Of a DNA stretch of 64,000 bases, positions 1 through 64,000 are shown piece after piece. The DNA comes from Bacteroides caecimuris (GTDB lineage: Bacteria > Bacteroidota > Bacteroidia > Bacteroidales > Bacteroidaceae), in assembly GCF_001688725.2 (NCBI RefSeq), contig NZ_CP015401.2:2418001-2482000 (forward strand). Direction: 5' to 3'. Position numbers and translations under genes: made by a program. Numbering within the stretch: position 1 is the stretch's first letter; every line of letters starts with the position of its first letter. The notes beneath the pieces were generated by a model. It searched no databases. It saw only the letters and a list, made by a program, of their open reading frames with translations, and was not told where the DNA came from.

Positions 1-10
1 TTTAAAAAAA

Positions 11-763
11 ATGATGATGGCTTCTGCCCTTCTAATGGCTGCTTGCTGTATGCAGGCACAGACAAAAGTGATAGCTCACCGTGGTTTCTGGAAAATTCCG
101 GGATCATCGCAGAACAGTATTTCATCACTTCTAAAAGCAGATTCCATCGGTTGTTACGGTTCAGAATTTGACGTATGGATCGCGAAGGATAACAAATTAG
201 TGGTTAACCATGATCCCGTATATAAGATGAGGCCGATGGAATATTCCAAAAGTAATGCACTGACCGGACTTAAATTATCCAACGGAGAGAACTTACCCAG
301 CCTAGAACAGTATCTGGAAACCGGAAAAAACTGTAAAACCCAATTGATTCTCGAGCTGAAAGCACATAGCAATAAAAAACGTGAAACCAAAGCCGTACAA
401 GGAATCGTTGCCATGGTAAAGAAAATGGGACTGGAAAACCGTATGGAATATATCACGTTCTCTCTACATGCCATGAAAGAGTTTATCCGTCTGGCTCCTG
501 CCGGTACTCCGGTATATTACCTTAACGGGGAACTGTCTCCCAAAGAGCTGAAAGAACTGGGTGCTGCCGGTCTGGACTATCACATGGGAGTGATTAAGAA
601 ACACCCCGAATGGATCAAAGAAGCTCACAACCTTGGCTTGAAAGTTAACGTATGGACAGTAGACGAAGTAGAAGATATGAAATGGCTGATCGAACAAAAG
701 GTAGATTTCATCACCACTAACGAGCCGATCATCTTACAGGAAGAACTTAAAAAACTTCAATAA
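11..763 (+). CDS. Glycerophosphodiester phosphodiesterase, probably 5'-truncated by the window edge
   Basis: GDPD-family enzyme that hydrolyses glycerophosphodiesters to glycerol-3-phosphate and an alcohol, here probably in the periplasm. The N-terminus is a signal peptide (hydrophobic ASALLMAACC stretch, then QAQ). The catalytic motif HRG is followed by the EFD pair (residues about 52-54) and by NHD, which are the metal and acid-base residues of the family; the usual ENT is QNS here. The mature domain of about 230 residues has normal length. The frame stays open upstream of the first ATG and encodes Lys-Lys, so the true start probably lies before base 1. The hairpin array at 808-888 may terminate it. 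Confidence 0.85.
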   Translation: MMMASALLMAACCMQAQTKVIAHRGFWKIPGSSQNSISSLLKADSIGCYGSEFDVWIAKDNKLVVNHDPVYKMRPMEYSKSNALTGLKLSNGENLPSLEQYLETGKNCKTQLILELKAHSNKKRETKAVQGIVAMVKKMGLENRMEYITFSLHAMKEFIRLAPAGTPVYYLNGELSPKELKELGAAGLDYHMGVIKKHPEWIKEAHNLGLKVNVWTVDEVEDMKWLIEQKVDFITTNEPIILQEELKKLQ

Positions 764-807
764 GAAAAAATATTCACATATTAAAGAATTTAATATCTGG
801 CTTTAAG

Positions 808-890
808 GAAACGAAATCTTCCTTTAAAAGAAACAGATTGTTTCTCGGTGTCAAACGGGTGTTTCCTTTAATAGGAAACACCCGTTTCTT
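808..890. repeat. 22-bp periodic GAAAC/GTTTC array with a strong hairpin
   Basis: GAAAC-like pentamers begin at 808, 830, 852 (as CAAAC) and 875, a spacing of 22, 22 and 23 bp, each followed by a GTTTC-like arm after 4-5 nt in the last three units. The last two units form a perfect 15-bp hairpin (853-867 with 873-887, loop TTAAT), which could act as a transcription terminator between the phosphodiesterase and dapF. It has the same core and geometry as the array at 25848-25998. The rest of the 500-base gap up to 1263 is AT-rich, and I see only the dapF promoter in it. Confidence 0.7.
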
Positions 891-1207
891 TAAATGAAAA
901 ATACTCTTCAAAACATTACGCGAACAATATGATAGAGAAATAAGGATTCCCACTTTCATATCGTCAAAAGAAAAAAGATATATTTCTTGTTTTTATAACT
1001 GGTTTTATGGATTATCAGGACTAAATATTCTTCATATATTATGAAAGAATATGCAAGGCAATTCGTTCAAATAACAGTTTGTTAATATATGAATATATAT
1101 AATTCTAATTTATAACTAAACATAGCTGCATAAAAGGCAATTATAAGCTCACAAAAAATTAATAGAGATTAGACATACTTTTCAATAAAATATAAATCAA
1201 AAAGTCA

Positions 1208-1215
1208 TATCTTTG
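1208..1215 (+). promoter_or_regulatory. Bacteroides -7 element of dapF
   Basis: TATCTTTG matches the Bacteroides housekeeping -7 consensus TAnnTTTG and lies 48 bp before the dapF ATG. No good TTTG -33 box is visible at the expected distance. Confidence 0.6.
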
Positions 1216-1263
1216 CATTGCAATAAGACAAAAGGATACAACAATCAATAAATACCAATCAAA

Positions 1264-2079
1264 ATGACAACAATAATTAAATTCACTAAAATGCATGGAG
1301 CAGGAAATGACTACATATATGTAGACACGACCAGATATCCGATAGCAGACCCTGAAAAGAAAGCGATCGAATGGAGCAAGTTTCATACAGGAATCGGAAG
1401 CGATGGACTTATATTGATTGGTGTCTCTGATAAAGCAGATTTCAGTATGCGTATTTTCAATGCCGACGGTTCGGAAGCAATGATGTGTGGCAATGGTAGC
1501 CGCTGCGTAGGCAAATATGTATATGAATACGGATTGACTGATAAAACAGAAATAACTTTGGATACACTATCGGGAATTAAAATTCTGAAATTGCAGGTAG
1601 AGGGAAAAACAGTCAATACAGTCACCGTAGATATGGGCAGTCCACAAGAAACAGGAGAGATTGATTGGAGAAAGAAATATCCTTTCCAATCTACTAAAGT
1701 ATCAATGGGTAATCCACATCTCGTCACATTTGTTGATGACATTACCCGAATTAATCTGCCGGAAATCGGTCCTGAACTGGAGAATCATCCTCTCTTTCCC
1801 GACAGAACGAATGTAGAGTTTGCACAGATCGTCGGTAAAGACACCATACGGATGAGAGTATGGGAAAGAGGATCGGGAATTACTCAAGCTTGCGGGACAG
1901 GTGCCTGCGCCACAGCAGTAGCCGCCTTCATCAACGGACTTGCAGGAAGAAAAAGTGATGTGATAATGGATGGAGGAACAGTTACCATCGAATGGGATGA
2001 AACCTCCGGACATATATTAATGACCGGACCGGCAACCAAGGTTTTCGATGGGGAAATTGTTGAAGAAATGGAGAGTTGA
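1264..2079 (+). CDS. dapF: Diaminopimelate epimerase
   Basis: Converts LL-diaminopimelate to meso-diaminopimelate in the cytoplasm, the last step before lysine and a peptidoglycan precursor. The two catalytic cysteines are visible in MCGNGSRC (about residue 77) and ACGTGACA (about residue 216), each in its conserved surrounding. The N-terminus [15 protein letters not shown] is typical, and the length of 271 aa is normal. It is followed after 36 bp by dapL, which makes its substrate, so the two form an operon. The start at 1264 fits the family; the -7 element at 1208 gives a leader of about 45 nt. Confidence 0.96.
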
Positions 2080-2115
2080 GAATGGAGAGTAATAGAAACT
2101 TAAAACAATAACAAT

Positions 2116-3348
2116 ATGGCATTAGTAAACGAGCATTTTTTAAAATTACCGGGAAGTTATTTATTCTCGGATATAGCGAAAAAGGTAAATACTTTCAGGA
2201 TAACGCATCCCAAACAGGACATCATCCGGCTAGGTATCGGCGACGTTACGCAGCCACTTCCTCCAGCCTGTATAGAAGCAATGCATAAAGCGGTAGAAGA
2301 ACTGGCCGGCAAAGATACATTCCGCGGATATGGTCCTGAACAGGGATATGATTTTCTGATTGAAGCAATCATAAAGAACGATTTCGCTCCACGCGGGATC
2401 CATTTCTCGGCATCCGAGATTTTTGTCAGTGACGGGGCTAAAAGCGATACCGGAAATATAGGTGATATTCTTCGCCACGACAATAGCGTAGGTGTTACAG
2501 ATCCCATTTATCCGGTTTACATAGACAGTAACGTTATGTGCGGACGCGCCGGAGTACTGGAAGAAGAAACGGGTAAATGGAGCAACGTTACTTATATGCC
2601 TTGCACAAGTGAGAACAACTTTATCCCGGAAATTCCGGACAAACGGATAGACATCGTTTATCTCTGTTATCCGAACAACCCGACAGGGACCACCTTAACC
2701 AAACCGGAACTGAAAAAGTGGGTGGACTATGCCTTGGCAAACGATACACTGATTCTGTTCGATGCCGCTTACGAGGCATATATCCAAGACGAGAATGTCC
2801 CCCACTCTATCTATGAGATTAAGGGAGCTAAAAAGTGCGCGATTGAATTCCGCAGTTTTTCAAAAACGGCAGGATTTACAGGAGTACGCTGCGGATATAC
2901 CGTGGTTCCGAAAGAGCTCACTGCCGCCACTCTGGAAGGCGATCGCATACCACTCAACAGATTGTGGAACCGCCGCCAGTGTACTAAGTTTAACGGCACT
3001 TCTTATATTACCCAACGGGCAGCAGAAGCCGTTTACAGTGCAGAAGGCAAGGCACAGATTAAGAAAACAATCGACTATTATATGACCAACGCAAAAATCA
3101 TGAAGGAAGGACTGGAAGCCACAGGACTGAAAGTATACGGCGGCGTCAACGCTCCCTACTTGTGGGTGAAAACTCCGAACGGACTTTCTTCATGGCGATT
3201 CTTCGAACAGATGTTGTATGAAGCCAATGTGGTCGGTACTCCCGGTGTAGGTTTCGGGCCAAGCGGTGAAGGGTATATCCGCTTAACTGCGTTCGGCGAA
3301 CGCAACGACTGTATCGAAGCGATGAGAAGAATAAAGAACTGGCTCTGA
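2116..3348 (+). CDS. dapL: LL-diaminopimelate aminotransferase
   Basis: PLP enzyme that turns tetrahydrodipicolinate and glutamate directly into LL-diaminopimelate, bypassing the acylated intermediates of the DapD/DapC/DapE route. The PLP lysine lies in SFSKTAGFTGVRCGY (about residue 249). The CYPNNPTGT motif (about residue 185) and the N-terminal YLFSDIAKKV are typical of the DapL family. Length 410 aa is normal. It follows dapF directly, so the operon supplies the last two steps to meso-DAP. Confidence 0.95.
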   Translation: MALVNEHFLKLPGSYLFSDIAKKVNTFRITHPKQDIIRLGIGDVTQPLPPACIEAMHKAVEELAGKDTFRGYGPEQGYDFLIEAIIKNDFAPRGIHFSASEIFVSDGAKSDTGNIGDILRHDNSVGVTDPIYPVYIDSNVMCGRAGVLEEETGKWSNVTYMPCTSENNFIPEIPDKRIDIVYLCYPNNPTGTTLTKPELKKWVDYALANDTLILFDAAYEAYIQDENVPHSIYEIKGAKKCAIEFRSFSKTAGFTGVRCGYTVVPKELTAATLEGDRIPLNRLWNRRQCTKFNGTSYITQRAAEAVYSAEGKAQIKKTIDYYMTNAKIMKEGLEATGLKVYGGVNAPYLWVKTPNGLSSWRFFEQMLYEANVVGTPGVGFGPSGEGYIRLTAFGERNDCIEAMRRIKNWL

Positions 3349-3535
3349 CTGAATGAATAATGGATAGCGGGAAATAGAAAGTTCAACATGCCCCCATTAA
3401 ACGAACATCATCATTCCTGCAGGATCAGTTATCCATAATCAGTTATCTATAAAAAACGATAGTATTTTGCGCGCTACTATAATAACAAATGGACCGTACA
3501 TCCACATTTTTCTAACTTTTAAAGGTAAAAAGACG

Positions 3536-4297
3536 ATGAAAACGACGATTAACAACAAATTGGGGGTAATAACAGTAGCATTATTACTGTCAGGACTTGT
3601 CCCGTCTACGATGATGGCACAAGATAAGGTAGAAGCTTCCGTTGGGGCAGATTTGGTAAGTGGTTACATCTGGCGCGGTCAGAAATTAGGTGGAGTTAGC
3701 GTCCAGCCTTCACTGGGAATCTCTTACAAAGGTTTATCACTCGGAGCATGGGGATCAGTGGGAATTGAATCCAAAGATGCAAAAGAGTTTGATTTAACTC
3801 TCGGTTATTCAATTGGTGGATTTAGTGTTTCAATAACGGATTATTGGTTTGATAAAACATATACAGGAGATGTAGACGAATACGGAAAGGAGATTTATAC
3901 AACCAATAAGTATTTCCAATATGGAGCCTATTCTACAGCACATGTATTTGAAGCACAAGTGGGATATGATTTCGGTCCGCTAGCCGTCAACTGGTACACA
4001 AACTTTGCAGGTGCCGACGGTGTGAAAGAAAACGGCAAAAGAGCTTATTCTTCTTACCTCGCACTTAGCGCACCTTTCAAATTGGGAGGTCTCGACTGGA
4101 CAATAGATTTAGGTATGGTTCCCTGGGAAACAACTTTTTATAATGGCTATACCAGTGGATTCTGCGTAACAGACATCAGTCTCGGAGCATCCAAGGAGAT
4201 TAAAATCACAGATTCCTTCTCTGTACCGACATTTGCCAAAGTAACAGTGAACCCACGCACTGAAGGAGCCTACTTTGCTTTCGGACTAAGTTTTTAA
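3536..4297 (+). CDS. Outer-membrane beta-barrel-like protein of the nitrogen locus
   Basis: A secreted protein of about 253 aa. The upstream frame is open to 3467, but ATG 3536 gives a clean signal peptide (MKTTINNK, hydrophobic core, MMAQ) and is preferred. The mature part has the alternating pattern of a small outer-membrane barrel: motifs such as SGYIWRGQKLGGVSVQPSLG, many aromatic and glycine girdle residues, and a C-terminus ending in aromatic Phe (FAFGLSF), the usual barrel-insertion signal. It resembles the TorF/Gcw_chp-like proteins often found beside PII and Amt genes. The PII, ammonium transporter and glutamine synthetase genes follow on the same strand, which suggests a role in nitrogen-compound uptake. 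The substrate is unknown. Confidence 0.7.
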   Translation: MKTTINNKLGVITVALLLSGLVPSTMMAQDKVEASVGADLVSGYIWRGQKLGGVSVQPSLGISYKGLSLGAWGSVGIESKDAKEFDLTLGYSIGGFSVSITDYWFDKTYTGDVDEYGKEIYTTNKYFQYGAYSTAHVFEAQVGYDFGPLAVNWYTNFAGADGVKENGKRAYSSYLALSAPFKLGGLDWTIDLGMVPWETTFYNGYTSGFCVTDISLGASKEIKITDSFSVPTFAKVTVNPRTEGAYFAFGLSF

Positions 4298-4323
4298 GAG
4301 AGAGAATTCACAATACAAAGAGC

Positions 4324-4408
4324 GTATAGGGATTAGAAAAGGTAGTTAGAGTTTAGATTTTATCGGTTTGTTGTATGGTAACCTGCTATGGCTGCCGCTA
4401 CCCTATAC
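4324..4408 (+). promoter_or_regulatory. Possible leader hairpin before the PII gene
   Basis: GTATAGGG (4324-4331) is the exact reverse complement of CCCTATAC (4401-4408), with GGTAG and CTACC inside continuing the pairing. The structure ends 37 bp before the PII start and may be a terminator of the barrel gene or a regulatory leader. I see no sigma-54 -24/-12 promoter here. Confidence 0.35.
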
Positions 4409-4445
4409 CTCTTTCTTTTACAGGACACACTAATATTTAAGGTAT

Positions 4446-4802
4446 ATGAAAAAGATTGAAGCTATTATCCGTAAAACCAAATTCGAGGACGTAAAAGACG
4501 CCCTACTCGAAGCGGACATCGAATGGTTCTCTTATTACGATGTAAGAGGCATTGGAAAAGCACGGCAAGGACGTATCTACCGTGGCGTAGTATATGACAC
4601 CAGCACCATTGAACGAATTTTGATCTCTATTGTCGTACGCGACAAGAATACCGAGAAAACAGTGCAGGCTATCATCAAAGCTGCACAAACCGGAGAAATC
4701 GGTGACGGACGTATTTTCGTCATTCCTATCGAAGACGCTATCCGCATACGCACTGCCGAACGTGGTGACATAGCCCTCTACAATGCAGAACAAGAACGTT
4801 AA
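4446..4802 (+). CDS. glnK: PII nitrogen regulatory protein (GlnB/GlnK type)
   Basis: A 118-aa PII signal protein. It senses 2-oxoglutarate, ATP/ADP and nitrogen state and typically blocks AmtB by inserting its T-loop. The C-terminal signature TGEIGDGRIFVIPIEDAIRIRT is clear, and the N-terminal MKKIEAIIRKTKFEDVKDAL is standard. The T-loop region (about residues 37-56) carries GKARQGRIYRG and lacks the usual QKGHTEIYRGAEY form, so classic uridylylation at Tyr51 is uncertain. It sits 16 bp before the ammonium transporter gene, the standard glnK-amtB arrangement. Confidence 0.92.
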   Translation: MKKIEAIIRKTKFEDVKDALLEADIEWFSYYDVRGIGKARQGRIYRGVVYDTSTIERILISIVVRDKNTEKTVQAIIKAAQTGEIGDGRIFVIPIEDAIRIRTAERGDIALYNAEQER

Positions 4803-4818
4803 ATAAGATTATACTATT

Positions 4819-6258
4819 ATGGATACAAAATATAAAAGCCATAGCTTCGTAAAGCTGTGGATAGCCACTACTATATTCATTTTGTGCTGTTTTACTGCTG
4901 ATATGTCGGCACAAAACACGGCCGCTGCCGATACAGTTGCAGCAGTTACAGAAACAATTACCGAAGTCGTTACCGCTCCTGCCGAAGAAGCATCAGCAGC
5001 TCCCGATACGGTTGGTGAATTAGCTCTTGGATTGAATACTGTATGGATGTTGCTTGCAGCAATGCTCGTGTTCTTCATGCAGCCGGGATTTGCATTAGTA
5101 GAAGCAGGTTTTACCAGAGTGAAAAATACTGCCAACATTCTGATGAAGAACTTTGTAGACTTCATGTTCGGCTCTTTACTATACTGGTTTATCGGTTTCG
5201 GATTGATGTTCGGCGCAGGCGGATTCATCGGGATGCCCCACTTCTTCGACCTTTCTTTCATTGACAATGGTTTGCCAACCGAAGGATTCCTCATATTCCA
5301 AACCGTATTCTGTGCGACAGCAGCTACAATTGTATCAGGAGCCATGGCAGAACGTACCAAATTCTCCATGTATATCGTCTACAGCATCTTTATCAGTGTA
5401 CTGATTTATCCGATATCCGGCCACTGGACATGGGGCGGAGGCTGGTTGATGAACAGTGAAGAAGGTTCTTTCATGATGAGTCTCTTCGGAACTACCTTCC
5501 ATGACTTTGCCGGTTCTACGGTCGTTCACTCTGTAGGTGGATGGATTGCTTTGGTAGGTGCTGCCATTCTTGGTCCCCGTATCGGTAAATATAGTAAAGA
5601 CGGCAAATCAAAAGCTATCCCAGGCCATAGCCTGACTATTGCCGCACTAGGCGTATTCATTCTTTGGTTCGGATGGTTCGGATTCAACCCCGGTTCTCAA
5701 TTGGCAGCAGCAACCGAAGCCGATGCTATCGCCATCTCCCACGTATTCCTGACAACGAATCTGGCTGCTTGTGCCGGTGGTTTCTTCGCTTTGTTGGTGA
5801 GCTGGATGAAATATGGAAAACCTTCCCTGTCATTGACGCTGAATGGTATCTTGGCAGGGCTGGTAGGCATCACAGCTGGATGTGACGCAGTATCCCCCGC
5901 AGGAGCAGCCTTAATAGGTGCAATATGTGGTGTCGTAATGATATTCTCCGTTGACTTCATTGACAAGGTGTTAAAGATAGACGATCCGGTAGGTGCATCT
6001 TCTGTACATGGTGTTTGTGGCTTTTTAGGAACTATCCTTACAGGTTTGTTCTCCACCAGTGAAGGTTTATTCTATGGCTACGGTTTCGGATTCCTCGGTG
6101 CACAAATATTCGGAGCATTGGTAGTAGGTGCATGGGCAGCAGGCATGGGATTCATCATTTTCAAAACGCTTGATAAGATTCACGGACTTCGCGTTCCGGC
6201 ACGTATCGAAGAAGAAGGTCTTGATATTTACGAACACGGAGAATCTGCTTACAACTAA
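4819..6258 (+). CDS. amtB: Ammonium transporter (AmtB/Rh family)
   Basis: Inner-membrane ammonium channel of 479 aa with about 11 membrane segments. An N-terminal signal sequence (about 30 residues, ending MSAQ) and an Ala/Thr/Glu-rich periplasmic linker precede the core, which begins NTVWMLLAAMLVFFMQPGFALVE. Family motifs include DFAGSTVVHSVGGW (with the first twin His), WFGWFGFNPGSQL and GASSVHGVCGFLGT (second His region). It is transcribed with the PII gene and probably regulated by it. Confidence 0.95.
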   Translation: MDTKYKSHSFVKLWIATTIFILCCFTADMSAQNTAAADTVAAVTETITEVVTAPAEEASAAPDTVGELALGLNTVWMLLAAMLVFFMQPGFALVEAGFTRVKNTANILMKNFVDFMFGSLLYWFIGFGLMFGAGGFIGMPHFFDLSFIDNGLPTEGFLIFQTVFCATAATIVSGAMAERTKFSMYIVYSIFISVLIYPISGHWTWGGGWLMNSEEGSFMMSLFGTTFHDFAGSTVVHSVGGWIALVGAAILGPRIGKYSKDGKSKAIPGHSLTIAALGVFILWFGWFGFNPGSQLAAATEADAIAISHVFLTTNLAACAGGFFALLVSWMKYGKPSLSLTLNGILAGLVGITAGCDAVSPAGAALIGAICGVVMIFSVDFIDKVLKIDDPVGASSVHGVCGFLGTILTGLFSTSEGLFYGYGFGFLGAQIFGALVVGAWAAGMGFIIFKTLDKIHGLRVPARIEEEGLDIYEHGESAYN

Positions 6259-6275
6259 TTTAGTGATGAACGGTC

Positions 6276-6322
6276 TAGTGATTAGTGAAAGACAGCTACA
6301 CACAACTTACTACTAATCACTA
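6276..6322. repeat. Intergenic palindrome between amtB and glnN
   Basis: TAGTGATTAGT (6276-6286) pairs perfectly with ACTAATCACTA (6312-6322). Flanking words (TAGTGATGA before, CTAATCAC after) repeat the same motif, so the palindrome is built of short degenerate direct repeats like the others in this window. Confidence 0.6.
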
Positions 6323-6434
6323 CCCCGCTAATCACAGAAAAAACTTCCGGACAGGTTTGATCGCCTTTCCGGGAACCACATAACAAAGTAATTATTTACT
6401 CTAACATATTTAACAACAAATCAAATCAGGTATT

Positions 6435-8624
6435 ATGTCAAAACTTAGATTCAGAGTAGTAGAGACAGCTTTCAAAAAGAAAGCTGTTGAGGTAGCAACA
6501 CCTGCCGAACGTCCTTCGGAGTATTTCGCCAAGTATGTATTCAACAAGGAGAAAATGTTCAAATACCTTCCCAGCAAGGTATACAATGCACTGATTGACG
6601 CCATTGACAACGGTGCCCCGCTAGACCGCAGTATTGCCGACGAGGTAGCTGCCGGCATGAAGAAATGGGCCATCGAAATGGGTGTTACTCATTATACGCA
6701 CTGGTTCGCACCGCTGACCGAAGGCACAGCTGAAAAACATGATGCTTTCGTTGAACATGACGGCAAAGGCGGTATGATGGAAGAATTTACTGGTAAACTG
6801 CTTGTACAGCAGGAACCGGATGCTTCTTCTTTTCCGAATGGCGGTATCCGTAATACATTCGAAGCCCGTGGTTACAGCGCATGGGACCCCTCATCACCTG
6901 CTTTCATTGTAGATGATACGCTTTGCATCCCAACTGTGTTTATCGCATATACCGGCGAAGCTCTCGACTATAAAGCTCCCTTGCTGAAAGCATTGCGGGC
7001 TGTAGATAAAGCTGCTGTAGACGTATGCCGTTACTTCAACCCGGAAGTGAAAAAAGTAGTTGCTTACTTAGGCTGGGAACAGGAATACTTCCTCGTAGAC
7101 GAAGGATTGTATGCTGCACGTCCAGACTTGCTAATGACCGGTCGTACTTTGATGGGACATGACAGTGCCAAAAACCAGCAGTTGGAGGACCACTACTTCG
7201 GTGCTATCCCCACCCGCGTAGCCGCTTTCATGAAAGACCTCGAAATTGAAGCGTTAAAGCTGGGTATTCCTGTTAAGACCCGTCACAACGAAGTTGCCCC
7301 GAACCAGTTCGAGTTAGCCCCTATCTTTGAAGAGTGTAACCTTGCTAATGACCATAACTTGCTGATTATGTCACTAATGCGTAAGGTAAGCCGCCGTCAT
7401 GGTTTCCGCGTACTACTTCATGAAAAACCTTTTAAGGGCGTCAACGGATCGGGTAAACACAACAACTGGTCGTTGGGAACTGACACGGGCATTTTATTAA
7501 TGGCACCGGGTAAGACTCCGGAAGATAACCTGCGTTTTGTTACCTTCGTCGTAAACACATTGATGGCAGTTTATCATCATAACGGATTGCTGAAAGCTTC
7601 TATCTCCAGCGCTACCAACGCCCACCGTTTGGGAGCTAATGAGGCACCCCCTGCCATCATCTCCTCTTTCCTAGGGAAGCAATTATCGCAGGTATTGGAT
7701 CACATTGAAAACAGTACGAAAGATGATTTGATTAGTCTTAGCGGCAAACAGGGAATGAAGTTGGATATTCCGCAGATTCCCGAATTGCTGATTGACAATA
7801 CTGACCGCAACCGTACCTCTCCTTTTGCTTTCACCGGAAACCGTTTTGAGTTCCGTGCCGTAGGTTCCGAGGCAAACTGTGCGTCTGCCATGATTGCATT
7901 GAACTCTGCCGTAGCAGACCAATTGGTGAAGTTTAAAAAAGATGTGGATGCTTTGACTGAAAAAGGAGAACCTAAAGTGTCCGCCATTCTTGAAATTATC
8001 CGTGGATATATCAAGGAATGTAAAGCGATTCATTTTGACGGCAATGGTTACAGCGACGAATGGAAGAAAGAAGCAGCCCGCCGTGGACTGGATTGCGAAA
8101 CCAGTGTTCCTGTTATCTTCGATAACTACCTGAAACCGGAAACAATTGCCATGTTCGAAGCTACCGGCGTAATGACAAAGAAAGAACTGGAAGCCCGCAA
8201 CGAAGTGAAATGGGAAACGTATACGAAGAAGATTCAGATCGAGGCGCGTGTATTGGGTGACTTGGCTATGAACCATATCATTCCGGTGGCCACTCAATAT
8301 CAGACGGATTTAATTAATAATGTCTATAAGATGCAATCTCTTTTCCCGGCAGAAAAGGCAGCGAAATTGTCTGCTAAAAACCTGGAGCTTATTGAAGAGA
8401 TTGCCGACCGAACAGCCTTCATCAAGGAGCATGTAGATGCAATGATTGAAGCTCGTAAGATTGCGAACAAGATAGAAAGCGAACGGGAAAAAGCCATTGC
8501 CTACCACGACACGATCGTTCCGGCACTGGAAGAAATCCGCTACCACATCGATAAGTTGGAACTCATTGTTGACAACCAGATGTGGACGCTTCCGAAATAC
8601 AGGGAACTGTTATTTGTGAGATAG
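6435..8624 (+). CDS. glnN: Glutamine synthetase type III
   Basis: ATP-dependent ligation of ammonium to glutamate. The 729-aa length and the order of motifs identify the large type III enzyme common in Bacteroides rather than the 450-470 aa types I and II. Visible motifs are WEQEYFLVDE (about 215-225, catalytic Glu metal ligands), RHNEVAPNQFELAPIFEE (about 282-300), HEKPFKGVNGSGKHNNWSL (about 327-345) and NRTSPFAFTGNRFEFRAVGS (about 455-475). It is preceded on the same strand by the PII and Amt genes, so uptake, sensing and assimilation of ammonium are encoded together. A hairpin in the preceding gap separates it from amtB. Confidence 0.96.
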   Translation: MSKLRFRVVETAFKKKAVEVATPAERPSEYFAKYVFNKEKMFKYLPSKVYNALIDAIDNGAPLDRSIADEVAAGMKKWAIEMGVTHYTHWFAPLTEGTAEKHDAFVEHDGKGGMMEEFTGKLLVQQEPDASSFPNGGIRNTFEARGYSAWDPSSPAFIVDDTLCIPTVFIAYTGEALDYKAPLLKALRAVDKAAVDVCRYFNPEVKKVVAYLGWEQEYFLVDEGLYAARPDLLMTGRTLMGHDSAKNQQLEDHYFGAIPTRVAAFMKDLEIEALKLGIPVKTRHNEVAPNQFELAPIFEECNLANDHNLLIMSLMRKVSRRHGFRVLLHEKPFKGVNGSGKHNNWSLGTDTGILLMAPGKTPEDNLRFVTFVVNTLMAVYHHNGLLKASISSATNAHRLGANEAPPAIISSFLGKQLSQVLDHIENSTKDDLISLSGKQGMKLDIPQIPELLIDNTDRNRTSPFAFTGNRFEFRAVGSEANCASAMIALNSAVADQLVKFKKDVDALTEKGEPKVSAILEIIRGYIKECKAIHFDGNGYSDEWKKEAARRGLDCETSVPVIFDNYLKPETIAMFEATGVMTKKELEARNEVKWETYTKKIQIEARVLGDLAMNHIIPVATQYQTDLINNVYKMQSLFPAEKAAKLSAKNLELIEEIADRTAFIKEHVDAMIEARKIANKIESEREKAIAYHDTIVPALEEIRYHIDKLELIVDNQMWTLPKYRELLFVR

Positions 8625-8632
8625 AAAAAAAG

Positions 8633-8711
8633 AACGGTGAACGATAAACGGTGAACAGCAAACAAGTTGCATTGCAACACATTTACCGTTTACCACTCAC
8701 AGTTCACCGTT
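8633..8711. repeat. Palindrome after glnN
   Basis: AACGGTGAAC (8633-8642) pairs with GTTCACCGTT (8702-8711), TAAACGGT (8645-8652) with ACCGTTTA (8685-8692), and the tip is GTTGC-ATT-GCAAC (8666-8678). The arms contain the word ACGGTGAAC twice. It may terminate glnN transcription and belongs to the word-repeat palindromes of this window. Confidence 0.65.
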
Positions 8712-8757
8712 ATGAAATTATCTATTTCTTTTGTTGGTTGTTTTAAGTTTGCGGGGG

Positions 8758-10789
8758 AGACTGTCCGAGAACTCCTCTTTAAACAGAGGTTTGTCGTTGT
8801 CCCTCCGCAATAGCCCCTGTTTGTAGCATGGTTTAACATTAGATATTCATGCTTCTCATTCATTTTTCTTATCTTTACCTAAGCTAAGAAACAGAGTTAT
8901 GGCATATAAGAAAGGTGAAGAACGACAACAGAAAGTACTTTTCCCCGATTGCATAGACGACTATGTTGAGGAGGATGCTCCGGTTCGTTTGTTTGATGCA
9001 TTCGTTGATAGTTTGGATATGGGCAAGTTAGAGTTTATACGGAACATTCCCAAAGCCACGGGAAGTCCCGGGTACGACCCTCGTGACCTGTTAAAACTGT
9101 ATATTTATGGTTACTTTTACCAAGTGCGTTCATCGCGCAAGTTGGCCCGTGAGTGCAAATGCAACGTGGAGGTGATGTGGCTACTGGGCAAATTATATCC
9201 TGATTTTCGCACCATTTCCGATTTTCGCAAGGATAATAAGGATAGCATAACTAAAGTATTCAAGGAGTTCAATAAGTTCTGCATGGGGTTGAAGCTCTTC
9301 TCCAAGTCATACATATCTATTGACGGAAGCAAGTTCAAGGCTGTAAATGCCAAGGATAACAATTTTACGCTCAACAAACTTGACGACCGTATCAAACGTT
9401 TGGATGAACATATCACTTTATACATGGAAGAGCTTGACTCATGCGATCGGGAAGAAGGTCGCAAACTTTCCAGAGAAGAACTTGAGCACAAACTGAATGT
9501 CTGTAAAGAACGCAAAGCCCGTTACGAAGCATACCGCACTACATTAGAGGAGTCTAATGAAAAACAGATATCGCTTACTGACCCGGATGCAAGACTGATG
9601 AAAGCGAATGAAGGTTTCTGCGTAGGCTATAACATGCAGACGGCTGTTGACGCGGACAGCCACATGATTGCCGGCTTCCGGGTCACTAACAGTCCTACTG
9701 ACCATGGCCAAATAACAAACGTAGCTACAGATGTGAAAAAAGACTATGGGATTGACATCCTTGAGACTACAGCAGACAAGGGCTATGAATGCCCCGAAGA
9801 CCATACCGACGCACTTGCATCGGGCATTGTACCCAATGTCATCCGGCGTGACGGTGGCTGCACCGAGCAGGTTGAGTTTGAGTACATTGGAAACACCATA
9901 ACCGATGAACAGAAAGTTAGTACCAACCCCGAGGACTTGAAGGCATGTCTTCAAGCCGGAGTAATTCCCGATGTCTACAACGGAATCTTAACTGATATGG
10001 AAATTGTTGAGGTAAAAAAGCGTACATTGCCGACATCCGATTCAGCAGTGCTGGACATGACTTCCGAACAAATGCGTGCCAAAGCTCTTGAAGGCTTCTT
10101 CGTTAGGGATGCCGAACGTAACCTTGTCTATTGTCCGCAAGGTGAGATTCTTAGACAGAAATCCATTAAACGAAACGGCAATATACGTTACTGCAACAAG
10201 TTGGCCTGCAAGAAATGCAAATGCAAGTGTACCATATCCAAGTTCAAGGAAGCGGACTTTAGTAAGGATGATCTAATAAAGGTTGCTGATACCCGAAGGA
10301 AACAAGATGCAGCAAATGACGGCAATGCGAATCTGAAACCAACAAGAATAACCGTTATGAAAAAGGTGGTACGCTATGTGCTACATCTTGACCAAAAGAA
10401 AATGGATAATCGCAAATGTTTGTCGGAACATCCGTTCGGGACAATTAAAAGAACGCTCGGATACTACTATTTTTTACTAAAAGGTTTTGCAAAAGTAGGT
10501 GCAGAGATGGGATTGCTCTGTCTATCCTATAACCTACGTCGTGCTATAAGTCTCAAAGGTGTACCCGCACTGCTTGCCGCACTCCGATAAAAGACTTGCC
10601 GAGGTGCACATCCTTACGAATATAGGTAATAACCACATTTTAAAGTGCATTTTAAGCTTCTAAAACCGATTATCATGAGAGAATTTATTCTTTCAATTGA
10701 AAAACAAATTCCACCAGATAGTCTCTACGACCTCAAATCCGCTGCAAGAATGCCATCCTACAGCGAAAATCAGAGTTCTCGGACGGTCT
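8758..10789 (+). mobile_element. IS1182-type insertion sequence
   Basis: The ends are 17-bp terminal inverted repeats, AGACTGTCCGAGAACTC at 8758-8774 and its near-exact reverse complement at 10773-10789 (16 of 17 match). Both sides are flanked by GGGGG (8753-8757 and 10790-10794), a possible 5-bp target duplication. The element carries one intact transposase gene. A TATCTTTA -7-like box lies about 30 bp before it. The element sits between glnN and the HdeD-like gene and breaks neither. Confidence 0.85.
8899..10590 (+). CDS. IS1182-family transposase
   Basis: DDE transposase of 563 aa, intact. The N-terminal domain has DDYVEEDAPVRLFDAFVD and PRDLLKLYIYGYFYQVRSSRKL, and FRTISDFRKDN follows at about 105-115. 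The catalytic acidic residues lie in SIDGSKFKAVNA (about 140), ETTADKGYECPED (about 290) and SEHPFGTIKRTLG (about 512). A Cys-rich segment (CNKLACKKCKCKC, about 433-446) is a probable zinc-binding insertion and is typical of the family. No frameshift or stop is visible, so the element could be active. Confidence 0.93.
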   Translation: MAYKKGEERQQKVLFPDCIDDYVEEDAPVRLFDAFVDSLDMGKLEFIRNIPKATGSPGYDPRDLLKLYIYGYFYQVRSSRKLARECKCNVEVMWLLGKLYPDFRTISDFRKDNKDSITKVFKEFNKFCMGLKLFSKSYISIDGSKFKAVNAKDNNFTLNKLDDRIKRLDEHITLYMEELDSCDREEGRKLSREELEHKLNVCKERKARYEAYRTTLEESNEKQISLTDPDARLMKANEGFCVGYNMQTAVDADSHMIAGFRVTNSPTDHGQITNVATDVKKDYGIDILETTADKGYECPEDHTDALASGIVPNVIRRDGGCTEQVEFEYIGNTITDEQKVSTNPEDLKACLQAGVIPDVYNGILTDMEIVEVKKRTLPTSDSAVLDMTSEQMRAKALEGFFVRDAERNLVYCPQGEILRQKSIKRNGNIRYCNKLACKKCKCKCTISKFKEADFSKDDLIKVADTRRKQDAANDGNANLKPTRITVMKKVVRYVLHLDQKKMDNRKCLSEHPFGTIKRTLGYYYFLLKGFAKVGAEMGLLCLSYNLRRAISLKGVPALLAALR

Positions 10790-10825
10790 GGGGGAGGGGT
10801 GCTGTGAAGCAGTCCTCTTCTTTAT

Positions 10826-11404
10826 TTATTCGATTATCTTTGCATCCTCAATATCATCATCGTCATGTACCACCGGAGTCTTCGGACGACAGCGGTCAAA
10901 CTTGAACCAGTTGATTAATTCGGTAAGCGAATAAACCAAACTACTCACACCAATAATTATAAATGCAGTATTACGTACTCCTGTCGGATTGAACAAAGCG
11001 ATGATACCTGCAATAAGAATCAATGAAGGAACCAGGTAAAACACTCCCGGAACAGGCATCCACCGACGTGCCATTGATAAAGAAGCAATCTGTTGCACTC
11101 CTCCCATTATCAGGATAAATCCCAATAAAAACATCAAAACATCTGCAAAGAATTCAGGCATCACAATCAGCCAGAGTCCAAATAACAAACTACCGATCCC
11201 TTCTATCGGGAAACGGGGATCCGCTTCACCTTCCTGTCTTTTCCGGCCGAAATAGCCCAAAAGGCCGATAACACCGGGAATCAAAAAGGCAACGCCAACT
11301 GTAATGACAATGTAGCTGGCAGCCGCATTTGGCCAAATAACGAGCACCAATCCTATCACAAGTGCAAAGAGAATACGAATAAGAGAATAATTCATTGTTT
11401 TCAT
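10826..11404 (-). CDS. HdeD-like (DUF308) membrane protein
   Basis: A small inner-membrane protein with about six hydrophobic segments arranged as three similar pairs (for example LIRILFALVIGLVLVIWP, GSLLFGLWLIVMPEFFADVLMFLLGFILIMGG), the pattern of the HdeD/DUF308 family. In enterobacteria HdeD is linked to acid resistance; a role here is not shown. The frame is open to 11491, but the ATG at 11404 (MKTMNYSLIR) gives a normal N-terminus and is preferred. The C-terminus is a short hydrophilic, acidic tail (VHDDDDIEDAKIIE). The IS ends 36 bp downstream of its stop codon. Confidence 0.8.
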   Translation of the reverse strand: MKTMNYSLIRILFALVIGLVLVIWPNAAASYIVITVGVAFLIPGVIGLLGYFGRKRQEGEADPRFPIEGIGSLLFGLWLIVMPEFFADVLMFLLGFILIMGGVQQIASLSMARRWMPVPGVFYLVPSLILIAGIIALFNPTGVRNTAFIIIGVSSLVYSLTELINWFKFDRCRPKTPVVHDDDDIEDAKIIE

Positions 11405-11491
11405 AAATTCTATATTTTTTAACCGGTTCTGTTCCAATACTTTTGCGAATATAAGTGTTTCTACTGATATATAAAAATAACAAATAAACAT

Positions 11492-12360
11492 TGTAATAAG
11501 TTCGTAATAATATCGTTATGACGCTTACATTCCGCATTGATATTTTTGAATGAAAAAAAGAAATTGCATTTATAAACATTATACAGATTACGTTGAACTT
11601 TCCGAATACTACTATACAAAAAAAAGAATTGCATACTCTATACAACTCTTCATAAAAAAAACATGATTTATTCGAAGCCTGTCAGAATCAAGCAAATAAC
11701 TGCTGTGCAACGGAGAACAATTCAAGTTGAAAATTGTTCTATATCAGAAAAATGAATGTTCAAGATTGAATATGTAAGAAAGTAATAACGGAAGCAAGTA
11801 TAGATATGCTGTCTACCGTATATCATAAAAAAAGACGCGCGCTTCTTGCAAACGATTTTTCATTTTCGTTTCTCATATTCTCATGATCTTTAGATAAATA
11901 TAAGATTATCAAGTAGATATCTTATGAGAACTACTTTCTAAAAACAGCATTTCTCATAAAACATCCCCTATTTTTGCTAAAAACAGACCTTATTCTCATA
12001 GTGTTTCGGGGTATTTCTCATAGTGTAGTGTGCCGGAAGCCGGCATTGGATAATATAGAACCATGTATTCCTTTTGCTTGTTTCCATATACAGTATATTA
12101 GTTCCACATATTGTGGGAAAAGATTCCCAACTGTTTGGGAAAGTATTCCCTCATATTGTGGGAATACTTTCCCACAATATATGGGACAATTGAAACCAAT
12201 AAGTATCTTCAAGCAAAAACCATTATTTTATCTAAATAGCAGAGCTTTATTTCCTGATAAAAATAAGGTAAGTAGAAAGAAAAAAGAAAAGATGAATGGC
12301 TTTTGGCTATGAGAATTTCTTAAATGAAAAAGCCGTGGAGGCAAAAGAGAAAAAAGTCAT
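11492..12360. other. Long AT-rich intergenic region upstream of the trp operon
   Basis: I find no convincing gene in this stretch. TTCTCATA recurs at 11951, 11993 and 12015, and TTCTCAT also pairs with a downstream ATGAGAA around 11878-11930. The clear structure is the 22-bp repeat array at 12102-12189, listed separately. The short open frame near 11974-12312 runs through this repeat and has no protein-like features. Confidence 0.5.
12102..12189. repeat. 22-bp periodic GGGAA/TTCCC dyad array
   Basis: Four units begin TTCC(C) at 12102, 12124, 12146 and 12168/12169. Between units lie three 14-bp dyads of the form GGGAA-N4-TTCCC with N4 = AAGA, AGTA and TACT; the second and third are exact reverse complements of each other. 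ATATTGTGGGAAA in unit 1 is likewise complementary to TTTCCCACAATAT in unit 4, so the array is also symmetric as a whole. The geometry (5-bp arm, 4, 5-bp arm, 8) is the same as in the GAAAC arrays. Confidence 0.75.
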
Positions 12361-12366
12361 ATTTTG

Positions 12367-12397
12367 TTTGCTATTTCAAATAAAATGTCTATATTTG
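12367..12397 (+). promoter_or_regulatory. trp operon promoter
   Basis: A TTTG -33 box at 12367-12370 and TATATTTG at 12390-12397 are separated by 19 bp, a full match to the Bacteroides promoter consensus. Transcription should begin near 12404, just before the leader peptide. Confidence 0.75.
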
Positions 12398-12420
12398 CCC
12401 ACATAAAATTACAAAAGACA

Positions 12421-12483
12421 ATGAGAACAATGTTAGTAAATACATATTGGTGGTGGCGCCCGTTACAACTCCGACAGTCGTAA
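12421..12483 (+). CDS. trpL: trp operon leader peptide with three consecutive Trp codons
   Basis: A 20-codon open frame (ATG at 12421, TAA at 12481) with TGG TGG TGG at codons 10-12. It lies about 17 nt after the predicted transcription start and 50 bp before a strong intrinsic terminator that precedes trpB. This is the classical layout of ribosome-mediated attenuation: when charged tRNA-Trp is scarce the ribosome stalls at the Trp codons and the terminator does not form. A Bacteroidetes RNA motif upstream of trp genes (Bacteroid-trp) is described in the literature and probably corresponds to this site. Confidence 0.88.
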   Translation: MRTMLVNTYWWWRPLQLRQS

Positions 12484-12533
12484 GGGAGCAGTGCTCGTAT
12501 GTATATACCTCATTAAAGATATAACAAATTTGA

Positions 12534-12570
12534 AAGAGCCCTGTCGCAACCTGCGACAGGGCTCTTTTTA
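12534..12570 (+). terminator. trp attenuator terminator
   Basis: A 15-bp perfect stem (12534-12548 with 12552-12566), a 3-nt loop and a following T run. It lies between the Trp-codon leader peptide and trpB, so it is the regulated terminator of the operon. Confidence 0.9.
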
Positions 12571-12622
12571 TTTACCCGTTTCAATACAGATTCAATAATA
12601 ACATAAAAATACAGATAGGATT

Positions 12623-13810
12623 ATGAAAAGTTTTTTAGTTGACCAGGATGGCTATTACGGAGAATTCGGCGGTGCTTACGTACCGGAAATCCTCCACAAA
12701 TGTGTTGAGGAATTAACTAGTAAGTACCTCGAAGTAATTGAAAGTAAAGAATTTAAAAAAGAATTCGACCAGTTGCTACGTGACTACGTAGGACGTCCTT
12801 CCCCACTCTATCCAGCCCAACGCCTTTCTGAAAAATACGGTTGCAAATTGTATCTGAAGCGGGAAGACCTGAATCATACAGGTGCTCACAAAATCAACAA
12901 TACCATCGGACAAATCTTACTGGCACGCCGCATGGGAAAGAAGCGCATCATCGCCGAAACCGGAGCCGGACAACATGGAGTAGCAACAGCTACCGTCTGT
13001 GCATTGATGAATATGGAATGTATCGTTTATATGGGAAAAACGGACGTAGAACGCCAGCACATCAATGTAGAGAAAATGAAAATGTTGGGAGCCACCGTTA
13101 TCCCCGTTACTTCCGGCAACATGACGCTGAAAGACTCAACCAACGAAGCGATCCGCGACTGGTGCTGTCATCCTGCCGACACTTATTATATCATCGGCTC
13201 TACCGTAGGTCCTCATCCCTACCCTGACATGGTGGCACGCCTGCAATCTGTCATCAGTGAAGAAATCAAAAAGCAACTGCAAGAAAAAGAAGGACGTGAT
13301 TATCCGGATTATCTGATAGCCTGCGTGGGAGGAGGAAGCAATGCTGCCGGAACGATTTATCATTATATCAACGACGAACGGGTAGGCATTATCCTGGCAG
13401 AAGCGGGAGGTAAAGGAATAGAAACCGGAATGACCGCCGCTACCATCCAACTCGGCAAAATGGGCATTATCCACGGAGCACGTACCTACGTCATCCAAAA
13501 CGAAGACGGACAGATAGAGGAACCATACTCCATTTCCGCCGGACTGGATTATCCGGGCATTGGTCCGATACACGCTAACCTTGCCGCCCAAAGCCGTGCC
13601 AATGTGTTGGCAATCAACGACGACGAAGCGATAGAGGCTGCCTACGAACTGACCAAATTCGAAGGTATTATCCCAGCATTGGAATCTGCCCACGCATTGG
13701 GAGCTTTGAAAAAATTGAAGTTCAAGCCGGAAGATATCGTTGTATTGACTGTTTCGGGACGAGGAGACAAAGATATTGAAACCTATTTGTCGTTTAACGA
13801 ACAGCTATAA
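12623..13810 (+). CDS. trpB: Tryptophan synthase beta chain
   Basis: PLP enzyme that condenses indole with serine to tryptophan, in complex with TrpA. The PLP lysine is in [15 protein letters not shown] (about residue 89), [13 protein letters not shown] (about 112) follows, and the phosphate-binding [10 protein letters not shown] is at about 235. Length 395 aa is normal for TrpB1. It is the first gene of the operon trpB-E-G-D-C-F-A, the order seen in Bacteroides, directly behind the attenuator. Its partner trpA is the last gene. Confidence 0.97.
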
Positions 13811-13858
13811 ATAATTAGTCAACCATCATTCGCAATCAATAATCAAGCAATTATAGAA

Positions 13859-15265
13859 ATGAAAACATTCAATTATACTACCCATAGCAAACAAGTGCTC
13901 GGAGATATGCATACTCCTGTCAGCATTTATCTGAAAGTGCGCGACATGTATCCTCAATCCGCATTAATGGAAAGTTCCGATTATCATGCCGGAGAAAATT
14001 CCCTGTCATTTATAGCCCTTTGTCCCTTGGCAAGCATCGGTGTAAACGGTGGCATTGTCACTGCCAACTATCCCGATAATAGCCGTACGGAAGAACCGCT
14101 GACAAAAACATTCAATGTAGAAAAGGCCATGAACCGGTTTATCAATCAGTTTCAGGTGACCGGAGATAATAAGAATGTATGCGGACTTTACGGATACACG
14201 ACGTTTAATGCCGTGAAGTACTTCGAGCACATCCCGGTGAAAGAAAGTCATGATGAGCAAAACGATGCTCCGGATTTACTATACATATTATATAAGTATG
14301 TCATTGTTTTCAATCATTTCAAAAATGAGCTGACATTAGTTGAAATGTTGTCCGAAGGAGAAGAAAGCGGTTTGCCGGAACTGGAAGCAGCCATCGAAAA
14401 CCGGAATTATGCTTCCTACAATTTCTCTGTAACAGGCCCCGTAACCAGCCCCATCACCGACGAAGAACACAAAGCAAATGTGCGCAAAGGAATCGCACAC
14501 TGTATGCGCGGAGATGTTTTTCAAATTGTGCTTTCCAGAAGATTTATCCAACCATACGCCGGAGATGATTTCAAAGTTTATCGCGCACTCCGCAGCATCA
14601 ATCCTTCTCCTTATCTTTTCTACTTCGACTTCGGAGGATATCGTATCTTTGGTTCTTCACCGGAAACACATTGCAAAATCGAAAACGGCCGTGCCTACAT
14701 TGATCCGATTGCAGGAACCACCCGTCGCACGGGAGACACAGTAAAAGACCGCGAATTGACAGAAGCTTTACTGGCCGACCCTAAAGAAAATGCAGAGCAT
14801 GTCATGCTGGTTGATCTTGCAAGAAACGACCTTTCACGTAATTGCCATGACGTACGAGTGGTATTCTATAAGGAACCGCAATATTATAGCCATGTTATTC
14901 ACTTGGTAAGCCGTGTCAGCGGTATGCTGGGTGAAGGCGCAGACAAAATAAAAACGTTTATTGACACGTTTCCGGCCGGTACGTTAAGCGGTGCCCCCAA
15001 AGTACGCGCTATGCAGTTAATCAGTGAAATCGAGCCACATAATCGTGGAGCCTACGGTGGTTGTATCGGTTTTATCGGATTGAATGGCGAATTAAACCAA
15101 GCAATCACCATCCGTACTTTTGTAAGCCGCAACAACGAACTCTGGTTCCAGGCCGGAGGAGGTATCGTAGCACGCAGCCAAGATGAATACGAACTGCAAG
15201 AGGTGAACAATAAACTGGGAGCGCTGAAAAAAGCAATTGATTTAGCTGTCAAATTAAAAAATTAA
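13859..15265 (+). CDS. trpE: Anthranilate synthase component I
   Basis: Makes anthranilate from chorismate and ammonia supplied by TrpG. The chorismate-binding domain is complete, with DPIAGTTRRTG (about 280), LVDLARNDLSR (about 318), TFPAGTLSGAPKVRAM (about 365) and AGGGIVARSQDEYE near the C-terminus. The N-terminal LMESSDYHAGENSLSF resembles the LLES tryptophan-binding element, so feedback inhibition by tryptophan is likely. Length 468 aa is normal. The gene for its amidotransferase partner follows 20-50 bp downstream depending on the start. Confidence 0.96.
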   Translation: MKTFNYTTHSKQVLGDMHTPVSIYLKVRDMYPQSALMESSDYHAGENSLSFIALCPLASIGVNGGIVTANYPDNSRTEEPLTKTFNVEKAMNRFINQFQVTGDNKNVCGLYGYTTFNAVKYFEHIPVKESHDEQNDAPDLLYILYKYVIVFNHFKNELTLVEMLSEGEESGLPELEAAIENRNYASYNFSVTGPVTSPITDEEHKANVRKGIAHCMRGDVFQIVLSRRFIQPYAGDDFKVYRALRSINPSPYLFYFDFGGYRIFGSSPETHCKIENGRAYIDPIAGTTRRTGDTVKDRELTEALLADPKENAEHVMLVDLARNDLSRNCHDVRVVFYKEPQYYSHVIHLVSRVSGMLGEGADKIKTFIDTFPAGTLSGAPKVRAMQLISEIEPHNRGAYGGCIGFIGLNGELNQAITIRTFVSRNNELWFQAGGGIVARSQDEYELQEVNNKLGALKKAIDLAVKLKN

Positions 15266-15315
15266 CCGTCCAACAGAGATAGTATTTGAACAACCATTTT
15301 ACAATGACCATAAAA

Positions 15316-15882
15316 ATGAAAATATTACTTTTAGATAACTACGACTCTTTCACTTATAACCTGCTGCATGTAGTGAAAGAATTAGGGGCTACAGATGTAG
15401 AAGTAGTCCGCAACGACCAAATAGAGCTTGATGAGGTAGATCGTTTTGATAAAATCATCCTGTCTCCCGGACCGGGCATACCCGAAGAAGCCGGCTTGTT
15501 ACTACCTATTATTAAGAGATACGCTCCAGCCAAAAGCATTCTAGGGGTTTGCCTGGGTCATCAGGCTATCGGCGAAGCTTTCGGAGCACGTCTGGAAAAC
15601 CTCAAAGAAGTATATCATGGTGTACAAACTCCGGTTAGTATCATTCGTCGGGACCTGCTTTTTGAAGGATTAGGAAAAGAAATCCCTGTCGGAAGATATC
15701 ATTCGTGGGTAGTCAGCCGGGAAGGCTTTCCTGACTGTCTGGAAATAACAGCAGAAAGCCAGGAGGGACAAATCATGGCCATCCGCCATAAAACGTATGA
15801 TGTACATGGCATTCAGTTCCATCCCGAATCAGTATTAACTCCGCAAGGAAAAGAAATGATCAAAAACTTCTTAAACGATTGA
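15316..15882 (+). CDS. trpG: Anthranilate synthase component II (glutamine amidotransferase)
   Basis: Releases ammonia from glutamine for TrpE. The class I amidotransferase triad is visible: Cys in GVCLGHQAIGEAFGA, and His/Glu in GIQFHPESVLTPQG. The oxyanion motif SPGPGIPEEAG is also present. The frame opens at 15286, but the family N-terminus KILLLDNYDSFTYNL fits the ATG at 15316, giving 188 aa. It ends 5 bp before trpD, so translation of the two is probably coupled. It is a stand-alone TrpG, not fused to TrpD. Confidence 0.94.
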   Translation: MKILLLDNYDSFTYNLLHVVKELGATDVEVVRNDQIELDEVDRFDKIILSPGPGIPEEAGLLLPIIKRYAPAKSILGVCLGHQAIGEAFGARLENLKEVYHGVQTPVSIIRRDLLFEGLGKEIPVGRYHSWVVSREGFPDCLEITAESQEGQIMAIRHKTYDVHGIQFHPESVLTPQGKEMIKNFLND

Positions 15883-15886
15883 ACTT

Positions 15887-16882
15887 ATGAAACAGATTCT
15901 ATACAAACTTTTCGAACATCAATATTTGGGACGCGATGAAGCGCGCACCATTCTACAGAACATCGCGCAAGGGAAATATAACGATGTGCAAGTGGCCTCA
16001 CTCATCACCGTCTTTCTGATGCGTAATATTTCCGTAGAGGAATTATGCGGTTTCCGTGACGCACTGCTGGAAATGCGTATTCCAGTCGATTTGAGTGATT
16101 TCGCTCCAATTGATATCGTAGGAACCGGAGGTGACGGAAAAAACACATTCAATATTTCTACAGCTTCCTGCTTTACAGTTGCCGGAGCCGGCTTCCCGGT
16201 TGTGAAACATGGCAACTATGGAGCAACGTCGGTCAGTGGTGCCAGTAATGTAATGGAGCAACACGGTGTCAAATTCACCAGTGATGTAGACCAACTGCGT
16301 CGCAGCATGGAAAAATGCAATCTTGCTTATCTGCATGCCCCTTTATTCAATCCGGCATTAAAAGCAGTAGCTCCGGTTCGCAAAGGATTGGCAGTGCGCA
16401 CTTTCTTCAATATGCTCGGTCCATTGGTAAATCCGGTATTACCTGCTTACCAACTGCTAGGAGTTTACAATCTACCGTTACTTCGCCTTTACACCTATAC
16501 TTATCAGGAAAGCAAGACAAGCTTTGCCGTTGTTCATAGCCTCGACGGATATGATGAGATTTCTCTGACCAATGAGTTTAAAGTGGCAACCAGCGATCAT
16601 GAAAAGATTTACACTCCCGAAAGCCTAGGCTTCTCCCGTTATAAAGAGACTGACTTGGATGGCGGACAAACACCGGAAGATGCAGCTAAGATTTTCGATC
16701 ATATCATGAATAATACAGCTACGGAAGCTCAAAAAAATGTAGTGATAGTCAACTCCGCTTTCGCTATCCATGTGATTCGTCCGGAAAAGACAATTGAAGA
16801 ATGTATCGCTCTTGCCAAAGAATCATTGGAAAGCGGACGAGCATTAGCAACTTTGAAGAAATTCATTGAATTAAATAGTTAA
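15887..16882 (+). CDS. trpD: Anthranilate phosphoribosyltransferase
   Basis: Transfers phosphoribose from PRPP to anthranilate. The PRPP/Mg site GTGGDGKNTFNIST (about residue 80) and the anthranilate-side motifs KHGNYGATSVSGASNVME (about 107) and NPALKAVAPVRKGLAVRTFFNMLGPLVNP (about 155-185, key Arg and NxLGPL) are present. Length 331 aa is normal. It follows trpG by 5 bp. Confidence 0.96.
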   Translation: MKQILYKLFEHQYLGRDEARTILQNIAQGKYNDVQVASLITVFLMRNISVEELCGFRDALLEMRIPVDLSDFAPIDIVGTGGDGKNTFNISTASCFTVAGAGFPVVKHGNYGATSVSGASNVMEQHGVKFTSDVDQLRRSMEKCNLAYLHAPLFNPALKAVAPVRKGLAVRTFFNMLGPLVNPVLPAYQLLGVYNLPLLRLYTYTYQESKTSFAVVHSLDGYDEISLTNEFKVATSDHEKIYTPESLGFSRYKETDLDGGQTPEDAAKIFDHIMNNTATEAQKNVVIVNSAFAIHVIRPEKTIEECIALAKESLESGRALATLKKFIELNS

Positions 16883-16951
16883 TTTGATTTACGATTAGAC
16901 GATTTACAATGTACGATTGAAGTTAGTATTACTAAAAAAAACAACGAACTG

Positions 16952-17734
16952 ATGAAAGATATATTATCCGAAATTATAGCAAACAAACGACTTGAAATTG
17001 ACCTGCAAAAGCAGGCTATTTCTATCGAACAACTACAGGAAGGTATCAGCGGATCTCCGACTCCCCGCTCTATGAAGCAGGCATTAGCCTCTTCCGCATC
17101 AGGTATTATCGCCGAGTTCAAGCGGCGCTCTCCTTCCAAAGGATGGATAAAGGAAGAAGCATGTCCGGAAGAGATCGTTCCCTCCTATGCAGCGGCAGGT
17201 GCCTCCGCCCTTTCCATCCTTACTGATGAGAAGTTTTTCGGAGGAAGCCTGAAAGATATCCGCGCCGCACGCCCTTTGGTGGAAATTCCCATTCTTAGAA
17301 AGGACTTCATCATTGACGAATACCAGCTTTACCAAACTAAAATTGTCGGTGCAGATGCCGTACTTCTCATCGCAGCCGCACTAGAACTGGAGGAATGCAA
17401 TGAACTGGCAGAAAAAGCCCATGAATTAGGACTGGAGGTCTTATTAGAGATTCATAGTTCCGAGGAACTGGCATACATTAACAAAGGAACAGATATGATA
17501 GGTATCAACAACCGTAATCTGGGTACTTTCTTCACCGATGTGGAAAACTCTTTCCGCCTGGCCGGACAACTTCCTCAAGATGCGGTACTGGTATCTGAAA
17601 GCGGCATCTCCGATCCGGAAATAGTTAAACGCCTTCGGGCAGCCGGATTCCGGGGATTCCTGATCGGCGAAACATTTATGAAAACACAGCGACCGGGAGA
17701 AACCTTACAGAATTTCCTGCAAGCCATTCAATAA
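16952..17734 (+). CDS. trpC: Indole-3-glycerol phosphate synthase
   Basis: Closes the indole ring of CdRP. The TIM barrel carries IIAEFKRRSPSKG (catalytic Glu and Lys, about 50), ILRKDFIIDEYQLYQ (Lys about 112), VLLEIHSSEEL, IGINNRNLGTF and VSESGISDPE. It is 260 aa and monofunctional, with trpF as a separate gene 26 bp downstream. The 69-bp gap before it has direct repeats of ACGATT but no clear hairpin. Confidence 0.96.
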   Translation: MKDILSEIIANKRLEIDLQKQAISIEQLQEGISGSPTPRSMKQALASSASGIIAEFKRRSPSKGWIKEEACPEEIVPSYAAAGASALSILTDEKFFGGSLKDIRAARPLVEIPILRKDFIIDEYQLYQTKIVGADAVLLIAAALELEECNELAEKAHELGLEVLLEIHSSEELAYINKGTDMIGINNRNLGTFFTDVENSFRLAGQLPQDAVLVSESGISDPEIVKRLRAAGFRGFLIGETFMKTQRPGETLQNFLQAIQ

Positions 17735-17760
17735 ACTAATTATTCAAAACGGACAGCCCT

Positions 17761-18390
17761 ATGATTAACGGAAAAATTATCAAAGTATGCGGCATGCGAG
17801 AAGCTGAAAACATACAGGACATAGAGTCTATCGAAGGCATAGATATGCTGGGATTCATCTTTTATCCTAAATCTCCCCGATGTGTCTACGAGCTTCCGGC
17901 TTACCTACCCACTCATGCCCGGCGTGTCGGCGTCTTTGTCAATGAAGACAAGCAAGTGGTCAGCATGTATGCTGATCGTTTCGGACTGAATGATGTGCAA
18001 CTCCACGGAAATGAATCGCCGGAATACTGCCGGTCTTTACATTCTACCGGATTGAAAATCATCAAGGCCTTTTCCGTAGACCGCCCCAAAGACTTGAAAA
18101 AGGTGTATGACTACGAAAAAGTCTGTGATCTTTTTCTGTTCGATACCCAATGCGAGCAATATGGTGGTTCGGGAAATCAATTTGATTGGAGCATATTACA
18201 TACATACAACGGACATGTACCTTTCCTCTTGAGCGGAGGTATCAACTCATACAGTGCCAATGCCCTGAAAGAATTCAAGCATCCCCGGCTTGCCGGATAT
18301 GATCTCAACAGCCGTTTTGAAACCAAACCGGGAGAAAAAGATCCGAAGCGTATCCGGACATTTTTAGACGAATTAAAATCATCACTTTAA
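17761..18390 (+). CDS. trpF: Phosphoribosylanthranilate isomerase
   Basis: Amadori isomerisation of PRA to CdRP. The catalytic Cys is in IKVCGMREAENI at the N-terminus and the general acid Asp is in LFDTQCEQYGGSG (about residue 128). The phosphate-binding LSGGINSYSA is at about 158. At 209 aa it has the usual length. It lies between trpC and trpA, 12 bp before the latter. Confidence 0.95.
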   Translation: MINGKIIKVCGMREAENIQDIESIEGIDMLGFIFYPKSPRCVYELPAYLPTHARRVGVFVNEDKQVVSMYADRFGLNDVQLHGNESPEYCRSLHSTGLKIIKAFSVDRPKDLKKVYDYEKVCDLFLFDTQCEQYGGSGNQFDWSILHTYNGHVPFLLSGGINSYSANALKEFKHPRLAGYDLNSRFETKPGEKDPKRIRTFLDELKSSL

Positions 18391-18402
18391 AATTCCAGCG
18401 TC

Positions 18403-19173
18403 ATGAATAGAATTAATCAACTTTTCAGTAGCAACAAGAAAGACATACTTTCTATTTATTTTTGTGCCGGCACCCCCACTTTAGATGGTACTGCCCATGT
18501 AATCCGCACACTCGAAAAACATGGAGTAAGCATGATTGAAATCGGTATTCCCTTCAGTGATCCGATGGCAGACGGCATTGTTATCCAAAATGCCGCTACC
18601 CAAGCATTGCGCAACGGCATGTCTTTAAAACTTCTTTTTGAACAATTGCGGGATATTCGCAAGGTCGTAAAAATACCACTCGTATTCATGGGATACTTAA
18701 ATCCAATCATGCAGTTCGGATTTGAAAACTTCTGCCGCAAATGCGTGGAATGCGGTATTGATGGCGTCATCATCCCCGATCTCCCTTTCCGTGATTATCA
18801 AGAACATTATCGTATCATTGCCGAACGCTACAACATCAAAGTGATTATGCTCATCACACCGGAGACCAGCGAAGAACGGGTATGCGAAATAGATACACAT
18901 ACCGACGGATTCATTTACATGGTTTCCTCAGCAGCAACTACCGGAGCACAACAGAATTTCAACGAACAAAAACAGGCATACTTCAAGAGAATAAAAGATA
19001 TGCATCTGAACAATCCGTTGATGGTGGGATTTGGCATCTCCAATAAAGCAACCTTCCAGGCAGCTTGCGAACACGCTTCCGGAGCTATCGTCGGCAGTAA
19101 ATTCGTCACTCTGCTCGAAGAAGAAAAAGACCCGGAAAAAGCCATCCTCAAATTAAAAGAAGCGGTGAAATGA
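18403..19173 (+). CDS. trpA: Tryptophan synthase alpha chain
   Basis: Cleaves indole-3-glycerol phosphate to indole and G3P; indole is passed to TrpB. The catalytic Glu and Asp are in MIEIGIPFSDPMADG (about 45-60) and GVIIPDLPFRD (about 125). The C-terminal VGFGISNKATFQ and GAIVGSKFV bind the substrate phosphate. Length 256 aa. It is the last gene of the operon, and a long palindrome built of heptamers follows at once. Confidence 0.96.
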   Translation: MNRINQLFSSNKKDILSIYFCAGTPTLDGTAHVIRTLEKHGVSMIEIGIPFSDPMADGIVIQNAATQALRNGMSLKLLFEQLRDIRKVVKIPLVFMGYLNPIMQFGFENFCRKCVECGIDGVIIPDLPFRDYQEHYRIIAERYNIKVIMLITPETSEERVCEIDTHTDGFIYMVSSAATTGAQQNFNEQKQAYFKRIKDMHLNNPLMVGFGISNKATFQAACEHASGAIVGSKFVTLLEEEKDPEKAILKLKEAVK

Positions 19174-19320
19174 ATTATGATTTGTGATTTATGATTTATA
19201 ATTTATGAATTATGAATTATGATTTGTGATTTGTGATTTATGAATCATGATTTATGCAAATCAGCAGTTAAATCATTCGAAAATTCATAAATCATAATTC
19301 ATACACCATAAATCACAATT
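19171..19320. repeat. Heptamer-built palindrome between trpA and ansA
   Basis: The left half is a run of degenerate 7-bp words (TGATTTA, TGATTTG, TGAATTA and variants) from 19171 to about 19256. The right half at 19281-19320 carries the complementary words; AATTCATAAATCATAATTCAT is close to a reverse complement of the left run at two positions. It could act as the trp operon terminator. It belongs to the word-repeat palindromes listed among the findings. Confidence 0.65.
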
Positions 19321-19326
19321 ATTTCG

Positions 19327-19334
19327 TATCTTTG
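19327..19334 (+). promoter_or_regulatory. -7 element of ansA
   Basis: TATCTTTG matches the TAnnTTTG consensus 29 bp before the ansA ATG. No TTTG box is seen at the -33 position. Confidence 0.55.
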
Positions 19335-19362
19335 CCAACGTTTTAAAAGCAATTCAACAATT

Positions 19363-20403
19363 ATGAGAGCAGAAACCCCTTCCGTTTTGTTAATTTACAC
19401 GGGTGGAACTATCGGAATGATAGAGAATCCGGAAACAGGTGCCTTAGAAAACTTCAACTTCGACCATTTGCTTAAGCATGTACCCGAACTAAAAAGATTC
19501 AACTACCGCATCTCTTCCTACCAATTCGATCCCCCTCTCGACTCTTCGGATATGGAACCTGCTTACTGGGCAAAGCTAGTAAAAATCATCAATTACAATT
19601 ACGATTATTTTGATGGCTTTGTCATCCTTCACGGAACAGATACAATGGCTTACACAGCCTCCGCATTAAGTTTTATGCTCGAAAACCTAAGCAAGCCCGT
19701 CATCCTCACCGGTTCCCAGCTGCCGATTGGGACTTTGCGCACAGACGGAAAAGAAAATCTCATCACAGCCATTGAAATCGCTGCCGCTAAAAACCCGGAT
19801 GGTACGGCCGTCGTTCCTGAAGTTTGTATTTTCTTTGAAAATCATTTGATGCGTGGCAACCGTACCACCAAAATTAATGCGGAAAACTTCAATGCTTTCC
19901 GCTCTTTCAATTATCCCCCCTTGGCACGGGTAGGCATCCACATTAGATATGAGCCCCATCTTATCCGGAAACCGGATCCGACAAAGCCCCTAAAGCCGCA
20001 TTATCTATTTGACACTAATGTGGTTATTCTGACCCTCTTCCCTGGTATTCAGGAGAGTATCGTAACTTCCCTGCTTCATGTTCCCGGATTAAAGGCAGTT
20101 GTCATGAAAACCTTCGGTTCAGGAAATGCCCCGCAAAAGGAATGGTTCATCCGCCAACTAAAGGAAGCCACCGATCGCGGAATTATCATTGTCAACATCA
20201 CTCAATGTGCCTCCGGAGCAGTAGAAATGGGACGTTATGAAACAGGGATGCATCTTTTGGAAGCAGGCGTAATCAGTGGATATGACAGCACTCCCGAATG
20301 CGCCATCACAAAGCTCATGTTTTTACTGGGACATGGATTATCCAATAAAGATATCCGATATAAAATGAACTCCTGCTTAATAGGAGAAATTACCAAGTCT
20401 TAA
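19363..20403 (+). CDS. ansA: L-asparaginase type I (cytoplasmic)
   Basis: Hydrolyses asparagine to aspartate and ammonia. The first catalytic Thr is in LLIYTGGTIGMIENPETGALENF, and the second Thr-Asp pair is in ILHGTDTMAYTASALSFML (about residue 90). GSQLPIGTLRTDGKENL follows. No signal peptide is present and the length is 346 aa, so this is the cytoplasmic low-affinity type. It has its own -7 element and is probably transcribed separately from trp. Confidence 0.94.
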   Translation: MRAETPSVLLIYTGGTIGMIENPETGALENFNFDHLLKHVPELKRFNYRISSYQFDPPLDSSDMEPAYWAKLVKIINYNYDYFDGFVILHGTDTMAYTASALSFMLENLSKPVILTGSQLPIGTLRTDGKENLITAIEIAAAKNPDGTAVVPEVCIFFENHLMRGNRTTKINAENFNAFRSFNYPPLARVGIHIRYEPHLIRKPDPTKPLKPHYLFDTNVVILTLFPGIQESIVTSLLHVPGLKAVVMKTFGSGNAPQKEWFIRQLKEATDRGIIIVNITQCASGAVEMGRYETGMHLLEAGVISGYDSTPECAITKLMFLLGHGLSNKDIRYKMNSCLIGEITKS

Positions 20404-20564
20404 GTAAAATCCACCCTGGAGATTAGGATATGACATAAAAGCATACGACTTCGAGGCTAAAGGATGGAAAAAAGTAGAGAAAACGCCTGCCGCTAACCAT
20501 AAATAGTGAGAACTACTACATAATATACCTCATAAAGGTGATTGTGACTCATACTGAAACGCAT
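20404..20564. other. Gap after ansA with a possible gene tail
   Basis: On the + strand an open stretch of about 29 codons without a start (about 20419-20505) reads like the end of a protein (…YDFEAKGWKKVEK… then stop). It may be the tail of a deleted gene, or chance. I see nothing else here before the promoter at 20565. Confidence 0.25.
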
Positions 20565-20679
20565 TATCTTTGCAACATCAGAATTGAATTAATTAGTCAT
20601 AATTTTATTACGTAGCCACATTTAAGTAAAAGATGAAATAGAATCCTGCCGAAGCGATTTCGTCAGGATTTTGTTTTTA
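20565..20679 (+). ncRNA. Candidate small RNA with its own promoter and terminator
   Basis: TATCTTTG at 20565-20572 is a perfect -7 element. About 70 nt downstream of the expected start lies an intrinsic terminator: AATCCTG (20642-20648) pairs with CAGGATT (20664-20670), the inner CGAA pairs with TTCG, and TTGTTTTTAT follows. There is no credible open frame between them. The unit would give an RNA of about 100 nt. Its target and function are unknown. Confidence 0.5.
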
Positions 20680-20717
20680 TGGGCTCACCTGTAAAACCCT
20701 GTGGGTATAGCCCGAAT

Positions 20718-20850
20718 TTACACCGTTAGTCTGCATAATCCAAACATAAAGAGAGGTATATTTCCTACTCCCCTGGGCTGTATTCCGAATGCTTTAATTT
20801 TTGCATCGAATGATTCTGCAAATGCATTCGTCTCCCTATTGACGAAATAG
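20718..20850 (-). pseudogene. Remnant of an ISL3-like transposase (C-terminus)
   Basis: The minus strand encodes a peptide with the pattern ILNYFVNRETNAFAESFDAK, then IKAF and RGV, followed by a poorly preserved aromatic end. This resembles the C-terminus of ISL3-family transposases (NR-T-N-AESFN-KIKAF). Upstream in the same frame (20851-20954) the sequence is only the TTCTGCA repeat, so all but the C-terminal domain is gone. Family assignment is from memory of the motif. Confidence 0.55.
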
Positions 20851-20940
20851 TTCAGTATGGTTTCATAATGGTTCTGCATGGTTTCATAGTTCTGCATGGT
20901 ATTTGTGATGGTTCTGCATAGTATTTGTGATGGCTCTGCA
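20851..20940. repeat. About 22-bp tandem repeat beside the transposase remnant
   Basis: TTCTGCA-like heptamers begin at 20851 (TTCAGTA), 20872, 20890, 20912 and 20934. The spacing is 21, 18, 22 and 22 bp, and the last two intervals share GTATTTGTGATGG. Confidence 0.6.
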
Positions 20941-21079
20941 ACATCCGTACCCAAAGTTCTCCATTCGGCGGTTCACTCCGGACGCTTAATCTTGGTTAAC
21001 AGACTGATAAAAAAACGAAAAAACAAACTCCTTCCGGAGCCTTCCCGAAGATTCTGATTTTTTGTCTTTTCCTCGCTTC

Positions 21080-21156
21080 TCCGCTGCTTTTTCGTCACTT
21101 CTCCGTATCACCTCCGTATCACCTCCGTTTCAAGTCCGTTTCACCTCCGTTCTAAA
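21080..21156. repeat. 11-bp periodic array containing anti-Shine-Dalgarno words
   Basis: TCCGT-like words begin at 21080, 21091, 21102, 21113, 21124, 21135 and 21146, exactly 11 bp apart. Two units contain ATCACCTCC (21107-21115, 21118-21126) and a third TCACCTCC (21141-21148). This is the anti-Shine-Dalgarno core of 16S rRNA; the opposite strand therefore reads GGAGGTGAT repeatedly. The surrounding sequence (20950-21540) has no gene that I can recognise. Confidence 0.75.
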
Positions 21157-21583
21157 ATTGAATAAATATTTACTTAATATCCGTGAAGAAACGAAAATGA
21201 ATGCTTCATAAAGCGAGGATAAAGCGGAACTTGATGCTTAACCGTTAAATGATGTAAATCAGCAGGCGACTTGTTGCGTTTTTCAAAATGCGGACAAACT
21301 CTCTTCTATTGCGTTTGCATCCGTTAACAGAACGGGGCGCCTGTCGGAAAACTTTCTCCCGCCGGTGATTGTTGACTGCATTGAAGCATGATTACAGCGC
21401 GGTTGAGCCCATTTAATCAAGAACGGCATCGGATGGAAACAAACAGGTCAGTCTGAAAACCCTGCGGGTATGTTGTGTTAATTCAAGTCTCGCAAGTGCT
21501 CTGCATAGCTCCTCCTTCTAGAAGGTTGCTCTCCCCCAATAACGGGGGAGTCGGAGAAGGTTAAACTTACAGCTATATAAATA

Positions 21584-21854
21584 AAAAAACGAGCTAATCC
21601 TTTTTACAGAATCACTCGCCACCGCGTCAGAAAAGCCCAAAGGCTTTTCTATAGTACCTCAAATTTCCTGAAAACTAATCTTCTTTTTACCTAAAAACCT
21701 CTTACCTATTGTTATCCTTTTACCTTCTATTAAAAACTTTCCTATTGAACTAAACTAATAATACCTTAAATTCTCTATTCTAATACCTTTTTAATATTTT
21801 CTTTATACCTTTTTATAAACTATTCAGCAATTTCCCAACTGCACTGCAAAGGTA
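21584..21854 (-). ncRNA. Candidate non-coding RNA with GGTA repeats
   Basis: On the minus strand TACCTTTG (complement of 21847-21854) is a perfect -7 element. The RNA would run about 255 nt to a T run at 21583-21589. It contains AAGGTA words spaced 22 bp apart (complement of 21762, 21784, 21806), a perfect 9-bp hairpin (21629-21637 with 21642-21650, loop CAAA) and a GCGAG/CTCG element before the T run. There is no open frame of note. It lies just downstream of the LuxR-like gene on the same strand. The RNA family was not recognised. Confidence 0.5.
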
Positions 21855-21907
21855 CGAATATTTTTCGTGTGCGCAAACGATTTTATGTTTTATAACACTT
21901 TTGCAGG

Positions 21908-22516
21908 CTACAATCCCTTCACTTCATTCAATGTAACCAACTTATTTACAATAGCATAAATAGTCAAACCAGCAGCACTATGTATTTGCAATTTTTTGCT
22001 AATATTCCTCCGATGCGTAATAACCGTATGAATCGACAAGAACAGCTTTTCCGCAATTTCCTTATTCGTCATCCCCTTCACCACACAGACGACGATCTCT
22101 TTTTCCCGCTGACTAAGTGTATCCTGGTTATCCGTCTCTTCTTCCTCAGAAGCTACATTCAATAAACCGGCAATTTTCCTAGAAAGAATATCCAAATCAT
22201 CGAATATTGAAATAGACTCATCATACTTACCTAATAATGAAGCATCTACAAAAGAAGTGACCAAAGCTATTAAACGTATCCTATTCGAAATTTCCTCCCG
22301 GAATTTAGCAACATCAAAATAATTACCAAAAGCAGGATTGACAATCAGCATCTCGGGACATTGCGTTCGAACACAATCGTGTAAAGCCTCAACCGACAAC
22401 AATTCTATCGGTTGCACTTTTACGTTGGGAAGACGCTTCAACGCAGCAGTCAATCCACCACGAACAATCACAGAGGTTTCTGCAATAGCAATTCGAACGA
22501 CTTCATTACTTTTCAT
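21908..22516 (-). CDS. LuxR-family DNA-binding regulator with a degenerate receiver
   Basis: A 202-aa protein laid out like a NarL/FixJ response regulator. The C-terminal LuxR helix-turn-helix is complete (LSQREKEIVVCVVKGMTNKE, IAEKLFLSIHTVITHRRNI, about 136-180). The N-terminal part resembles a receiver (VRIAIAETSVIVRGGLTAAL), but the strand that should end in the phospho-accepting Asp reads EMLIVNPAF, with Asn in place of Asp, and the acidic pair at the N-terminus is AE. It is therefore probably not switched by phosphorylation. It overlaps the preceding di-iron protein gene by 11 bp, so the two proteins are made together and may form a sensor pair. Confidence 0.85.
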   Translation of the reverse strand: MKSNEVVRIAIAETSVIVRGGLTAALKRLPNVKVQPIELLSVEALHDCVRTQCPEMLIVNPAFGNYFDVAKFREEISNRIRLIALVTSFVDASLLGKYDESISIFDDLDILSRKIAGLLNVASEEEETDNQDTLSQREKEIVVCVVKGMTNKEIAEKLFLSIHTVITHRRNISKKLQIHSAAGLTIYAIVNKLVTLNEVKGL

Positions 22517-23213
22517 TTTCCCTCATCCTCCTTTCCAAATTCAGAATAGCAGGAACAAAAATATAATCCTCCACCTTGCAATGAAATTCCAATCCGGCTT
22601 CGCAAGCATATATATCAAAAAGAGCCGCATTCAAAAGATTCTCATTTGCCTTGGCGGGACAATATTTTATAATGATATTTTTTAGTTCTGTCAACTTCTC
22701 CCCTACCTGATCGTGATGTTTGGAAAAGGTACTGATCTGGTAGTTTGTGGGAGCATTTCCTTTAAGCAATGAATCGACATACTTAAAGACGGTTTTCTCT
22801 TCATAATCCATGTGCTTACGCACTTCCCGTGTATACTCGTCAAAAAACTTGAGAATAAGAAAAGCCACATCGTCCTGCGAACAGTCGATTGCCTCGATCA
22901 GCTTACGACGAATAGCCGGAAGAGAAAAATCAAGAAAATAAATATGCGCCTGCCGCAGATAATCAATCAATGCAGGTATGGAAATATCATCTTTATCCCC
23001 ATCGAGCCGGGAAAAGCCTTCGGCCATAAAGTTGACTACAATCAGAAAGGTCCGACAGTCCACCCCATTCAGTTCACAAACTTCTTTGACTGTTTTGTCA
23101 CCAAACCCCAACGAAAGTCCAAAACGACTCATCACTTGCAATAAAGAATAATTATCGCTGATGAGATCAATCATCTTATCAGTTGGCTTGTATTTCTGTA
23201 AATTATCCATCAT
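22506..23213 (-). CDS. Hemerythrin-like di-iron protein (RIC/ScdA/YtfE type)
   Basis: A protein of about 235 aa. The N-terminal part (IDLISDNYSLLQVMSRFGLSLGFGDKTVKEVC) resembles the ScdA N-terminal domain of Fe-S repair proteins. The C-terminal hemerythrin fold shows ligand candidates in order: HIYFLDF, RKHMDYEE, SKHHDQ and FHCKVEDYIFVPA. Relatives repair Fe-S clusters or sense nitric oxide and oxygen. ATG 23213 is preferred over the longer frame. The LuxR-like gene overlaps its 3' end, so a redox- or NO-responsive pair is plausible but not shown. I put no clear -7 element in front of it. Confidence 0.8.
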   Translation of the reverse strand: MMDNLQKYKPTDKMIDLISDNYSLLQVMSRFGLSLGFGDKTVKEVCELNGVDCRTFLIVVNFMAEGFSRLDGDKDDISIPALIDYLRQAHIYFLDFSLPAIRRKLIEAIDCSQDDVAFLILKFFDEYTREVRKHMDYEEKTVFKYVDSLLKGNAPTNYQISTFSKHHDQVGEKLTELKNIIIKYCPAKANENLLNAALFDIYACEAGLEFHCKVEDYIFVPAILNLERRMRENEK

Positions 23214-23420
23214 ACCTATGTATATTAGCGATTGCAAAGGAACGGAATATTTTGCTGAAATACAATCATCATTTATAGGTATTTTACCTCCTCATTCGTT
23301 GGCAAATACCAATTATATGCTACTATTTTGTGGCACAACTTTAGGCAAGCTAGTCTTTTTTTCGTAATTTTGTCGCTATCAACTTTGTAATTAGTAACTC
23401 GTAATTTTATATTTAATAAA

Positions 23421-24596
23421 ATGGCAAACGAACTCGAGCTGAAATACGGCTGCAACCCTAATCAAAAGCCTGCCCGTATCTTCATGAAAGAAGGAGAACT
23501 CCCCATCGAAGTATTGAACGGACGTCCCGGTTATATCAATCTGCTGGATGCGTTCAACAGTTGGCAATTAGTGAAAGAACTGAAAGAAGCTACCGGACTG
23601 CCGGCTGCCGCTTCTTTTAAACATGTCAGCCCTGCGGGTGCTGCCGTTGCGGTAGAAATGAGCGACACGCTGAAAAAGATTTATTTCGTAGACGACATGA
23701 AACTGTCTCCATTGGCCACAGCATACGCACGTGCACGTGGTGCAGACCGTATGTCATCTTACGGAGATTTCATTGCATTGTCCGACACTTGCGACGAAGA
23801 AACAGCACGCATCATCAACCGTGAAGTGTCCGACGGCGTAATTGCCCCCGACTACACACCCGAAGCGCTGGAAATTCTGAAGAATAAAAGAAAAGGGACT
23901 TATAATGTAATAAAGATAGATCCTGCATACCGTCCGGCTCCTATCGAACACAAAGATGTATTCGGTGTGACTTTCGAACAAGGAAGAAACGAATTGAAAA
24001 TCGATGAAAGTCTTTTGAAAGAAATGCCTACGCAGAACAAAGAAATCCCGGCTGATGCAAAACGTGACTTAATCATTGCCTTAATCACTTTAAAATATAC
24101 ACAATCCAATTCGGTATGTTATGCCAAAGACGGACAGGCAATCGGTATTGGCGCAGGTCAGCAGTCGCGTATCCACTGTACGCGCCTGGCAGGAAACAAA
24201 GCAGATATCTGGTATTTACGCCAACATCCGAAAGTGATGAACTTGCCATGGATTGAGAAAATCCGTCGTGCCGACCGCGACAACACCATTGACGTTTACA
24301 TCTCGGAGGATTATGACGATGTATTGGCAGACGGCGTTTGGCAACAGTTCTTCACCGAAAAGCCGGAGGTGCTGACACGTGAAGAAAAACGGGCATGGCT
24401 GGATACAATGACAGGTGTAGCTTTAGGATCGGACGCTTTCTTCCCATTCGGAGATAATATAGAACGCGCACATAAGAGCGGTGTCAGCTACATTGCACAA
24501 CCGGGTGGCTCCGTACGTGATGACCATGTGATTGGAACTTGCGACAAATACAATATGGCAATGGCATTTACAGGCATCCGTTTGTTCCACCATTAA
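23421..24596 (+). CDS. Stand-alone AICAR formyltransferase
   Basis: Transfers a formyl group from 10-formyl-THF to AICAR in purine synthesis. The 391-aa protein corresponds to the C-terminal half of bifunctional PurH only. The formyltransferase motif ASFKHVSPAGAAVA (catalytic Lys-His) is at about 64-77, and IGIGAGQQSRIHCTRLAG (about 236) and SDAFFPFGDNIERA (about 338) follow. The IMP cyclohydrolase domain is absent. TAATTTTG at 23365-23372 fits a -7 element. Bacteroides genomes usually also carry a bifunctional purH elsewhere, so this may be a second enzyme. Confidence 0.9.
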   Translation: MANELELKYGCNPNQKPARIFMKEGELPIEVLNGRPGYINLLDAFNSWQLVKELKEATGLPAAASFKHVSPAGAAVAVEMSDTLKKIYFVDDMKLSPLATAYARARGADRMSSYGDFIALSDTCDEETARIINREVSDGVIAPDYTPEALEILKNKRKGTYNVIKIDPAYRPAPIEHKDVFGVTFEQGRNELKIDESLLKEMPTQNKEIPADAKRDLIIALITLKYTQSNSVCYAKDGQAIGIGAGQQSRIHCTRLAGNKADIWYLRQHPKVMNLPWIEKIRRADRDNTIDVYISEDYDDVLADGVWQQFFTEKPEVLTREEKRAWLDTMTGVALGSDAFFPFGDNIERAHKSGVSYIAQPGGSVRDDHVIGTCDKYNMAMAFTGIRLFHH

Positions 24597-24826
24597 AAAA
24601 CAGCGATTATTTTTATTCCATACATCCCCATTTATAATGAGAAGGAAACAAATCTTCCATTATAAATGGGGATTTCCTATCTCTTCAAGCCGCTCCATCT
24701 TTGGTACGTCACATTTAGTGTCAGCCCGAAAAAAGTTTTTTCGCGACTAGCCACCACAGACTCTTATAAATGTTTATCTTTGCCCGCCAATCCCAATCAA
24801 ACAATTAATTATAAAGAGTCACTTCA

Positions 24827-25741
24827 ATGTCAAGAGAGAATATCTTAATCAAAACCTCATGGATTAGCACCATTGGCAATGCAATTCTGTCCGCATCAAA
24901 AATCATCATCGGTTTATGGACCGGTAGTTTGGCGGTAGTGGGCGACGGTATCGACTCGGCAACCGACGTCGTAATCTCTATCGTCATGATTTTTACGGCA
25001 CGCCTCATCAACCGCCCTCCTTCAAAGAAATATGTATTCGGTTACGAGAAAGCGGAAGGCATTGCGACAAAGATTCTGTCACTGGTGATATTTTATGCCG
25101 GTGTACAAATGTTGATATCGTCCATTCAAAGCATTTTCTCAGATGAAGTGAAAGAGATACCATCGTCTATCGCTATCTATGTCACCGTGTTTTCTATTAT
25201 CGGTAAGCTCTTGCTGGCTTTATACCAATACAAACAGGGAAAGAAGATCAACAGCTCCATGCTCACGGCAAACGCTATCAATATGCGCAATGATGTCGTC
25301 ATTTCAACCGGTGTTTTGCTGGGATTGATATTCACTTTCATCTTCAAATCACCCATACTCGATTCGGTTACGGGATTGATAATCAGCCTCTTTATCATCA
25401 AATCTTCCATCAGCATTTTTATTGATTCCAATGTGGAGCTAATGGACGGGGTGAAAGATGTCAATGTATATAATAAGATATTCGAGGCGGTAGAGAAAGT
25501 GCCCGGTGCCAGCAATCCACATCGCGTCCGGTCACGAATGATAGGAAATCTCTATATGATTACCCTTGATATAGAAGTGAATCCGCAAATTACCATCACA
25601 CAGGCACATGAGATTGCAGGTGCGGTGGAGAAGAGCATCATTAATTCGGTGGATAACGTATATGATATTCTGGTACACGTGGAACCTGCCGGTGAGTGTC
25701 AGACAGGAGAAAAATTCGGGGTCGATAAAGATATGGTTTGA
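24827..25741 (+). CDS. Cation diffusion facilitator family metal exporter
   Basis: An inner-membrane proton-coupled exporter of Zn, Fe, Mn or similar ions, 304 aa. There are six hydrophobic segments. The metal-site motif on segment II reads GDGIDSATDVV (two Asp four apart), and NAINMRNDVVIS on segment V carries the second pair region. The cytoplasmic domain begins around SNVELMDGVKD and contains HRVRSRMIGNLYMITLDIEVNP. TATCTTTG at 24775-24782 is its -7 element. It converges with a TonB receptor; the 22-bp GAAAC array lies between them. Confidence 0.92.
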   Translation: MSRENILIKTSWISTIGNAILSASKIIIGLWTGSLAVVGDGIDSATDVVISIVMIFTARLINRPPSKKYVFGYEKAEGIATKILSLVIFYAGVQMLISSIQSIFSDEVKEIPSSIAIYVTVFSIIGKLLLALYQYKQGKKINSSMLTANAINMRNDVVISTGVLLGLIFTFIFKSPILDSVTGLIISLFIIKSSISIFIDSNVELMDGVKDVNVYNKIFEAVEKVPGASNPHRVRSRMIGNLYMITLDIEVNPQITITQAHEIAGAVEKSIINSVDNVYDILVHVEPAGECQTGEKFGVDKDMV

Positions 25742-25847
25742 TTTATCTCTACACAGATTTTTTTTCACTTTCCTCTATCACCTATCACCCTGCCTGATAA
25801 ATCAATTATCAATAAAGAAAAAGAATGAATCTCTATACGATACATTC

Positions 25848-25998
25848 GTTTCAACTGCTTGAAACTTTAGTTTCATTAGTGTGAAACCATAGTTTCCCCA
25901 TAAGGAAACTTTAGTTTCACCTACGGTGGAACTATGGTTTCTCTATGGAGAAACTAAAGTTTCAAGGCAGGAAACAAACAGTTTCAAGGCTTGAAACT
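25848..25998. repeat. Seven-unit 22-bp array of GTTTC/GAAAC hairpins
   Basis: GTTTC begins at 25848, 25870, 25892, 25914, 25937, 25959 and 25981 (22 bp apart, once 23). Each unit is GTTTC, 7-9 nt, GAAAC (once GGAAC), 4-5 nt. Bases next to the arms change in pairs between units (AA/TT, C/G, ACC/GGT, TC/GA), as in a conserved stem. The 14-bp junctions between units are dyads GAAAC-N4-GTTTC; junction 1/2 is the exact reverse complement of 5/6, and 2/3 of 4/5 with one mismatch, so the whole array is symmetric around 25911. It fills the gap between two convergent genes. Confidence 0.9.
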
Positions 25999-26034
25999 GA
26001 AAATGCCGTGCCGGGAGACTATTTTTTTGACCGG

Positions 26035-28356
26035 TTAATAGCTGATCTTTACCCCTGCAAAGAAACTTCTTGGCAGTGACGGACCATAGATATAGCCGGA
26101 GTCACGGTCAGCTCCTTTATCGAAGTCGTTCTGGTAAGCATTGAAAATATTCTGTATGCCGGCATTCACCTGGAGATTCATCGACTTGTAAAGTTTGAAG
26201 TCATAAGCAGCTTTCAAACCGATGTCGAAAAAGTCTCTGGTATTCACCGTTATCGGATTTTCAAGGAATCCCGGAACCGGTTCGTGGGGAACCAGCATCG
26301 AACCGGTATAGGTACCGGAAAGAGCGATAGATAACGGTTTTATCGGGGTGTAGGTTGCTGTAAAATAGCCGTAAGTATTTGGCGTACGCATCATTTTCTT
26401 CACCGCTGGAGCTTCTTTGTTCCAGATGTGCGGTTTGCTGTAATGGCTCTGTTGCAGAGTGACTCCTGCCTGAACCTGGATTTTATTCAGGTAAGCCATC
26501 TTTCCTTCCAGTGTCAATCCCATAACTTGCGCTCCTGATGCATTGTGACGAGTACGTGTCAGGACTCCATCCACTATCTCTCCGTCGGTAAGGGCAAAAA
26601 CATCCGACAACTTTGTATAGAATCCTTCTATCAGGAAGTTAACCTGAAACGCACCAAAGCGATGATAAATATCTGCCGAAGCACTCAGGCTCTGTGATCT
26701 TTCTTCTTTCAGATTATCCGCCAGTTCAACCATTGCTACATTACCGCCTACATTCTCCACATGCAAATCTTCATCGAAAGCCTGCGGAGCACGGAAGCCG
26801 GACGAATAACTGAAACGAAGATTGATGTTTTCTGTCGGATTATAACGCAGATTGGCACGCGGACTGAATATCAGATGGTCAATCAGATTATGCTTATCCA
26901 AACGGCCGCCAATCAGAAATCCCCAATGCTCATTTTTCCATTCATTCTGAAGGAAAGCACTACCAATATTCACTCTCTGGTCTACCGTACGGTGGTAGCC
27001 CCACATGTTGTCTTCCAGTTTATCCTGATTGAATTCTATGCCGGCAGTCAGGTCGGAAGGCATGAAGATACATTTTCCGAAGCTATAAACATATTGCGAT
27101 CCTGCCATCCAGTTCAAATCGGTGGTATTTCCGTAAGCATTCGGATCTTGTCCGCCACCATAATAGCTGTCACGGTTGATGTGTTGCGCGGATGCAAACA
27201 CATTGAAACGATGTCTCTCGTTAGGGGAAAAATAATCGAACTTCAGTCCTCCGCCATTGATGGAGTGTTCGGTCTGCTCCGCCACATTCGCTTCGTGAGG
27301 CGGGCGGTTCAACAAGTCTCCTCCTCTGCGGAATTCTTCCATGTGGTGATATTCAAAAGTAAGTTTTGAATAGGTCGTTGTTTTCAGGAACGAACGGAAA
27401 CCAATTGTCTGACCGTGCAATTTGGGTATTTCGGAATATCCGTCGCCATCATGGTCATACGCAGAACGATGGCGGTTCTGACCGAAGATATACAGACCTG
27501 CACGCTGGTCGTCCGTCACTAATGAAGCATTCAATGCCGTACTGTTGTCGAAAGCGTCGCCATCGCCAATTCCCGTAATCGTATGGGATAACATACCGGA
27601 GTTATGCATCGGTTCCTTGGTGATGATATTGATTGTACCGGCAATGGCAGATGAGCCGAACAATGCCGATCCGCCTCCACGCATCACTTCCACACGTTCT
27701 ATCATGCTGGCAGGAATCTGTTCGATACCATACACACCGGAAAGCGCGCTAAAAATGGGACGGGAATCGAGCAGGATTTGGGTATAAGGACCATCCAGCC
27801 CATTGATACGTACTTGCTGGAAACCGCAATTCTGACAATTGGACTCTACACGGACGCCCGGCTGAAAGCTCAATCCTTGCGCCAAAGTCGTGGAATTGGT
27901 ATTCTCAAAGATTTTCAAATCTACTACATTCACCAGTGTCGGAGCCAGACGACGGGTGGTTTCATTACGATTGGCAGATACGACTACGCCATCCAAAGCA
28001 ACCGCATCTTCTTCTATCTCGAAGTCTTCTTCCAATGTACGCCCTTTCTTCAGTGTCACATTCCGTCTGACGGTTTTATATCCTACCGAACTAACCTCCA
28101 GCACAAAATCACCTTCGGGAAGATTCTTCAAGAAATAATGCCCGGTAGCATCGGTCACAGTTCCGATGGTCGTACCTTTCAAGGCAACTGTAATATAGGA
28201 TAAATGCTCTTTGGTATTTTTATCAAGAATATGACCAACAATGTTGGCATCTGACTTACGTAATTCGGGATGATCAGGATATTCATGGGCTTGTCCTTTG
28301 AGGGCAGGCAACAATGCACAGCACAGGCAGACAAGCGAAAAGATGTATTTCTTCAT
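26035..28356 (-). CDS. TonB-dependent outer-membrane receptor
   Basis: A gated 22-strand barrel for uptake of a large ligand. ATG 28356 gives a signal peptide (MKKYIFSLVCLCCALLPAL). Next comes a CarboxypepD_reg-like beta-sandwich (GHILDKNTKEHLSYITVALK… VTLKKGRTLEEDF), then the plug (VVVSANRNETTRRLAPTLVN, IERVEVMRGGGSALFGSSAI) and the barrel, ending in aromatic FFAGVKISY. Length after the start correction is 773 aa. No SusD partner is present, so it is not a SusCD glycan pair; the FepA/CirA-like organisation suggests a metal complex. The His-rich membrane protein just upstream and the CDF exporter next door agree with metal handling. Confidence 0.9.
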   Translation of the reverse strand: MKKYIFSLVCLCCALLPALKGQAHEYPDHPELRKSDANIVGHILDKNTKEHLSYITVALKGTTIGTVTDATGHYFLKNLPEGDFVLEVSSVGYKTVRRNVTLKKGRTLEEDFEIEEDAVALDGVVVSANRNETTRRLAPTLVNVVDLKIFENTNSTTLAQGLSFQPGVRVESNCQNCGFQQVRINGLDGPYTQILLDSRPIFSALSGVYGIEQIPASMIERVEVMRGGGSALFGSSAIAGTINIITKEPMHNSGMLSHTITGIGDGDAFDNSTALNASLVTDDQRAGLYIFGQNRHRSAYDHDGDGYSEIPKLHGQTIGFRSFLKTTTYSKLTFEYHHMEEFRRGGDLLNRPPHEANVAEQTEHSINGGGLKFDYFSPNERHRFNVFASAQHINRDSYYGGGQDPNAYGNTTDLNWMAGSQYVYSFGKCIFMPSDLTAGIEFNQDKLEDNMWGYHRTVDQRVNIGSAFLQNEWKNEHWGFLIGGRLDKHNLIDHLIFSPRANLRYNPTENINLRFSYSSGFRAPQAFDEDLHVENVGGNVAMVELADNLKEERSQSLSASADIYHRFGAFQVNFLIEGFYTKLSDVFALTDGEIVDGVLTRTRHNASGAQVMGLTLEGKMAYLNKIQVQAGVTLQQSHYSKPHIWNKEAPAVKKMMRTPNTYGYFTATYTPIKPLSIALSGTYTGSMLVPHEPVPGFLENPITVNTRDFFDIGLKAAYDFKLYKSMNLQVNAGIQNIFNAYQNDFDKGADRDSGYIYGPSLPRSFFAGVKISY

Positions 28357-28442
28357 ATTTTCGTTTGTTATTCGTTTTCGATAAGTATTTACACAAATAG
28401 ACAGATAATGCCCTACCTTCATGCAAAGTACGGTATCATCAT

Positions 28443-28799
28443 TCAAAGAATAGAGAAACGAATAACTGGGGGTGCCCTAAGTCCCACTACCCCATGATAC
28501 GGACAATGATAGTGAGTGTGTTGCAAACGTCCGGGCAACAAGCATAATAAGAAAGGAATGAAAAGGGAAAGAGCAAAAACAGCCGCCGCACCGTCTGCCA
28601 TTAAGTGAGACAGAAAATGAATCAACTGTAGTTCGACTGTAGAATGTTTATGTGCCGCCCCTTTCTTAAACGGGTGTGAATGGACGATTGTCACGCCATT
28701 GACCACATGCAAGTGGGCAAAGAATGTAAAGCTTACCAAATACGATACAAACAGTATCGGCAAGAAGTAGCGTGTAATATTCAATAACAATCGTTTCAC
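28443..28799 (-). CDS. Small His-rich membrane protein upstream of the TonB receptor
   Basis: About 118 aa with two hydrophobic segments (YFLPILFVSYLVSFTFFAHL and AVFALSLFIPFLLCLLPG). Between and after them are His clusters: HLHVVNGVTIVHSHPF, GAAHKHS and HTHYHCPYHG. The frame is open to a TTG at 28823, but that codon lies inside the -7 element TATCTTTG, so it cannot be the start; the GTG at 28799 is the first plausible one. The His content suggests metal binding, and it is transcribed into the TonB receptor gene, so a metal-uptake operon is likely. The family is not recognised. Confidence 0.65.
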   Translation of the reverse strand: MKRLLLNITRYFLPILFVSYLVSFTFFAHLHVVNGVTIVHSHPFKKGAAHKHSTVELQLIHFLSHLMADGAAAVFALSLFIPFLLCLLPGRLQHTHYHCPYHGVVGLRAPPVIRFSIL

Positions 28800-28820
28800 C
28801 TCATTTTTTCTTTGAGGCGG

Positions 28821-28828
28821 CAAAGATA
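28821..28828 (-). promoter_or_regulatory. -7 element of the His-rich protein/TonB receptor operon
   Basis: The minus strand reads TATCTTTG here, matching TAnnTTTG, about 22 bp before the proposed GTG start. Confidence 0.65.
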
Positions 28829-28869
28829 CGAACTATTTATTTAACAATCAATTATTATATAAAATTCTG

Positions 28870-30468
28870 TTAATATACAGCCGAAGCTATTACTTGAATA
28901 AACAGAATCAAGAATACCATGGCAATCGGATAAACAGTTGCGTAAGCTACGCTCGGAATATTGCTATCCACCATAGAGTCGGCGGCAGCAAGTCCCGGAG
29001 TACTTGTCATACCTCCCGTAATAGTTCCCAGCAAATCGAGCAGACTGATTTTAAATACGAAATGTCCGACAATGGCTGCAACAAACATTGGCACCAATGT
29101 GATGGCGGCTCCTACTCCGAACATCAATAATCCGCTTTCCTGAAAAGTAGCTACCAGATTCTTACCGGCAGAAGTTCCCACTTCGGCAAGGAAAAGAAGC
29201 AGACCTAACTGACGCAACAACTGGTTGGCAGGTCCGGACATAGACCAGATAATGGGTCCTGTTTTACCTATCGCACTCAACACAAGAGCTACCATCAAAA
29301 CTCCCCCGGTCAGTCCCGGTGAGAATGACAGACTATCAGAGAAAGAGATATTTATTTTGCCGAACAACACGCCCAATACAATACCCATTGCAATGGGGAA
29401 AAAGTCCGTATCAGATAGTTTCTTCGCATTGTTTCCCAATAGGCGGGCTACTCCTTTAAGTCCCTCTTTCTCACCTACTACCATCAGTTTATCACCAAAC
29501 TTCAAGGCTAGATCAGGAGACGGAGATAGATCAATTCCGCTTCGACGAATACGAGTCACTGTACAACCAAAGTTTTTCTGTAAGTTCAAATCACCCAGTT
29601 GTTTGTTTATCATGTCTTTTTTGGTCAATAGCAAAGATTCTATTTCCTGCGTTTTATCCAAAGGCAGTTCTCCTTCTTCTCTCTCGCCTACCAACACAGC
29701 CAGTTGATCCAGTGATTCTTTGCTACCTACGGCTTGTATGTAGTCTCCTTCATGCAACACCGTATGGGCGGTAGGTATGGATATTTCATCATTGTGTTTC
29801 AGACGTGAAATGACAGCTCCTGTCATAGCGCGCGCATTAATTTGCACCAGGCTGCGATCGAATACATTCGCATTAGTGACGCGATAAATACAAGTGGTCA
29901 ATTCCGGGAATTGTCCGCGACGTTCTATCTCCAGGCGACGGGCTTCTTTATCTAAATCCACTCGCATGATTTTAGGCAACAGCTTGACAAACAGAATCAC
30001 ACCGATCACTCCAAACGGATATGCGATACCATAAGCAATAGAGGCCAAAGGAGAATGGGTACTGTCGATGGCAACAGCCAAACCCGGTGTACTGGTCAGC
30101 GCTCCGGCAATCAGACCGACAACACTTGGTGTATCGATATCAAATGCATATTTCAGCCCGACTGCGGTAAGACAAGCGGAACAAATAATAAGCATAGTGA
30201 TGAGGATAAGTGTCTTTCCTTTACTGCGGAAAGAGTCAAAGAAGCCGGGACCTGCCTGAATTCCGATGGTAAAAATGAAGAGCACCAAACCGAAGTTTCC
30301 TAATTCTTTAGGAATGACAACTCCAAAATGCCCGAAAAGAAGGGCAATGAAAATAACTGCCGACACATCGAGAGATAATCCTCTGATTTTTATTCTTCCC
30401 AGCATAAACCCTAATGCGACAATTAGGAAAAGGGAAAAATAAGAGGAATGCAATAAGTCAGTAAACAT
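28870..30468 (-). CDS. AspT/YidE/YbjL-family putative transporter
   Basis: An inner-membrane protein of 532 aa with two homologous halves of about five segments (N-terminal LFLIVALGFMLGRIKIRGLSLD; second half FFPIAMGIVLGVLFGKINISF). Between them are two TrkA_C-like cytoplasmic domains (about 185-270 and 270-355, e.g. VLHEGDYIQAVGSKESLDQL and LKFGDKLMVVGEKEGLKG). Duplicated GALTSTPGLA and GGMTSTPGLA motifs lie in the membrane halves, as in aspartate:alanine exchangers. The substrate is not predictable; an anion or amino-acid exchanger is the best guess. Confidence 0.88.
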   Translation of the reverse strand: MFTDLLHSSYFSLFLIVALGFMLGRIKIRGLSLDVSAVIFIALLFGHFGVVIPKELGNFGLVLFIFTIGIQAGPGFFDSFRSKGKTLILITMLIICSACLTAVGLKYAFDIDTPSVVGLIAGALTSTPGLAVAIDSTHSPLASIAYGIAYPFGVIGVILFVKLLPKIMRVDLDKEARRLEIERRGQFPELTTCIYRVTNANVFDRSLVQINARAMTGAVISRLKHNDEISIPTAHTVLHEGDYIQAVGSKESLDQLAVLVGEREEGELPLDKTQEIESLLLTKKDMINKQLGDLNLQKNFGCTVTRIRRSGIDLSPSPDLALKFGDKLMVVGEKEGLKGVARLLGNNAKKLSDTDFFPIAMGIVLGVLFGKINISFSDSLSFSPGLTGGVLMVALVLSAIGKTGPIIWSMSGPANQLLRQLGLLLFLAEVGTSAGKNLVATFQESGLLMFGVGAAITLVPMFVAAIVGHFVFKISLLDLLGTITGGMTSTPGLAAADSMVDSNIPSVAYATVYPIAMVFLILFIQVIASAVY

Positions 30469-30587
30469 AAAAATAAAGGTTAGTTAGTTTAAGGTCGCGA
30501 AGGTACGGATTTTATTTAATCCTCACAACATTCCTTGCGGCAAGTACTACTTTCAACCGTATTAATAACTCCCCTCTCCCCCAAAAA

Positions 30588-30730
30588 CAAGCCACCGAAA
30601 TGAGTCGCTCATTCCGATGGCTTATCCCCTTTAAACACCTTTAAACAAAATGAAAATATGCCTCATTTACTAACTAAACTAACTAACCCTTGAGGCATAT
30701 TTTAAAAGAGGCTGTCGCATCAACCTCTTT
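30588..30730. terminator. Cluster of three hairpins between the transporter and eda
   Basis: Three stems fill most of the 305-bp gap. AAGCCACCGAAATGAG pairs with CTCATTCCGATGGCTT at about 30588-30622 (14 of 16). AAAATATGCCTCA (about 30653-30665) pairs perfectly with TGAGGCATATTTT (30691-30703). AAAAGAGG pairs with CCTCTTTT at about 30704-30729. The last two probably terminate eda transcription on the minus strand. Confidence 0.55.
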
Positions 30731-30773
30731 TTATTATAGACAGCTTTCGCTCTCTAACCTTAATTTATGAGTC

Positions 30774-31442
30774 TTATTTACGAGCTTCGGCAATATAACC
30801 GAGAGCTTCTTCACATTTTGCAGTTACATAAGCCCAGTCTTCTGCTGCCACTTTATCTTTCGGGAACAATTTAGAACCCATACCTACGCAGAATACACCA
30901 GCTTTGATCCATCCAGTCAGGTTCTCTTTAGTAGGTTCCACCCCACCTGTTACCATCAACTTAGACCATGGCATCGGAGCCATTAAGCCTTTCACGAAGT
31001 TAGTTCCGTAAACATCACCCGGGAATACTTTGCAAAGATCGCAACCTACTTCCTGTGCAAAACCAACTTCTGATACAGAACCACATCCCGGAGTATAAGC
31101 TACCGAACGACGATTACATACCTTAGCAATTTCAGGATTAAACAACGGACCTACTACGAAGTTAGCACCCAGCTGCAAATACATAGCAGCAGTAGCCGGG
31201 TCAACGATAGAACCGATACCGATTGCCATTTCAGGACATTCTTTTGCTGCGAACTTAACGATTTCAGCAAATACTTCCTGTGCAAAGTCACCACGGTTGG
31301 TAAATTCGAAAGCACGAACACCACCGTCATAACATGCCTTTACTACTTTCTTTGCAACTTCTACATCTTTATGATAGAATACAGGAACCATTCCTGTAGA
31401 GCCGATCTTATTCAATACAGCTATTTTATCGAATTTTGCCAT
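30774..31442 (-). CDS. eda: KDPG/KHG aldolase
   Basis: Cleaves 2-keto-3-deoxy-6-phosphogluconate to pyruvate and glyceraldehyde-3-phosphate. The class I Schiff-base lysine fits the conserved block [15 protein letters not shown] and downstream [13 protein letters not shown] (about 135-150); the catalytic Glu is in [11 protein letters not shown] (about 45). The phosphate site [13 protein letters not shown] is at about 168. Length 222 aa is normal. With kdgK upstream and uxaA across the divergent promoter it completes hexuronate degradation. Its ATG begins 6 bp from the arm of the four-helix-bundle cassette that separates it from kdgK. Confidence 0.93.
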
Positions 31443-31447
31443 CTTAT

Positions 31448-31902
31448 TATTTACTATTTTATTATTTGCAATTTACTATTTAATACTTTTGCTATTTATT
31501 ATTCATCCGGCCTTTCATTGTGGCTATCGAGCTAACTATTATTTTTAAAAGTTCCTCATTTTCTTTGTATAAATCAACTAACAATTCTGATTTAACCAAT
31601 TGAACTTCCATTAATAATTCTAGCCAATATAAAGTCTCATCCAATTCTTCTTCCACCATCTTCAATTTATTAAGAAAATCTTTATCTGATTTTCCTAAAC
31701 ATGCAGCTCTATAATTGGCAGCAGGAGATGTACCCGAACGAATGATTTGATTACCGATAGCTCTACCAGCAGGAGTATTGGGCAACTTATCTACTAATCG
31801 AATAATACGTATTGCTAATTCCTTTAGTCTATTTTTAAGTTCAATAGTTGTCATTACGCAAAAGTATTAAATCGTAAATAGTAAATCGTCCAATCGTAAA
31901 TA
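31448..31902 (-). mobile_element. Intervening-sequence-like cassette: inverted repeat enclosing a four-helix-bundle gene
   Basis: The left arm 31448-31491 and right arm 31859-31902 are 44 bp each and complementary at 36 of 44 positions. The left arm ends at the base before the stop codon of the enclosed gene, and the right arm begins 5 bases from its ATG, so the gene is the whole loop. Outside the arms only 5 bp remain to the eda start codon and 3 bp to the kdgK stop codon. The arms are built of degenerate words of 7-8 bp (TAAATCG, TAAATAG). The organisation resembles the intervening sequences of bacterial 23S rRNA. Confidence 0.75.
31492..31854 (-). CDS. Four-helix-bundle protein, 23S rRNA intervening-sequence protein (S23/IVP) family
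   Basis: A 120-aa, all-helical protein. The family core is clear: RAIGNQIIRSGTSPAANYRA (about 31-50), then SDKDFLNKLKMVEEELDETL and YWLELLMEV (about 57-86), then a last amphipathic helix. Proteins of this family are encoded in 23S rRNA intervening sequences of Leptospira and Coxiella and are related to the Avd protein of diversity-generating retroelements; their biochemical role is poorly known. No 23S rRNA or reverse transcriptase is nearby. The gene splits the kdgK-eda operon and is enclosed by long inverted arms, so it is a transposed or RNA-processed insert, not part of sugar metabolism. Confidence 0.88.
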   Translation of the reverse strand: MTTIELKNRLKELAIRIIRLVDKLPNTPAGRAIGNQIIRSGTSPAANYRAACLGKSDKDFLNKLKMVEEELDETLYWLELLMEVQLVKSELLVDLYKENEELLKIIVSSIATMKGRMNNK

Positions 31903-31905
31903 AGC

Positions 31906-32931
31906 TTATCTCTGTACGCGACCGCTTGCGTCACCACCAGCCAAAGCTTCAACTTCTTCTACAGAAACAAGGTTGAAGTCACCATTAATAGTGTGTTTCA
32001 AAGCAGATGCAGCAACGGCAAATTCAAGAGCTTCGCCCTGGTTAGGTTTAGTCATCAAACCGTGGATGATACCACCGGAGAAAGAATCACCACCACCTAC
32101 GCGGTCGATAATCGGGTCGATATCGTAACGTTTTGAAGTATAGAATTCTTCACCGTTGTAAATCATAGCTTTCCAGCCGTTGTGAGTAGCAGAGAAAGAT
32201 TCGCGCAAAGTAGAAACTACATATTTGAATCCGAATTCTTTCATCATCTGTTGGAAAATGCCCTTGTAGCCTTCAGCGTCGGTGTGGCCAGCCTCAACGT
32301 CTGCGTCCGGTTTGAAGCCCAGGCAAAGTTCTGCATCTTCTTCATTGCCGATACATACGTCAACAAACTGCATCAACGGTTTCATGATAGACTGTGCTTT
32401 TTCTTTTGTCCACAGTTTCTTACGGAAGTTCAAGTCAACAGAAACAGTTACACCGTGACGTTTTGCTGCTTCACAAGCCAGACGAGTCAACTCGGCAGCC
32501 TTGTCAGAGATAGCCGGAGTGATACCAGACCAGTGGAACCAGTCAGCGCCTTCCATGATAGCGTCAAAGTCGAAGTCAGCAGCATCGGCTTCAGCAATAG
32601 CAGAGTGAGCGCGATCATAGATAACCTTGCTGGGACGCATAGAAGCGCCAGTTTCAAGATAGTAGATACCTACACGGTCGCCACCACGAGCAATAAAGTC
32701 TGTCTTTACACCATACTTACGCAATGCGTTAACTGCAGATTGTCCAATTTCGTGTTTCGGTAATTTAGTTACGAAATAGGCGTCATGTCCGTAGTTGGCA
32801 CAGCTCACTGCAACGTTAGCTTCTCCACCACCATATACTACATCAAAAGAGTCAGATTGAACAAAACGAGTATTACCCGGAGTTGATAATCTAAGCATGA
32901 TTTCGCCTAATGTAACGACTTTCTTTCCCAT
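31906..32931 (-). CDS. kdgK: 2-keto-3-deoxygluconate kinase (PfkB family)
   Basis: Phosphorylates KDG to KDPG with ATP. PfkB hallmarks are the N-terminal GEIMLRLSTPGNTRF, the sugar-binding GGGEANVAVSCANYG (about 32) and the C-terminal catalytic DRVGGGDSFSGGIIHGL (about 270, Asp base). Length 341 aa. KDG is formed from hexuronates after UxaA, and KDPG goes to Eda in the same operon. The gene is transcribed from the divergent promoter at 33074 under an operator that matches the LacI gene across it. Confidence 0.93.
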   Translation of the reverse strand: MGKKVVTLGEIMLRLSTPGNTRFVQSDSFDVVYGGGEANVAVSCANYGHDAYFVTKLPKHEIGQSAVNALRKYGVKTDFIARGGDRVGIYYLETGASMRPSKVIYDRAHSAIAEADAADFDFDAIMEGADWFHWSGITPAISDKAAELTRLACEAAKRHGVTVSVDLNFRKKLWTKEKAQSIMKPLMQFVDVCIGNEEDAELCLGFKPDADVEAGHTDAEGYKGIFQQMMKEFGFKYVVSTLRESFSATHNGWKAMIYNGEEFYTSKRYDIDPIIDRVGGGDSFSGGIIHGLMTKPNQGEALEFAVAASALKHTINGDFNLVSVEEVEALAGGDASGRVQR

Positions 32932-33063
32932 AATCTTATGTTTTAAATTCTAAGTTGTTAATATTATGAACTTTCAATTTATCATTTTACACCCATTTCC
33001 CAGGTTAACACACTGATAATACGTACATTAAACCATTAAAAGGCTAACATTACATACCTTTCG

Positions 33064-33075
33064 TGTGCGGGCACA
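33064..33075. promoter_or_regulatory. LacI-type operator O1
   Basis: TGTGCGGGCACA, an inverted repeat of TGTGC with a 2-bp spacer. It overlaps the end of the kdgK -7 element by two bases, so bound repressor would block kdgK transcription. Confidence 0.7.
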
Positions 33076-33081
33076 AAGATA
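33074..33081 (-). promoter_or_regulatory. -7 element of kdgK
   Basis: The minus strand reads TATCTTTG, matching TAnnTTTG, about 140 bp before the kdgK ATG. Confidence 0.65.
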
Positions 33082-33111
33082 CAACAATTTTCGTAATTAC
33101 AAAAATTGTTA

Positions 33112-33119
33112 TATATTTG
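33112..33119 (+). promoter_or_regulatory. -7 element of the LacI-type gene
   Basis: TATATTTG matches TAnnTTTG, 65 bp before the regulator ATG. Operator O2 lies just downstream in the transcribed leader. Confidence 0.6.
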
Positions 33120-33145
33120 TATCGAAAATATTAAGATTATTATTG

Positions 33146-33157
33146 TGTGCGAGCACA
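33146..33157. promoter_or_regulatory. LacI-type operator O2
   Basis: TGTGCGAGCACA repeats O1 with one change in the spacer. It lies about 27 bp after the -7 element of the regulator gene and 82 bp centre to centre from O1, so autorepression and DNA looping are possible. Confidence 0.7.
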
Positions 33158-33183
33158 TATACCTATATAAATAAGGTTATCGT

Positions 33184-34248
33184 ATGAATAAATTGCCCGA
33201 AAGGATTAGAATCAAAGACATCGCCCGCCTGGCGGATGTATCGGTGGGAACAGTAGACCGTGTCATTCACGGACGCAGCGGAGTATCGGAAGCAAGCAAA
33301 AAGCGCGTAGAAGAAATATTGAAGCAGCTTGACTACCAACCTAATATGTACGCCAGCGCCTTGGCATCCAACAAAAAATATACATTTATATGTCTTTTGC
33401 CGGAGCATTTGGAAGGTGAATACTGGACAGCCGTGGAACTGGGCATCCATGAAGCTATCGCTACCTATTCGGACTTCAACACTTCAGTGAAAATCAACTA
33501 TTACGACCCATACGATTATCATTCATTTGTTGACGCAAGCGAAGCGATTCTCACTCTTCAGCCGGACGGGGTGATGGTAGCTCCCACCGCCCCCCAATAT
33601 ACAAAGGGGTTCACAGATCGGCTGCAAGCATTGAATATACCTTATATATATATAGACTCAAATATCAAGGACGTTCCTCCCCTCGCCTTCTTCGGTCAGA
33701 ACTCACGTCAAAGCGGATACTTTGCCGCACGGATGATGATGCTACTGGCACGGGACGAGAAAGAAATCGTCATTTTCCGCAAAATCCATGAAGGAATTGT
33801 AGGTTCTAACCAGCAGGAGAACAGAGAAATCGGTTTCAGGCAGTACATGGAAGAGCATCATCCGTCTTGTAATATACTGGAGCTTGACTTGCATGCCGAA
33901 CGCAACGACGAAGACAACGAGATGCTGGATGAATTTTTCCGTGCCCACCCGACGGTGAAGAACGGAATCACATTTAACTCTAAAGCCTATATAGTTGGAG
34001 AATACCTGCAAAGTCGCGGAAAGAAAGATTTCAGTCTGATAGGCTATGACCTTCTGGAACGGAATGTCACCTGCCTGAAAGAAGGAAGTATCTCCTTCCT
34101 CATCGCCCAGCAACCGGAACTGCAAGGCGCCAACGGTATAAAAGCTCTTTGCGACCACCTCATCTTCAAAAAAGACGTGACCTGCATCAACTATATGCCT
34201 ATCGACTTGTTAACGGTAGAAACAATAGACTATTACCATAGCAAATAA
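33184..34248 (+). CDS. LacI-family transcriptional regulator of hexuronate genes
   Basis: A 354-aa repressor or activator. The N-terminal helix-turn-helix and hinge read IRIKDIARLADVSVGTVDRV, then IHGRSGVSEASKKRVEEI (residues 8-45). The periplasmic-binding-protein-like effector domain follows (YTFICLLPEHLEGEYWTAV, PDGVMVAPTA, FFGQNSRQSGYFAARM). It sits between kdgK-eda (divergent) and uxaA (31 bp downstream, same strand), so a hexuronate intermediate such as KDG or an aldonate is the probable effector. Two matching operators in the divergent region support local control. Confidence 0.92.
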   Translation: MNKLPERIRIKDIARLADVSVGTVDRVIHGRSGVSEASKKRVEEILKQLDYQPNMYASALASNKKYTFICLLPEHLEGEYWTAVELGIHEAIATYSDFNTSVKINYYDPYDYHSFVDASEAILTLQPDGVMVAPTAPQYTKGFTDRLQALNIPYIYIDSNIKDVPPLAFFGQNSRQSGYFAARMMMLLARDEKEIVIFRKIHEGIVGSNQQENREIGFRQYMEEHHPSCNILELDLHAERNDEDNEMLDEFFRAHPTVKNGITFNSKAYIVGEYLQSRGKKDFSLIGYDLLERNVTCLKEGSISFLIAQQPELQGANGIKALCDHLIFKKDVTCINYMPIDLLTVETIDYYHSK

Positions 34249-34278
34249 CAACAAAGTACAACTTTACAAGTACATTAC

Positions 34279-35769
34279 ATGGAAACAAAGTATTTAAGAA
34301 TTAATCCTGCCGACAACGTAGCCGTTGCCATTGTTAACCTCCCGGCAGGAGAGCATCTTTCTGTAGATGGCATTGAGATTACATTGAACGAAGACATTCC
34401 CGCCGGACACAAATTCGCATTGAAGAATTTTGCTGAAGGCGAAAATGTAATCAAGTACGGTTATCCTATCGGACATGCACGAATGGCAAAGAAACAAGGT
34501 GACTGGATGAACGAAACGAACATCAAAACCAACCTCGCCGGATTACTGGAATATACCTACAACCCTATTCAGGTTTCTTTGGATATTGCCCGCAAAGACC
34601 TTACTTTCAAAGGTTACCGTCGCAAAAACGGTGATGTAGGCGTAAGAAACGAAATATGGATTATCCCGACCGTAGGTTGCGTGAACGGTATCATCGGTCA
34701 ATTGGCTGAGGGACTGCGTCGCGAGACTGAAGGCAAAGGTGTGGATGCCATCGTCGCTTTCCCGCACAACTACGGCTGCTCACAACTTGGTGACGACCAT
34801 GAAAATACGAAGAAGATTCTTCGCGACATGGTGCTCCATCCCAATGCAGGCGCCGTATTGGTAGTAGGCTTGGGATGCGAAAACAACCAGCCGGACGTAT
34901 TCCGTGAATTCCTGGGCGAGTTTGATGAAGATCGTGTGAAGTTCATGGTTACTCAAAAGGTAGGTGACGAATATGAAGAAGGAATGGAAATCCTGCGCGA
35001 TTTGTATGCAAAGGCTTCTAAAGATGAACGTACCGATGTTCCTTTGTCCGAACTTCGTGTGGGATTGAAATGCGGAGGTTCCGACGGTTTCTCCGGTATT
35101 ACGGCAAACCCGCTACTGGGTATGTTCTCCGATTTCCTGATTGCACAAGGCGGTACAAGCGTACTGACCGAAGTACCGGAAATGTTCGGTGCAGAGACTA
35201 TCTTGATGAATCGTTGCGAAAACAAAGATTTGTTCGAGCAGACCGTCCATATGATTAATGATTTCAAAGAATACTTCCTGTCACACGGAGAGCCTGTAGG
35301 CGAAAACCCTTCTCCGGGAAACAAAGCCGGCGGTATCTCTACATTGGAAGAAAAAGCACTGGGATGTACCCAAAAGTGTGGAAAGAGTTATGTATCCGGC
35401 GTGATGCCTTACGGCGAACGTTTACAGAAAAAAGGTCTTAATCTGCTTTCTGCCCCAGGCAATGACTTGGTTGCAGCCACCACCCTTGCTGCAAGCGGAT
35501 GTCACATGATTCTTTTCACCACCGGACGCGGTACTCCTTTTGGTACTTTTGTTCCAACCATGAAGATTTCCACCAATTCGACGCTGGCTAAAAACAAACC
35601 GGGATGGATTGACTTTAACGCTGGTGTGATTATAGAAAACGAACCGATGGAAAAAACTTGCGAACGCTTCATTGATTATATCCTCAAAGTAGCAAGCGGT
35701 GAATTCGTAAACAATGAAAAGAAAGGTTATCGCGAAATCGCTATCTTTAAAACAGGCGTAACCTTATAA
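34279..35769 (+). CDS. uxaA: Altronate dehydratase
   Basis: Dehydrates D-altronate (from galacturonate) to KDG. A short N-terminal SAF domain (residues 1-95, ending GHARMAKKQGDWMNE) precedes the catalytic domain GYRRKNGDVGVRNEIWIIPT. Metal and substrate motifs include HNYGCSQLGDDHENT (about 160), GLGCENNQPD (about 198), LKCGGSDGFSGITANP (about 262) and FTTGRGTPFGTFVPTMKIST (about 413). Length 496 aa matches UxaA. It forms an operon with the LacI gene; KDG then goes to KdgK and Eda encoded on the other strand. Confidence 0.94.
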   Translation: METKYLRINPADNVAVAIVNLPAGEHLSVDGIEITLNEDIPAGHKFALKNFAEGENVIKYGYPIGHARMAKKQGDWMNETNIKTNLAGLLEYTYNPIQVSLDIARKDLTFKGYRRKNGDVGVRNEIWIIPTVGCVNGIIGQLAEGLRRETEGKGVDAIVAFPHNYGCSQLGDDHENTKKILRDMVLHPNAGAVLVVGLGCENNQPDVFREFLGEFDEDRVKFMVTQKVGDEYEEGMEILRDLYAKASKDERTDVPLSELRVGLKCGGSDGFSGITANPLLGMFSDFLIAQGGTSVLTEVPEMFGAETILMNRCENKDLFEQTVHMINDFKEYFLSHGEPVGENPSPGNKAGGISTLEEKALGCTQKCGKSYVSGVMPYGERLQKKGLNLLSAPGNDLVAATTLAASGCHMILFTTGRGTPFGTFVPTMKISTNSTLAKNKPGWIDFNAGVIIENEPMEKTCERFIDYILKVASGEFVNNEKKGYREIAIFKTGVTL

Positions 35770-35868
35770 GGAACTCTTTATCTGATAAAACAAATATATC
35801 GAAGATAAAAAGAAACATTGTTAGAACTATAGAGTTGCTATCCTCCACTCAATGATAAGTTGAACAAA

Positions 35869-35903
35869 AAAGCGTAGCTTTATCCTATCTAAAGCTACGC
35901 TTT
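35869..35903. terminator. Bidirectional terminator between uxaA and the RND operon
   Basis: AAAGCGTAGCTTTA (35869-35882) pairs perfectly with TAAAGCTACGCTTT (35890-35903), loop of 7. It lies between two convergent genes and has A/T runs on the outside. Confidence 0.7.
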
Positions 35904-35910
35904 AGCATCC

Positions 35911-38900
35911 TTAAAGCATAGCTTTAGATGTCGCAAAGCTCTTCTTTTTCAACGTCAGCACCGGTAAGAAAATAAATACCCCGATTACGGACATTATCAA
36001 TCCCCCGATAGTGCCTGCCGCCAACGGGAACCAGAAACCTTCTTTCTCCGCTCCCGCCATGAAAGGGATAAAGCCCAGGATAGTGGAAGCAACCGTCAGG
36101 AAGATAGGTATTACTTTCGTGTTCCAGGCTTTCACATAAGCCCGGAGCGGCGAAAGCCGCGGAAAACGCCTGCGAACGGAATTATATTCATTCAGGATAT
36201 AGATACTTGCATTCACTGTAATACCGCAGAGCAGGACAAAGGAAGCAAAACCGCCCTGGTCGAAGTTCAGTTTGAACCAGTAGAACGTCAGGAACACGCC
36301 GATATAGGATACCGGAATCACAAAGATAATCGCCAACGGCTGTTTCAGAGAATTGAACAGGATACTCGTGATAAAGAAGATGATGGCAATCACTATCAGG
36401 AGCAGGCGATACTGCCTGTTGTCCTTTCCACCCCACGACCAGTTGTAACCCTCCGCCTGGGCAGTATATCCCATCGGAAGAAGTTCGTTGAACTCTTCCA
36501 GGTCTTTCTTCAGCAGTTTGTTTCCCTGTTCCGAAGAGCCGATATACTCATATTGCAGGCATAGCCGGTACTGCTGGTTCTCCTTCGCCACTTCCTGCGG
36601 CATCTGTCTCTTTTCCACGGTTGCCAATTCCGAAAGCTTATACTCTTTGCCGCCCGCCTCGAAAGGGTAATGCTGCATCGCCCATACATCCCGTTCTTCC
36701 GACTGCCGGGAAGAAAGCTTTATCTTTTCCGTGCCCTCTTCCGTCACCACCGAACCGATTTCCATATTCCGCCCATATACCGGACGGATGGCGGAAAACA
36801 GTCTCCCGGCTCCAATCCCTTCCTCCGCCATCCGCCGTTTGTCCAGATTGAAATAGAATTCCGTATAATCATCCTTCCACCAGGAGAAATCGGAACCGAT
36901 GGTCACTTCCCGGATACGGCGGTGGGACAACAGCTTTTCTTTCAACTTTTCCGCCTGTGCATACAACTCGTCATAATTGTACCCGTACATCTTTACCCGG
37001 AAAGAGCCCGCATTCTCACGCACGTTGTTACTGAATCCCTGGTCCTGCAATCCGTAGATGCTCCAGTCGCCGCCGCCCAGTTGGAGCGCCTTGCCGATCA
37101 TATTGGCCTTCAGCGTATAGGGAAAACCGCTTTTCTGGTGTTCTTTCGTGAAATAAATATGGATGGATGCCCTGCGGGCACTCTCTACAGAGGTCTGAAA
37201 CTGCCTGATTTCCTTAAAGCCGCTCAGATAGGTTTCCATCTTCTTAACCAGTGCATTCATCTGTTCCAGTGTACTTCCATTCGGCAGATTGGCATTGGCG
37301 TGGAGCACCACCTCTTCATTGCGGGTAAAGTAACTCCCTTCGTATACCTTCTGCACAAACAGCCTTAACGTTCCTCCCAACGCCTTGTCAACCACCGGTT
37401 TCACCTTTTCCTTATAAGTGGAAGTACCCAGCGTCTTATTATAAGCTTCCGCCCACTTGCCGTCCCCTTCCATCTTTTCCGGAAGCAGAAATACCGGCAA
37501 TCCGAAAGCCAGCAATAACAGTATGCAGACCGCCACCCGCCAACGGCAGAGAACCCGTATCAGCCACCTATAAAAGCGGCTGAAGTAAACCGGAACACGC
37601 CGCATCTTCGAACGTATCCACATAAAGGGACGCACGCTGCCCATCCGCTGTCCCGATTTCAGCTTCAGCTTCAACTTTGGTTTTGAAGGAGAAATTCTTT
37701 TCCGCCGTTCCAGTCCGATTTTATCAATCAGGGAAGGGACAAAAAACAGGGCGACCAACAAAGAAACTCCCAAATTGATAATCACCACAGCGGCAAAGTC
37801 CTGCAAATTAAGACGTATCTTCTCATCCAGGAAGAAAATAATAACCAGTGCCCCTATCGTTGTCAACGTAGCTGCCAGCACGGACATGAACACCTTCCGG
37901 TTCCCGCGCCTCAGATAGTGGTCGCTCATCACAATGGTATTGTCAATCACAAGATTCAAAGAGACGGTGATGCCTGCCAAAGAGTATAATTGCATCTCCA
38001 GTCCGAACGCATAATAAAAAATAACGGCTATCGCCATATTGACGGACAGGCTGACTACAATCAAAAACAGATATTCGGGACTGAAAGTAATCAGCAACAC
38101 AAACAGAAGCAGAATGGCTACCGTCACTCCCGTACGCAGATAAATCCTGTTCAGTTCTTCCCGGATAAACTCTGTCGCGTCATAACCGGTGTGAATCTCA
38201 TATCCTGCCGGAAGCTGTGACCGGATGCCGTCCATATACGCTTTCACTTCCTTGCTCAACGCCAACTGGTTAGCCGTTTCCTCCGCCACGACAGACAGGT
38301 AAATCGAATTCAGCCCGTTAATCCGGTAATAGCTCTGAGGCTGCTCTTCCACACGGGACACCTTCACCAGCTCATTCAGGCCGATCATTCTCCCGTCTTT
38401 CATCTTTACCTGTATGCGTCCCGCATCAAAATCCCGGCTTTCCGGTTCGAAGTCTTTGTTTTCAGATTCGGGAACCAGCGCCAGACGTATCCACTGCCTG
38501 TCCGAAGCGCCCTGTTCCACATCATAAGTACCCATGAACTCTTTCTGATAATGCAACCGGACCGCCTCACGGATATCATCCGTGCTTATCCCGAGCGTGC
38601 GCAACTGTTCGGAATCATACTCCAACCGCCACTCCATCGGGGTAGCACCGCTAAGGTTAATCTTATAAATCCCCGAAAGCTGTGCCAGGCGTGTTTTTAT
38701 ATGTTCTTCCGCGTACCGCTGAATCAACACAGGCGTAGCGGGCGCATTGATGGTAAACGTCATGAAAGGAGACTGGCTGCCCTGTCCCGGGCTCTGCATC
38801 TGAATATACGGGTAGCTCACCCCGTCCGGCAGTTCCGGCCACGTCTGGCGGATAATGGTGGAAGCTTCAAAGCGGGCGACTGCCGCATCCACATGCTTGT

Positions 38901-39210
38901 CCAAATTCACGCTGATACTTCCCCAACCGTTTCCCGAAGTGGAGTAAATTCCCCGAATCCCTTTCACGCGGGCAAGCATCGCCTCCAGTTTGCTGGTAGC
39001 CGTCATCTCCACCACACGAGCCGAGGTGCCCGGCATGCTGAAACGTACCGTGAAGCCGGGCAGCGTCCGTGACGGGTTCAGTTTGACAGGCAACAGCGGG
39101 ACAAGCGCCAGCCCGACCAGCGCCACACAGACAAAAGCCACAATCAGCGTAAAGGCGGAAGCCTTCGGGGATTTGTTTATTTCAGATTCCATAGTTTGCA
39201 TTATCATCAT
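35911..39210 (-). CDS. RND-family efflux pump (second pump of the operon)
   Basis: An inner-membrane proton antiporter of 1099 aa with the AcrB-like duplicated layout: TM1 (FTLIVAFVCVALVGLALVPL), a large periplasmic loop, TM2-6 (about 345-500), a second loop, and TM8-12 near the C-terminus (LLLIVIAIIFFITSILF…). The proton-relay segment reads VSLNLVIDNTIVMSDHYLRR, with one Asp. The cytoplasmic segment after TM6 is long and Lys/Arg-rich (about 505-540). It is the last gene of the adaptor-pump-channel-pump operon and divergent in sequence from the first pump, so it may form a second or mixed trimer. The palindrome 39220-39366 separates it from the TolC-like gene. Confidence 0.92.
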   Translation of the reverse strand: MMIMQTMESEINKSPKASAFTLIVAFVCVALVGLALVPLLPVKLNPSRTLPGFTVRFSMPGTSARVVEMTATSKLEAMLARVKGIRGIYSTSGNGWGSISVNLDKHVDAAVARFEASTIIRQTWPELPDGVSYPYIQMQSPGQGSQSPFMTFTINAPATPVLIQRYAEEHIKTRLAQLSGIYKINLSGATPMEWRLEYDSEQLRTLGISTDDIREAVRLHYQKEFMGTYDVEQGASDRQWIRLALVPESENKDFEPESRDFDAGRIQVKMKDGRMIGLNELVKVSRVEEQPQSYYRINGLNSIYLSVVAEETANQLALSKEVKAYMDGIRSQLPAGYEIHTGYDATEFIREELNRIYLRTGVTVAILLLFVLLITFSPEYLFLIVVSLSVNMAIAVIFYYAFGLEMQLYSLAGITVSLNLVIDNTIVMSDHYLRRGNRKVFMSVLAATLTTIGALVIIFFLDEKIRLNLQDFAAVVIINLGVSLLVALFFVPSLIDKIGLERRKRISPSKPKLKLKLKSGQRMGSVRPFMWIRSKMRRVPVYFSRFYRWLIRVLCRWRVAVCILLLLAFGLPVFLLPEKMEGDGKWAEAYNKTLGTSTYKEKVKPVVDKALGGTLRLFVQKVYEGSYFTRNEEVVLHANANLPNGSTLEQMNALVKKMETYLSGFKEIRQFQTSVESARRASIHIYFTKEHQKSGFPYTLKANMIGKALQLGGGDWSIYGLQDQGFSNNVRENAGSFRVKMYGYNYDELYAQAEKLKEKLLSHRRIREVTIGSDFSWWKDDYTEFYFNLDKRRMAEEGIGAGRLFSAIRPVYGRNMEIGSVVTEEGTEKIKLSSRQSEERDVWAMQHYPFEAGGKEYKLSELATVEKRQMPQEVAKENQQYRLCLQYEYIGSSEQGNKLLKKDLEEFNELLPMGYTAQAEGYNWSWGGKDNRQYRLLLIVIAIIFFITSILFNSLKQPLAIIFVIPVSYIGVFLTFYWFKLNFDQGGFASFVLLCGITVNASIYILNEYNSVRRRFPRLSPLRAYVKAWNTKVIPIFLTVASTILGFIPFMAGAEKEGFWFPLAAGTIGGLIMSVIGVFIFLPVLTLKKKSFATSKAML

Positions 39211-39219
39211 TCATTATAT

Positions 39220-39366
39220 TTCACCACAGAGGACACGGAGGGCACAGAGGTTTAATCTTTTTTATTCACTATAGAGCAACACAGAGCCTCACACATTTAT
39301 CGCCCTGTTTTACTTGCGGAAAGAGAACGGGAAGACCTCTGTGTCCTCCGTGTCCTCTGTGGTGAA
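39220..39366. repeat. 31-bp-arm palindrome between TolC-like and RND genes
   Basis: The left arm 39220-39250 and right arm 39336-39366 are 31 bp and complementary at 30 positions; the loop is 85 nt. The arms are built of CACAGAGGA/CACGGAGG words, and the loop still contains CACAGAGCCTCACACA. The arm ends one base before the stop codon of the TolC-like gene. No gene lies in the loop. Confidence 0.85.
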
Positions 39367-39367
39367 C

Positions 39368-40891
39368 TCATTTAACCAGCTTTCCCCCATTGAAATCGAA
39401 CCTGTCCGAAAGGGAAAGCTTCGCGGCGAAGTCGAACAGGGTAAGCCGGCGTATCTTGTAATAATTCAGCCAGTAGCTCTGCAAGGCGGAAATATAATTC
39501 CGTTGAGCCTGCTGCTGACGGTTAAGTGAAAGAGTCAGGCTGTTAATGTCCGCCTTGCCGATGATAAAACGCTGTTTCGTCTCATGATAAGCAAGTACGG
39601 ACAGATCCAGCGCCTCTTCCGCGCTTGCTATCAGCTGCTGCTGGATATTGAAATCGCTCACTGTCATAATCACTTCCTCTTCGATACTAATCTCATCCTG
39701 GCGTGCCGAAATCTTCACCACGTTCAGGTTATTGCGCGCCATATTATACCTGCCTTTGCGGACGCCCCAATCCAACAACGGGATAGAAACACTGACAGCC
39801 ACCAGGTCCTGCTGCATCGGTTTATGATACACATCCCCGAAATTATCCGCCACCTGGTTGAAACCGACGCTCGCGTTCACGCTCGCGTTGAAACGGGACT
39901 CTTTCTTTGTCTTGTCCACATTCCGCTGCGCTTCCAGCACGTTCTGCTTCAATTCCAGCAATTGGGGGTTGTTGCTTCTCCCCCAGCTCAAAGCCTCGTC
40001 CACCGGAATCTCTATCATGCCCGGACGGGAAGGGAGTTGCAGTTCGATTTGCGTATTCTTGTCCAGATTGAGGAAAGACGCCAGGGAGAACATCGCCCGT
40101 TTCAGGTCGCTCGCCTTGTTCCGAAGGGTGTTCTGCGCGTTGACACGGTCCAGTTTCAATGTCAGCAGGTCGGCTTGTGAGATGGCGGCTATCCGGTGGC
40201 GTTGCTGCCCGATGCGGTAGAGCGTGTCCGTAGACGCCAGGTTGTCCTTGGCGAGGTTGTATTCGGCCTGCGCCATGGCGAGGGAAAAGAAATAGTTCGT
40301 GGCCGTTTCCGAGACTTTCTCCACGTTATAAAGGAACTCCTTCTTCACGCGCTCGTATTTCAACGGTTCGATTCGGCGCTCCCACTTGAAAGGATTGTAT
40401 CCTACCAGGCTCTGCGAGTATCCCAACCTTATAGGGACACTGGTGAGTTGTGTCGCGCTGTTCGCCCCGAAGCTGCGCATATAGGCAAGGTTCGATTCCA
40501 GGTAGAAGGTACCACCGGTCAGGTCGAGGTTCTGACGCACGCTCAGTCCGCCATAAGCATAGAACGACTGTTGCGTGCGGTATACGTCCAGGTTGGACCC
40601 CGAATCGTAACGCTTCGTTATATCACGGTTATATTGTGCCGGGGTGAGGTCCAGCGTCAGGCTGGGCAGGCGGTTCGCCTTGTACGTCCGGTATTCCCAA
40701 TAGCCGGAGAGATACATGTTCTGCGTACGGAACGACTCCAGGGAGCTGTCGTTGGCAAGGGCGATCGTACGCTCCAGGTCGAGCACAAGGCGCTGCTGCG
40801 CATGCAGCCCTTGCAAACCGGTGCAGGAGAAAAACAACCCCGCAAGCAGGATTTTTTGGATGAGACGGAATGGATGGTTCATGGTTATCAC
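39368..40891 (-). CDS. TolC-family outer-membrane efflux protein
   Basis: A 507-aa outer-membrane channel. A signal peptide (IQKILLAGLFFSCTGLQGLHAQ) is followed by two OEP repeats rich in coiled-coil helix: about 170-260 (ERVKKEFLYNVEKVSETATN, ALANDSS) and about 330-460 (LLELKQNVLEAQRNVDKTKK, RQDEISIEEEVIMTVSDFNI). It should form a trimer that docks to the two RND pumps through the adaptor. An ATG three codons further in (40882) is an equally good start. It lies between the two pump genes. Confidence 0.9.
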   Translation of the reverse strand: MITMNHPFRLIQKILLAGLFFSCTGLQGLHAQQRLVLDLERTIALANDSSLESFRTQNMYLSGYWEYRTYKANRLPSLTLDLTPAQYNRDITKRYDSGSNLDVYRTQQSFYAYGGLSVRQNLDLTGGTFYLESNLAYMRSFGANSATQLTSVPIRLGYSQSLVGYNPFKWERRIEPLKYERVKKEFLYNVEKVSETATNYFFSLAMAQAEYNLAKDNLASTDTLYRIGQQRHRIAAISQADLLTLKLDRVNAQNTLRNKASDLKRAMFSLASFLNLDKNTQIELQLPSRPGMIEIPVDEALSWGRSNNPQLLELKQNVLEAQRNVDKTKKESRFNASVNASVGFNQVADNFGDVYHKPMQQDLVAVSVSIPLLDWGVRKGRYNMARNNLNVVKISARQDEISIEEEVIMTVSDFNIQQQLIASAEEALDLSVLAYHETKQRFIIGKADINSLTLSLNRQQQAQRNYISALQSYWLNYYKIRRLTLFDFAAKLSLSDRFDFNGGKLVK

Positions 40892-40936
40892 TTTTTTATA
40901 TAAGAGTTGTCAATGTTACAAACAAGAGGCATGGTT

Positions 40937-41024
40937 GTGCCAGGTAATGAATACGATAGTGCCAGACTATGGAAACTGTTGTGCCAGGCTATACGGACCG
41001 GAGTGTCAGGCCGGAGGCGCCGCC
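40937..41024. repeat. 22-bp tandem repeat with GTGCCAG heads
   Basis: GTGCCAG begins at 40937, 40959 and 40981 and GTGTCAG at 41003, exactly 22 bp apart. Bases after the heptamer are partly conserved (GRCTAT). The last unit runs into the 3' end of the first RND gene. The repeat fills the gap between that gene and the TolC-like gene. Confidence 0.75.
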
Positions 41025-44000
41025 TTACGGCGGTAAATGAACCAGTAAAGCAACGGGATGATGAACAGACTGACAGCAGTGCCCACGGCCATCGTCCCTA
41101 TCATGGCAACGGACAACGGCTTTTGCAGTTCCGAACCCATATCCGAAGAGAACAGGAGCGGGACCATGGCGGAAACCGTAGTCAGCGAGGTCATGATAAT
41201 GGGACGCAGGCGCCTGCGTCCGGCTTCATGGATGGCTTCCAGCAAAGGGACGCCCGACTTGCGCAGTTCGTTGATGGCGTCCAGCTTCAGGATGGAGTCA
41301 TTGATGACGATACCGCAGGTGACGATTAGCCCGATGGCCGACATCAGGTTCAGCGTATGCCCGCAAACCCAAAGCAGCAGAAGCGCGAATGCAACGTCTA
41401 TCGGGATTTCCGCCAGGACAAGCAGGGGTTGCAGAAAGCTCTCGAACTGTGCAGCAAGGATGAAATACATCAGCAACAGGGAAACAAGGAGGATCACTAC
41501 CAGTTCGTCCAGCATTTCCCGGTTCGAGAAGAAGCTGCCCGAAAAGCCGGTGTCCCACTCCCCGGTGTGTCCGGCTACCCGCTTCACGTCTTTTATCAGC
41601 TTCTCCGCATCGCGCACTCCGTAAAAATCGAAGGGCACAAATTCCCCGTTACGTCCGGCGGTGATGCTTTTCAGGTCTTCGGCGGGAGACACCTTCACCA
41701 GTTCCCGGAGCGGGATATATTCTATATTGCCCCGGCTATCCGGCTGTGTCTGCACCAATGTCTCCTGCAAGACCCTGTTCACGGTCTTTTCACTCCCCGC
41801 AATAGTAATCGGAAGATACTGCTGGTAGGAATGCAGCATGGTCACGCTGTTTTCACGGAAAGCCGTTTTCAGGACACGGTAAAGTTCGTTATAGGAGACA
41901 CGGTAAAGCAGCAGTCTTTCCTTGCTGACGCTCAGGTCCAACTGGTTCTCAAAAGCGATGCCCGTAGGATTGGTTCCGGTTTCTTCTGCCAGCTCATGCT
42001 CCAGGTTGCGAATCGTTTCCGCAACAGGAGCCTGTGCCCTGTTACGGGCATAAAACTCGGCTGTGATATCCGGCTCACCCGTCACGAAGAGCTTCTCGAA
42101 TACCGTCTCCGGTGGAGAGAAAGAAATGACAGAAAGCGGATAACGTTCCTTCAATCTCCGGTATATCTCCTGTTCCAATGGGGCAATCTCGCCGGAAGTT
42201 TCCGTACGGAAATAAAGTTCCGCTTCGGAAGAGGAAAGCTCCCTCTCCCGGTTCAGGATAAAATCCTGCCTGCCGACAGAAGCCGTCTGTTCCAGAAAAC
42301 GGCCGTCCAGTTCCTTAAAAAGCGCGTCCACACGCTTCCTGTTTTCATCCACGTGGATATTCTCATTCCATTCTATGCGGACAACCAGCTCGTTTTCTTC
42401 GATACCGGGCATCCGCTCCTTGTCTATAAAGAAAAAGAAGAATACGCAGAGCGGAATGGAAACGGCGCAAAACAATACGCTGAACGTTTTATGACGGAAC
42501 ACCCGGTCCACTCCGGTGTCATAGAAACGGTCCAGTGTATGGTCTTTTACCGGGTTATTGAATGTAAAGGAGAGCCACTTCCGTTTCCGGGTACGGATAC
42601 CTGCACGGTAGACCAGCAGGTAAAGGACGGGAAGCAGCATGATACCGGTAAAATAAGACACCAGCAGCCCTACCGTGACGGAGAAAGCCTGGTCGTAGAA
42701 GATGGCTCCGGCAATGCCGCTCATAAAAATCAGGGGGGCGAATACGGCGATGGTGGTCAGCGAGGAGCTCAGCATGGGCGTCACCACCTCGCTGGTCCCT
42801 GTGATACAGGCACGGCGCAGGGAATATCCCCGTTCGCGGTATTGCGAGATATTCTCGGTCACGATAATCGAGCTGTCAATCATCATTCCCAAGGCAAGAA
42901 TCAATCCGGCAAGGGAGATGATATTCAGTGACATATGGCAAAGGTAGAAGAACACGAAACTGATGACGATGGAAACCACCATGCTGAGCCCGATGACCAA
43001 CGGGGATTTCACGTCACCCAGGAACAGGACCGCTACCAGGCAGATAAAGAGGAATCCTAAAGAAAGGTTCTGCTGAAGATTGGAAATCGTGAAGTCCAGC
43101 AGTTCCGTCTGGTTGCGGCTGATACTGAAATCAATGTCCGGATAGACCCGCCGGAAATACTCCATCGTCCCTACCAGCGAGTTCTTCATCTTGTCCATAT
43201 TCTCGTCCGCCTGCTTGATGACGGCCAGTGTCACCGCACGCTTTCCATTCGATAAGGAAACGCCCTTTTCCTTCACGGGCACGATATTGACCTTGCAGAA
43301 ATCCTTCAACCGCACAATGCGGTCGTCCTTGCGCAGGTAGATATTCTCCACATCTTCCGCCGTACGCAGCAATGTCGAGAATCTGATATTATATTCGTAG
43401 TACCCGTCACGTACCGTCATGCTGCCCGGTTCTACATTGTTGGACGACAGGGCGGACTCGATATCCCCGATGGCAAGTCCCATCATGGCAAGCCTGTCCT
43501 CATCGGGCACAATCTGCACCTGGCGTTCCACCAGTCCGGTCACGTCCACCATGGCCACCTCTTCAAGCTGCTCTATCCGGCGCTTGATAACCGATTCGGC
43601 AAATTCACACAGGTCAAGAAAGGACTGCTGTCCCGTGGTAGTACTATAAGCGCTGTCATTCTTCAAGGTCAGGTTCAGGTAGAACACGGGGATGTCCGTC
43701 GCGCTCGCCTTGATGACTTTCGGACGTTCCGTTTCCTTGGGGAGATAGTTCATCGCGGCGTCTATCTTCTCGTTGACCTCGATAAAGGCAAGGTCCGTAT
43801 TAGTGCCGAACTCGAAAGACAGGCGGATGATGCCTGCCCCGTCCCTCGATTCGCTATGGATGTCCTTCAAGGTGGAAACCTGAATCAGTTGGCTGCGCAG
43901 AGGTTTCACAATCGTGTTTTCCAGTTCGCGGGCGGAGGTATTGGCGGCGGAAACCTGTACGGTAATCTCCGGAATGGCGATATCCGGAAGCAGCGATACC

Positions 44001-44113
44001 GGCAGTGTGGAATAAGTCACCAGACCGATTATAAAACAGGCGGTGAAAGCCATCAGCACGGCGATAGGACGCCGGAGTAAAAATTTTATCATGCTTACTT
44101 TAGTTTTAGTCAC
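41006..44113 (-). CDS. RND-family efflux pump (first pump of the operon)
   Basis: A 1035-aa AcrB-like pump. The N-terminus RRPIAVLMAFTACFIIGLVTYSTLPVSLLPDIAIPEI is typical of hydrophobe/amphiphile exporters. TM4 carries AGLILALGMMIDSSIIVTENI (proton-relay Asp), and the C-terminal half repeats this as IGLIVTCGIVINDSILKLDAINELRKSG. The periplasmic porter and docking domains have full length. It follows the adaptor gene after a gap occupied by a 15-bp palindrome. The window gives no hint of the substrate except the peptide island upstream. Confidence 0.93.
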   Translation of the reverse strand: MTKTKVSMIKFLLRRPIAVLMAFTACFIIGLVTYSTLPVSLLPDIAIPEITVQVSAANTSARELENTIVKPLRSQLIQVSTLKDIHSESRDGAGIIRLSFEFGTNTDLAFIEVNEKIDAAMNYLPKETERPKVIKASATDIPVFYLNLTLKNDSAYSTTTGQQSFLDLCEFAESVIKRRIEQLEEVAMVDVTGLVERQVQIVPDEDRLAMMGLAIGDIESALSSNNVEPGSMTVRDGYYEYNIRFSTLLRTAEDVENIYLRKDDRIVRLKDFCKVNIVPVKEKGVSLSNGKRAVTLAVIKQADENMDKMKNSLVGTMEYFRRVYPDIDFSISRNQTELLDFTISNLQQNLSLGFLFICLVAVLFLGDVKSPLVIGLSMVVSIVISFVFFYLCHMSLNIISLAGLILALGMMIDSSIIVTENISQYRERGYSLRRACITGTSEVVTPMLSSSLTTIAVFAPLIFMSGIAGAIFYDQAFSVTVGLLVSYFTGIMLLPVLYLLVYRAGIRTRKRKWLSFTFNNPVKDHTLDRFYDTGVDRVFRHKTFSVLFCAVSIPLCVFFFFFIDKERMPGIEENELVVRIEWNENIHVDENRKRVDALFKELDGRFLEQTASVGRQDFILNRERELSSSEAELYFRTETSGEIAPLEQEIYRRLKERYPLSVISFSPPETVFEKLFVTGEPDITAEFYARNRAQAPVAETIRNLEHELAEETGTNPTGIAFENQLDLSVSKERLLLYRVSYNELYRVLKTAFRENSVTMLHSYQQYLPITIAGSEKTVNRVLQETLVQTQPDSRGNIEYIPLRELVKVSPAEDLKSITAGRNGEFVPFDFYGVRDAEKLIKDVKRVAGHTGEWDTGFSGSFFSNREMLDELVVILLVSLLLMYFILAAQFESFLQPLLVLAEIPIDVAFALLLLWVCGHTLNLMSAIGLIVTCGIVINDSILKLDAINELRKSGVPLLEAIHEAGRRRLRPIIMTSLTTVSAMVPLLFSSDMGSELQKPLSVAMIGTMAVGTAVSLFIIPLLYWFIYRRKAAPPA

Positions 44114-44176
44114 GGATTACACGGATTACGCTGTTACTTTATGTTATCACAATTCTACAATCGTGTAATCCGTGAC
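44109..44176. repeat. 15-bp-arm palindrome between adaptor and pump genes
   Basis: GTCACGGATTACACG (44109-44123) pairs perfectly with CGTGTAATCCGTGAC (44162-44176). The left arm is the start of a tandem CACGGATTA-CACGGATTA-CG. It fills the gap between two genes of one operon and overlaps the pump ATG region by a few bases. Confidence 0.8.
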
Positions 44177-44183
44177 TTTTTTA

Positions 44184-45275
44184 TTATCTTACATTTACTT
44201 CCGCTTCATGCGCCAGGTTCAGGTTTCCGGTCACAATAACCGTGTCTCCTTCCAATAAACCGTCTTCGACACCCTTTCGGGATTTGTCGGAAACAACATA
44301 TTCCGTTGCGTTCTCCAGTCCCGTATGCACATAGTTCCACATGGCCCTGCCTTCTTTCAATGTAAACACCACTTGCTTGCCGGAACGCAATACCACAGCC
44401 GTCTTGGGAATCACCAGCTGTTCACCCAGGTTTCGCCTGACACTGACCCGCACATTCATACCGCTGAACAGCTTGCCTTCACCGTTCACGTCAGCCTTCA
44501 CCTTCACCATTCCATTGGTATCCACCAACGGATTGACTTCGGATACGCTGCCCTCAAACGAGCTTCCCCCCGCATAAGGAATAACCGTCACCTTATCACC
44601 TTTTTTAATAAAGGCAAGTTCATTCTCCAATACGGTAAATTCTGCTTCCATCCCTTTGGTATCAAGAATAGTACAGAATACTTCCGAGGTATTGGCCGGG
44701 TTATATGGCTTCGAGAAAAGATTAGCCACCACCCCGTCAAAAGGCGCGGTAAGCGTCGCGTGTTCCGTCTCCCTTTTTGCCAGTTCGTACTGGGATTTCG
44801 ACTGCTCATAACCGCTCTTCACTTTCGCAAGTTTCATTGTCTCCACAGGAACCTTACTGAAATCATCCGGCGTATATCCCTGCCCGATAAGCACATCTTT
44901 CAATTCCAGCTCAGCTTTCAACAGAGCGTCTTCCGCCTGGGACAGTTTCTGCTCCAGACGGAATTTGTCCAGTTCAGCCAGCTTTTGTCCTTTATGTACA
45001 CGGTCGCCGTTCTTCACATAAATACGGGCAATGACTTCACCCGTTTCAAAGCGTAGGTCGGCTTTGCTGCGGGCGTTCACCTTGCCGTTGCTGACCAGTT
45101 CATGGGCAAAAGTACGCTTCTTCAGAATCTGGGTGGTAACTTCATTCTTTACGTCAGGAAGAACGGTGGAGACACCTTTCTCCTGTTCATCAGCACTATT
45201 TTTCTTGTCAGAGCAAGAAGGTGTCAACACGAATGCCAAACATAGCATCAACCACATACGATTACATTTTTTCAT
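44184..45275 (-). CDS. RND periplasmic adaptor (membrane fusion) lipoprotein
   Basis: A 363-aa HlyD/AcrA-type adaptor. The N-terminus is a lipoprotein signal (MWLMLCLAFVLTPSC, lipobox Cys). The half-lipoyl motif GEVIARIYVKNGDRVHKGQKLAELD (about 78-102), a short helical hairpin (about 103-150), the second lipoyl half (APFDGVVANLFSKPYNPANT) and beta-barrel/MP domains follow in order. It is the first of four efflux genes on this strand. The thioredoxin-like lipoprotein of the peptide island ends 9 bp upstream, so one transcript could cover both. Confidence 0.92.
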   Translation of the reverse strand: MKKCNRMWLMLCLAFVLTPSCSDKKNSADEQEKGVSTVLPDVKNEVTTQILKKRTFAHELVSNGKVNARSKADLRFETGEVIARIYVKNGDRVHKGQKLAELDKFRLEQKLSQAEDALLKAELELKDVLIGQGYTPDDFSKVPVETMKLAKVKSGYEQSKSQYELAKRETEHATLTAPFDGVVANLFSKPYNPANTSEVFCTILDTKGMEAEFTVLENELAFIKKGDKVTVIPYAGGSSFEGSVSEVNPLVDTNGMVKVKADVNGEGKLFSGMNVRVSVRRNLGEQLVIPKTAVVLRSGKQVVFTLKEGRAMWNYVHTGLENATEYVVSDKSRKGVEDGLLEGDTVIVTGNLNLAHEAEVNVR

Positions 45276-45283
45276 TATATTTC

Positions 45284-45718
45284 CTATTTATAGGTACTCA
45301 AAAGAATATCCATATTCTCTAATTTATCTATAACTCCATTCTTTACTTTTGCAACCACAGGATACATGGATTCTTTACACTCTGGAAAGAAATACAGATT
45401 TTCATAATCCAAACACACATTTTTCTTTTGCAGGTTACTCTTACCAAGCCGGATTGCCAACTCTTTACGCGAATATATTCTTGTGAAAACGAATTTAATT
45501 TTCATATCATCCACATGAGACTTAAAAAAATATTCCGCCTCTGAAATGCAACCTGTACAACCACTATTCGGTATAAGAAAAATATAGTCATATTCTTTCA
45601 TTTCTTTCCCTAGTTGATTGGTCAACGCATTGCTTATTTTATCAGAATAATCGTTAATACAACAACTACACACTAATAAACTTACAATAGCCAAATATAA
45701 TAATATCTTAATTTTCAT
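45284..45718 (-). CDS. Thioredoxin-like lipoprotein with CTGC motif
   Basis: A 144-aa lipoprotein (signal MKIKILLYLAIVSLLVCSC). After it comes a thioredoxin-like strand and active-site helix with FLIPNSGCTGCISEAEYFF (about 52-70), a CxxC pair. It resembles the N-terminal halves of the thioredoxin-like proteins at 55606 and 58371, but without a further domain. Presumably periplasm-facing, acting on disulfides. It overlaps the DUF4221-like gene by 11 bp and lies 9 bp before the efflux adaptor gene, linking island and exporter. Confidence 0.7.
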   Translation of the reverse strand: MKIKILLYLAIVSLLVCSCCINDYSDKISNALTNQLGKEMKEYDYIFLIPNSGCTGCISEAEYFFKSHVDDMKIKFVFTRIYSRKELAIRLGKSNLQKKNVCLDYENLYFFPECKESMYPVVAKVKNGVIDKLENMDILLSTYK

Positions 45719-46889
45719 TTATAACCACCTTATATTGCTCAAATATTAATTTATCTTCATCATCAGTCAAAACCTGTATATTAAGCCCATCCTTTGAAAC
45801 AAAACAGTTATTTATACGGTAATTACCTTCTTTTGCTGGAGGAAGAATTTCTTCACCCAAATAATGCAATTGACTATCTAACACAATAATAATAATTGGC
45901 TTATTATTTCCTCTATTCCCAATTTTATAATTAGTGTCCGGAAGTCTGGCTATCCTATAATATAATTCTCTATACTTATCATAAAATACACCTTCATAAG
46001 AAGGAGTATTCATATACCACTCAAAAACACGATATTCGTCCATAATAGAAACTTCTTCTTTTGATGTTGCATACGGTTTTATATATTCAATCATCTCACT
46101 ACCAGCATACAATGAATCCGTCCGATTACTTATCAAATTGCAACGCCACAAATTATGGTCAGCCGGAAAGCTAATAAGAAGATTTCCCTTATTATCCAAA
46201 CCAGTGTATGGCAATCTATGCGTTAATCCACCTCCCCAGTTGTATTCAACATACTGTATCGGATAATGATTTAAGAACTCCAGACTCGACTCATCTATAT
46301 TATATAACATAGTAACCGGACGATTCTCTTTAGTCTCATAACTTGTTTCTCCTGATATAAACCCATTCAGAATCAAATTTCCATCTACATACTTCATAGG
46401 ATTATTAGTCATCAGATAAGGGTCCGGATACATCATTTTCTCTTTTCTTTTAAAATTTTCAAACAATGCTTTAGTCCACAGAATCTCACCTTTACAATTT
46501 GTTAAATGTATAACAGAACTCCCATACTGATAAACAAAAATTGAATCACTGTTAAGAAAATAATACCCTTGTACCTCACCAACACCATTGTTACCTTCTT
46601 TATCATATCGGATAGTATCAACTAATAATCCATTGCTATAATCATACATGTATATCATATTTGTTGGATAATTGATAAACGAAATAATATTATTAACACT
46701 ATCATTTATATATTGTAAATATTCCACCATTACAGATGTTCGTTCGTCCAATGCAAGCTCTTTCTTTCCAACGTATTCCAAATTACATTTATCTTCAAAA
46801 TGCCCTATCTTGCTGTTTGTTACAACCTTTTTCTGACATCCAACCAGAACCGTTGTCAAAAATAAGATAATCAATATAAATCTCCACAT
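45708..46889 (-). CDS. DUF4221-like lipoprotein
   Basis: A 393-aa lipoprotein (MWRFILIILFLTTVLVGC, lipobox Cys at 18). The rest is beta-rich, with repeated strand-turn patterns such as NMIYMYDYSNGLLVDTIRYD, GNLLISFPADHNLWRCNL and GLNIQVLTDDEDKLIFEQYK, as in a beta-propeller. It resembles Bacteroidetes DUF4221 proteins of unknown function. It follows an NVEALA peptide gene by 70 bp (with a hairpin between) and overlaps a thioredoxin-like gene, the same peptide-propeller-thioredoxin order as elsewhere in the island. Confidence 0.7.
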   Translation of the reverse strand: MWRFILIILFLTTVLVGCQKKVVTNSKIGHFEDKCNLEYVGKKELALDERTSVMVEYLQYINDSVNNIISFINYPTNMIYMYDYSNGLLVDTIRYDKEGNNGVGEVQGYYFLNSDSIFVYQYGSSVIHLTNCKGEILWTKALFENFKRKEKMMYPDPYLMTNNPMKYVDGNLILNGFISGETSYETKENRPVTMLYNIDESSLEFLNHYPIQYVEYNWGGGLTHRLPYTGLDNKGNLLISFPADHNLWRCNLISNRTDSLYAGSEMIEYIKPYATSKEEVSIMDEYRVFEWYMNTPSYEGVFYDKYRELYYRIARLPDTNYKIGNRGNNKPIIIIVLDSQLHYLGEEILPPAKEGNYRINNCFVSKDGLNIQVLTDDEDKLIFEQYKVVINEN

Positions 46890-46906
46890 ATTTAAAAGGA
46901 TTAAAA

Positions 46907-46943
46907 GTACTGGCTAAATCATTTTTCAGACTTCAACCAGTAC
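46907..46943 (-). terminator. Hairpin after the first NVEALA peptide gene
   Basis: GTACTGG (46907-46913) pairs with CCAGTAC (46937-46943). It lies between the peptide stop codon and the DUF4221-like gene, as hairpins do after two other peptide genes of the island. Confidence 0.4.
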
Positions 46944-46958
46944 CTGATAAATTACAAT

Positions 46959-47213
46959 TTACTTATAACAATCATTGGTTTCATACCAAGAAGAAGTCAC
47001 ACAGGAAGCTCCACTTCCGTCTACTTTCAACTTGCATTTTCCAGTATTACTACCCGGCATATTTCGACAATCGGTTTCAGGAGTTGCTAAAGCTTCCAAC
47101 TTTGAAATAACCAACTTTGAAAAGAAATCAGTCTTTTGGGTAGAATAAATATTATGCCCACATACCATAGCGCATGCTATAAATGGTATTATTACAAATA
47201 ATCTTTTTTTCAT
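46959..47213 (-). CDS. NVEALA-type secreted Cys-containing peptide
   Basis: An 84-aa precursor. An N-terminal signal (MKKRLFVIIPFIACAMVCGHNIYSTQ) is followed by a conserved helix ending KLVISKLEALA (variant of the NVEALA motif), then a 42-residue hydrophilic tail with four Cys (CRN, GKC, SCV, DCYK). NVEALA proteins are a Bacteroidetes family of unknown function. The motif followed by a variable Cys tail looks like a leader-and-core layout. This copy sits between the O-antigen-ligase-like gene and the DUF4221-like lipoprotein gene. Confidence 0.8.
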   Translation of the reverse strand: MKKRLFVIIPFIACAMVCGHNIYSTQKTDFFSKLVISKLEALATPETDCRNMPGSNTGKCKLKVDGSGASCVTSSWYETNDCYK

Positions 47214-47332
47214 GACTCATTTTTTAATTAAACTTCAAAATAGTGCTGCATTTATCATTTCAGCAGTAAACCATACTTTTTCACTTCATTTTTTCTTTTA
47301 TTTCAACATTTACACCTCATTTTTATTTATAC

Positions 47333-48988
47333 TCAATTTACCTTCATATTATAGTCGACTATTATTTTCTTTACATCTTCTCTCATTTCACGAATAGCTG
47401 TCGATTGCACTTTTGGTTCTTTCGTCAACACTATTTCAGCAGCATATTTTAATTTTTCAGGTTGCCGATATTGGGGCTCCGCATAAAGTTTCACCAACAG
47501 ATAATACGGATAAATCCGCCCCGGAAGCCGATGTGTAGAGCGAATCAGGTATTCTTCCGCTTTCTCATAATCTCCTAACGCTTGATAATTCTTGCCGATG
47601 ATATTCAGAATCATAGGATCATTGCTATGCGCCATTGCTTCCTCCAATATCCTTGTCGAGTTATCATATTCTTTCAATTTATGAAGAGAATATCCGTATT
47701 CAAAAAGAAATGCCCCACGATTCGCTAATTCCGGGTATAACTTTCCGTAGTCTTCTTTAGCAGACTGATAAGCTCCTATATTATAGAGCATCTTACTACG
47801 ATACCAATCCTTACATGCAGCATATTGATTGTTTCTCCAATAATACGTTCCCAATAGAGCCATCATCGAAATAAAAAGGAATAATATTACTTTAGAGCGC
47901 CCGATAGCACAAGCCGCCAACAGCAAATAAAATGTCACTGCAAATCCGGGAATCTGCATCGGATAAGAAGAAAAGGAAAATACCAAAAATGAAATTACTC
48001 CTCCACAAATACCTATTCTCCCTTCGCTACTCCCCTTCCAAAGACAAAATGCAATTACCAACGAGACAACCAATAAGAAAGGAATCCCATATTCCATCGC
48101 CACTTGCAGATATTCATTAAATGCATACTCCGGACTACCTGCCACCAACTCTTCTGTCTCCGAAAATTCCCCATTTGCAAAATAGTTTTCTTGCGCTCTG
48201 CCATAAGCTGAAACAAAGTTCCCTGTGCCATGTCCTATAACCGGACTTTCGGCAATTGCCATACTACTTATTTTCCACATGAACAAGCGTCCGTTGGCAG
48301 AAGTAGCTTTTAACTGAAAAAGAGCATAACCTGCCACTATGATCATAACGCTGCCTGCAATGCAAGCCAGTACTAGTCTTTTCTTATATTTTCGTCCAAA
48401 CTCCTTTAATCTACTTCCCCATGAAACGCGCATTCCATATACCCATGTACCCGATATTGCGGCAGCAATCCATGCCGAACGGCTCATTCCGGCAGGCAGT
48501 ACACAAAGAATCAACAGCATAACTCCTAATGCGATGTAATACTTTCCCTGTTCCGCCCATGTACGTCCTGTTTTTTCTTTCAAGCTTAGCCATTCATACA
48601 GGCAAAGCGGAAATATCATCGCCAAATATCCCGAATAAGGTCCCGGATTATAGAAAGAGCCTGTAAGTGCATATAAAGAGTGATTGGAAACAGCCAGGCC
48701 GTATATCTGCCTCAATCCCCAGACAGCTTCCATTCCACCCAAGACAATCAATACCCATGTCACGATGGTTGGAAAAGACAAATGTTTTTTTCTATTCAGA
48801 CAGAAGGATAATAGACAGCAAACGACGAAAACAAAAAGCATGCGTCCCAACCATAGTTTTTGATATGCCATTTCACCGACAGGAATATCATTCGAAGTAG
48901 CAAAAACTACTACGCTCAAGATTGCCGCAACTCCTGTAAGAGTTATCACATCCGCCATATTCTTCTGTGTCATCCGCATCAATTCCAA
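47333..48988 (-). CDS. O-antigen ligase/polymerase-like membrane protein with C-terminal TPR
   Basis: A 551-aa protein with about ten membrane segments. The Wzy_C-type signature lies around GSFYNPGPYSGYLAMIFPLC (about 110) and the periplasmic loop GHGTGNFVSAYGRAQENYF (about 248). The C-terminal 140 residues are TPR-like (LFEYGYSLHKLKEYDNSTRI, IIGKNYQALGDYEKAEEYLI). Such proteins transfer or polymerise glycans on lipid carriers, but none of the usual glycosyltransferases is near. Here it ends an operon of signal peptidase, glutaminase-like and transglutaminase-like genes, so it may attach something to an exported product. The function is open. Confidence 0.8.
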   Translation of the reverse strand: MELMRMTQKNMADVITLTGVAAILSVVVFATSNDIPVGEMAYQKLWLGRMLFVFVVCCLLSFCLNRKKHLSFPTIVTWVLIVLGGMEAVWGLRQIYGLAVSNHSLYALTGSFYNPGPYSGYLAMIFPLCLYEWLSLKEKTGRTWAEQGKYYIALGVMLLILCVLPAGMSRSAWIAAAISGTWVYGMRVSWGSRLKEFGRKYKKRLVLACIAGSVMIIVAGYALFQLKATSANGRLFMWKISSMAIAESPVIGHGTGNFVSAYGRAQENYFANGEFSETEELVAGSPEYAFNEYLQVAMEYGIPFLLVVSLVIAFCLWKGSSEGRIGICGGVISFLVFSFSSYPMQIPGFAVTFYLLLAACAIGRSKVILFLFISMMALLGTYYWRNNQYAACKDWYRSKMLYNIGAYQSAKEDYGKLYPELANRGAFLFEYGYSLHKLKEYDNSTRILEEAMAHSNDPMILNIIGKNYQALGDYEKAEEYLIRSTHRLPGRIYPYYLLVKLYAEPQYRQPEKLKYAAEIVLTKEPKVQSTAIREMREDVKKIIVDYNMKVN

Positions 48989-49003
48989 CTTTATTTTCGT
49001 TCC

Positions 49004-49879
49004 TTATTTGATTTTCTGCATAATTCTGTCCCAACGGGGTTTCTCCGTAAATTTATCTTCCGAATACCAAATACGGGTAGCCTTACCTACAATGTATTCT
49101 TCAGGCAACATCCCCCAGTACCTTGAGTCCTGCGAATTTGCCATATGATCACCGGAAACAAAATAATAGTTCTTTTTAAAGCGATATTGGGTAATCACAC
49201 TGTCTCCCAATACTATTTGTCCGTCTTTTATACGTAGCCTCTTCTTCTGTTCCCACCCTATCAATTGCCTGTACAAAAGGCAGTTCGTACGGTTCATCAT
49301 TACTATCTGACCTTTCTTGGGAATCGGCAAAGGTCCGAACTCGCGGATCGTCCAGCCCAGTTGTTTGTCATAAGGAAATGTACCTACCACAATGCCATGC
49401 TGTTCCGGATGCTTCAGATTCGCCAGATATTGCTGGGCATCGTAGTTTCCCAACTGTTCGTCACAACCACGTACTTTATAAAATCCCCCACGAATCTCCA
49501 ATGTATCCCCCGGCAAAGCAATACAACGCTTTACGTAATATTGCATTACATCCATCCGGACACTGTCCCAACGATTCATTTGATAAGGGAAATTAAAAAC
49601 CAGTATATCATTTCTCTGGAAACTCCCCCATCCGGGCATCCGGTGGATAGTGACATCCTCATTATCCAAGGCTGCAAACACATCGAACAGGCGAGCCCCT
49701 TTTATCATCTTATTAACTAATATCCGGTCGCCATCCTTCAATGCCGGTTCCATAGAGTCCGAAGGTATCCTGAATGAAGTAAAGCAGAACAGTTGCATCA
49801 AGAACAGAATAACCACCATACAGAATATGAAGAAAGCCAGATTCTCCAATATCGCCTGAATTCTCTTTATCATGCTCAT
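49004..49879 (-). CDS. lepB: Signal peptidase I (S26 family), island copy
   Basis: Membrane serine protease of 291 aa. An N-terminal anchor (LAFFIFCMVVILFLMQLFCF) is followed by box B with the nucleophile, SFRIPSDSMEPALKDGDRILVNK (about 35-57), box D with the general base Lys, YYVKRCIALPGDTLEIRGG (about 120-138), and box E SGDHMANSQDSRYWG (about 250). A housekeeping LepB is expected elsewhere in the genome, so a copy within the peptide island suggests a dedicated role, possibly in maturing NVEALA precursors. Its start overlaps the end of the glutaminase-like gene by 4 bp. Confidence 0.9.
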   Translation of the reverse strand: MSMIKRIQAILENLAFFIFCMVVILFLMQLFCFTSFRIPSDSMEPALKDGDRILVNKMIKGARLFDVFAALDNEDVTIHRMPGWGSFQRNDILVFNFPYQMNRWDSVRMDVMQYYVKRCIALPGDTLEIRGGFYKVRGCDEQLGNYDAQQYLANLKHPEQHGIVVGTFPYDKQLGWTIREFGPLPIPKKGQIVMMNRTNCLLYRQLIGWEQKKRLRIKDGQIVLGDSVITQYRFKKNYYFVSGDHMANSQDSRYWGMLPEEYIVGKATRIWYSEDKFTEKPRWDRIMQKIK

Positions 49880-51768
49880 AAGTTTCCCTTTAATTGAATC
49901 AATTTATAATAAGCTGCCAACCCCAACACACATTTCACACGTTCGTCATTTTCATCCAACAACCCGATGATAGGATATGTCTCTTTCTTCATCTTCTGTT
50001 GCAGATAATCCGCCCACACCTCCAATTGCTCCCAATGCATACCAGCATAATCAAAGTCCTGTTCCGCTTCTACAATAGCAGTTGTCATCATCAGCATATT
50101 GGCAGCCGCTTCTACGGCACAGTTTTCTAATCTCACCTGTTTACTGGCAACAGGATACAAGCCGATATCATACGGCGGGTATTTCTTGCTCCAATGAATA
50201 TCTTCACAGTACTCGAATATGGGATCCAACAAACCTCTCATCCAGTCGGTACGATGAAAGAATAACAATGCCGGAAAACTCTTATAAGCTTCTCTGACAT
50301 TACCCAATGTATCGCCCAAACAAAAAAGCTTATTATCCGAAGATGATATAAATCTGTGAGAAGATATAAAATTACGATAAGCAGGAAGCATTTGTTCCGC
50401 CAATGTCTTATCCCCCGCCTGAAACGCTTTGGTATTCCATCGGTTATCCAAAATATCACATTCCGCCTTAAGTTCCTTATATCTATTTCCTACGGATTTC
50501 ATTAATTCTTTTACCTCCCTTGTCCCATCACTATTCCAAAGAGGAGACAGAGCCTCGCCATCATATTGTAGCACCTGTCCTTCTTCATATCCGACAAGTA
50601 ATACCCCACTACTATCCTTATCCCTTTCATTTCCCACGTACAGCTTTTGAGACAAGATGGCATGACCATCCATACATGAAAAGGTTGTTTCATCCGCTGC
50701 CATAGCCAAATACAAGCTGTCGGACTTCACAAAACGCCAATCCTTATCGACCCAACTATCAATTTTCCTCTTGCCAAACATCCATTCCATATCCACGTCG
50801 AACAAAACCTCCACCGCATGTTCCTTTCCGCTTTCCGTACGAACCTGATAGGTAAGAAAACCGACAGGCCAGCCTGTCAGATCCCACTTTTCCGACAAGG
50901 AAGGTGAGACAAAGTCAACCTGAAGATCCACCTCTCCACATTGGAAAATAAATTGAGTCTGCGTAGCTTGCACATCCATCTTTTTCAGAGTTGCAGGTTT
51001 CGCTTCAGCATACGTTTTATTTTCTATATATAAGCCGAAATCCAACAAAGCAGGACCTCCCGTATTCCGACAATATGCAGCCAAGATATTATTATCTCCA
51101 TCAATAATTTGACTAATCGCTTCATCAGTCAAACGCTGGCATTTCGTTTTATATGTATATCTACTCTCTAACAAATATTTTCCATTACAAAAAAGCTTTA
51201 GCCAATCATCGCATACATAACGGACATAAATTTTATGATTCCTCAAAGCGTCTTTATTATCCACCTTGACATGCCTGCGGACATAAATATTTTCCGCTCC
51301 CCACAAGGTATGCGCCGGATAATACCCTTTTACCGGACCAAACGCTCCTTTCCCTTCACTCCACCAAGAATCGTCATACCTCCTCTGCTCCCATCCTTTT
51401 CCCGGAAACAAGAAAGAATATTTTCCCGTCCACCCGACAGTATCCTCCGAGAGAGGTGCTAAAGGAGATATACGTAAAGAATCACCTCCCATGAAACGAT
51501 AAAGTATACCGTCTACACGTAAAATACCAGTTATCGGAAATGCCTCTCCGGTTCTCAACTGCGGATAACTTTTATTTAATGTATCCCCCGTTAATTGGAG
51601 ACTTAAACTAGGGGTAACAGCCAACAGTGTATGTCTGGAAGGAGCAATAACAGACAGATGCGAAATCTTCTCATCCGGACAAGAGCAAGCATATACCAAA
51701 GAAATGATACCTAAGATGATAATCATTCTCCATGCCACGACAAACCTGATATACGTTCTTATTTCCAT
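49876..51768 (-). CDS. Glutaminase-A-like lipoprotein
   Basis: A 630-aa lipoprotein (signal WRMIIILGIISLVYACSC). A jelly-roll-like region (about 115-215, WEQRRYDDSWWSEGKGAFG, YVRRHVKVDNKD) precedes a part resembling glutaminase GtaA/DUF4965 proteins: DLTGWPVGFLTYQVRTESGK, LAYRNFIS-like segments, CLGDTLGNVREAYKSFPALL, KYPPYDIGLYPVA and CAVEAAANMLMMTTAIVEAE. Full-length relatives continue with a long alpha-helical domain; this one stops about 60 residues after the last motif, so it is shortened. A Gln-directed or sugar-directed activity is an inference. It overlaps the transglutaminase-like gene by 10 bp and lepB by 4 bp. Confidence 0.65.
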   Translation of the reverse strand: MEIRTYIRFVVAWRMIIILGIISLVYACSCPDEKISHLSVIAPSRHTLLAVTPSLSLQLTGDTLNKSYPQLRTGEAFPITGILRVDGILYRFMGGDSLRISPLAPLSEDTVGWTGKYSFLFPGKGWEQRRYDDSWWSEGKGAFGPVKGYYPAHTLWGAENIYVRRHVKVDNKDALRNHKIYVRYVCDDWLKLFCNGKYLLESRYTYKTKCQRLTDEAISQIIDGDNNILAAYCRNTGGPALLDFGLYIENKTYAEAKPATLKKMDVQATQTQFIFQCGEVDLQVDFVSPSLSEKWDLTGWPVGFLTYQVRTESGKEHAVEVLFDVDMEWMFGKRKIDSWVDKDWRFVKSDSLYLAMAADETTFSCMDGHAILSQKLYVGNERDKDSSGVLLVGYEEGQVLQYDGEALSPLWNSDGTREVKELMKSVGNRYKELKAECDILDNRWNTKAFQAGDKTLAEQMLPAYRNFISSHRFISSSDNKLFCLGDTLGNVREAYKSFPALLFFHRTDWMRGLLDPIFEYCEDIHWSKKYPPYDIGLYPVASKQVRLENCAVEAAANMLMMTTAIVEAEQDFDYAGMHWEQLEVWADYLQQKMKKETYPIIGLLDENDERVKCVLGLAAYYKLIQLKGNL

Positions 51769-53780
51769 AGTTGACTCCCGTTTTCATAAATAAAAATTCT
51801 CTCGTCCTTTCCACGAGTATGGTTCCGTAAAAATAACAATGCATTTTCCGGAATATCCCGAAATACTAATGAGTCGGCAGTCGCCTTGATTTTTCCGGCA
51901 GACTTCCAATCTTTGTCACAATAAAACAGCTCATATACATCACCAGGCCGAACATAATTGTCCCTGTTGCGTGGAGTATAGACTATACGGTCTACTTTTA
52001 CTTCTCTTCCTAAATCCAATCCCGCCCATCCACCAGTGGGTTTGGAATAATCAAAAGAAGTCCATGTTTTCCCGTCAAACACATTGGTATATTCATGCGT
52101 TCCGTCATGTTGGTAACATCCGGGAGTACCTATGATTTTCCCTGATAAAGCCACGGTATCATCCTTCTCATAAAAAGCGACTTCTGCAACATTACATGCG
52201 CCTTTGGGAGGACCAAAATATCGTAGATAACGATACCCTTTATCAGACCAACTTTTTACAGTTGTATTCAAACGATTAGGTATGCCCTGTATAATAAACA
52301 GTGTATCTTCATCCGAGAAATCAGAACGATTACTTCCAGTAAAAATCCCCCCTATCATTCTGTTTCTAAAACTATTTTCTTCTTTAAGATTAAACTTAGC
52401 ATACAAAACCATATCTTGCGTCTTTTTCCCAATAGAATAATAGTGAGGGAAATTAGTTTCTTTATCCAGATAAAAAGGATCAGTCAAAAAACATAGTGTT
52501 CCATCCTCATAAGTAGCAACTCTCATAACTGAACCATTACGAACATATCGGAAAGCCAGACGACTGGCATCATAGACTGTCCAATCAATCGGAATCCAAC
52601 GATCCCTATTACTAGCACATAAATAAGCAATTCTCCCACTCCTTTCATCCTTATATTGCTTTTCTAAAGGGATAACCAGTTCTTTTTGGTATGAATACGC
52701 ATAATCAGAAGTAACATCTTCAAACTTGGGAATACGCCAAAATGAATACACTTCTTCTCCATACTGTGCCATTTGCTTGTGTAAGTCCCTATTCGCACTA
52801 AAAGTATTTCTGTATATCTTGGCGGCTCCCTCCTTTTGATACAGGGAACATTTGCGAACACGTATTAAATTCTTCATGAAGTCAGAGATATATCCTTCCC
52901 CATTTTTATCCCAAAGCATTACCCAAAAGTGACCGGCATTGCCATCACCACGTACAGGCAAGTAATCTATCGCGCTAGGAATACCTAAAGCACGGAATAA
53001 ATAGACTGCGAAATCCGTCAACTCTCTGCAACTGCCAGACTGATATTGCACAAATTCAGGTCCTATGTGTCCGAAAGAAAAGGGAGCTATAGAAGTAAAG
53101 AATGTCTTTTTATCCGGCAATCTCGCCATTAAATACCTGGCTGCCACTAATGGATCTTCTTTATCCAAGGTGTCAGACATCCGCAATGAATCCAGCAATG
53201 AATTGTATTTCTTATAATATGTCTCACGCCAATAAGCTAACGGTTCATCACCGATTCGATAAGGCAACAAGTATTCGCAAAATATTTCAAATGAGATATT
53301 CTTTCCCCAAGGTTGTTCCTGCCAGACTTTGAATGCCCAATCAATGTTATGGCATAGATAAGCAGAATCTATTTCCATGATATCGCGTTTTTTCTGAGGT
53401 TCTTTCATTGGACCAAAAACTTTTTTGACTGAATCGGCAACTTGTTGCGCTGTTTTACCCTTACGTACTTTTAGCCAAGCATAATAAGACTTATAATTCT
53501 CTAATTGTTCTCCATAGGAATAGGTATAAAAAGGCATATTTTCTATCAGAAAGCAAGCAGCTTTATATTTCAAACTATCAGCAGGATTCTTTTGATAATG
53601 ACAAAGCACCTTTTCCAACTCTTTTCGGTTGTTGTCAGCAGATTGCAAAGCAACTTCGAGAGGAGTTATCGTTTCCTCCCTAAATGCTATCCTGTCTATC
53701 ATTTGCCATCCTAGCCAGACAAGTAGCACCAGAACTATAAGTTGGATATATCGTAAGTGCTTTATCATATTCCTATTCAT
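51759..53780 (-). CDS. Transglutaminase-like secreted protein
   Basis: A 673-aa protein with an N-terminal anchor or signal (LRYIQLIVLVLLVWLGWQMID). The transglutaminase/papain-like core is visible at about 248-300: QSGSCRELTDFAVYLFRALG (Cys), NAGHFWVMLWD (His and Asp). The C-terminal 250 residues are beta-rich, and the last part (FDGKTWTSFDYSKPTGGWAGLDLGREVKVDR) is an F5/8-type carbohydrate-binding-like module. It may crosslink or cleave peptide amides in the envelope. Its ATG overlaps the stop of a decayed thioredoxin gene (ATGA). Pieces of a second copy lie at 55455-55590. Confidence 0.8.
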   Translation of the reverse strand: MNRNMIKHLRYIQLIVLVLLVWLGWQMIDRIAFREETITPLEVALQSADNNRKELEKVLCHYQKNPADSLKYKAACFLIENMPFYTYSYGEQLENYKSYYAWLKVRKGKTAQQVADSVKKVFGPMKEPQKKRDIMEIDSAYLCHNIDWAFKVWQEQPWGKNISFEIFCEYLLPYRIGDEPLAYWRETYYKKYNSLLDSLRMSDTLDKEDPLVAARYLMARLPDKKTFFTSIAPFSFGHIGPEFVQYQSGSCRELTDFAVYLFRALGIPSAIDYLPVRGDGNAGHFWVMLWDKNGEGYISDFMKNLIRVRKCSLYQKEGAAKIYRNTFSANRDLHKQMAQYGEEVYSFWRIPKFEDVTSDYAYSYQKELVIPLEKQYKDERSGRIAYLCASNRDRWIPIDWTVYDASRLAFRYVRNGSVMRVATYEDGTLCFLTDPFYLDKETNFPHYYSIGKKTQDMVLYAKFNLKEENSFRNRMIGGIFTGSNRSDFSDEDTLFIIQGIPNRLNTTVKSWSDKGYRYLRYFGPPKGACNVAEVAFYEKDDTVALSGKIIGTPGCYQHDGTHEYTNVFDGKTWTSFDYSKPTGGWAGLDLGREVKVDRIVYTPRNRDNYVRPGDVYELFYCDKDWKSAGKIKATADSLVFRDIPENALLFLRNHTRGKDERIFIYENGSQLWK

Positions 53781-53923
53781 TTTGCGTTTCCACTAATTTT
53801 CAAATGAAATAGAGAACCTTCTGCATTCCATTCATTAACAAAACTGGTTATTCTATCTTGTTCTGACTCTTTACCAGACAATAACAATATAGCAATAAAT
53901 ATCAAACTAACTAAACGTGTCAT
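53777..53923 (-). pseudogene. Internally deleted thioredoxin/DUF1573 lipoprotein gene
   Basis: The remaining 48 codons join the start of such a lipoprotein (signal, then DRITSFVNEW) directly to its last residues (NAEGSLFHLKISGNAK). The intact gene at 55606 has the same N-terminal layout and ends NAEDSPFHLKISGTAK. About 240 codons are missing but the frame is kept. Its stop codon overlaps the transglutaminase ATG, and its ATG overlaps the stop of the broken propeller gene (TAATG), showing the original operon order. Confidence 0.8.
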
Positions 53924-54320
53924 TATTTCAAATAGTATTTCAATATTACAGGATTATCATCTTCTTTTAATGCCTCCATTTTATGAATTTCTTCAGATGA
54001 CATAAGATTGCGATCTACAACTTTACTAACAAAATCCGGCTGACAAATAGAGAGCAAAACATTATCTACTATACCAAAGCAAGGATACATGATAAAAGGT
54101 TCTCCTTCTTTACATAAATAACCTTGTTGGTTCTATAAAATAAAGACGAATCATTCGTTTCGAGAGGAACAAGTTCTATTTTCTCCAAGAAAGACGAAGC
54201 ATCCCGTATAGTCTCATGTACATCAACCGGTATTATTTCGATTTCTTCCGATAGTTTTTTATGACTATCAGAACAAGCGCAAGCAACGATTAATAAAATT
54301 ATTACACTTATTTTTCTCAT
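53923..54320 (-). pseudogene. Broken 6-bladed propeller lipoprotein gene
   Basis: The first 70 codons encode a lipoprotein signal (ISVIILLIVACAC) and the start of a propeller (IEIIPVDVHETIRDASSFLE, KIELVPLETND). The frame then runs out at 54069. In another frame the remaining 60 codons encode the C-terminus (PFIMYPCFGIVDNVLLSICQ … EDDNPVILKYYLK), which resembles the end of the propeller at 58936 (DANPIILKFKFYEK). The middle, about 230 residues, is gone, with a frameshift at the junction near 54110-54125. Confidence 0.8.
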
Positions 54321-54385
54321 TATACTTATTCTTTAATATTAGAGATTGTATTGTCTTACATGAGTCGTATGTACTTCCACTGAAT

Positions 54386-55438
54386 CTATTCCCACTGTGG
54401 CAATGGAAAATGCACAAGAACCGGATCTAAATCACAGACAATAGCATACATTGTTTTCCCATCTTTTGCCACACATATTTGTTTCAACATCTTATCGCTT
54501 TTTATCATCGCAATTTTATCACCATTCCAATTATACACATATATCATATCACCTGAAAATGACGCCAAAGCATTCTGACGGAATTTTTTTCCGGAATACA
54601 ATAGGTACACATAATCTTCCGAGCATGTAGCCCACAAATAAACGAGTGGTGAATCTCTCGAGGCACCCGAATAATCTGTCGGATTATTTCTATACTCATA
54701 GTCCGGATAAGTAACAATAGTTTCCTTTCGCAAATGTAGAGAATCGTTTTCTAATTGATAGAAAGACAGCATATCCGCTGACATAAGATAAGCAACGAAT
54801 TTCGTTCTTGAAGGAGAGGACGCTATACCAAACATATAAGCCTGCGAACGAACAATACCGGAAACAGTCTTTTCATCCTTATCCCTATAAGGCCATTCCC
54901 CAAGCGTACTATGCACCTGTCCATTGGAATCCAACACACAATACCTGTATTTTTCATAAATACCAGGAGCTATAAACTTCCCGTTAGCCATAGGATGAAC
55001 TTCAAGTGGCAATCCACTGTCTATGCGAAAAGCAGGAGTAAACCGCACAGTGCCTGCGGTTGTTGAATTTGTATAATAAAACTTTTTTCTATTTATATCG
55101 TAAAATGAAAACGAACTTTCATTATGTGATTCTAAAGAAGAAAGTACAGTAAATTCAGATGGACCTTGCCCACGCATAGCAGCCTTTCCTAAATATTTTC
55201 CGGATTTTACATCAAAAAAAAGCAACATGGAATCAGACTTAGCATCCATAACCGCTAAAATTGAGTCTGATAATGCCATCTCTCTTGGGCTTCCTATTAT
55301 ATAATTATCCTCACAAATAATAGGTTGGCAGATGATATTCTCCACCCGAATAGTCTCCTGGTTACTTGAGCGACAAGATAATAGAAGAAGTATCAATATT
55401 CCCCCTAATAGTGGCATTTTATTCTTTGTATCTATCAT
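54386..55438 (-). CDS. BF3164-like (TolB-like) propeller lipoprotein
   Basis: A 350-aa lipoprotein (MPLLGGILILLLLSC, lipobox Cys). Repeated beta-propeller blades are recognisable: MALSDSILAVMDAKSDSMLL, FFDVKSGKYLGKAAMRGQGPSEFT, CVLDSNGQVHSTLGEWPYRD, MIYVYNWNGDKIAMIKSDKM. The GQGPSEF turn is typical of this Bacteroidetes lipoprotein group. The role is unknown; the family is regularly found with NVEALA peptides. It sits between the transglutaminase remnant upstream and a broken propeller gene downstream. Confidence 0.75.
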   Translation of the reverse strand: MIDTKNKMPLLGGILILLLLSCRSSNQETIRVENIICQPIICEDNYIIGSPREMALSDSILAVMDAKSDSMLLFFDVKSGKYLGKAAMRGQGPSEFTVLSSLESHNESSFSFYDINRKKFYYTNSTTAGTVRFTPAFRIDSGLPLEVHPMANGKFIAPGIYEKYRYCVLDSNGQVHSTLGEWPYRDKDEKTVSGIVRSQAYMFGIASSPSRTKFVAYLMSADMLSFYQLENDSLHLRKETIVTYPDYEYRNNPTDYSGASRDSPLVYLWATCSEDYVYLLYSGKKFRQNALASFSGDMIYVYNWNGDKIAMIKSDKMLKQICVAKDGKTMYAIVCDLDPVLVHFPLPQWE

Positions 55439-55454
55439 ATCTATATCAATTTTT

Positions 55455-55590
55455 AAGCTAACGGTTCATCATCAATTCGGTAAGGTAACAAGTATTCACA
55501 AAATGTTTCGAATGAAATGCTATCCTCCTATCATTTGCCATCCTAGCCAGACAAGTAGCACCAAAACGATAACCCAAATGCTTCATCAAA
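55455..55590 (-). pseudogene. Remnant of a second transglutaminase-like gene
   Basis: Two pieces align with the intact gene at 51759-53780. Bases 55455-55518 match 53235-53300 at roughly 85%, and 55519-55590 match about 53690-53765, which encodes the N-terminal anchor. The rest, including the catalytic core, is deleted. It is joined to the 3' end of the thioredoxin/DUF1573 gene just as the intact copy is joined to its decayed counterpart. Confidence 0.8.
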
Positions 55591-55605
55591 CTTCTTGTTA
55601 TTTAC

Positions 55606-56475
55606 TCATTTCGCGGTTCCACTAATTTTCAAATGAAATGGAGAATCTTCTGCATTACAATACACGGTAATCGTTTTATTGAAATGTTCAGGTCGTTCTG
55701 CCTTATATTTCACCTTCACTTTCAAATTTCCACTTGGTTGAATAGGTTCTTTAGAATATTCCACTGTAGTACAGCCACAAGAAGTATAAATTTCTTCTAC
55801 AACAAACGGATTATCACCTGAATTAGTAAATGAAAATTCAACTAGTTGCTCTTGCTTCCAATCAAAAATCCCCATATTCAATTGGGAGGTAGATAAAACA
55901 GCCGTTGTAAGTAATTTATCATCAACCTTTGCTGAATGACTCTTTCCTGTAATAATAGCTAGATAAAGCTCTCTTATCTTGGGATTATGAACGGGATTGC
56001 CAATAGCAACCACTTTATTTTTTTTATTCAATAAAAATGTCTGAAACATCATTTCAGTTGGAATATGATTTAATATATTCAACGAATCTTGTTCATCTAT
56101 ACAAACTGGATATTTAAAACGGTCAGTTACTAAGATGTTAGATATTTCTGTTTTATTTTTAGGAAAAAAGAAGAATAGAAATTGAACTGAATTAGAAGCC
56201 AATGAATCAACTTGCGACATAAAGCTTTTCCATGCAGGTAAACGCAATTTACAACTCGTACAACCTACTGAATCAACATAAACTACAACTTTATATTGAC
56301 TCTGGCTTGAAACAGAATAGTCTACAGAATCCTTCCCGTTAATGGTAAAATAAAGTTCTGAAGGAAATATTAATTCTTTAGAGTTCCAATTTTGCAATAC
56401 ATTTAGGGCATGTTCTCGTTTATTATCTTTACATGACACTAAAAATAATAGTAAGATGGCAATTATATATTTCAT
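55606..56475 (-). CDS. Thioredoxin-like/DUF1573 lipoprotein
   Basis: A 289-aa lipoprotein (MKYIIAILLLFLVSC). The first domain is thioredoxin-like, with the redox pair in YVDSVGCTSCKLRLPAWKSF (about 72-90) and FLLNKKNKVVAIGNPVHNPK (about 150). The C-terminal domain (about 200-289) is DUF1573, an Ig-like module with ELVEFSFTNSGDNPFVVEEI and YTSCGCTTVEYSKEP. It probably acts on disulfides in the periplasm. It follows a propeller lipoprotein gene and is the only complete copy of this architecture in the window. Confidence 0.82.
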   Translation of the reverse strand: MKYIIAILLLFLVSCKDNKREHALNVLQNWNSKELIFPSELYFTINGKDSVDYSVSSQSQYKVVVYVDSVGCTSCKLRLPAWKSFMSQVDSLASNSVQFLFFFFPKNKTEISNILVTDRFKYPVCIDEQDSLNILNHIPTEMMFQTFLLNKKNKVVAIGNPVHNPKIRELYLAIITGKSHSAKVDDKLLTTAVLSTSQLNMGIFDWKQEQLVEFSFTNSGDNPFVVEEIYTSCGCTTVEYSKEPIQPSGNLKVKVKYKAERPEHFNKTITVYCNAEDSPFHLKISGTAK

Positions 56476-56600
56476 ATTCTTAAAGAAACCATTAAAATTA
56501 TTTTTTCAACAACACCGAAGTTTCAGGAAATTCACCAAGGAACTTATACCAATCAGGTTCATATTTTATTTACGATTTAAAGATAATAATCAAAACGCTA

Positions 56601-57620
56601 CTAAATAAGACCACTTAAATCCAAATAAGCAAATTGCATATCATCATCTAAACTCATTATGATTCGGTTATTCTTTTCATCATAACAAAAATTTAATATT
56701 TGACATTTAGTTTCTATAGTCTGAATGTAATTACCATTCATATCAAAAACTAAAAATTTAGTCGGACGATCTACTTTCATTCCACCAGAGCCACTATTAT
56801 AAAAAGTCTCCTTACCTGAATAAAGCGCAACTATTTTATCTTTACAATAGGCTACTCCACCATAAAAACTAACTCTATTTGTTGATTTATCCCATTCCGG
56901 ACCGTATATATTGTATCTTAAATTTCCGTTGAGATCACAAATCGTCATTAAATCATGATACAAATAGCATTCTACATAGCATCCACCCTTTATTGATAAA
57001 TCAAAATCAACACGTTTCTTCTTTATATCAGGATGTTCATAAAGCATATTATCCATTTCTCCGGTTTTCATATTCCATTTAGTTATATTTTCATTATAAC
57101 CTGAATTTCCTGTTGGTTTTATTATTAAAGCAAGATATAAAGAATCATTTATAGATTTATATTTATTAGGAAATGATCTTTCTGCCATTTTCGCTTTTAC
57201 GGTTGGCTTATACAATGAATCTGAAAGAATACAATCTATATCATAAGCAAATATCTTTTGTTTACCATGATCCGATATACAAAATATGTGACTCATTCCA
57301 TCTGTTCCAATATATCCCATATTAGTTATTTCATCAGGACCTTCACCTCTACTCAGTACACTTGTCAAATAGCTAAAATCATTCTTATTAAATATATGAA
57401 TCAAATTATCTTGTGATTTAACATCACCTATTATTAAATACTCACCGACTATACATAATGGGCTTATTGGACCTATTAAAACATCATTAATTGCAATTTC
57501 TTTCACTCTATCTTGAACATCCAAAATATTTGCACGTTTATTTTGATATACTTCAGTCTTTGAATTTTGTGCACAACTCCAACAAACAGTTAGAAGCAAA
57601 ATGTATAAAATTTCCCTCAT
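56601..57620 (-). CDS. BF3164-like (TolB-like) propeller lipoprotein
   Basis: A 339-aa lipoprotein (MREILYILLLTVCWSC, lipobox Cys at 16). Blade motifs include LCIVGEYLIIGDVKSQDNLI, HIFNKNDFSYLTSVLSRGEGPDEIT, KFLVFDMNGNYIQTIETKCQ and NRIIMSLDDDMQFAYLDLSG. The GEGPDE turn places it with the same group as the protein at 54386. It follows an NVEALA gene with an intervening hairpin and precedes the thioredoxin/DUF1573 gene, giving the order peptide, propeller, thioredoxin. Confidence 0.75.
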   Translation of the reverse strand: MREILYILLLTVCWSCAQNSKTEVYQNKRANILDVQDRVKEIAINDVLIGPISPLCIVGEYLIIGDVKSQDNLIHIFNKNDFSYLTSVLSRGEGPDEITNMGYIGTDGMSHIFCISDHGKQKIFAYDIDCILSDSLYKPTVKAKMAERSFPNKYKSINDSLYLALIIKPTGNSGYNENITKWNMKTGEMDNMLYEHPDIKKKRVDFDLSIKGGCYVECYLYHDLMTICDLNGNLRYNIYGPEWDKSTNRVSFYGGVAYCKDKIVALYSGKETFYNSGSGGMKVDRPTKFLVFDMNGNYIQTIETKCQILNFCYDEKNNRIIMSLDDDMQFAYLDLSGLI

Positions 57621-57728
57621 AATATAACCTTTGGATTAATATTTATAAAAATGCTACATCATATTTGAATTTGAACATCTCTCTTAATGGGAAATGTCAT
57701 CTTACTAAATAGATTATTATACTATTTA

Positions 57729-57754
57729 CCCCTGCTACTCAATTGTAGCAGGGG
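57729..57754 (-). terminator. Hairpin after the second NVEALA peptide gene
   Basis: CCCCTGCTAC (57729-57738) pairs perfectly with GTAGCAGGGG (57745-57754), loop of 6. It lies 18 bp after the peptide stop codon and 108 bp before the propeller gene. It may be a partial terminator or mRNA-stabilising structure that raises peptide over lipoprotein output. Confidence 0.65.
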
Positions 57755-57771
57755 AATTTATTTACGTAAAC

Positions 57772-58014
57772 TCAATTCCACCAATAGTGTTCTTGAAAAT
57801 ACGGATACCACTGATAACAGTAGCAACCATTACCATTATCTACACAACCATTTACACAATCAAATCCTCCTTCACTAGGGTCAGCCAATGCTTCCACATT
57901 TGATAATGCTAAATCAGACAACTTTCCATTATTATTCTGTGAAGTATATACATTATATCCCGCAACAGTAACAATAGCAACAACGGCTATAAGCCCCATT
58001 ATTTTCTTTTTCAT
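57772..58014 (-). CDS. NVEALA-type secreted Cys-containing peptide
   Basis: An 80-aa precursor: signal MKKKIMGLIAVVAIVTVAGY, spacer NVYTSQNNNG, the conserved helix KLSDLALSNVEALA, then a tail of about 32 residues with four Cys (DCVNGC, GCYC) and many aromatic residues (WYPYFQEHYWW). The tail is unrelated to the other peptides while the first 50 residues are conserved, as in leader/core systems. Upstream it shares about 107 bp of identical leader with the gene at 60072. Confidence 0.85.
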   Translation of the reverse strand: MKKKIMGLIAVVAIVTVAGYNVYTSQNNNGKLSDLALSNVEALADPSEGGFDCVNGCVDNGNGCYCYQWYPYFQEHYWWN

Positions 58015-58120
58015 CTTTGAATCTTTTCTAATTAATACTTTCTTTTTCTTCTGTATCTATCATTTCAACAGAATAGCAATAGTTTGCTACATTAATTTTT
58101 TATTCTTATGTTTGTAGCAG
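57930..58120 (-). repeat. Duplicated peptide-gene start and leader, copy A
   Basis: Bases 58013-58119 are identical to 60325-60431 as far as I can read them, and the adjoining first codons of the peptide genes are also very similar. The duplication covers the untranslated leader and the signal-peptide codons, while the peptide tails differ. Confidence 0.8.
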
Positions 58121-58149
58121 AATAACCTCCTTTCTTTTTAGGGGTTAAA

Positions 58150-58210
58150 GGAGCAGATGAAATGTAGATCCACCAAGACCAACAATACTCATCATCATGC
58201 TCCTTTTTTT
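58150..58210. promoter_or_regulatory. Structured element upstream of the second NVEALA gene
   Basis: GGAGCA (58150-58155) pairs with TGCTCC (58198-58203), extended by ATGA/TCAT; a T run follows on the plus strand. A related element (GGAGCAGATGAT … CTGCTCC) stands at 60452-60508 before the other duplicated peptide gene. It could be a terminator of the preceding unit or a leader control element. Confidence 0.4.
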
Positions 58211-58276
58211 AACCAGAATTCATTCTCACGTACAAAATTCAAGACAAATTCAAAGGTTGTAACCTTCAATTACATA

Positions 58277-58385
58277 TTAAACTTTACGCTCTACAAAAGG
58301 ACAATCCACACCGCCAATCCCCCAACAATAAATCATTCCTCCTGTAGCTTCTTCATCCGCAGTCAATGCCTCAATTTCTATGAGA
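58277..58385 (-). pseudogene. 3' remnant of a fifth NVEALA-type peptide gene
   Basis: In one minus-strand frame the sequence reads EIEALTADEEATGG, then MIYCWGIGGVDCPFVERKV and a stop at 58277-58279. It resembles the peptide at 61583 (EALAADESP … CIGFGSVDCP). The signal peptide and most of the leader helix are missing and there is no start codon. The fragment is fused directly to the 3' end of the thioredoxin-like gene at 58371. Confidence 0.75.
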
Positions 58386-58946
58386 AATAGTCTTATTGGT
58401 AGCTATATCAAAATACAAATCTTCTATATAAGGATTATAAATTGGATTTCCTATGACAACAACTTTATTTTCCTTATCTAACAAAAATGTTTGAAAACGA
58501 CGGTCGTCTGGGAAATTATTTAATTTGTTTATTTGACTCAACGAATCCATTACAACAGGGAAAGCTATAGCATTATGCCTAAGCAATGAATATATTTCCT
58601 TCTTAAATTTCTTATTATTAGAGAAACCAAAGATAAATACTGGCATAACAGACATTCCTTTGTCCTGCAACCTTTTATATAATGCATTCCATTCCGTTAG
58701 TTTCAAATCACAACTAAGGCAACCTATAGAATCTACATAATTCAGTATTTTATAATCGCAGCATTCATAATCTGCCTTTTTCACGATTCCTTCTTTAGGT
58801 ATATATACAGTATCTGGTAAAACGACAACTCTATCCACCCATTCTGTTAATATAGAAGCAACCTTTTTTTGTTGTTCCGATTGTTTACATGAAAAGCACA
58901 ATAACAACAGAATGCTACTGCTTAGCAACAACAGTCTATTTTTCAT
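58371..58946 (-). CDS. Thioredoxin-like lipoprotein, probably truncated
   Basis: A 191-aa lipoprotein (LLLLSSSILLLLCFSC). The thioredoxin-like domain aligns with that of the gene at 55606: NYVDSIGCLSCDLKLTEWNA (CxxC, about 70) and FLLDKENKVVVIGNPIYNPY (about 155). It stops shortly after, at TNKTISHRN, where the other protein continues with DUF1573. The gene ends inside a fragment of an NVEALA gene in another frame, so a deletion probably removed the DUF1573 part. It overlaps the upstream propeller gene by 11 bp. Confidence 0.75.
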   Translation of the reverse strand: MKNRLLLLSSSILLLLCFSCKQSEQQKKVASILTEWVDRVVVLPDTVYIPKEGIVKKADYECCDYKILNYVDSIGCLSCDLKLTEWNALYKRLQDKGMSVMPVFIFGFSNNKKFKKEIYSLLRHNAIAFPVVMDSLSQINKLNNFPDDRRFQTFLLDKENKVVVIGNPIYNPYIEDLYFDIATNKTISHRN

Positions 58947-60009
58947 AAAACTTAAATTTCAAAATAATAGGATTTGCATCCTCATCTTCCACATAAGACT
59001 GAACATAAGGATACAGCGGCGACTCCTTAGACAAATATTCAGGATATACTAAACCATACAGAAAACCTTCGCAGGAAGCAAAAGTCATCATACCAAGTTG
59101 CATATCTGCCGGGCCAGACAATATTTTTCCTGTTTTCTTATCCCAATAAATGTCATAATACGTCCTCGAAGGGCCAACAGAACGTACATACAAGAATCCA
59201 TCGTCTTCAATGACACTCACAATGGATTTAAAATAGTCATCTGTATGCTCCAGTTTATCAAACTGCTTCCATGTTTGGGGTAATTTATCTTCCGGCAATG
59301 CTTGATTTCCAAAATCGATATGATATTTTGGCATAAGTGTCCCGTCACGATAGATATCAACTACATAATTACCGTAGTCTGGCAACACCATGCAATGACC
59401 GTCATAATGATAAAACCGTTCTGAAACCAATTGGATTCCATTCCGCTTTCTCAAACCCTCTAATTCACCGTTGGTGAATTTATAAATGGAATAATCCTCC
59501 ATATCCGAGAAAAGAAGATAACTATCCTCCGATGTATGCGAAAAGCGATGACATCCAAGCATCTTTATACCATCAATATTTTTCTTTTCTATAAAATGCC
59601 CGTCTTGCATACTAAATACAAGAATCCCCGTTGCATCCAATAATTCTATTGATTGTTGATCTGGACTAATCGTTACATCACGCAATTCAACACATTCATT
59701 CTCAGCACCTCCTAACTTTCCTACAGTAAATAAAAAAACACCTTGTCGATTATATACATACACAGACTTCAATTTGTAATCCCAAAAAATGATACGGTCG
59801 TTTGCCAACACGCACTTCTGTGCTATGGACAATAAAGAATCTTCATTGATACCCAACTGAATAACAGAATCTACTTGAATGATTGAAGCCCAATCTTTAA
59901 ATTGTAGATTTTCCACATTCAATACTGTTACACCTGTTTGAACTTCCGTTTTATGGGAATTACAAGAAATTATGACAAAAAGACAAATAATTAACAGATT
60001 AGTTTTCAT
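58936..60009 (-). CDS. 6-bladed beta-propeller lipoprotein
   Basis: A lipoprotein of 357 aa from the ATG at 60009 (MKTNLLIICLFVIISC). A longer frame opens at 60039, but that codon lies in the hairpin after the peptide gene. Blade motifs: FWDYKLKSVYVYNRQGVFLF, TVGKLGGAENECVELRDVTI, IELLDATGILVFSMQDGHFI, NYVVDIYRDGTLMPKYHIDF. The end, VEDEDANPIILKFKFYEK, is typical of this 6-bladed (DUF5128/4934-like) group. It lies between an NVEALA gene and a thioredoxin-like gene. Function unknown. Confidence 0.77.
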   Translation of the reverse strand: MKTNLLIICLFVIISCNSHKTEVQTGVTVLNVENLQFKDWASIIQVDSVIQLGINEDSLLSIAQKCVLANDRIIFWDYKLKSVYVYNRQGVFLFTVGKLGGAENECVELRDVTISPDQQSIELLDATGILVFSMQDGHFIEKKNIDGIKMLGCHRFSHTSEDSYLLFSDMEDYSIYKFTNGELEGLRKRNGIQLVSERFYHYDGHCMVLPDYGNYVVDIYRDGTLMPKYHIDFGNQALPEDKLPQTWKQFDKLEHTDDYFKSIVSVIEDDGFLYVRSVGPSRTYYDIYWDKKTGKILSGPADMQLGMMTFASCEGFLYGLVYPEYLSKESPLYPYVQSYVEDEDANPIILKFKFYEK

Positions 60010-60026
60010 AATACATTTATTTATAT

Positions 60027-60060
60027 AAGGAATTAACAATTATATAATTGTTAATTCCTT
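60027..60060 (-). terminator. Perfect 34-bp palindrome after the third NVEALA gene
   Basis: The 34 bases are identical to their own reverse complement, with AAGGAATTAACAATTA as the half site. It begins 12 bp after the peptide stop codon and ends 18 bp before the lipoprotein ATG. Confidence 0.7.
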
Positions 60061-60071
60061 ATTTTTATATT

Positions 60072-60326
60072 TTAACAATCACTAGGATAACATTCATCAT
60101 GTCCTCCACTGGTACATGATACCGCAGTTTTATACTCTACAGGAATAGGACATTGATATGTATATCTATGATAAAAACCTGTGCCAATTTCAGGAAATGC
60201 CAATGCATCCATGTTAGACAAAGTCAAATCCGATAACTTCATATTGTTTTGTGAAGCACATACATTATATCCTGCAATAGTAGCAATAGCAACAATAGCT
60301 ATAAGCCCCATTATTTTCTTTTTCAT
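60072..60326 (-). CDS. NVEALA-type secreted Cys-containing peptide
   Basis: An 84-aa precursor: signal MKKKIMGLIAIVAIATIAGY, then KLSDLTLSNMDALA (variant of LSNVEALA), then a tail of about 38 residues with four Cys (QCPIP, SCTSG, ECYPSDC). The leader part is nearly identical to the gene at 57772; the tail is unrelated. It heads the unit with the propeller (58936) and thioredoxin-like (58371) genes. Confidence 0.85.
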   Translation of the reverse strand: MKKKIMGLIAIVAIATIAGYNVCASQNNMKLSDLTLSNMDALAFPEIGTGFYHRYTYQCPIPVEYKTAVSCTSGGHDECYPSDC

Positions 60327-60431
60327 CTTTGAATCTTTTCTAATTAATACTTTCTTTTTCTTCTGTATCTATCATTTCAACAGAATAGCAATAGTTTGCT
60401 ACATTAATTTTTTATTCTTATGTTTGCATTG
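60240..60431 (-). repeat. Duplicated peptide-gene start and leader, copy B
   Basis: Second copy of the segment at 57930-58120: the leader 60325-60431 reads the same as 58013-58119, and the signal-peptide codons differ at few positions. Confidence 0.8.
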
Positions 60432-60528
60432 GAATCTTTTTTAAAGGTTTAGGAGCAGATGATATGTAAGCAAATCCGCCAAGATGAACAAACGCATCAT
60501 TCTGCTCCTTTTAATCAAGTTAATTATC

Positions 60529-61611
60529 TCATACGCTACCAAAGCTAAACTTTACTATTGGCTGATCGCTATTTACGTTTGTCGCCATTATCGTTTTAGT
60601 AGCTTCATCTACCCAAATACCATATATATAATGGTCGAGTACATATTTACACATCGGTTCTCCTTTCAAACTAAATACATAAATGTACTTTCCGCCGTCA
60701 GGAAGTTTTCCGCTTTGCCTTGCTATCTCCTTAAAAGATGTTCCATGAAACACCGCATAAATGGCACTATCCGTTACTTGGACATCACTGAATCCCATGA
60801 TGCCTGTTGGTATACCATATCCATCAGATACTTTGAATTCAGGTTCGTCATGCTCACCGATACGAATTACATGAGTACGGTCTTTCAAATTATAGATTTC
60901 AACCACCTCTCCCAGTTGAGTGACAGCAGCTAAAACGCCATTACGAGAATTATAATCTAAAAAGCTACGCCATGCCTGTGCTAATGCCGGACGGGCTTCT
61001 TGCAAAGCTTTCTCATTCGCTGTAGGTATAGCGCCTATCTTCTCTATAAGTTTACCTTTGCAATTAACCTTCAAAAAACGGCTCTCACCTGAATAGTCAG
61101 GAATGACAAATGTCGTATCATTATATATGGCAAAATCAAGTGGTCGAAGTATATCTTCATCCAATGTTACCGTTTCCTCACGAAACAGTGAATCACCGGA
61201 TGAAGAAAAATCTAACCTAGTTAATTCGCTTTTGTTAGCATCTAAAGTCCATAATTCATGATTATACAAACGGAAGTTTTCCATCGACAACATTTCCGTT
61301 GGAGAATCGCCTCGCCTGCCAAAAGAGGATAGATACTGGAAACTTGGGTATTGAAATAAGTGCCCATAATAATCGGAACTATGTAAATCCATCACAATGG
61401 CTTTATCTCTCTCTATCCGTATCCGAAAAGGATAACGAAACAAGGCTGTATCAAGCTCTATTACCTGTGCCAACAGATGTTTCTCTTCTGGAAAATCTAA
61501 ATATTTAATCCCCAAAAAAGTTTTTGGGGATTGTGAACACGAGGATAATATTCCAACCACCAATATTAGTAGCAGAAGCTTACTAATCCAAGATAAATGG
61601 CTCGAAAACAT
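60529..61611 (-). CDS. BF3164-like (TolB-like) propeller lipoprotein
   Basis: A 360-aa lipoprotein (WISKLLLLILVVGILSSC). The blades read like the BF3164 group: KAIVMDLHSSDYYGHLFQYP, SFQYLSSFGRRGDSPTEMLS, ELWTLDANKSELTRLDFSSS, GVLAAVTQLGEVVEIYNLKD, KYIYVFSLKGEPMCKYVLDH. Its first 29 bases overlap the end of the peptide gene at 61583, so translation is probably coupled. It lies nearest the membrane-bound regulator, at the upstream end of the island. Confidence 0.77.
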   Translation of the reverse strand: MFSSHLSWISKLLLLILVVGILSSCSQSPKTFLGIKYLDFPEEKHLLAQVIELDTALFRYPFRIRIERDKAIVMDLHSSDYYGHLFQYPSFQYLSSFGRRGDSPTEMLSMENFRLYNHELWTLDANKSELTRLDFSSSGDSLFREETVTLDEDILRPLDFAIYNDTTFVIPDYSGESRFLKVNCKGKLIEKIGAIPTANEKALQEARPALAQAWRSFLDYNSRNGVLAAVTQLGEVVEIYNLKDRTHVIRIGEHDEPEFKVSDGYGIPTGIMGFSDVQVTDSAIYAVFHGTSFKEIARQSGKLPDGGKYIYVFSLKGEPMCKYVLDHYIYGIWVDEATKTIMATNVNSDQPIVKFSFGSV

Positions 61612-61813
61612 ACTTTACTTTTACATGATTTATAGGACAATCCACAGAGCCGAAGCCAATACACCTAATCATAGGACTCTCATCGGCAGCCAAAGCTTCC
61701 ACATTATTTAATAAAATAACATTTTGTAGTTTGTTGTGCTCAGCTTTTCTACAAAAGAAAATAGAAACTAATACGATAAAAGAAAGAGTTCCAAACTTTA
61801 AATACTTTTTCAT
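61583..61813 (-). CDS. NVEALA-type peptide with two Cys
   Basis: A 76-aa precursor from the ATG at 61813 (the longer frame to 61933 is not needed). Signal MKKYLKFGTLSFIVLVSIFF, then LQNVILLNNVEALA, then a tail with ADESPMIRCIGFGSVDCPIN and an aromatic end. Two Cys only. The tail resembles the decayed peptide at 58277. It overlaps the following propeller gene by 29 bp, unlike the other peptides, which are followed by a hairpin. Confidence 0.8.
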   Translation of the reverse strand: MKKYLKFGTLSFIVLVSIFFCRKAEHNKLQNVILLNNVEALAADESPMIRCIGFGSVDCPINHVKVKYVFEPFILD

Positions 61814-61950
61814 ACTATGATATAAATTGATTAATATTTGCTCGAAAGTAGGCATCCTATTCGAACACGACAACTTATTGATGTGAAAAATCGTGAGAAC
61901 TATTGTGAGAAATTTCTCACAACAAATTTTCATCGATGAAATGGCACTTT

Positions 61951-62988
61951 TTAAACAATCAAAGAATAGCTATTTCCTGATGATTTAATAGATATATTCA
62001 CTGATTCTTCCCGAAGTATACACCTTAAATCACTCACTACACGACGCAACCTACCTTCTACGCCTCTATCTTCCGACCTCCAAAAACATGAAATAATCTC
62101 TTCTTTTGTCATCGTATGATTGGGAGCTTTCAAAAGCAGCAAAAGTAAAGATGCAGGTTGGCTAGTAATCCGGATCTTTCGATTATCATCTGTATAAAAT
62201 TCATGCGAACTGTAAACATAACGCAGATTCGCTATTTTTATATTTAATTGGGAGATATCTGTTACTGAAGGAATGCTCTTTTTTATTCTTTTTCTTAGAT
62301 AATAGATAAAACAAACAAATAAAAGAACAAGGATAATTAATTCTACAATAACCACCATCGTTATTGAAGTGTTTTTAAGAACTGTCAACCAAGAATACCG
62401 AATAAAAGGCTCTACTTCAATTTCATTGGAAAGTCCGGAGTAAAAACTACTAATTTTTTTATACTCTGGTAAAAATAACGTAGAATCTCCACAAGCAAGT
62501 ACATAGGCACTATCTGTATGAATATGTATTCGTAATGCATGACAAGAAACAATATTAGCCGCAGACAGTTTCTTACTCCACAAAGATAAACAAGCATCGG
62601 CATCTATTCCCTCTTCTGCTAAAACGGTATGACTTATTCCAGTATCAATATCCGAACTCACTACGACCTTGTTTTCTTCAACCACAATATCTTTTACTTT
62701 TTTACCTTTAGAACTAGTTATAGTACAATGCTCAAAGTTCCTATTTGGTTCCATTTTATAACCAGCCTCATATAGTCCCAGTGCCTTATATTGTGCATTG
62801 AATCCATCTTCTATTGTTTCCAATAAAGTTATTCTAGTCTTATTTGCAAGTGCAACTTCTCCTGAAGCATAAAGCATTCGTTCTAATGTAACAACAAGAA
62901 TTATCATTAAAATGAAAAATAGCAAAGCCATTCGTCTGTCTGGATCCATAATTCGCACAAATAACAAATTACTACAAATAGTTCTCAT
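61951..62988 (-). CDS. Membrane-bound winged-helix (ToxR/OmpR-type) regulator
   Basis: A protein of about 345 aa. The frame opens at a GTG at 63018, but that codon overlaps the -7 element, so the ATG at 62988 is preferred. Two membrane segments (MALLFFILMIILVVTLERML near the N-terminus; ITMVVIVELIILVLLFVCFI, about 218) enclose a sensory domain of about 170 residues. The cytoplasmic C-terminus is a winged helix of the OmpR type: RKIRITSQPASLLLLLLKAP, MTKEEIISCFW, GRLRRVVSDLRCIL, then GNSYSLIV. It stands at the head of the island on the same strand and may sense peptide or envelope state to control it. Confidence 0.82.
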   Translation of the reverse strand: MRTICSNLLFVRIMDPDRRMALLFFILMIILVVTLERMLYASGEVALANKTRITLLETIEDGFNAQYKALGLYEAGYKMEPNRNFEHCTITSSKGKKVKDIVVEENKVVVSSDIDTGISHTVLAEEGIDADACLSLWSKKLSAANIVSCHALRIHIHTDSAYVLACGDSTLFLPEYKKISSFYSGLSNEIEVEPFIRYSWLTVLKNTSITMVVIVELIILVLLFVCFIYYLRKRIKKSIPSVTDISQLNIKIANLRYVYSSHEFYTDDNRKIRITSQPASLLLLLLKAPNHTMTKEEIISCFWRSEDRGVEGRLRRVVSDLRCILREESVNISIKSSGNSYSLIV

Positions 62989-63017
62989 AGTATTTCTTTT
63001 TATATATTTTTCAAGCA

Positions 63018-63025
63018 CAAAGGTA
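63018..63025 (-). promoter_or_regulatory. -7 element of the membrane-bound regulator
   Basis: The minus strand reads TACCTTTG, matching TAnnTTTG, about 30 bp before the ATG at 62988. Confidence 0.6.
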
Positions 63026-63121
63026 ACATTATTTAATTAATTCGCGAATAAACCGTAACAATATCTATAGTGCGAGAAACAATATTCTCGCAGTTTCAGC
63101 AGAGTATCCTATTTTATGAAT

Positions 63122-63154
63122 AAAAAAAACGCTCCCAGCACAAATGGAAGCGTT
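63122..63154 (-). terminator. Terminator of the Rpn-type nuclease gene
   Basis: AACGCTCCC (63128-63136) pairs with GGAAGCGTT (63146-63154) at 8 of 9 positions. On the minus strand a run of eight T follows. It lies about 45 bp after the nuclease stop codon. Confidence 0.75.
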
Positions 63155-63197
63155 GTCTTTATCATTTTAAAATTCACATTTTTCGGGGGCGATCCTT

Positions 63198-63998
63198 CTA
63201 CAAACTTTTTATTTCTTCAATGGATAGTCCTGTAACTTGCGAAATGGTATCAAGTGGAATATTCAAAGATTTCATATTATGTACCATTTCTCTTTTTTCT
63301 TCCATACGACCTTCCATAAGTCCCTCGGCACGGCCCTCAGCACGGCCCTCTGCACGACCTTCAGCACGACCTTCAGCACGGCCCTCAGCACGACCTTCCG
63401 CACGTTCGGTATATATATTGTCACGTAGAATTACTATATTATCCAAATGACGATAATAAGCACTTAATTCTTCTTTTGTCATCTTATCCAGTTTCAGGCG
63501 TTGACGAGCCTCATCCAACCCCGGTGCTGTCGCACCATCAGGTATATCACCTGTATTCATATAATAAATCCATTCTTCCAACGGACTCCGGGCCACTTGA
63601 TTGAAATCATTGACCTTCAGAATATAATATTCGGGATAAAGCTGACTGACACTATCTACTTTGAATGTCTGTTTCTGGAAAGGAGTCAATTCCAAAACAT
63701 CTCCCTGATGGATTCCGCGGAATTCTGTTTTTCCATGATATACGATATCCTTTCCACTCCCTAAAGAGAAATATACAATATTGACACTATATACTTTCCT
63801 TACTTTGTCATACCCTTCCCCGCGGTTTATGTATTCGGTCACCAATTTAGAAGTGCCGAATAACATACGTTGGAAATACGCATACTCATTATTGTTTTGA
63901 ACTTCAATCAAAATGAGTTCACCCTTTGAGTTTTCCGCAAGCATATCCACCCGATTATACTTGTCAAACTCGTCCTCTTGATTGCTCTCACTTTCCAA
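63198..63998 (-). CDS. Rpn-family PD-(D/E)XK nuclease/transposase-like protein, 5'-truncated by the window
   Basis: At least 266 aa of a larger protein whose start lies beyond the window. The nuclease core fits the PD-(D/E)XK pattern: NRVDMLAENSKGELILIEVQNN (Asp, then Glu-x-Gln), followed by YFQRMLFGTSKLVTEYINRG. Such proteins (Rpn, formerly transposase_31) promote RecA-independent recombination in E. coli. The linker before the C-terminus is a tandem AEGR repeat of about seven units, then EGRMEEKREMVHNMKSLNIP and LDTISQVTGLSIEEIKSL, a small helical domain common in the family. Confidence 0.8.
   Translation of the reverse strand: MESESNQEDEFDKYNRVDMLAENSKGELILIEVQNNNEYAYFQRMLFGTSKLVTEYINRGEGYDKVRKVYSVNIVYFSLGSGKDIVYHGKTEFRGIHQGDVLELTPFQKQTFKVDSVSQLYPEYYILKVNDFNQVARSPLEEWIYYMNTGDIPDGATAPGLDEARQRLKLDKMTKEELSAYYRHLDNIVILRDNIYTERAEGRAEGRAEGRAEGRAEGRAEGRAEGLMEGRMEEKREMVHNMKSLNIPLDTISQVTGLSIEEIKSL
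63316..63405. repeat. 12-bp coding tandem repeat (AEGR)
   Basis: About seven near-identical 12-bp units (plus strand form CCTCAGCACGGC and close variants) encode the AEGR repeats of the Rpn-type protein. Units are in frame, so copy-number change would alter linker length without a frameshift. Confidence 0.85.
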
Positions 63999-64000
63999 CA

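What the first reader, a model, noticed from the sequence alone, without database searches (positions are those of the whole stretch)
31448..31902. A four-helix-bundle (IVP/S23) gene fills the loop of a 44-bp inverted repeat inside the kdgK-eda operon
Seen: the arms (31448-31491, 31859-31902) are complementary at 36 of 44 positions, one arm touches the stop codon and the other ends 5 bases from the start codon of the enclosed gene, and only 3-5 bp remain to kdgK and eda. Known: this protein family is encoded in 23S rRNA intervening sequences, which also have complementary ends and are cut out by RNase III. Inference: the cassette is an mRNA counterpart of a 23S intervening sequence, a small selfish element that lands between genes of an operon and is excised from the transcript or left as a hairpin.
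Basis: partly seen in the sequence, partly recalled or inferred. Interest (0 to 1): 0.88.

Follow-up and report, generated by a model that had tools for sequence, protein, structure and literature searches.

The report
IVP gene cassette with seven-base-word arms
A small gene wedged between two sugar-metabolism genes is one of a widespread class of gene cassettes whose ends are mirrored runs of a repeated seven-base word, which may tie one old puzzle, the spacer genes inside ribosomal RNA, to another, the short repeats scattered between bacterial genes.

Summary
In detail: a 120-aa S23/IVP gene fills the loop of a 44-nt inverted repeat (36/44) between kdgK and eda. The arms are tandem arrays of a 7-nt word (GTAAATN) with 56 matches in this genome (reversed control 2), 30 of them 6-7 nt before a start codon. 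IVP genes usually sit between such arms: 62 of 87 loci in the genus, and 25 of 42 Bacteroidota and 22 of 37 other loci from named genomes pass the threshold, against 10/271 and 8/332 neighbouring ORFs. The word follows the IVP clade: 16 of 22 IVPs at least 45% identical to this one carry TTTAC words, 0 of 57 below. The closest relatives lack the IVP at this junction. So gene and arrays form one transferable unit. mRNA excision is not supported: arm mismatches show no G-U bias, though cleavage was not testable. Most likely the IVP ring recognises its word; that, and how arrays spread, is inferred, and several genomes rich in a word lack its IVP. Ten paper searches found no paper making this link.

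The parts
31906..32931 (-). kdgK (PfkB-family sugar kinase), gene upstream of the cassette
   Evidence: PF00294; ORF
31859..31902 (-). first arm in the transcript: array of ATTTACN words, 3 bp after the kdgK gene
31492..31854 (-). IVP/S23 four-helix-bundle gene, 120 aa
   Evidence: PF05635 and TIGR02436 above cut-off; closest solved relative by sequence 2rld_A
31448..31491 (-). second arm in the transcript: array of GTAAATN words, ending 5 bp before the eda start codon
30774..31442 (-). eda (KDPG/KHG aldolase), gene downstream of the cassette
   Evidence: PF01081; ORF
16887..16914 (-). another match to the same word pattern in the window, without an enclosed gene; it begins 4 nt after a stop codon

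Best explanation
The cassette is a member of a class of small transferable elements made of one IVP/S23 gene between inverted arrays (about 4-5 copies each) of a 7-nt, sometimes 8-nt, word. Gene and word are inherited and transferred together and settle between genes, mostly co-oriented ones. The word belongs to the IVP clade, so the IVP protein (a pentameric ring in a relative) most likely recognises its word, as DNA or as unpaired RNA. Further copies of the word, as solitary arrays or gene-less inverted pairs, are spread over gene boundaries; in this genome 30 of 56 lie 6-7 nt before a start codon, where they probably serve as harmless or useful translation leaders. Shown: the anatomy, arms in most of the family, period 7, word-clade association, joint change of both arms, purifying selection, sites with and without the gene. 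Inferred: word recognition by the protein and its part in spreading or keeping the arrays. Unknown: the chemistry of movement; the cassette has no room for a second gene and the protein matches no nuclease or transposase family.
For: Family-wide arms: 62/87 vs 10/271 control ORFs and 3.8% of mismatched flank pairs; 47/79 vs 8/332 and 2.8% in named genomes of many phyla; 23/30 in six cyanobacterial genomes vs 6.5%. Period 7, 14, 21 in flanks of every group. Word follows protein: at different sites arms are alike in 4/4 pairs at >=70% IVP identity, 27% of 62 at 60-70%, 11% of 574 at 50-60%, about 0.6% below 50%; TTTAC words in 16/22 loci at >=45% identity to the window IVP vs 0/57 below, rho 0.68, opposite orientation 0.14, over 16 groups of neighbour genes and in an Akkermansia and an Anaerolineales MAG. 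Both arms change together: complementarity 21.4 within loci vs 14.7 across same-site orthologues, 117 of 147 pairs, 10 of 13 sites. Genomes whose IVP uses a word hold more of it, four words of four. dN/dS 0.02-0.15 in the nine tested pairs with dS above 0.2. Three IVP copies, 92-95% identical, with one word in one Nostoc genome. Junction with and without IVP between identical flanks.
Against: Words occur without their IVP: G072 has 322 and G043 290 AGCTACR matches with no IVP of that word found, G009 41 GTAAATN matches and G046 a summed load of 244 with no IVP at all. In Nostoc two genomes with an AATTCGT-armed IVP hold 649 and 10 matches. 25 of 87 genus loci and 32 of 79 named loci stay below the threshold. 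Gene-less inverted pairs have unrelated loops, so the spread unit is the array and not the cassette. Association tests are not corrected for kinship, and the four words were chosen from IVP arms. IVPs at one site are mostly old and inherited (9 genomes at kdgK-eda, identity 58-86%). No binding or movement was observed.
Confidence: 0.55

Rival explanations
1. IVP is a post-transcriptional regulator: it binds the word array next to start codons and controls a regulon of dozens of genes; the arms round its own gene are autoregulatory sites.
For: 43 of 56 arrays in this genome have an ATG of a >=60-codon frame within 30 nt, 30 of them at 6-7 nt; purifying selection; word follows IVP clade; a similar position is reported for TAACTGA repeats and a repeat-binding protein was proposed there (PMC4679880).
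Against: Array-rich genomes without a cognate IVP, such as G009, G046, G072, G043; arrays also lie at stop codons and in the mirrored orientation; 38 different IVP sites in the genus.
Confidence: 0.27
2. The word arrays spread by a process of their own (slippage, template switching or an unrelated factor), and IVP genes merely settle in, or survive in, such intergenic repeats.
For: Gene-less pairs have unrelated loops; word matches far outnumber IVP genes, e.g. 322 in G072 and 649 (overlapping matches) in a Nostoc genome; words persist in IVP-less genomes.
Against: The association is specific to IVP clade and word across phyla, and none of 41 different-site, low-identity IVP pairs within one genome share arms.
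Confidence: 0.15
3. One reading: an mRNA counterpart of the 23S intervening sequence, excised by RNase III or left as a hairpin.
For: Same protein family, complementary ends, co-orientation with both neighbours in 61 of 91 loci; predicted RNA fold better than shuffles (z -2.66).
Against: No excess of G-U over A-C mismatches in the arms; solitary arrays at start codons; the arms are 7-nt word arrays also where no gene is enclosed.
Confidence: 0.08

Closest known systems
23S rRNA intervening sequence with S23p ORF (PMC4990558, abstract and passages seen)
   Same: One S23/IVP ORF between complementary ends, about 0.45 kb
   Different: Lies between protein genes and not in 23S rRNA; ends are 7-nt word arrays with many copies elsewhere; purifying selection on the protein, whereas the Coxiella ORF is described as decaying; RNase III excision untested here
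TAACTGA heptamer direct repeats of Beggiatoaceae, Cyanobacteria and Bacteroidetes (PMC4679880, abstract, one section and passages seen)
   Same: Dispersed intergenic 7-nt arrays, mostly just before start codons; one Nostoc IVP gene (L255) is framed by TAACTGA-type arrays
   Different: The window's word is GTAAATN; the paper's main text has no match for S23, 23S rRNA or four-helix and names no partner gene
Cyanobacterial STRR heptanucleotide repeats (search listing only; otherwise recalled)
   Same: Tandem 7-mers in Nostoc; AATTCGC and AATTCGT arrays frame IVP genes
   Different: Recalled as fingerprinting repeats; no link to IVP in the listing
REPIN and RAYT (PMC3116915, PMC8266576: listings and starts of abstracts; otherwise recalled)
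   Same: Repeats in inverted pairs, many per genome, paired with one encoded protein whose clade fixes the repeat
   Different: RAYT is a tyrosine transposase (recalled) and REPs are palindromes; IVP is a four-helix bundle and the word is a tandem 7-mer

Membership tests
IVP/S23 protein family (PF05635, TIGR02436) | Profile match above the curated cut-off | tested here: met
   59.5 vs 33.8 bits and 88.4 vs 24 bits
IVP/S23 protein family (PF05635, TIGR02436) | Homopentameric ring | not testable with these tools
   Relative 2rld_A has five chains in its entry; homopentamer reported for a Xanthomonas S23p (PMC4990558 passage)
23S rRNA intervening sequence | Lies inside a 23S rRNA gene | tested here: not met
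   Lies between kdgK and eda
23S rRNA intervening sequence | S23p ORF between complementary ends | tested here: met
23S rRNA intervening sequence | Excision by RNase III | not testable with these tools
   Indirect: no G-U bias in arm mismatches
Dispersed heptamer repeats (TAACTGA, STRR type) | Tandem 7-nt units, intergenic, many per genome | tested here: met
   56 matches vs 2 in the reversed control
Dispersed heptamer repeats (TAACTGA, STRR type) | Position just before start codons | tested here: met
   43 of 56 within 30 nt of an ATG of a >=60-codon frame
TAACTGA repeats in the strict sense | Word TAACTGA | tested here: not met
   Word is GTAAATN
REPIN/RAYT | Encoded RAYT (REP-associated tyrosine transposase) | tested here: not met
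   The only gene between the arms is an IVP
Insertion sequence or MITE | Terminal inverted repeats | tested here: met
Insertion sequence or MITE | Transposase in the element or a related autonomous copy | tested here: not met
   None between the arms; related elements elsewhere were not scanned for transposases
Insertion sequence or MITE | Target-site duplication and clean empty site | tested here: inconclusive
   Junction of the nearest relative G009 holds a different word, so ends cannot be read
Diversity-generating retroelement accessory protein Avd (recalled as S23-like) | Reverse transcriptase and template repeat nearby | tested here: inconclusive
   Immediate neighbours are kdgK and eda; the rest of the window was not scanned for a reverse transcriptase

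The most novel reading that the evidence does not exclude
IVP/S23 proteins are sequence-specific readers of 7-nt word arrays, one word per protomer of a pentameric ring, and are the missing partner of the dispersed heptamer repeats (TAACTGA sets, cyanobacterial STRRs, start-codon arrays in Bacteroides); the 23S rRNA intervening sequences are rRNA-resident members of this bacteria-wide protein-and-repeat system, which spreads its words in trans.
Probability: 0.28. Interest if true: 0.93.

Novelty: new variant of a known kind. Interest (0 to 1): 0.82.

Why it matters
The function and origin of rRNA intervening sequences are still called unclear more than 25 years on (PMC4990558, passage), and no mechanism is known for the spread of intergenic heptamer repeats (PMC4679880, abstract). 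A family-wide link between IVP genes and word arrays gives both a common, directly testable candidate, with ready-made pairs of protein clade and word for binding assays.

Tried and rejected
Selection on an RNA hairpin, tested by G-U versus A-C mismatches: no bias. Gene-less inverted pairs as deletion copies of the cassette: nine loops of >=30 nt gave no match to each other or to the IVP DNA; of tblastn scraps of 10-16 aa only ten rows were printed, all to one loop, smallest E 0.005 (the tenth loop, 13 nt, was left out). A known RNA family: none at gathering score in 30000-33200. Import of the cassette together with flanks from a distant carrier: in the 60-nt windows beside the junction carriers G091, G098, G072, G078, G042 are 77-87% identical to this genome, IVP-less G009 100%. 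Strict dependence of words on a cognate IVP: not borne out by G072, G043, G046, G009. IVP loci inside 23S rRNA: three motifs recalled from memory, sought in 170 loci, gave one short hit (L112), not pursued. Not done: structure prediction, kinship correction, strain-level polymorphism, taxonomic check of the MAG contigs.

Dropped rows and hand steps: 91 loci were taken for the 112 matches (my sum of its table), mostly the stronger ones; 4 of 91 (L029, L080, L082, L096) and 1 of 80 named loci (L187) were dropped for short flanks. The word of each IVP, the phylum labels and the list of genomes of >=90% completeness were set by hand. G038 is counted as carrying a GTAAATN-type IVP although its arms score low because its start is set too far upstream.

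Full report
Observation. The window is C1:2418001-2482000 of a genome held as one 4.84-Mb contig; relatives of this IVP protein are named as Bacteroides. The inverted repeat is real and the only one of its size in the window: 36 of 44 positions. The enclosed ORF is an S23/IVP four-helix-bundle protein, the only PF05635 match in its genome. Its only solved relative found by sequence is 2rld_A, an entry with five chains; a Xanthomonas S23 protein is a homopentameric toroid (PMC4990558, passage).

The arms are word arrays. Each arm is a tandem array of the word GTAAATN (spacing 7, 7, 8). The pattern has 56 matches in the genome against 2 for the reversed control. Twelve neighbouring pairs of matches lie within 700 nt: 11 are convergent (ATTTAC first, GTAAAT second), one runs in one direction, none diverges. 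43 of 56 have an ATG of a frame of at least 60 codons within 30 nt after the GTAAAT side; 30 of these lie at 6-7 nt; six of the matches end exactly 4 nt from the stop codon of a frame on the other strand. Besides the finding's pair (397 nt between the 28-nt matches) the ten other convergent pairs enclose 13-234 nt; the nine loops of 30 nt or more share no sequence with each other or with the IVP gene.

Not a local curiosity. Of 119 genomes of the genus 69 have IVP genes. I took 91 loci; 87 had enough flank. The best upstream-downstream inverted match scores 16 or more in 62 of 87, against 10 of 271 other ORFs of the same loci and 3.8% of mismatched flank pairs; those 10 ORFs all lie within 120 nt of an IVP gene and so share its arms. 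In six cyanobacterial genomes (five Nostoc, one Symploca; 5-17 matches each, fragments included) 23 of 30 loci pass, against 6.5% of mismatched pairs; several of these loci are also in the previous set. Flanks show lags of 7, 14 and 21 nt in every group, with a weaker 8-nt class in Bacteroidota. Arrays that could be measured hold 4.4 (genus, 116 arrays) and 4.7 (named, 77 arrays) copies at the median.

The word belongs to the protein. At different insertion sites arms are alike in 4 of 4 pairs with IVP identity of 70% or more, 27% of 62 at 60-70%, 11% of 574 at 50-60%, and about 0.6% below 50%; 41 different-site, low-identity IVP pairs within one genome never share arms. In the named genomes 16 of 22 IVPs that are 45% or more identical to this one have three or more TTTAC in arm orientation, against 0 of 57 below that; rho is 0.68, and 0.14 for the opposite orientation. 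These 22 loci fall in 16 groups by neighbour gene, two loci (L179, L181) being at kdgK-eda, and include an Akkermansia and an Anaerolineales MAG; misbinned contigs cannot be excluded. One Nostoc genome (G120) has three IVP copies, one of them broken, 92-95% identical with the same AATTCGC word; similarity runs on for 58-482 nt beside them, so they may be parts of longer repeats. Another Nostoc genome has an IVP framed by TAACTGA-type arrays (L255).

Copies in trans. For four words, genomes whose IVP has that word hold more matches than the rest: GTAAATN median 54 vs 0 (10 vs 109 genomes, p 6e-7), AATTGAC p 4.5e-5 (6 genomes), AGCTACR p 1.2e-4 (5), AAYGAAG p 5.3e-4 (7); against genomes with some other IVP only, p is 2.6e-6, 2.8e-4, 1.8e-3 and 5.4e-3. 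For the second and fourth I had noted beforehand that the named genomes should be the richest; they are rich but not always the richest (G046 and G038 for AATTGAC, G038, G097, G115 and others for AAYGAAG exceed most of them). The summed load is 79 (median) in 69 IVP-bearing and 5 in 50 IVP-less genomes, p 4e-12. These tests ignore kinship, matches within one array overlap, and the words were chosen from IVP arms, which favours IVP-bearing genomes. Exceptions are strong: G072 (322) and G043 (290) for AGCTACR with no IVP of that word found, G046 (244 in all, no IVP), G009 (41, no IVP); in Nostoc, AATTCGT has 649 matches in one and 10 in another genome that both have an IVP with that word.

History of this site. 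IVP sits at the kdgK-eda junction in 9 genomes of the set; eda is found in 103 of 119. Of 30 eda loci fetched, 29 show kdgK, and 26 of these junctions have no IVP, among them all 12 relatives with 97-100% identical eda; 11 of those 12, read by eye, carry another word of the type GAGAGTTGA. G009 is identical to this genome over the last 360 nt of kdgK and the 660 nt of eda compared, yet its junction is 81 nt against 466. Gain here, or replacement in G009, has thus been recent; gain is favoured because the other relatives look like G009. The end of the second arm (AATAATAAG and similar) is kept in several relatives, so the ancestral junction may also have held this word. In the genus the 91 loci fall in 38 sites, with both neighbours co-oriented in 61 of 91.

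Mechanism. Purifying selection is clear where it could be measured: dN/dS 0-0.27 in 12 of 14 pairs, 0.02-0.15 in the nine with dS above 0.2; one pair had no silent change and the pair with the window's own gene was saturated. Both arms change together: complementarity is 21.4 within loci and 14.7 across same-site orthologues (117 of 147 pairs, 10 of 13 sites); in 47 of 82 pairs with two good arms the crossed arms still match well. Yet G-U mismatches are no commoner than A-C (71 vs 83; 55 vs 75), so the matched arms are not explained by a selected RNA helix. The simplest account is that the protein reads the word and that arrays are copied or kept in accordance with it. A ring of five subunits and arrays of 4-5 words suggest one word per protomer; that is speculation.

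Comparison. Two papers frame the finding. PMC4990558 (abstract and passages seen) calls function and origin of rRNA intervening sequences unclear. PMC4679880 (abstract, section 10 and passages seen) found no mechanism for TAACTGA repeats, has no match for S23, 23S rRNA or four-helix in its main text, and speculates that a repeat-binding protein may be the mobile element. My ten paper searches gave no paper that by listing links IVP genes to such repeats; most subscription journals and all preprints are outside that library.

Verdict. The finding is real and more general than proposed. The excision model should give way to an IVP-and-word cassette; binding of the word by the protein is the step to test.

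Noticed in passing
window 16887-16914: A second match to the word pattern in the window: it starts 4 nt after a stop codon and shows no partner array or enclosed gene.
   Followed up: partly
L168 732-1088 and 2501-2857: A Paludibacter genome has two IVP genes of the window's type in successive gene junctions with a 429-aa ORF between them.
   Followed up: partly
L255 (Nostoc, G122): An IVP gene framed by TAACTGA-type arrays, the heptamer described in PMC4679880 without a partner gene.
   Followed up: partly
G072 and G043: 322 and 290 matches to the AGCTACR word although no IVP with that word was found there.
   Followed up: no
L223, about 540 nt from the IVP gene: A 221-aa ORF whose start resembles REP-associated tyrosine transposases (resemblance recalled, no search made) lies beside an IVP gene in a Levybacteria MAG.
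   Followed up: no
L128 (G038): The open frame of the IVP gene runs upstream through its own word array, so the start chosen is probably wrong and the extra N-terminus is translated repeat.
   Followed up: no
L186 738-1058 and 2501-2845: A Bdellovibrio MAG contig has two IVP-like genes within 2 kb.
   Followed up: no
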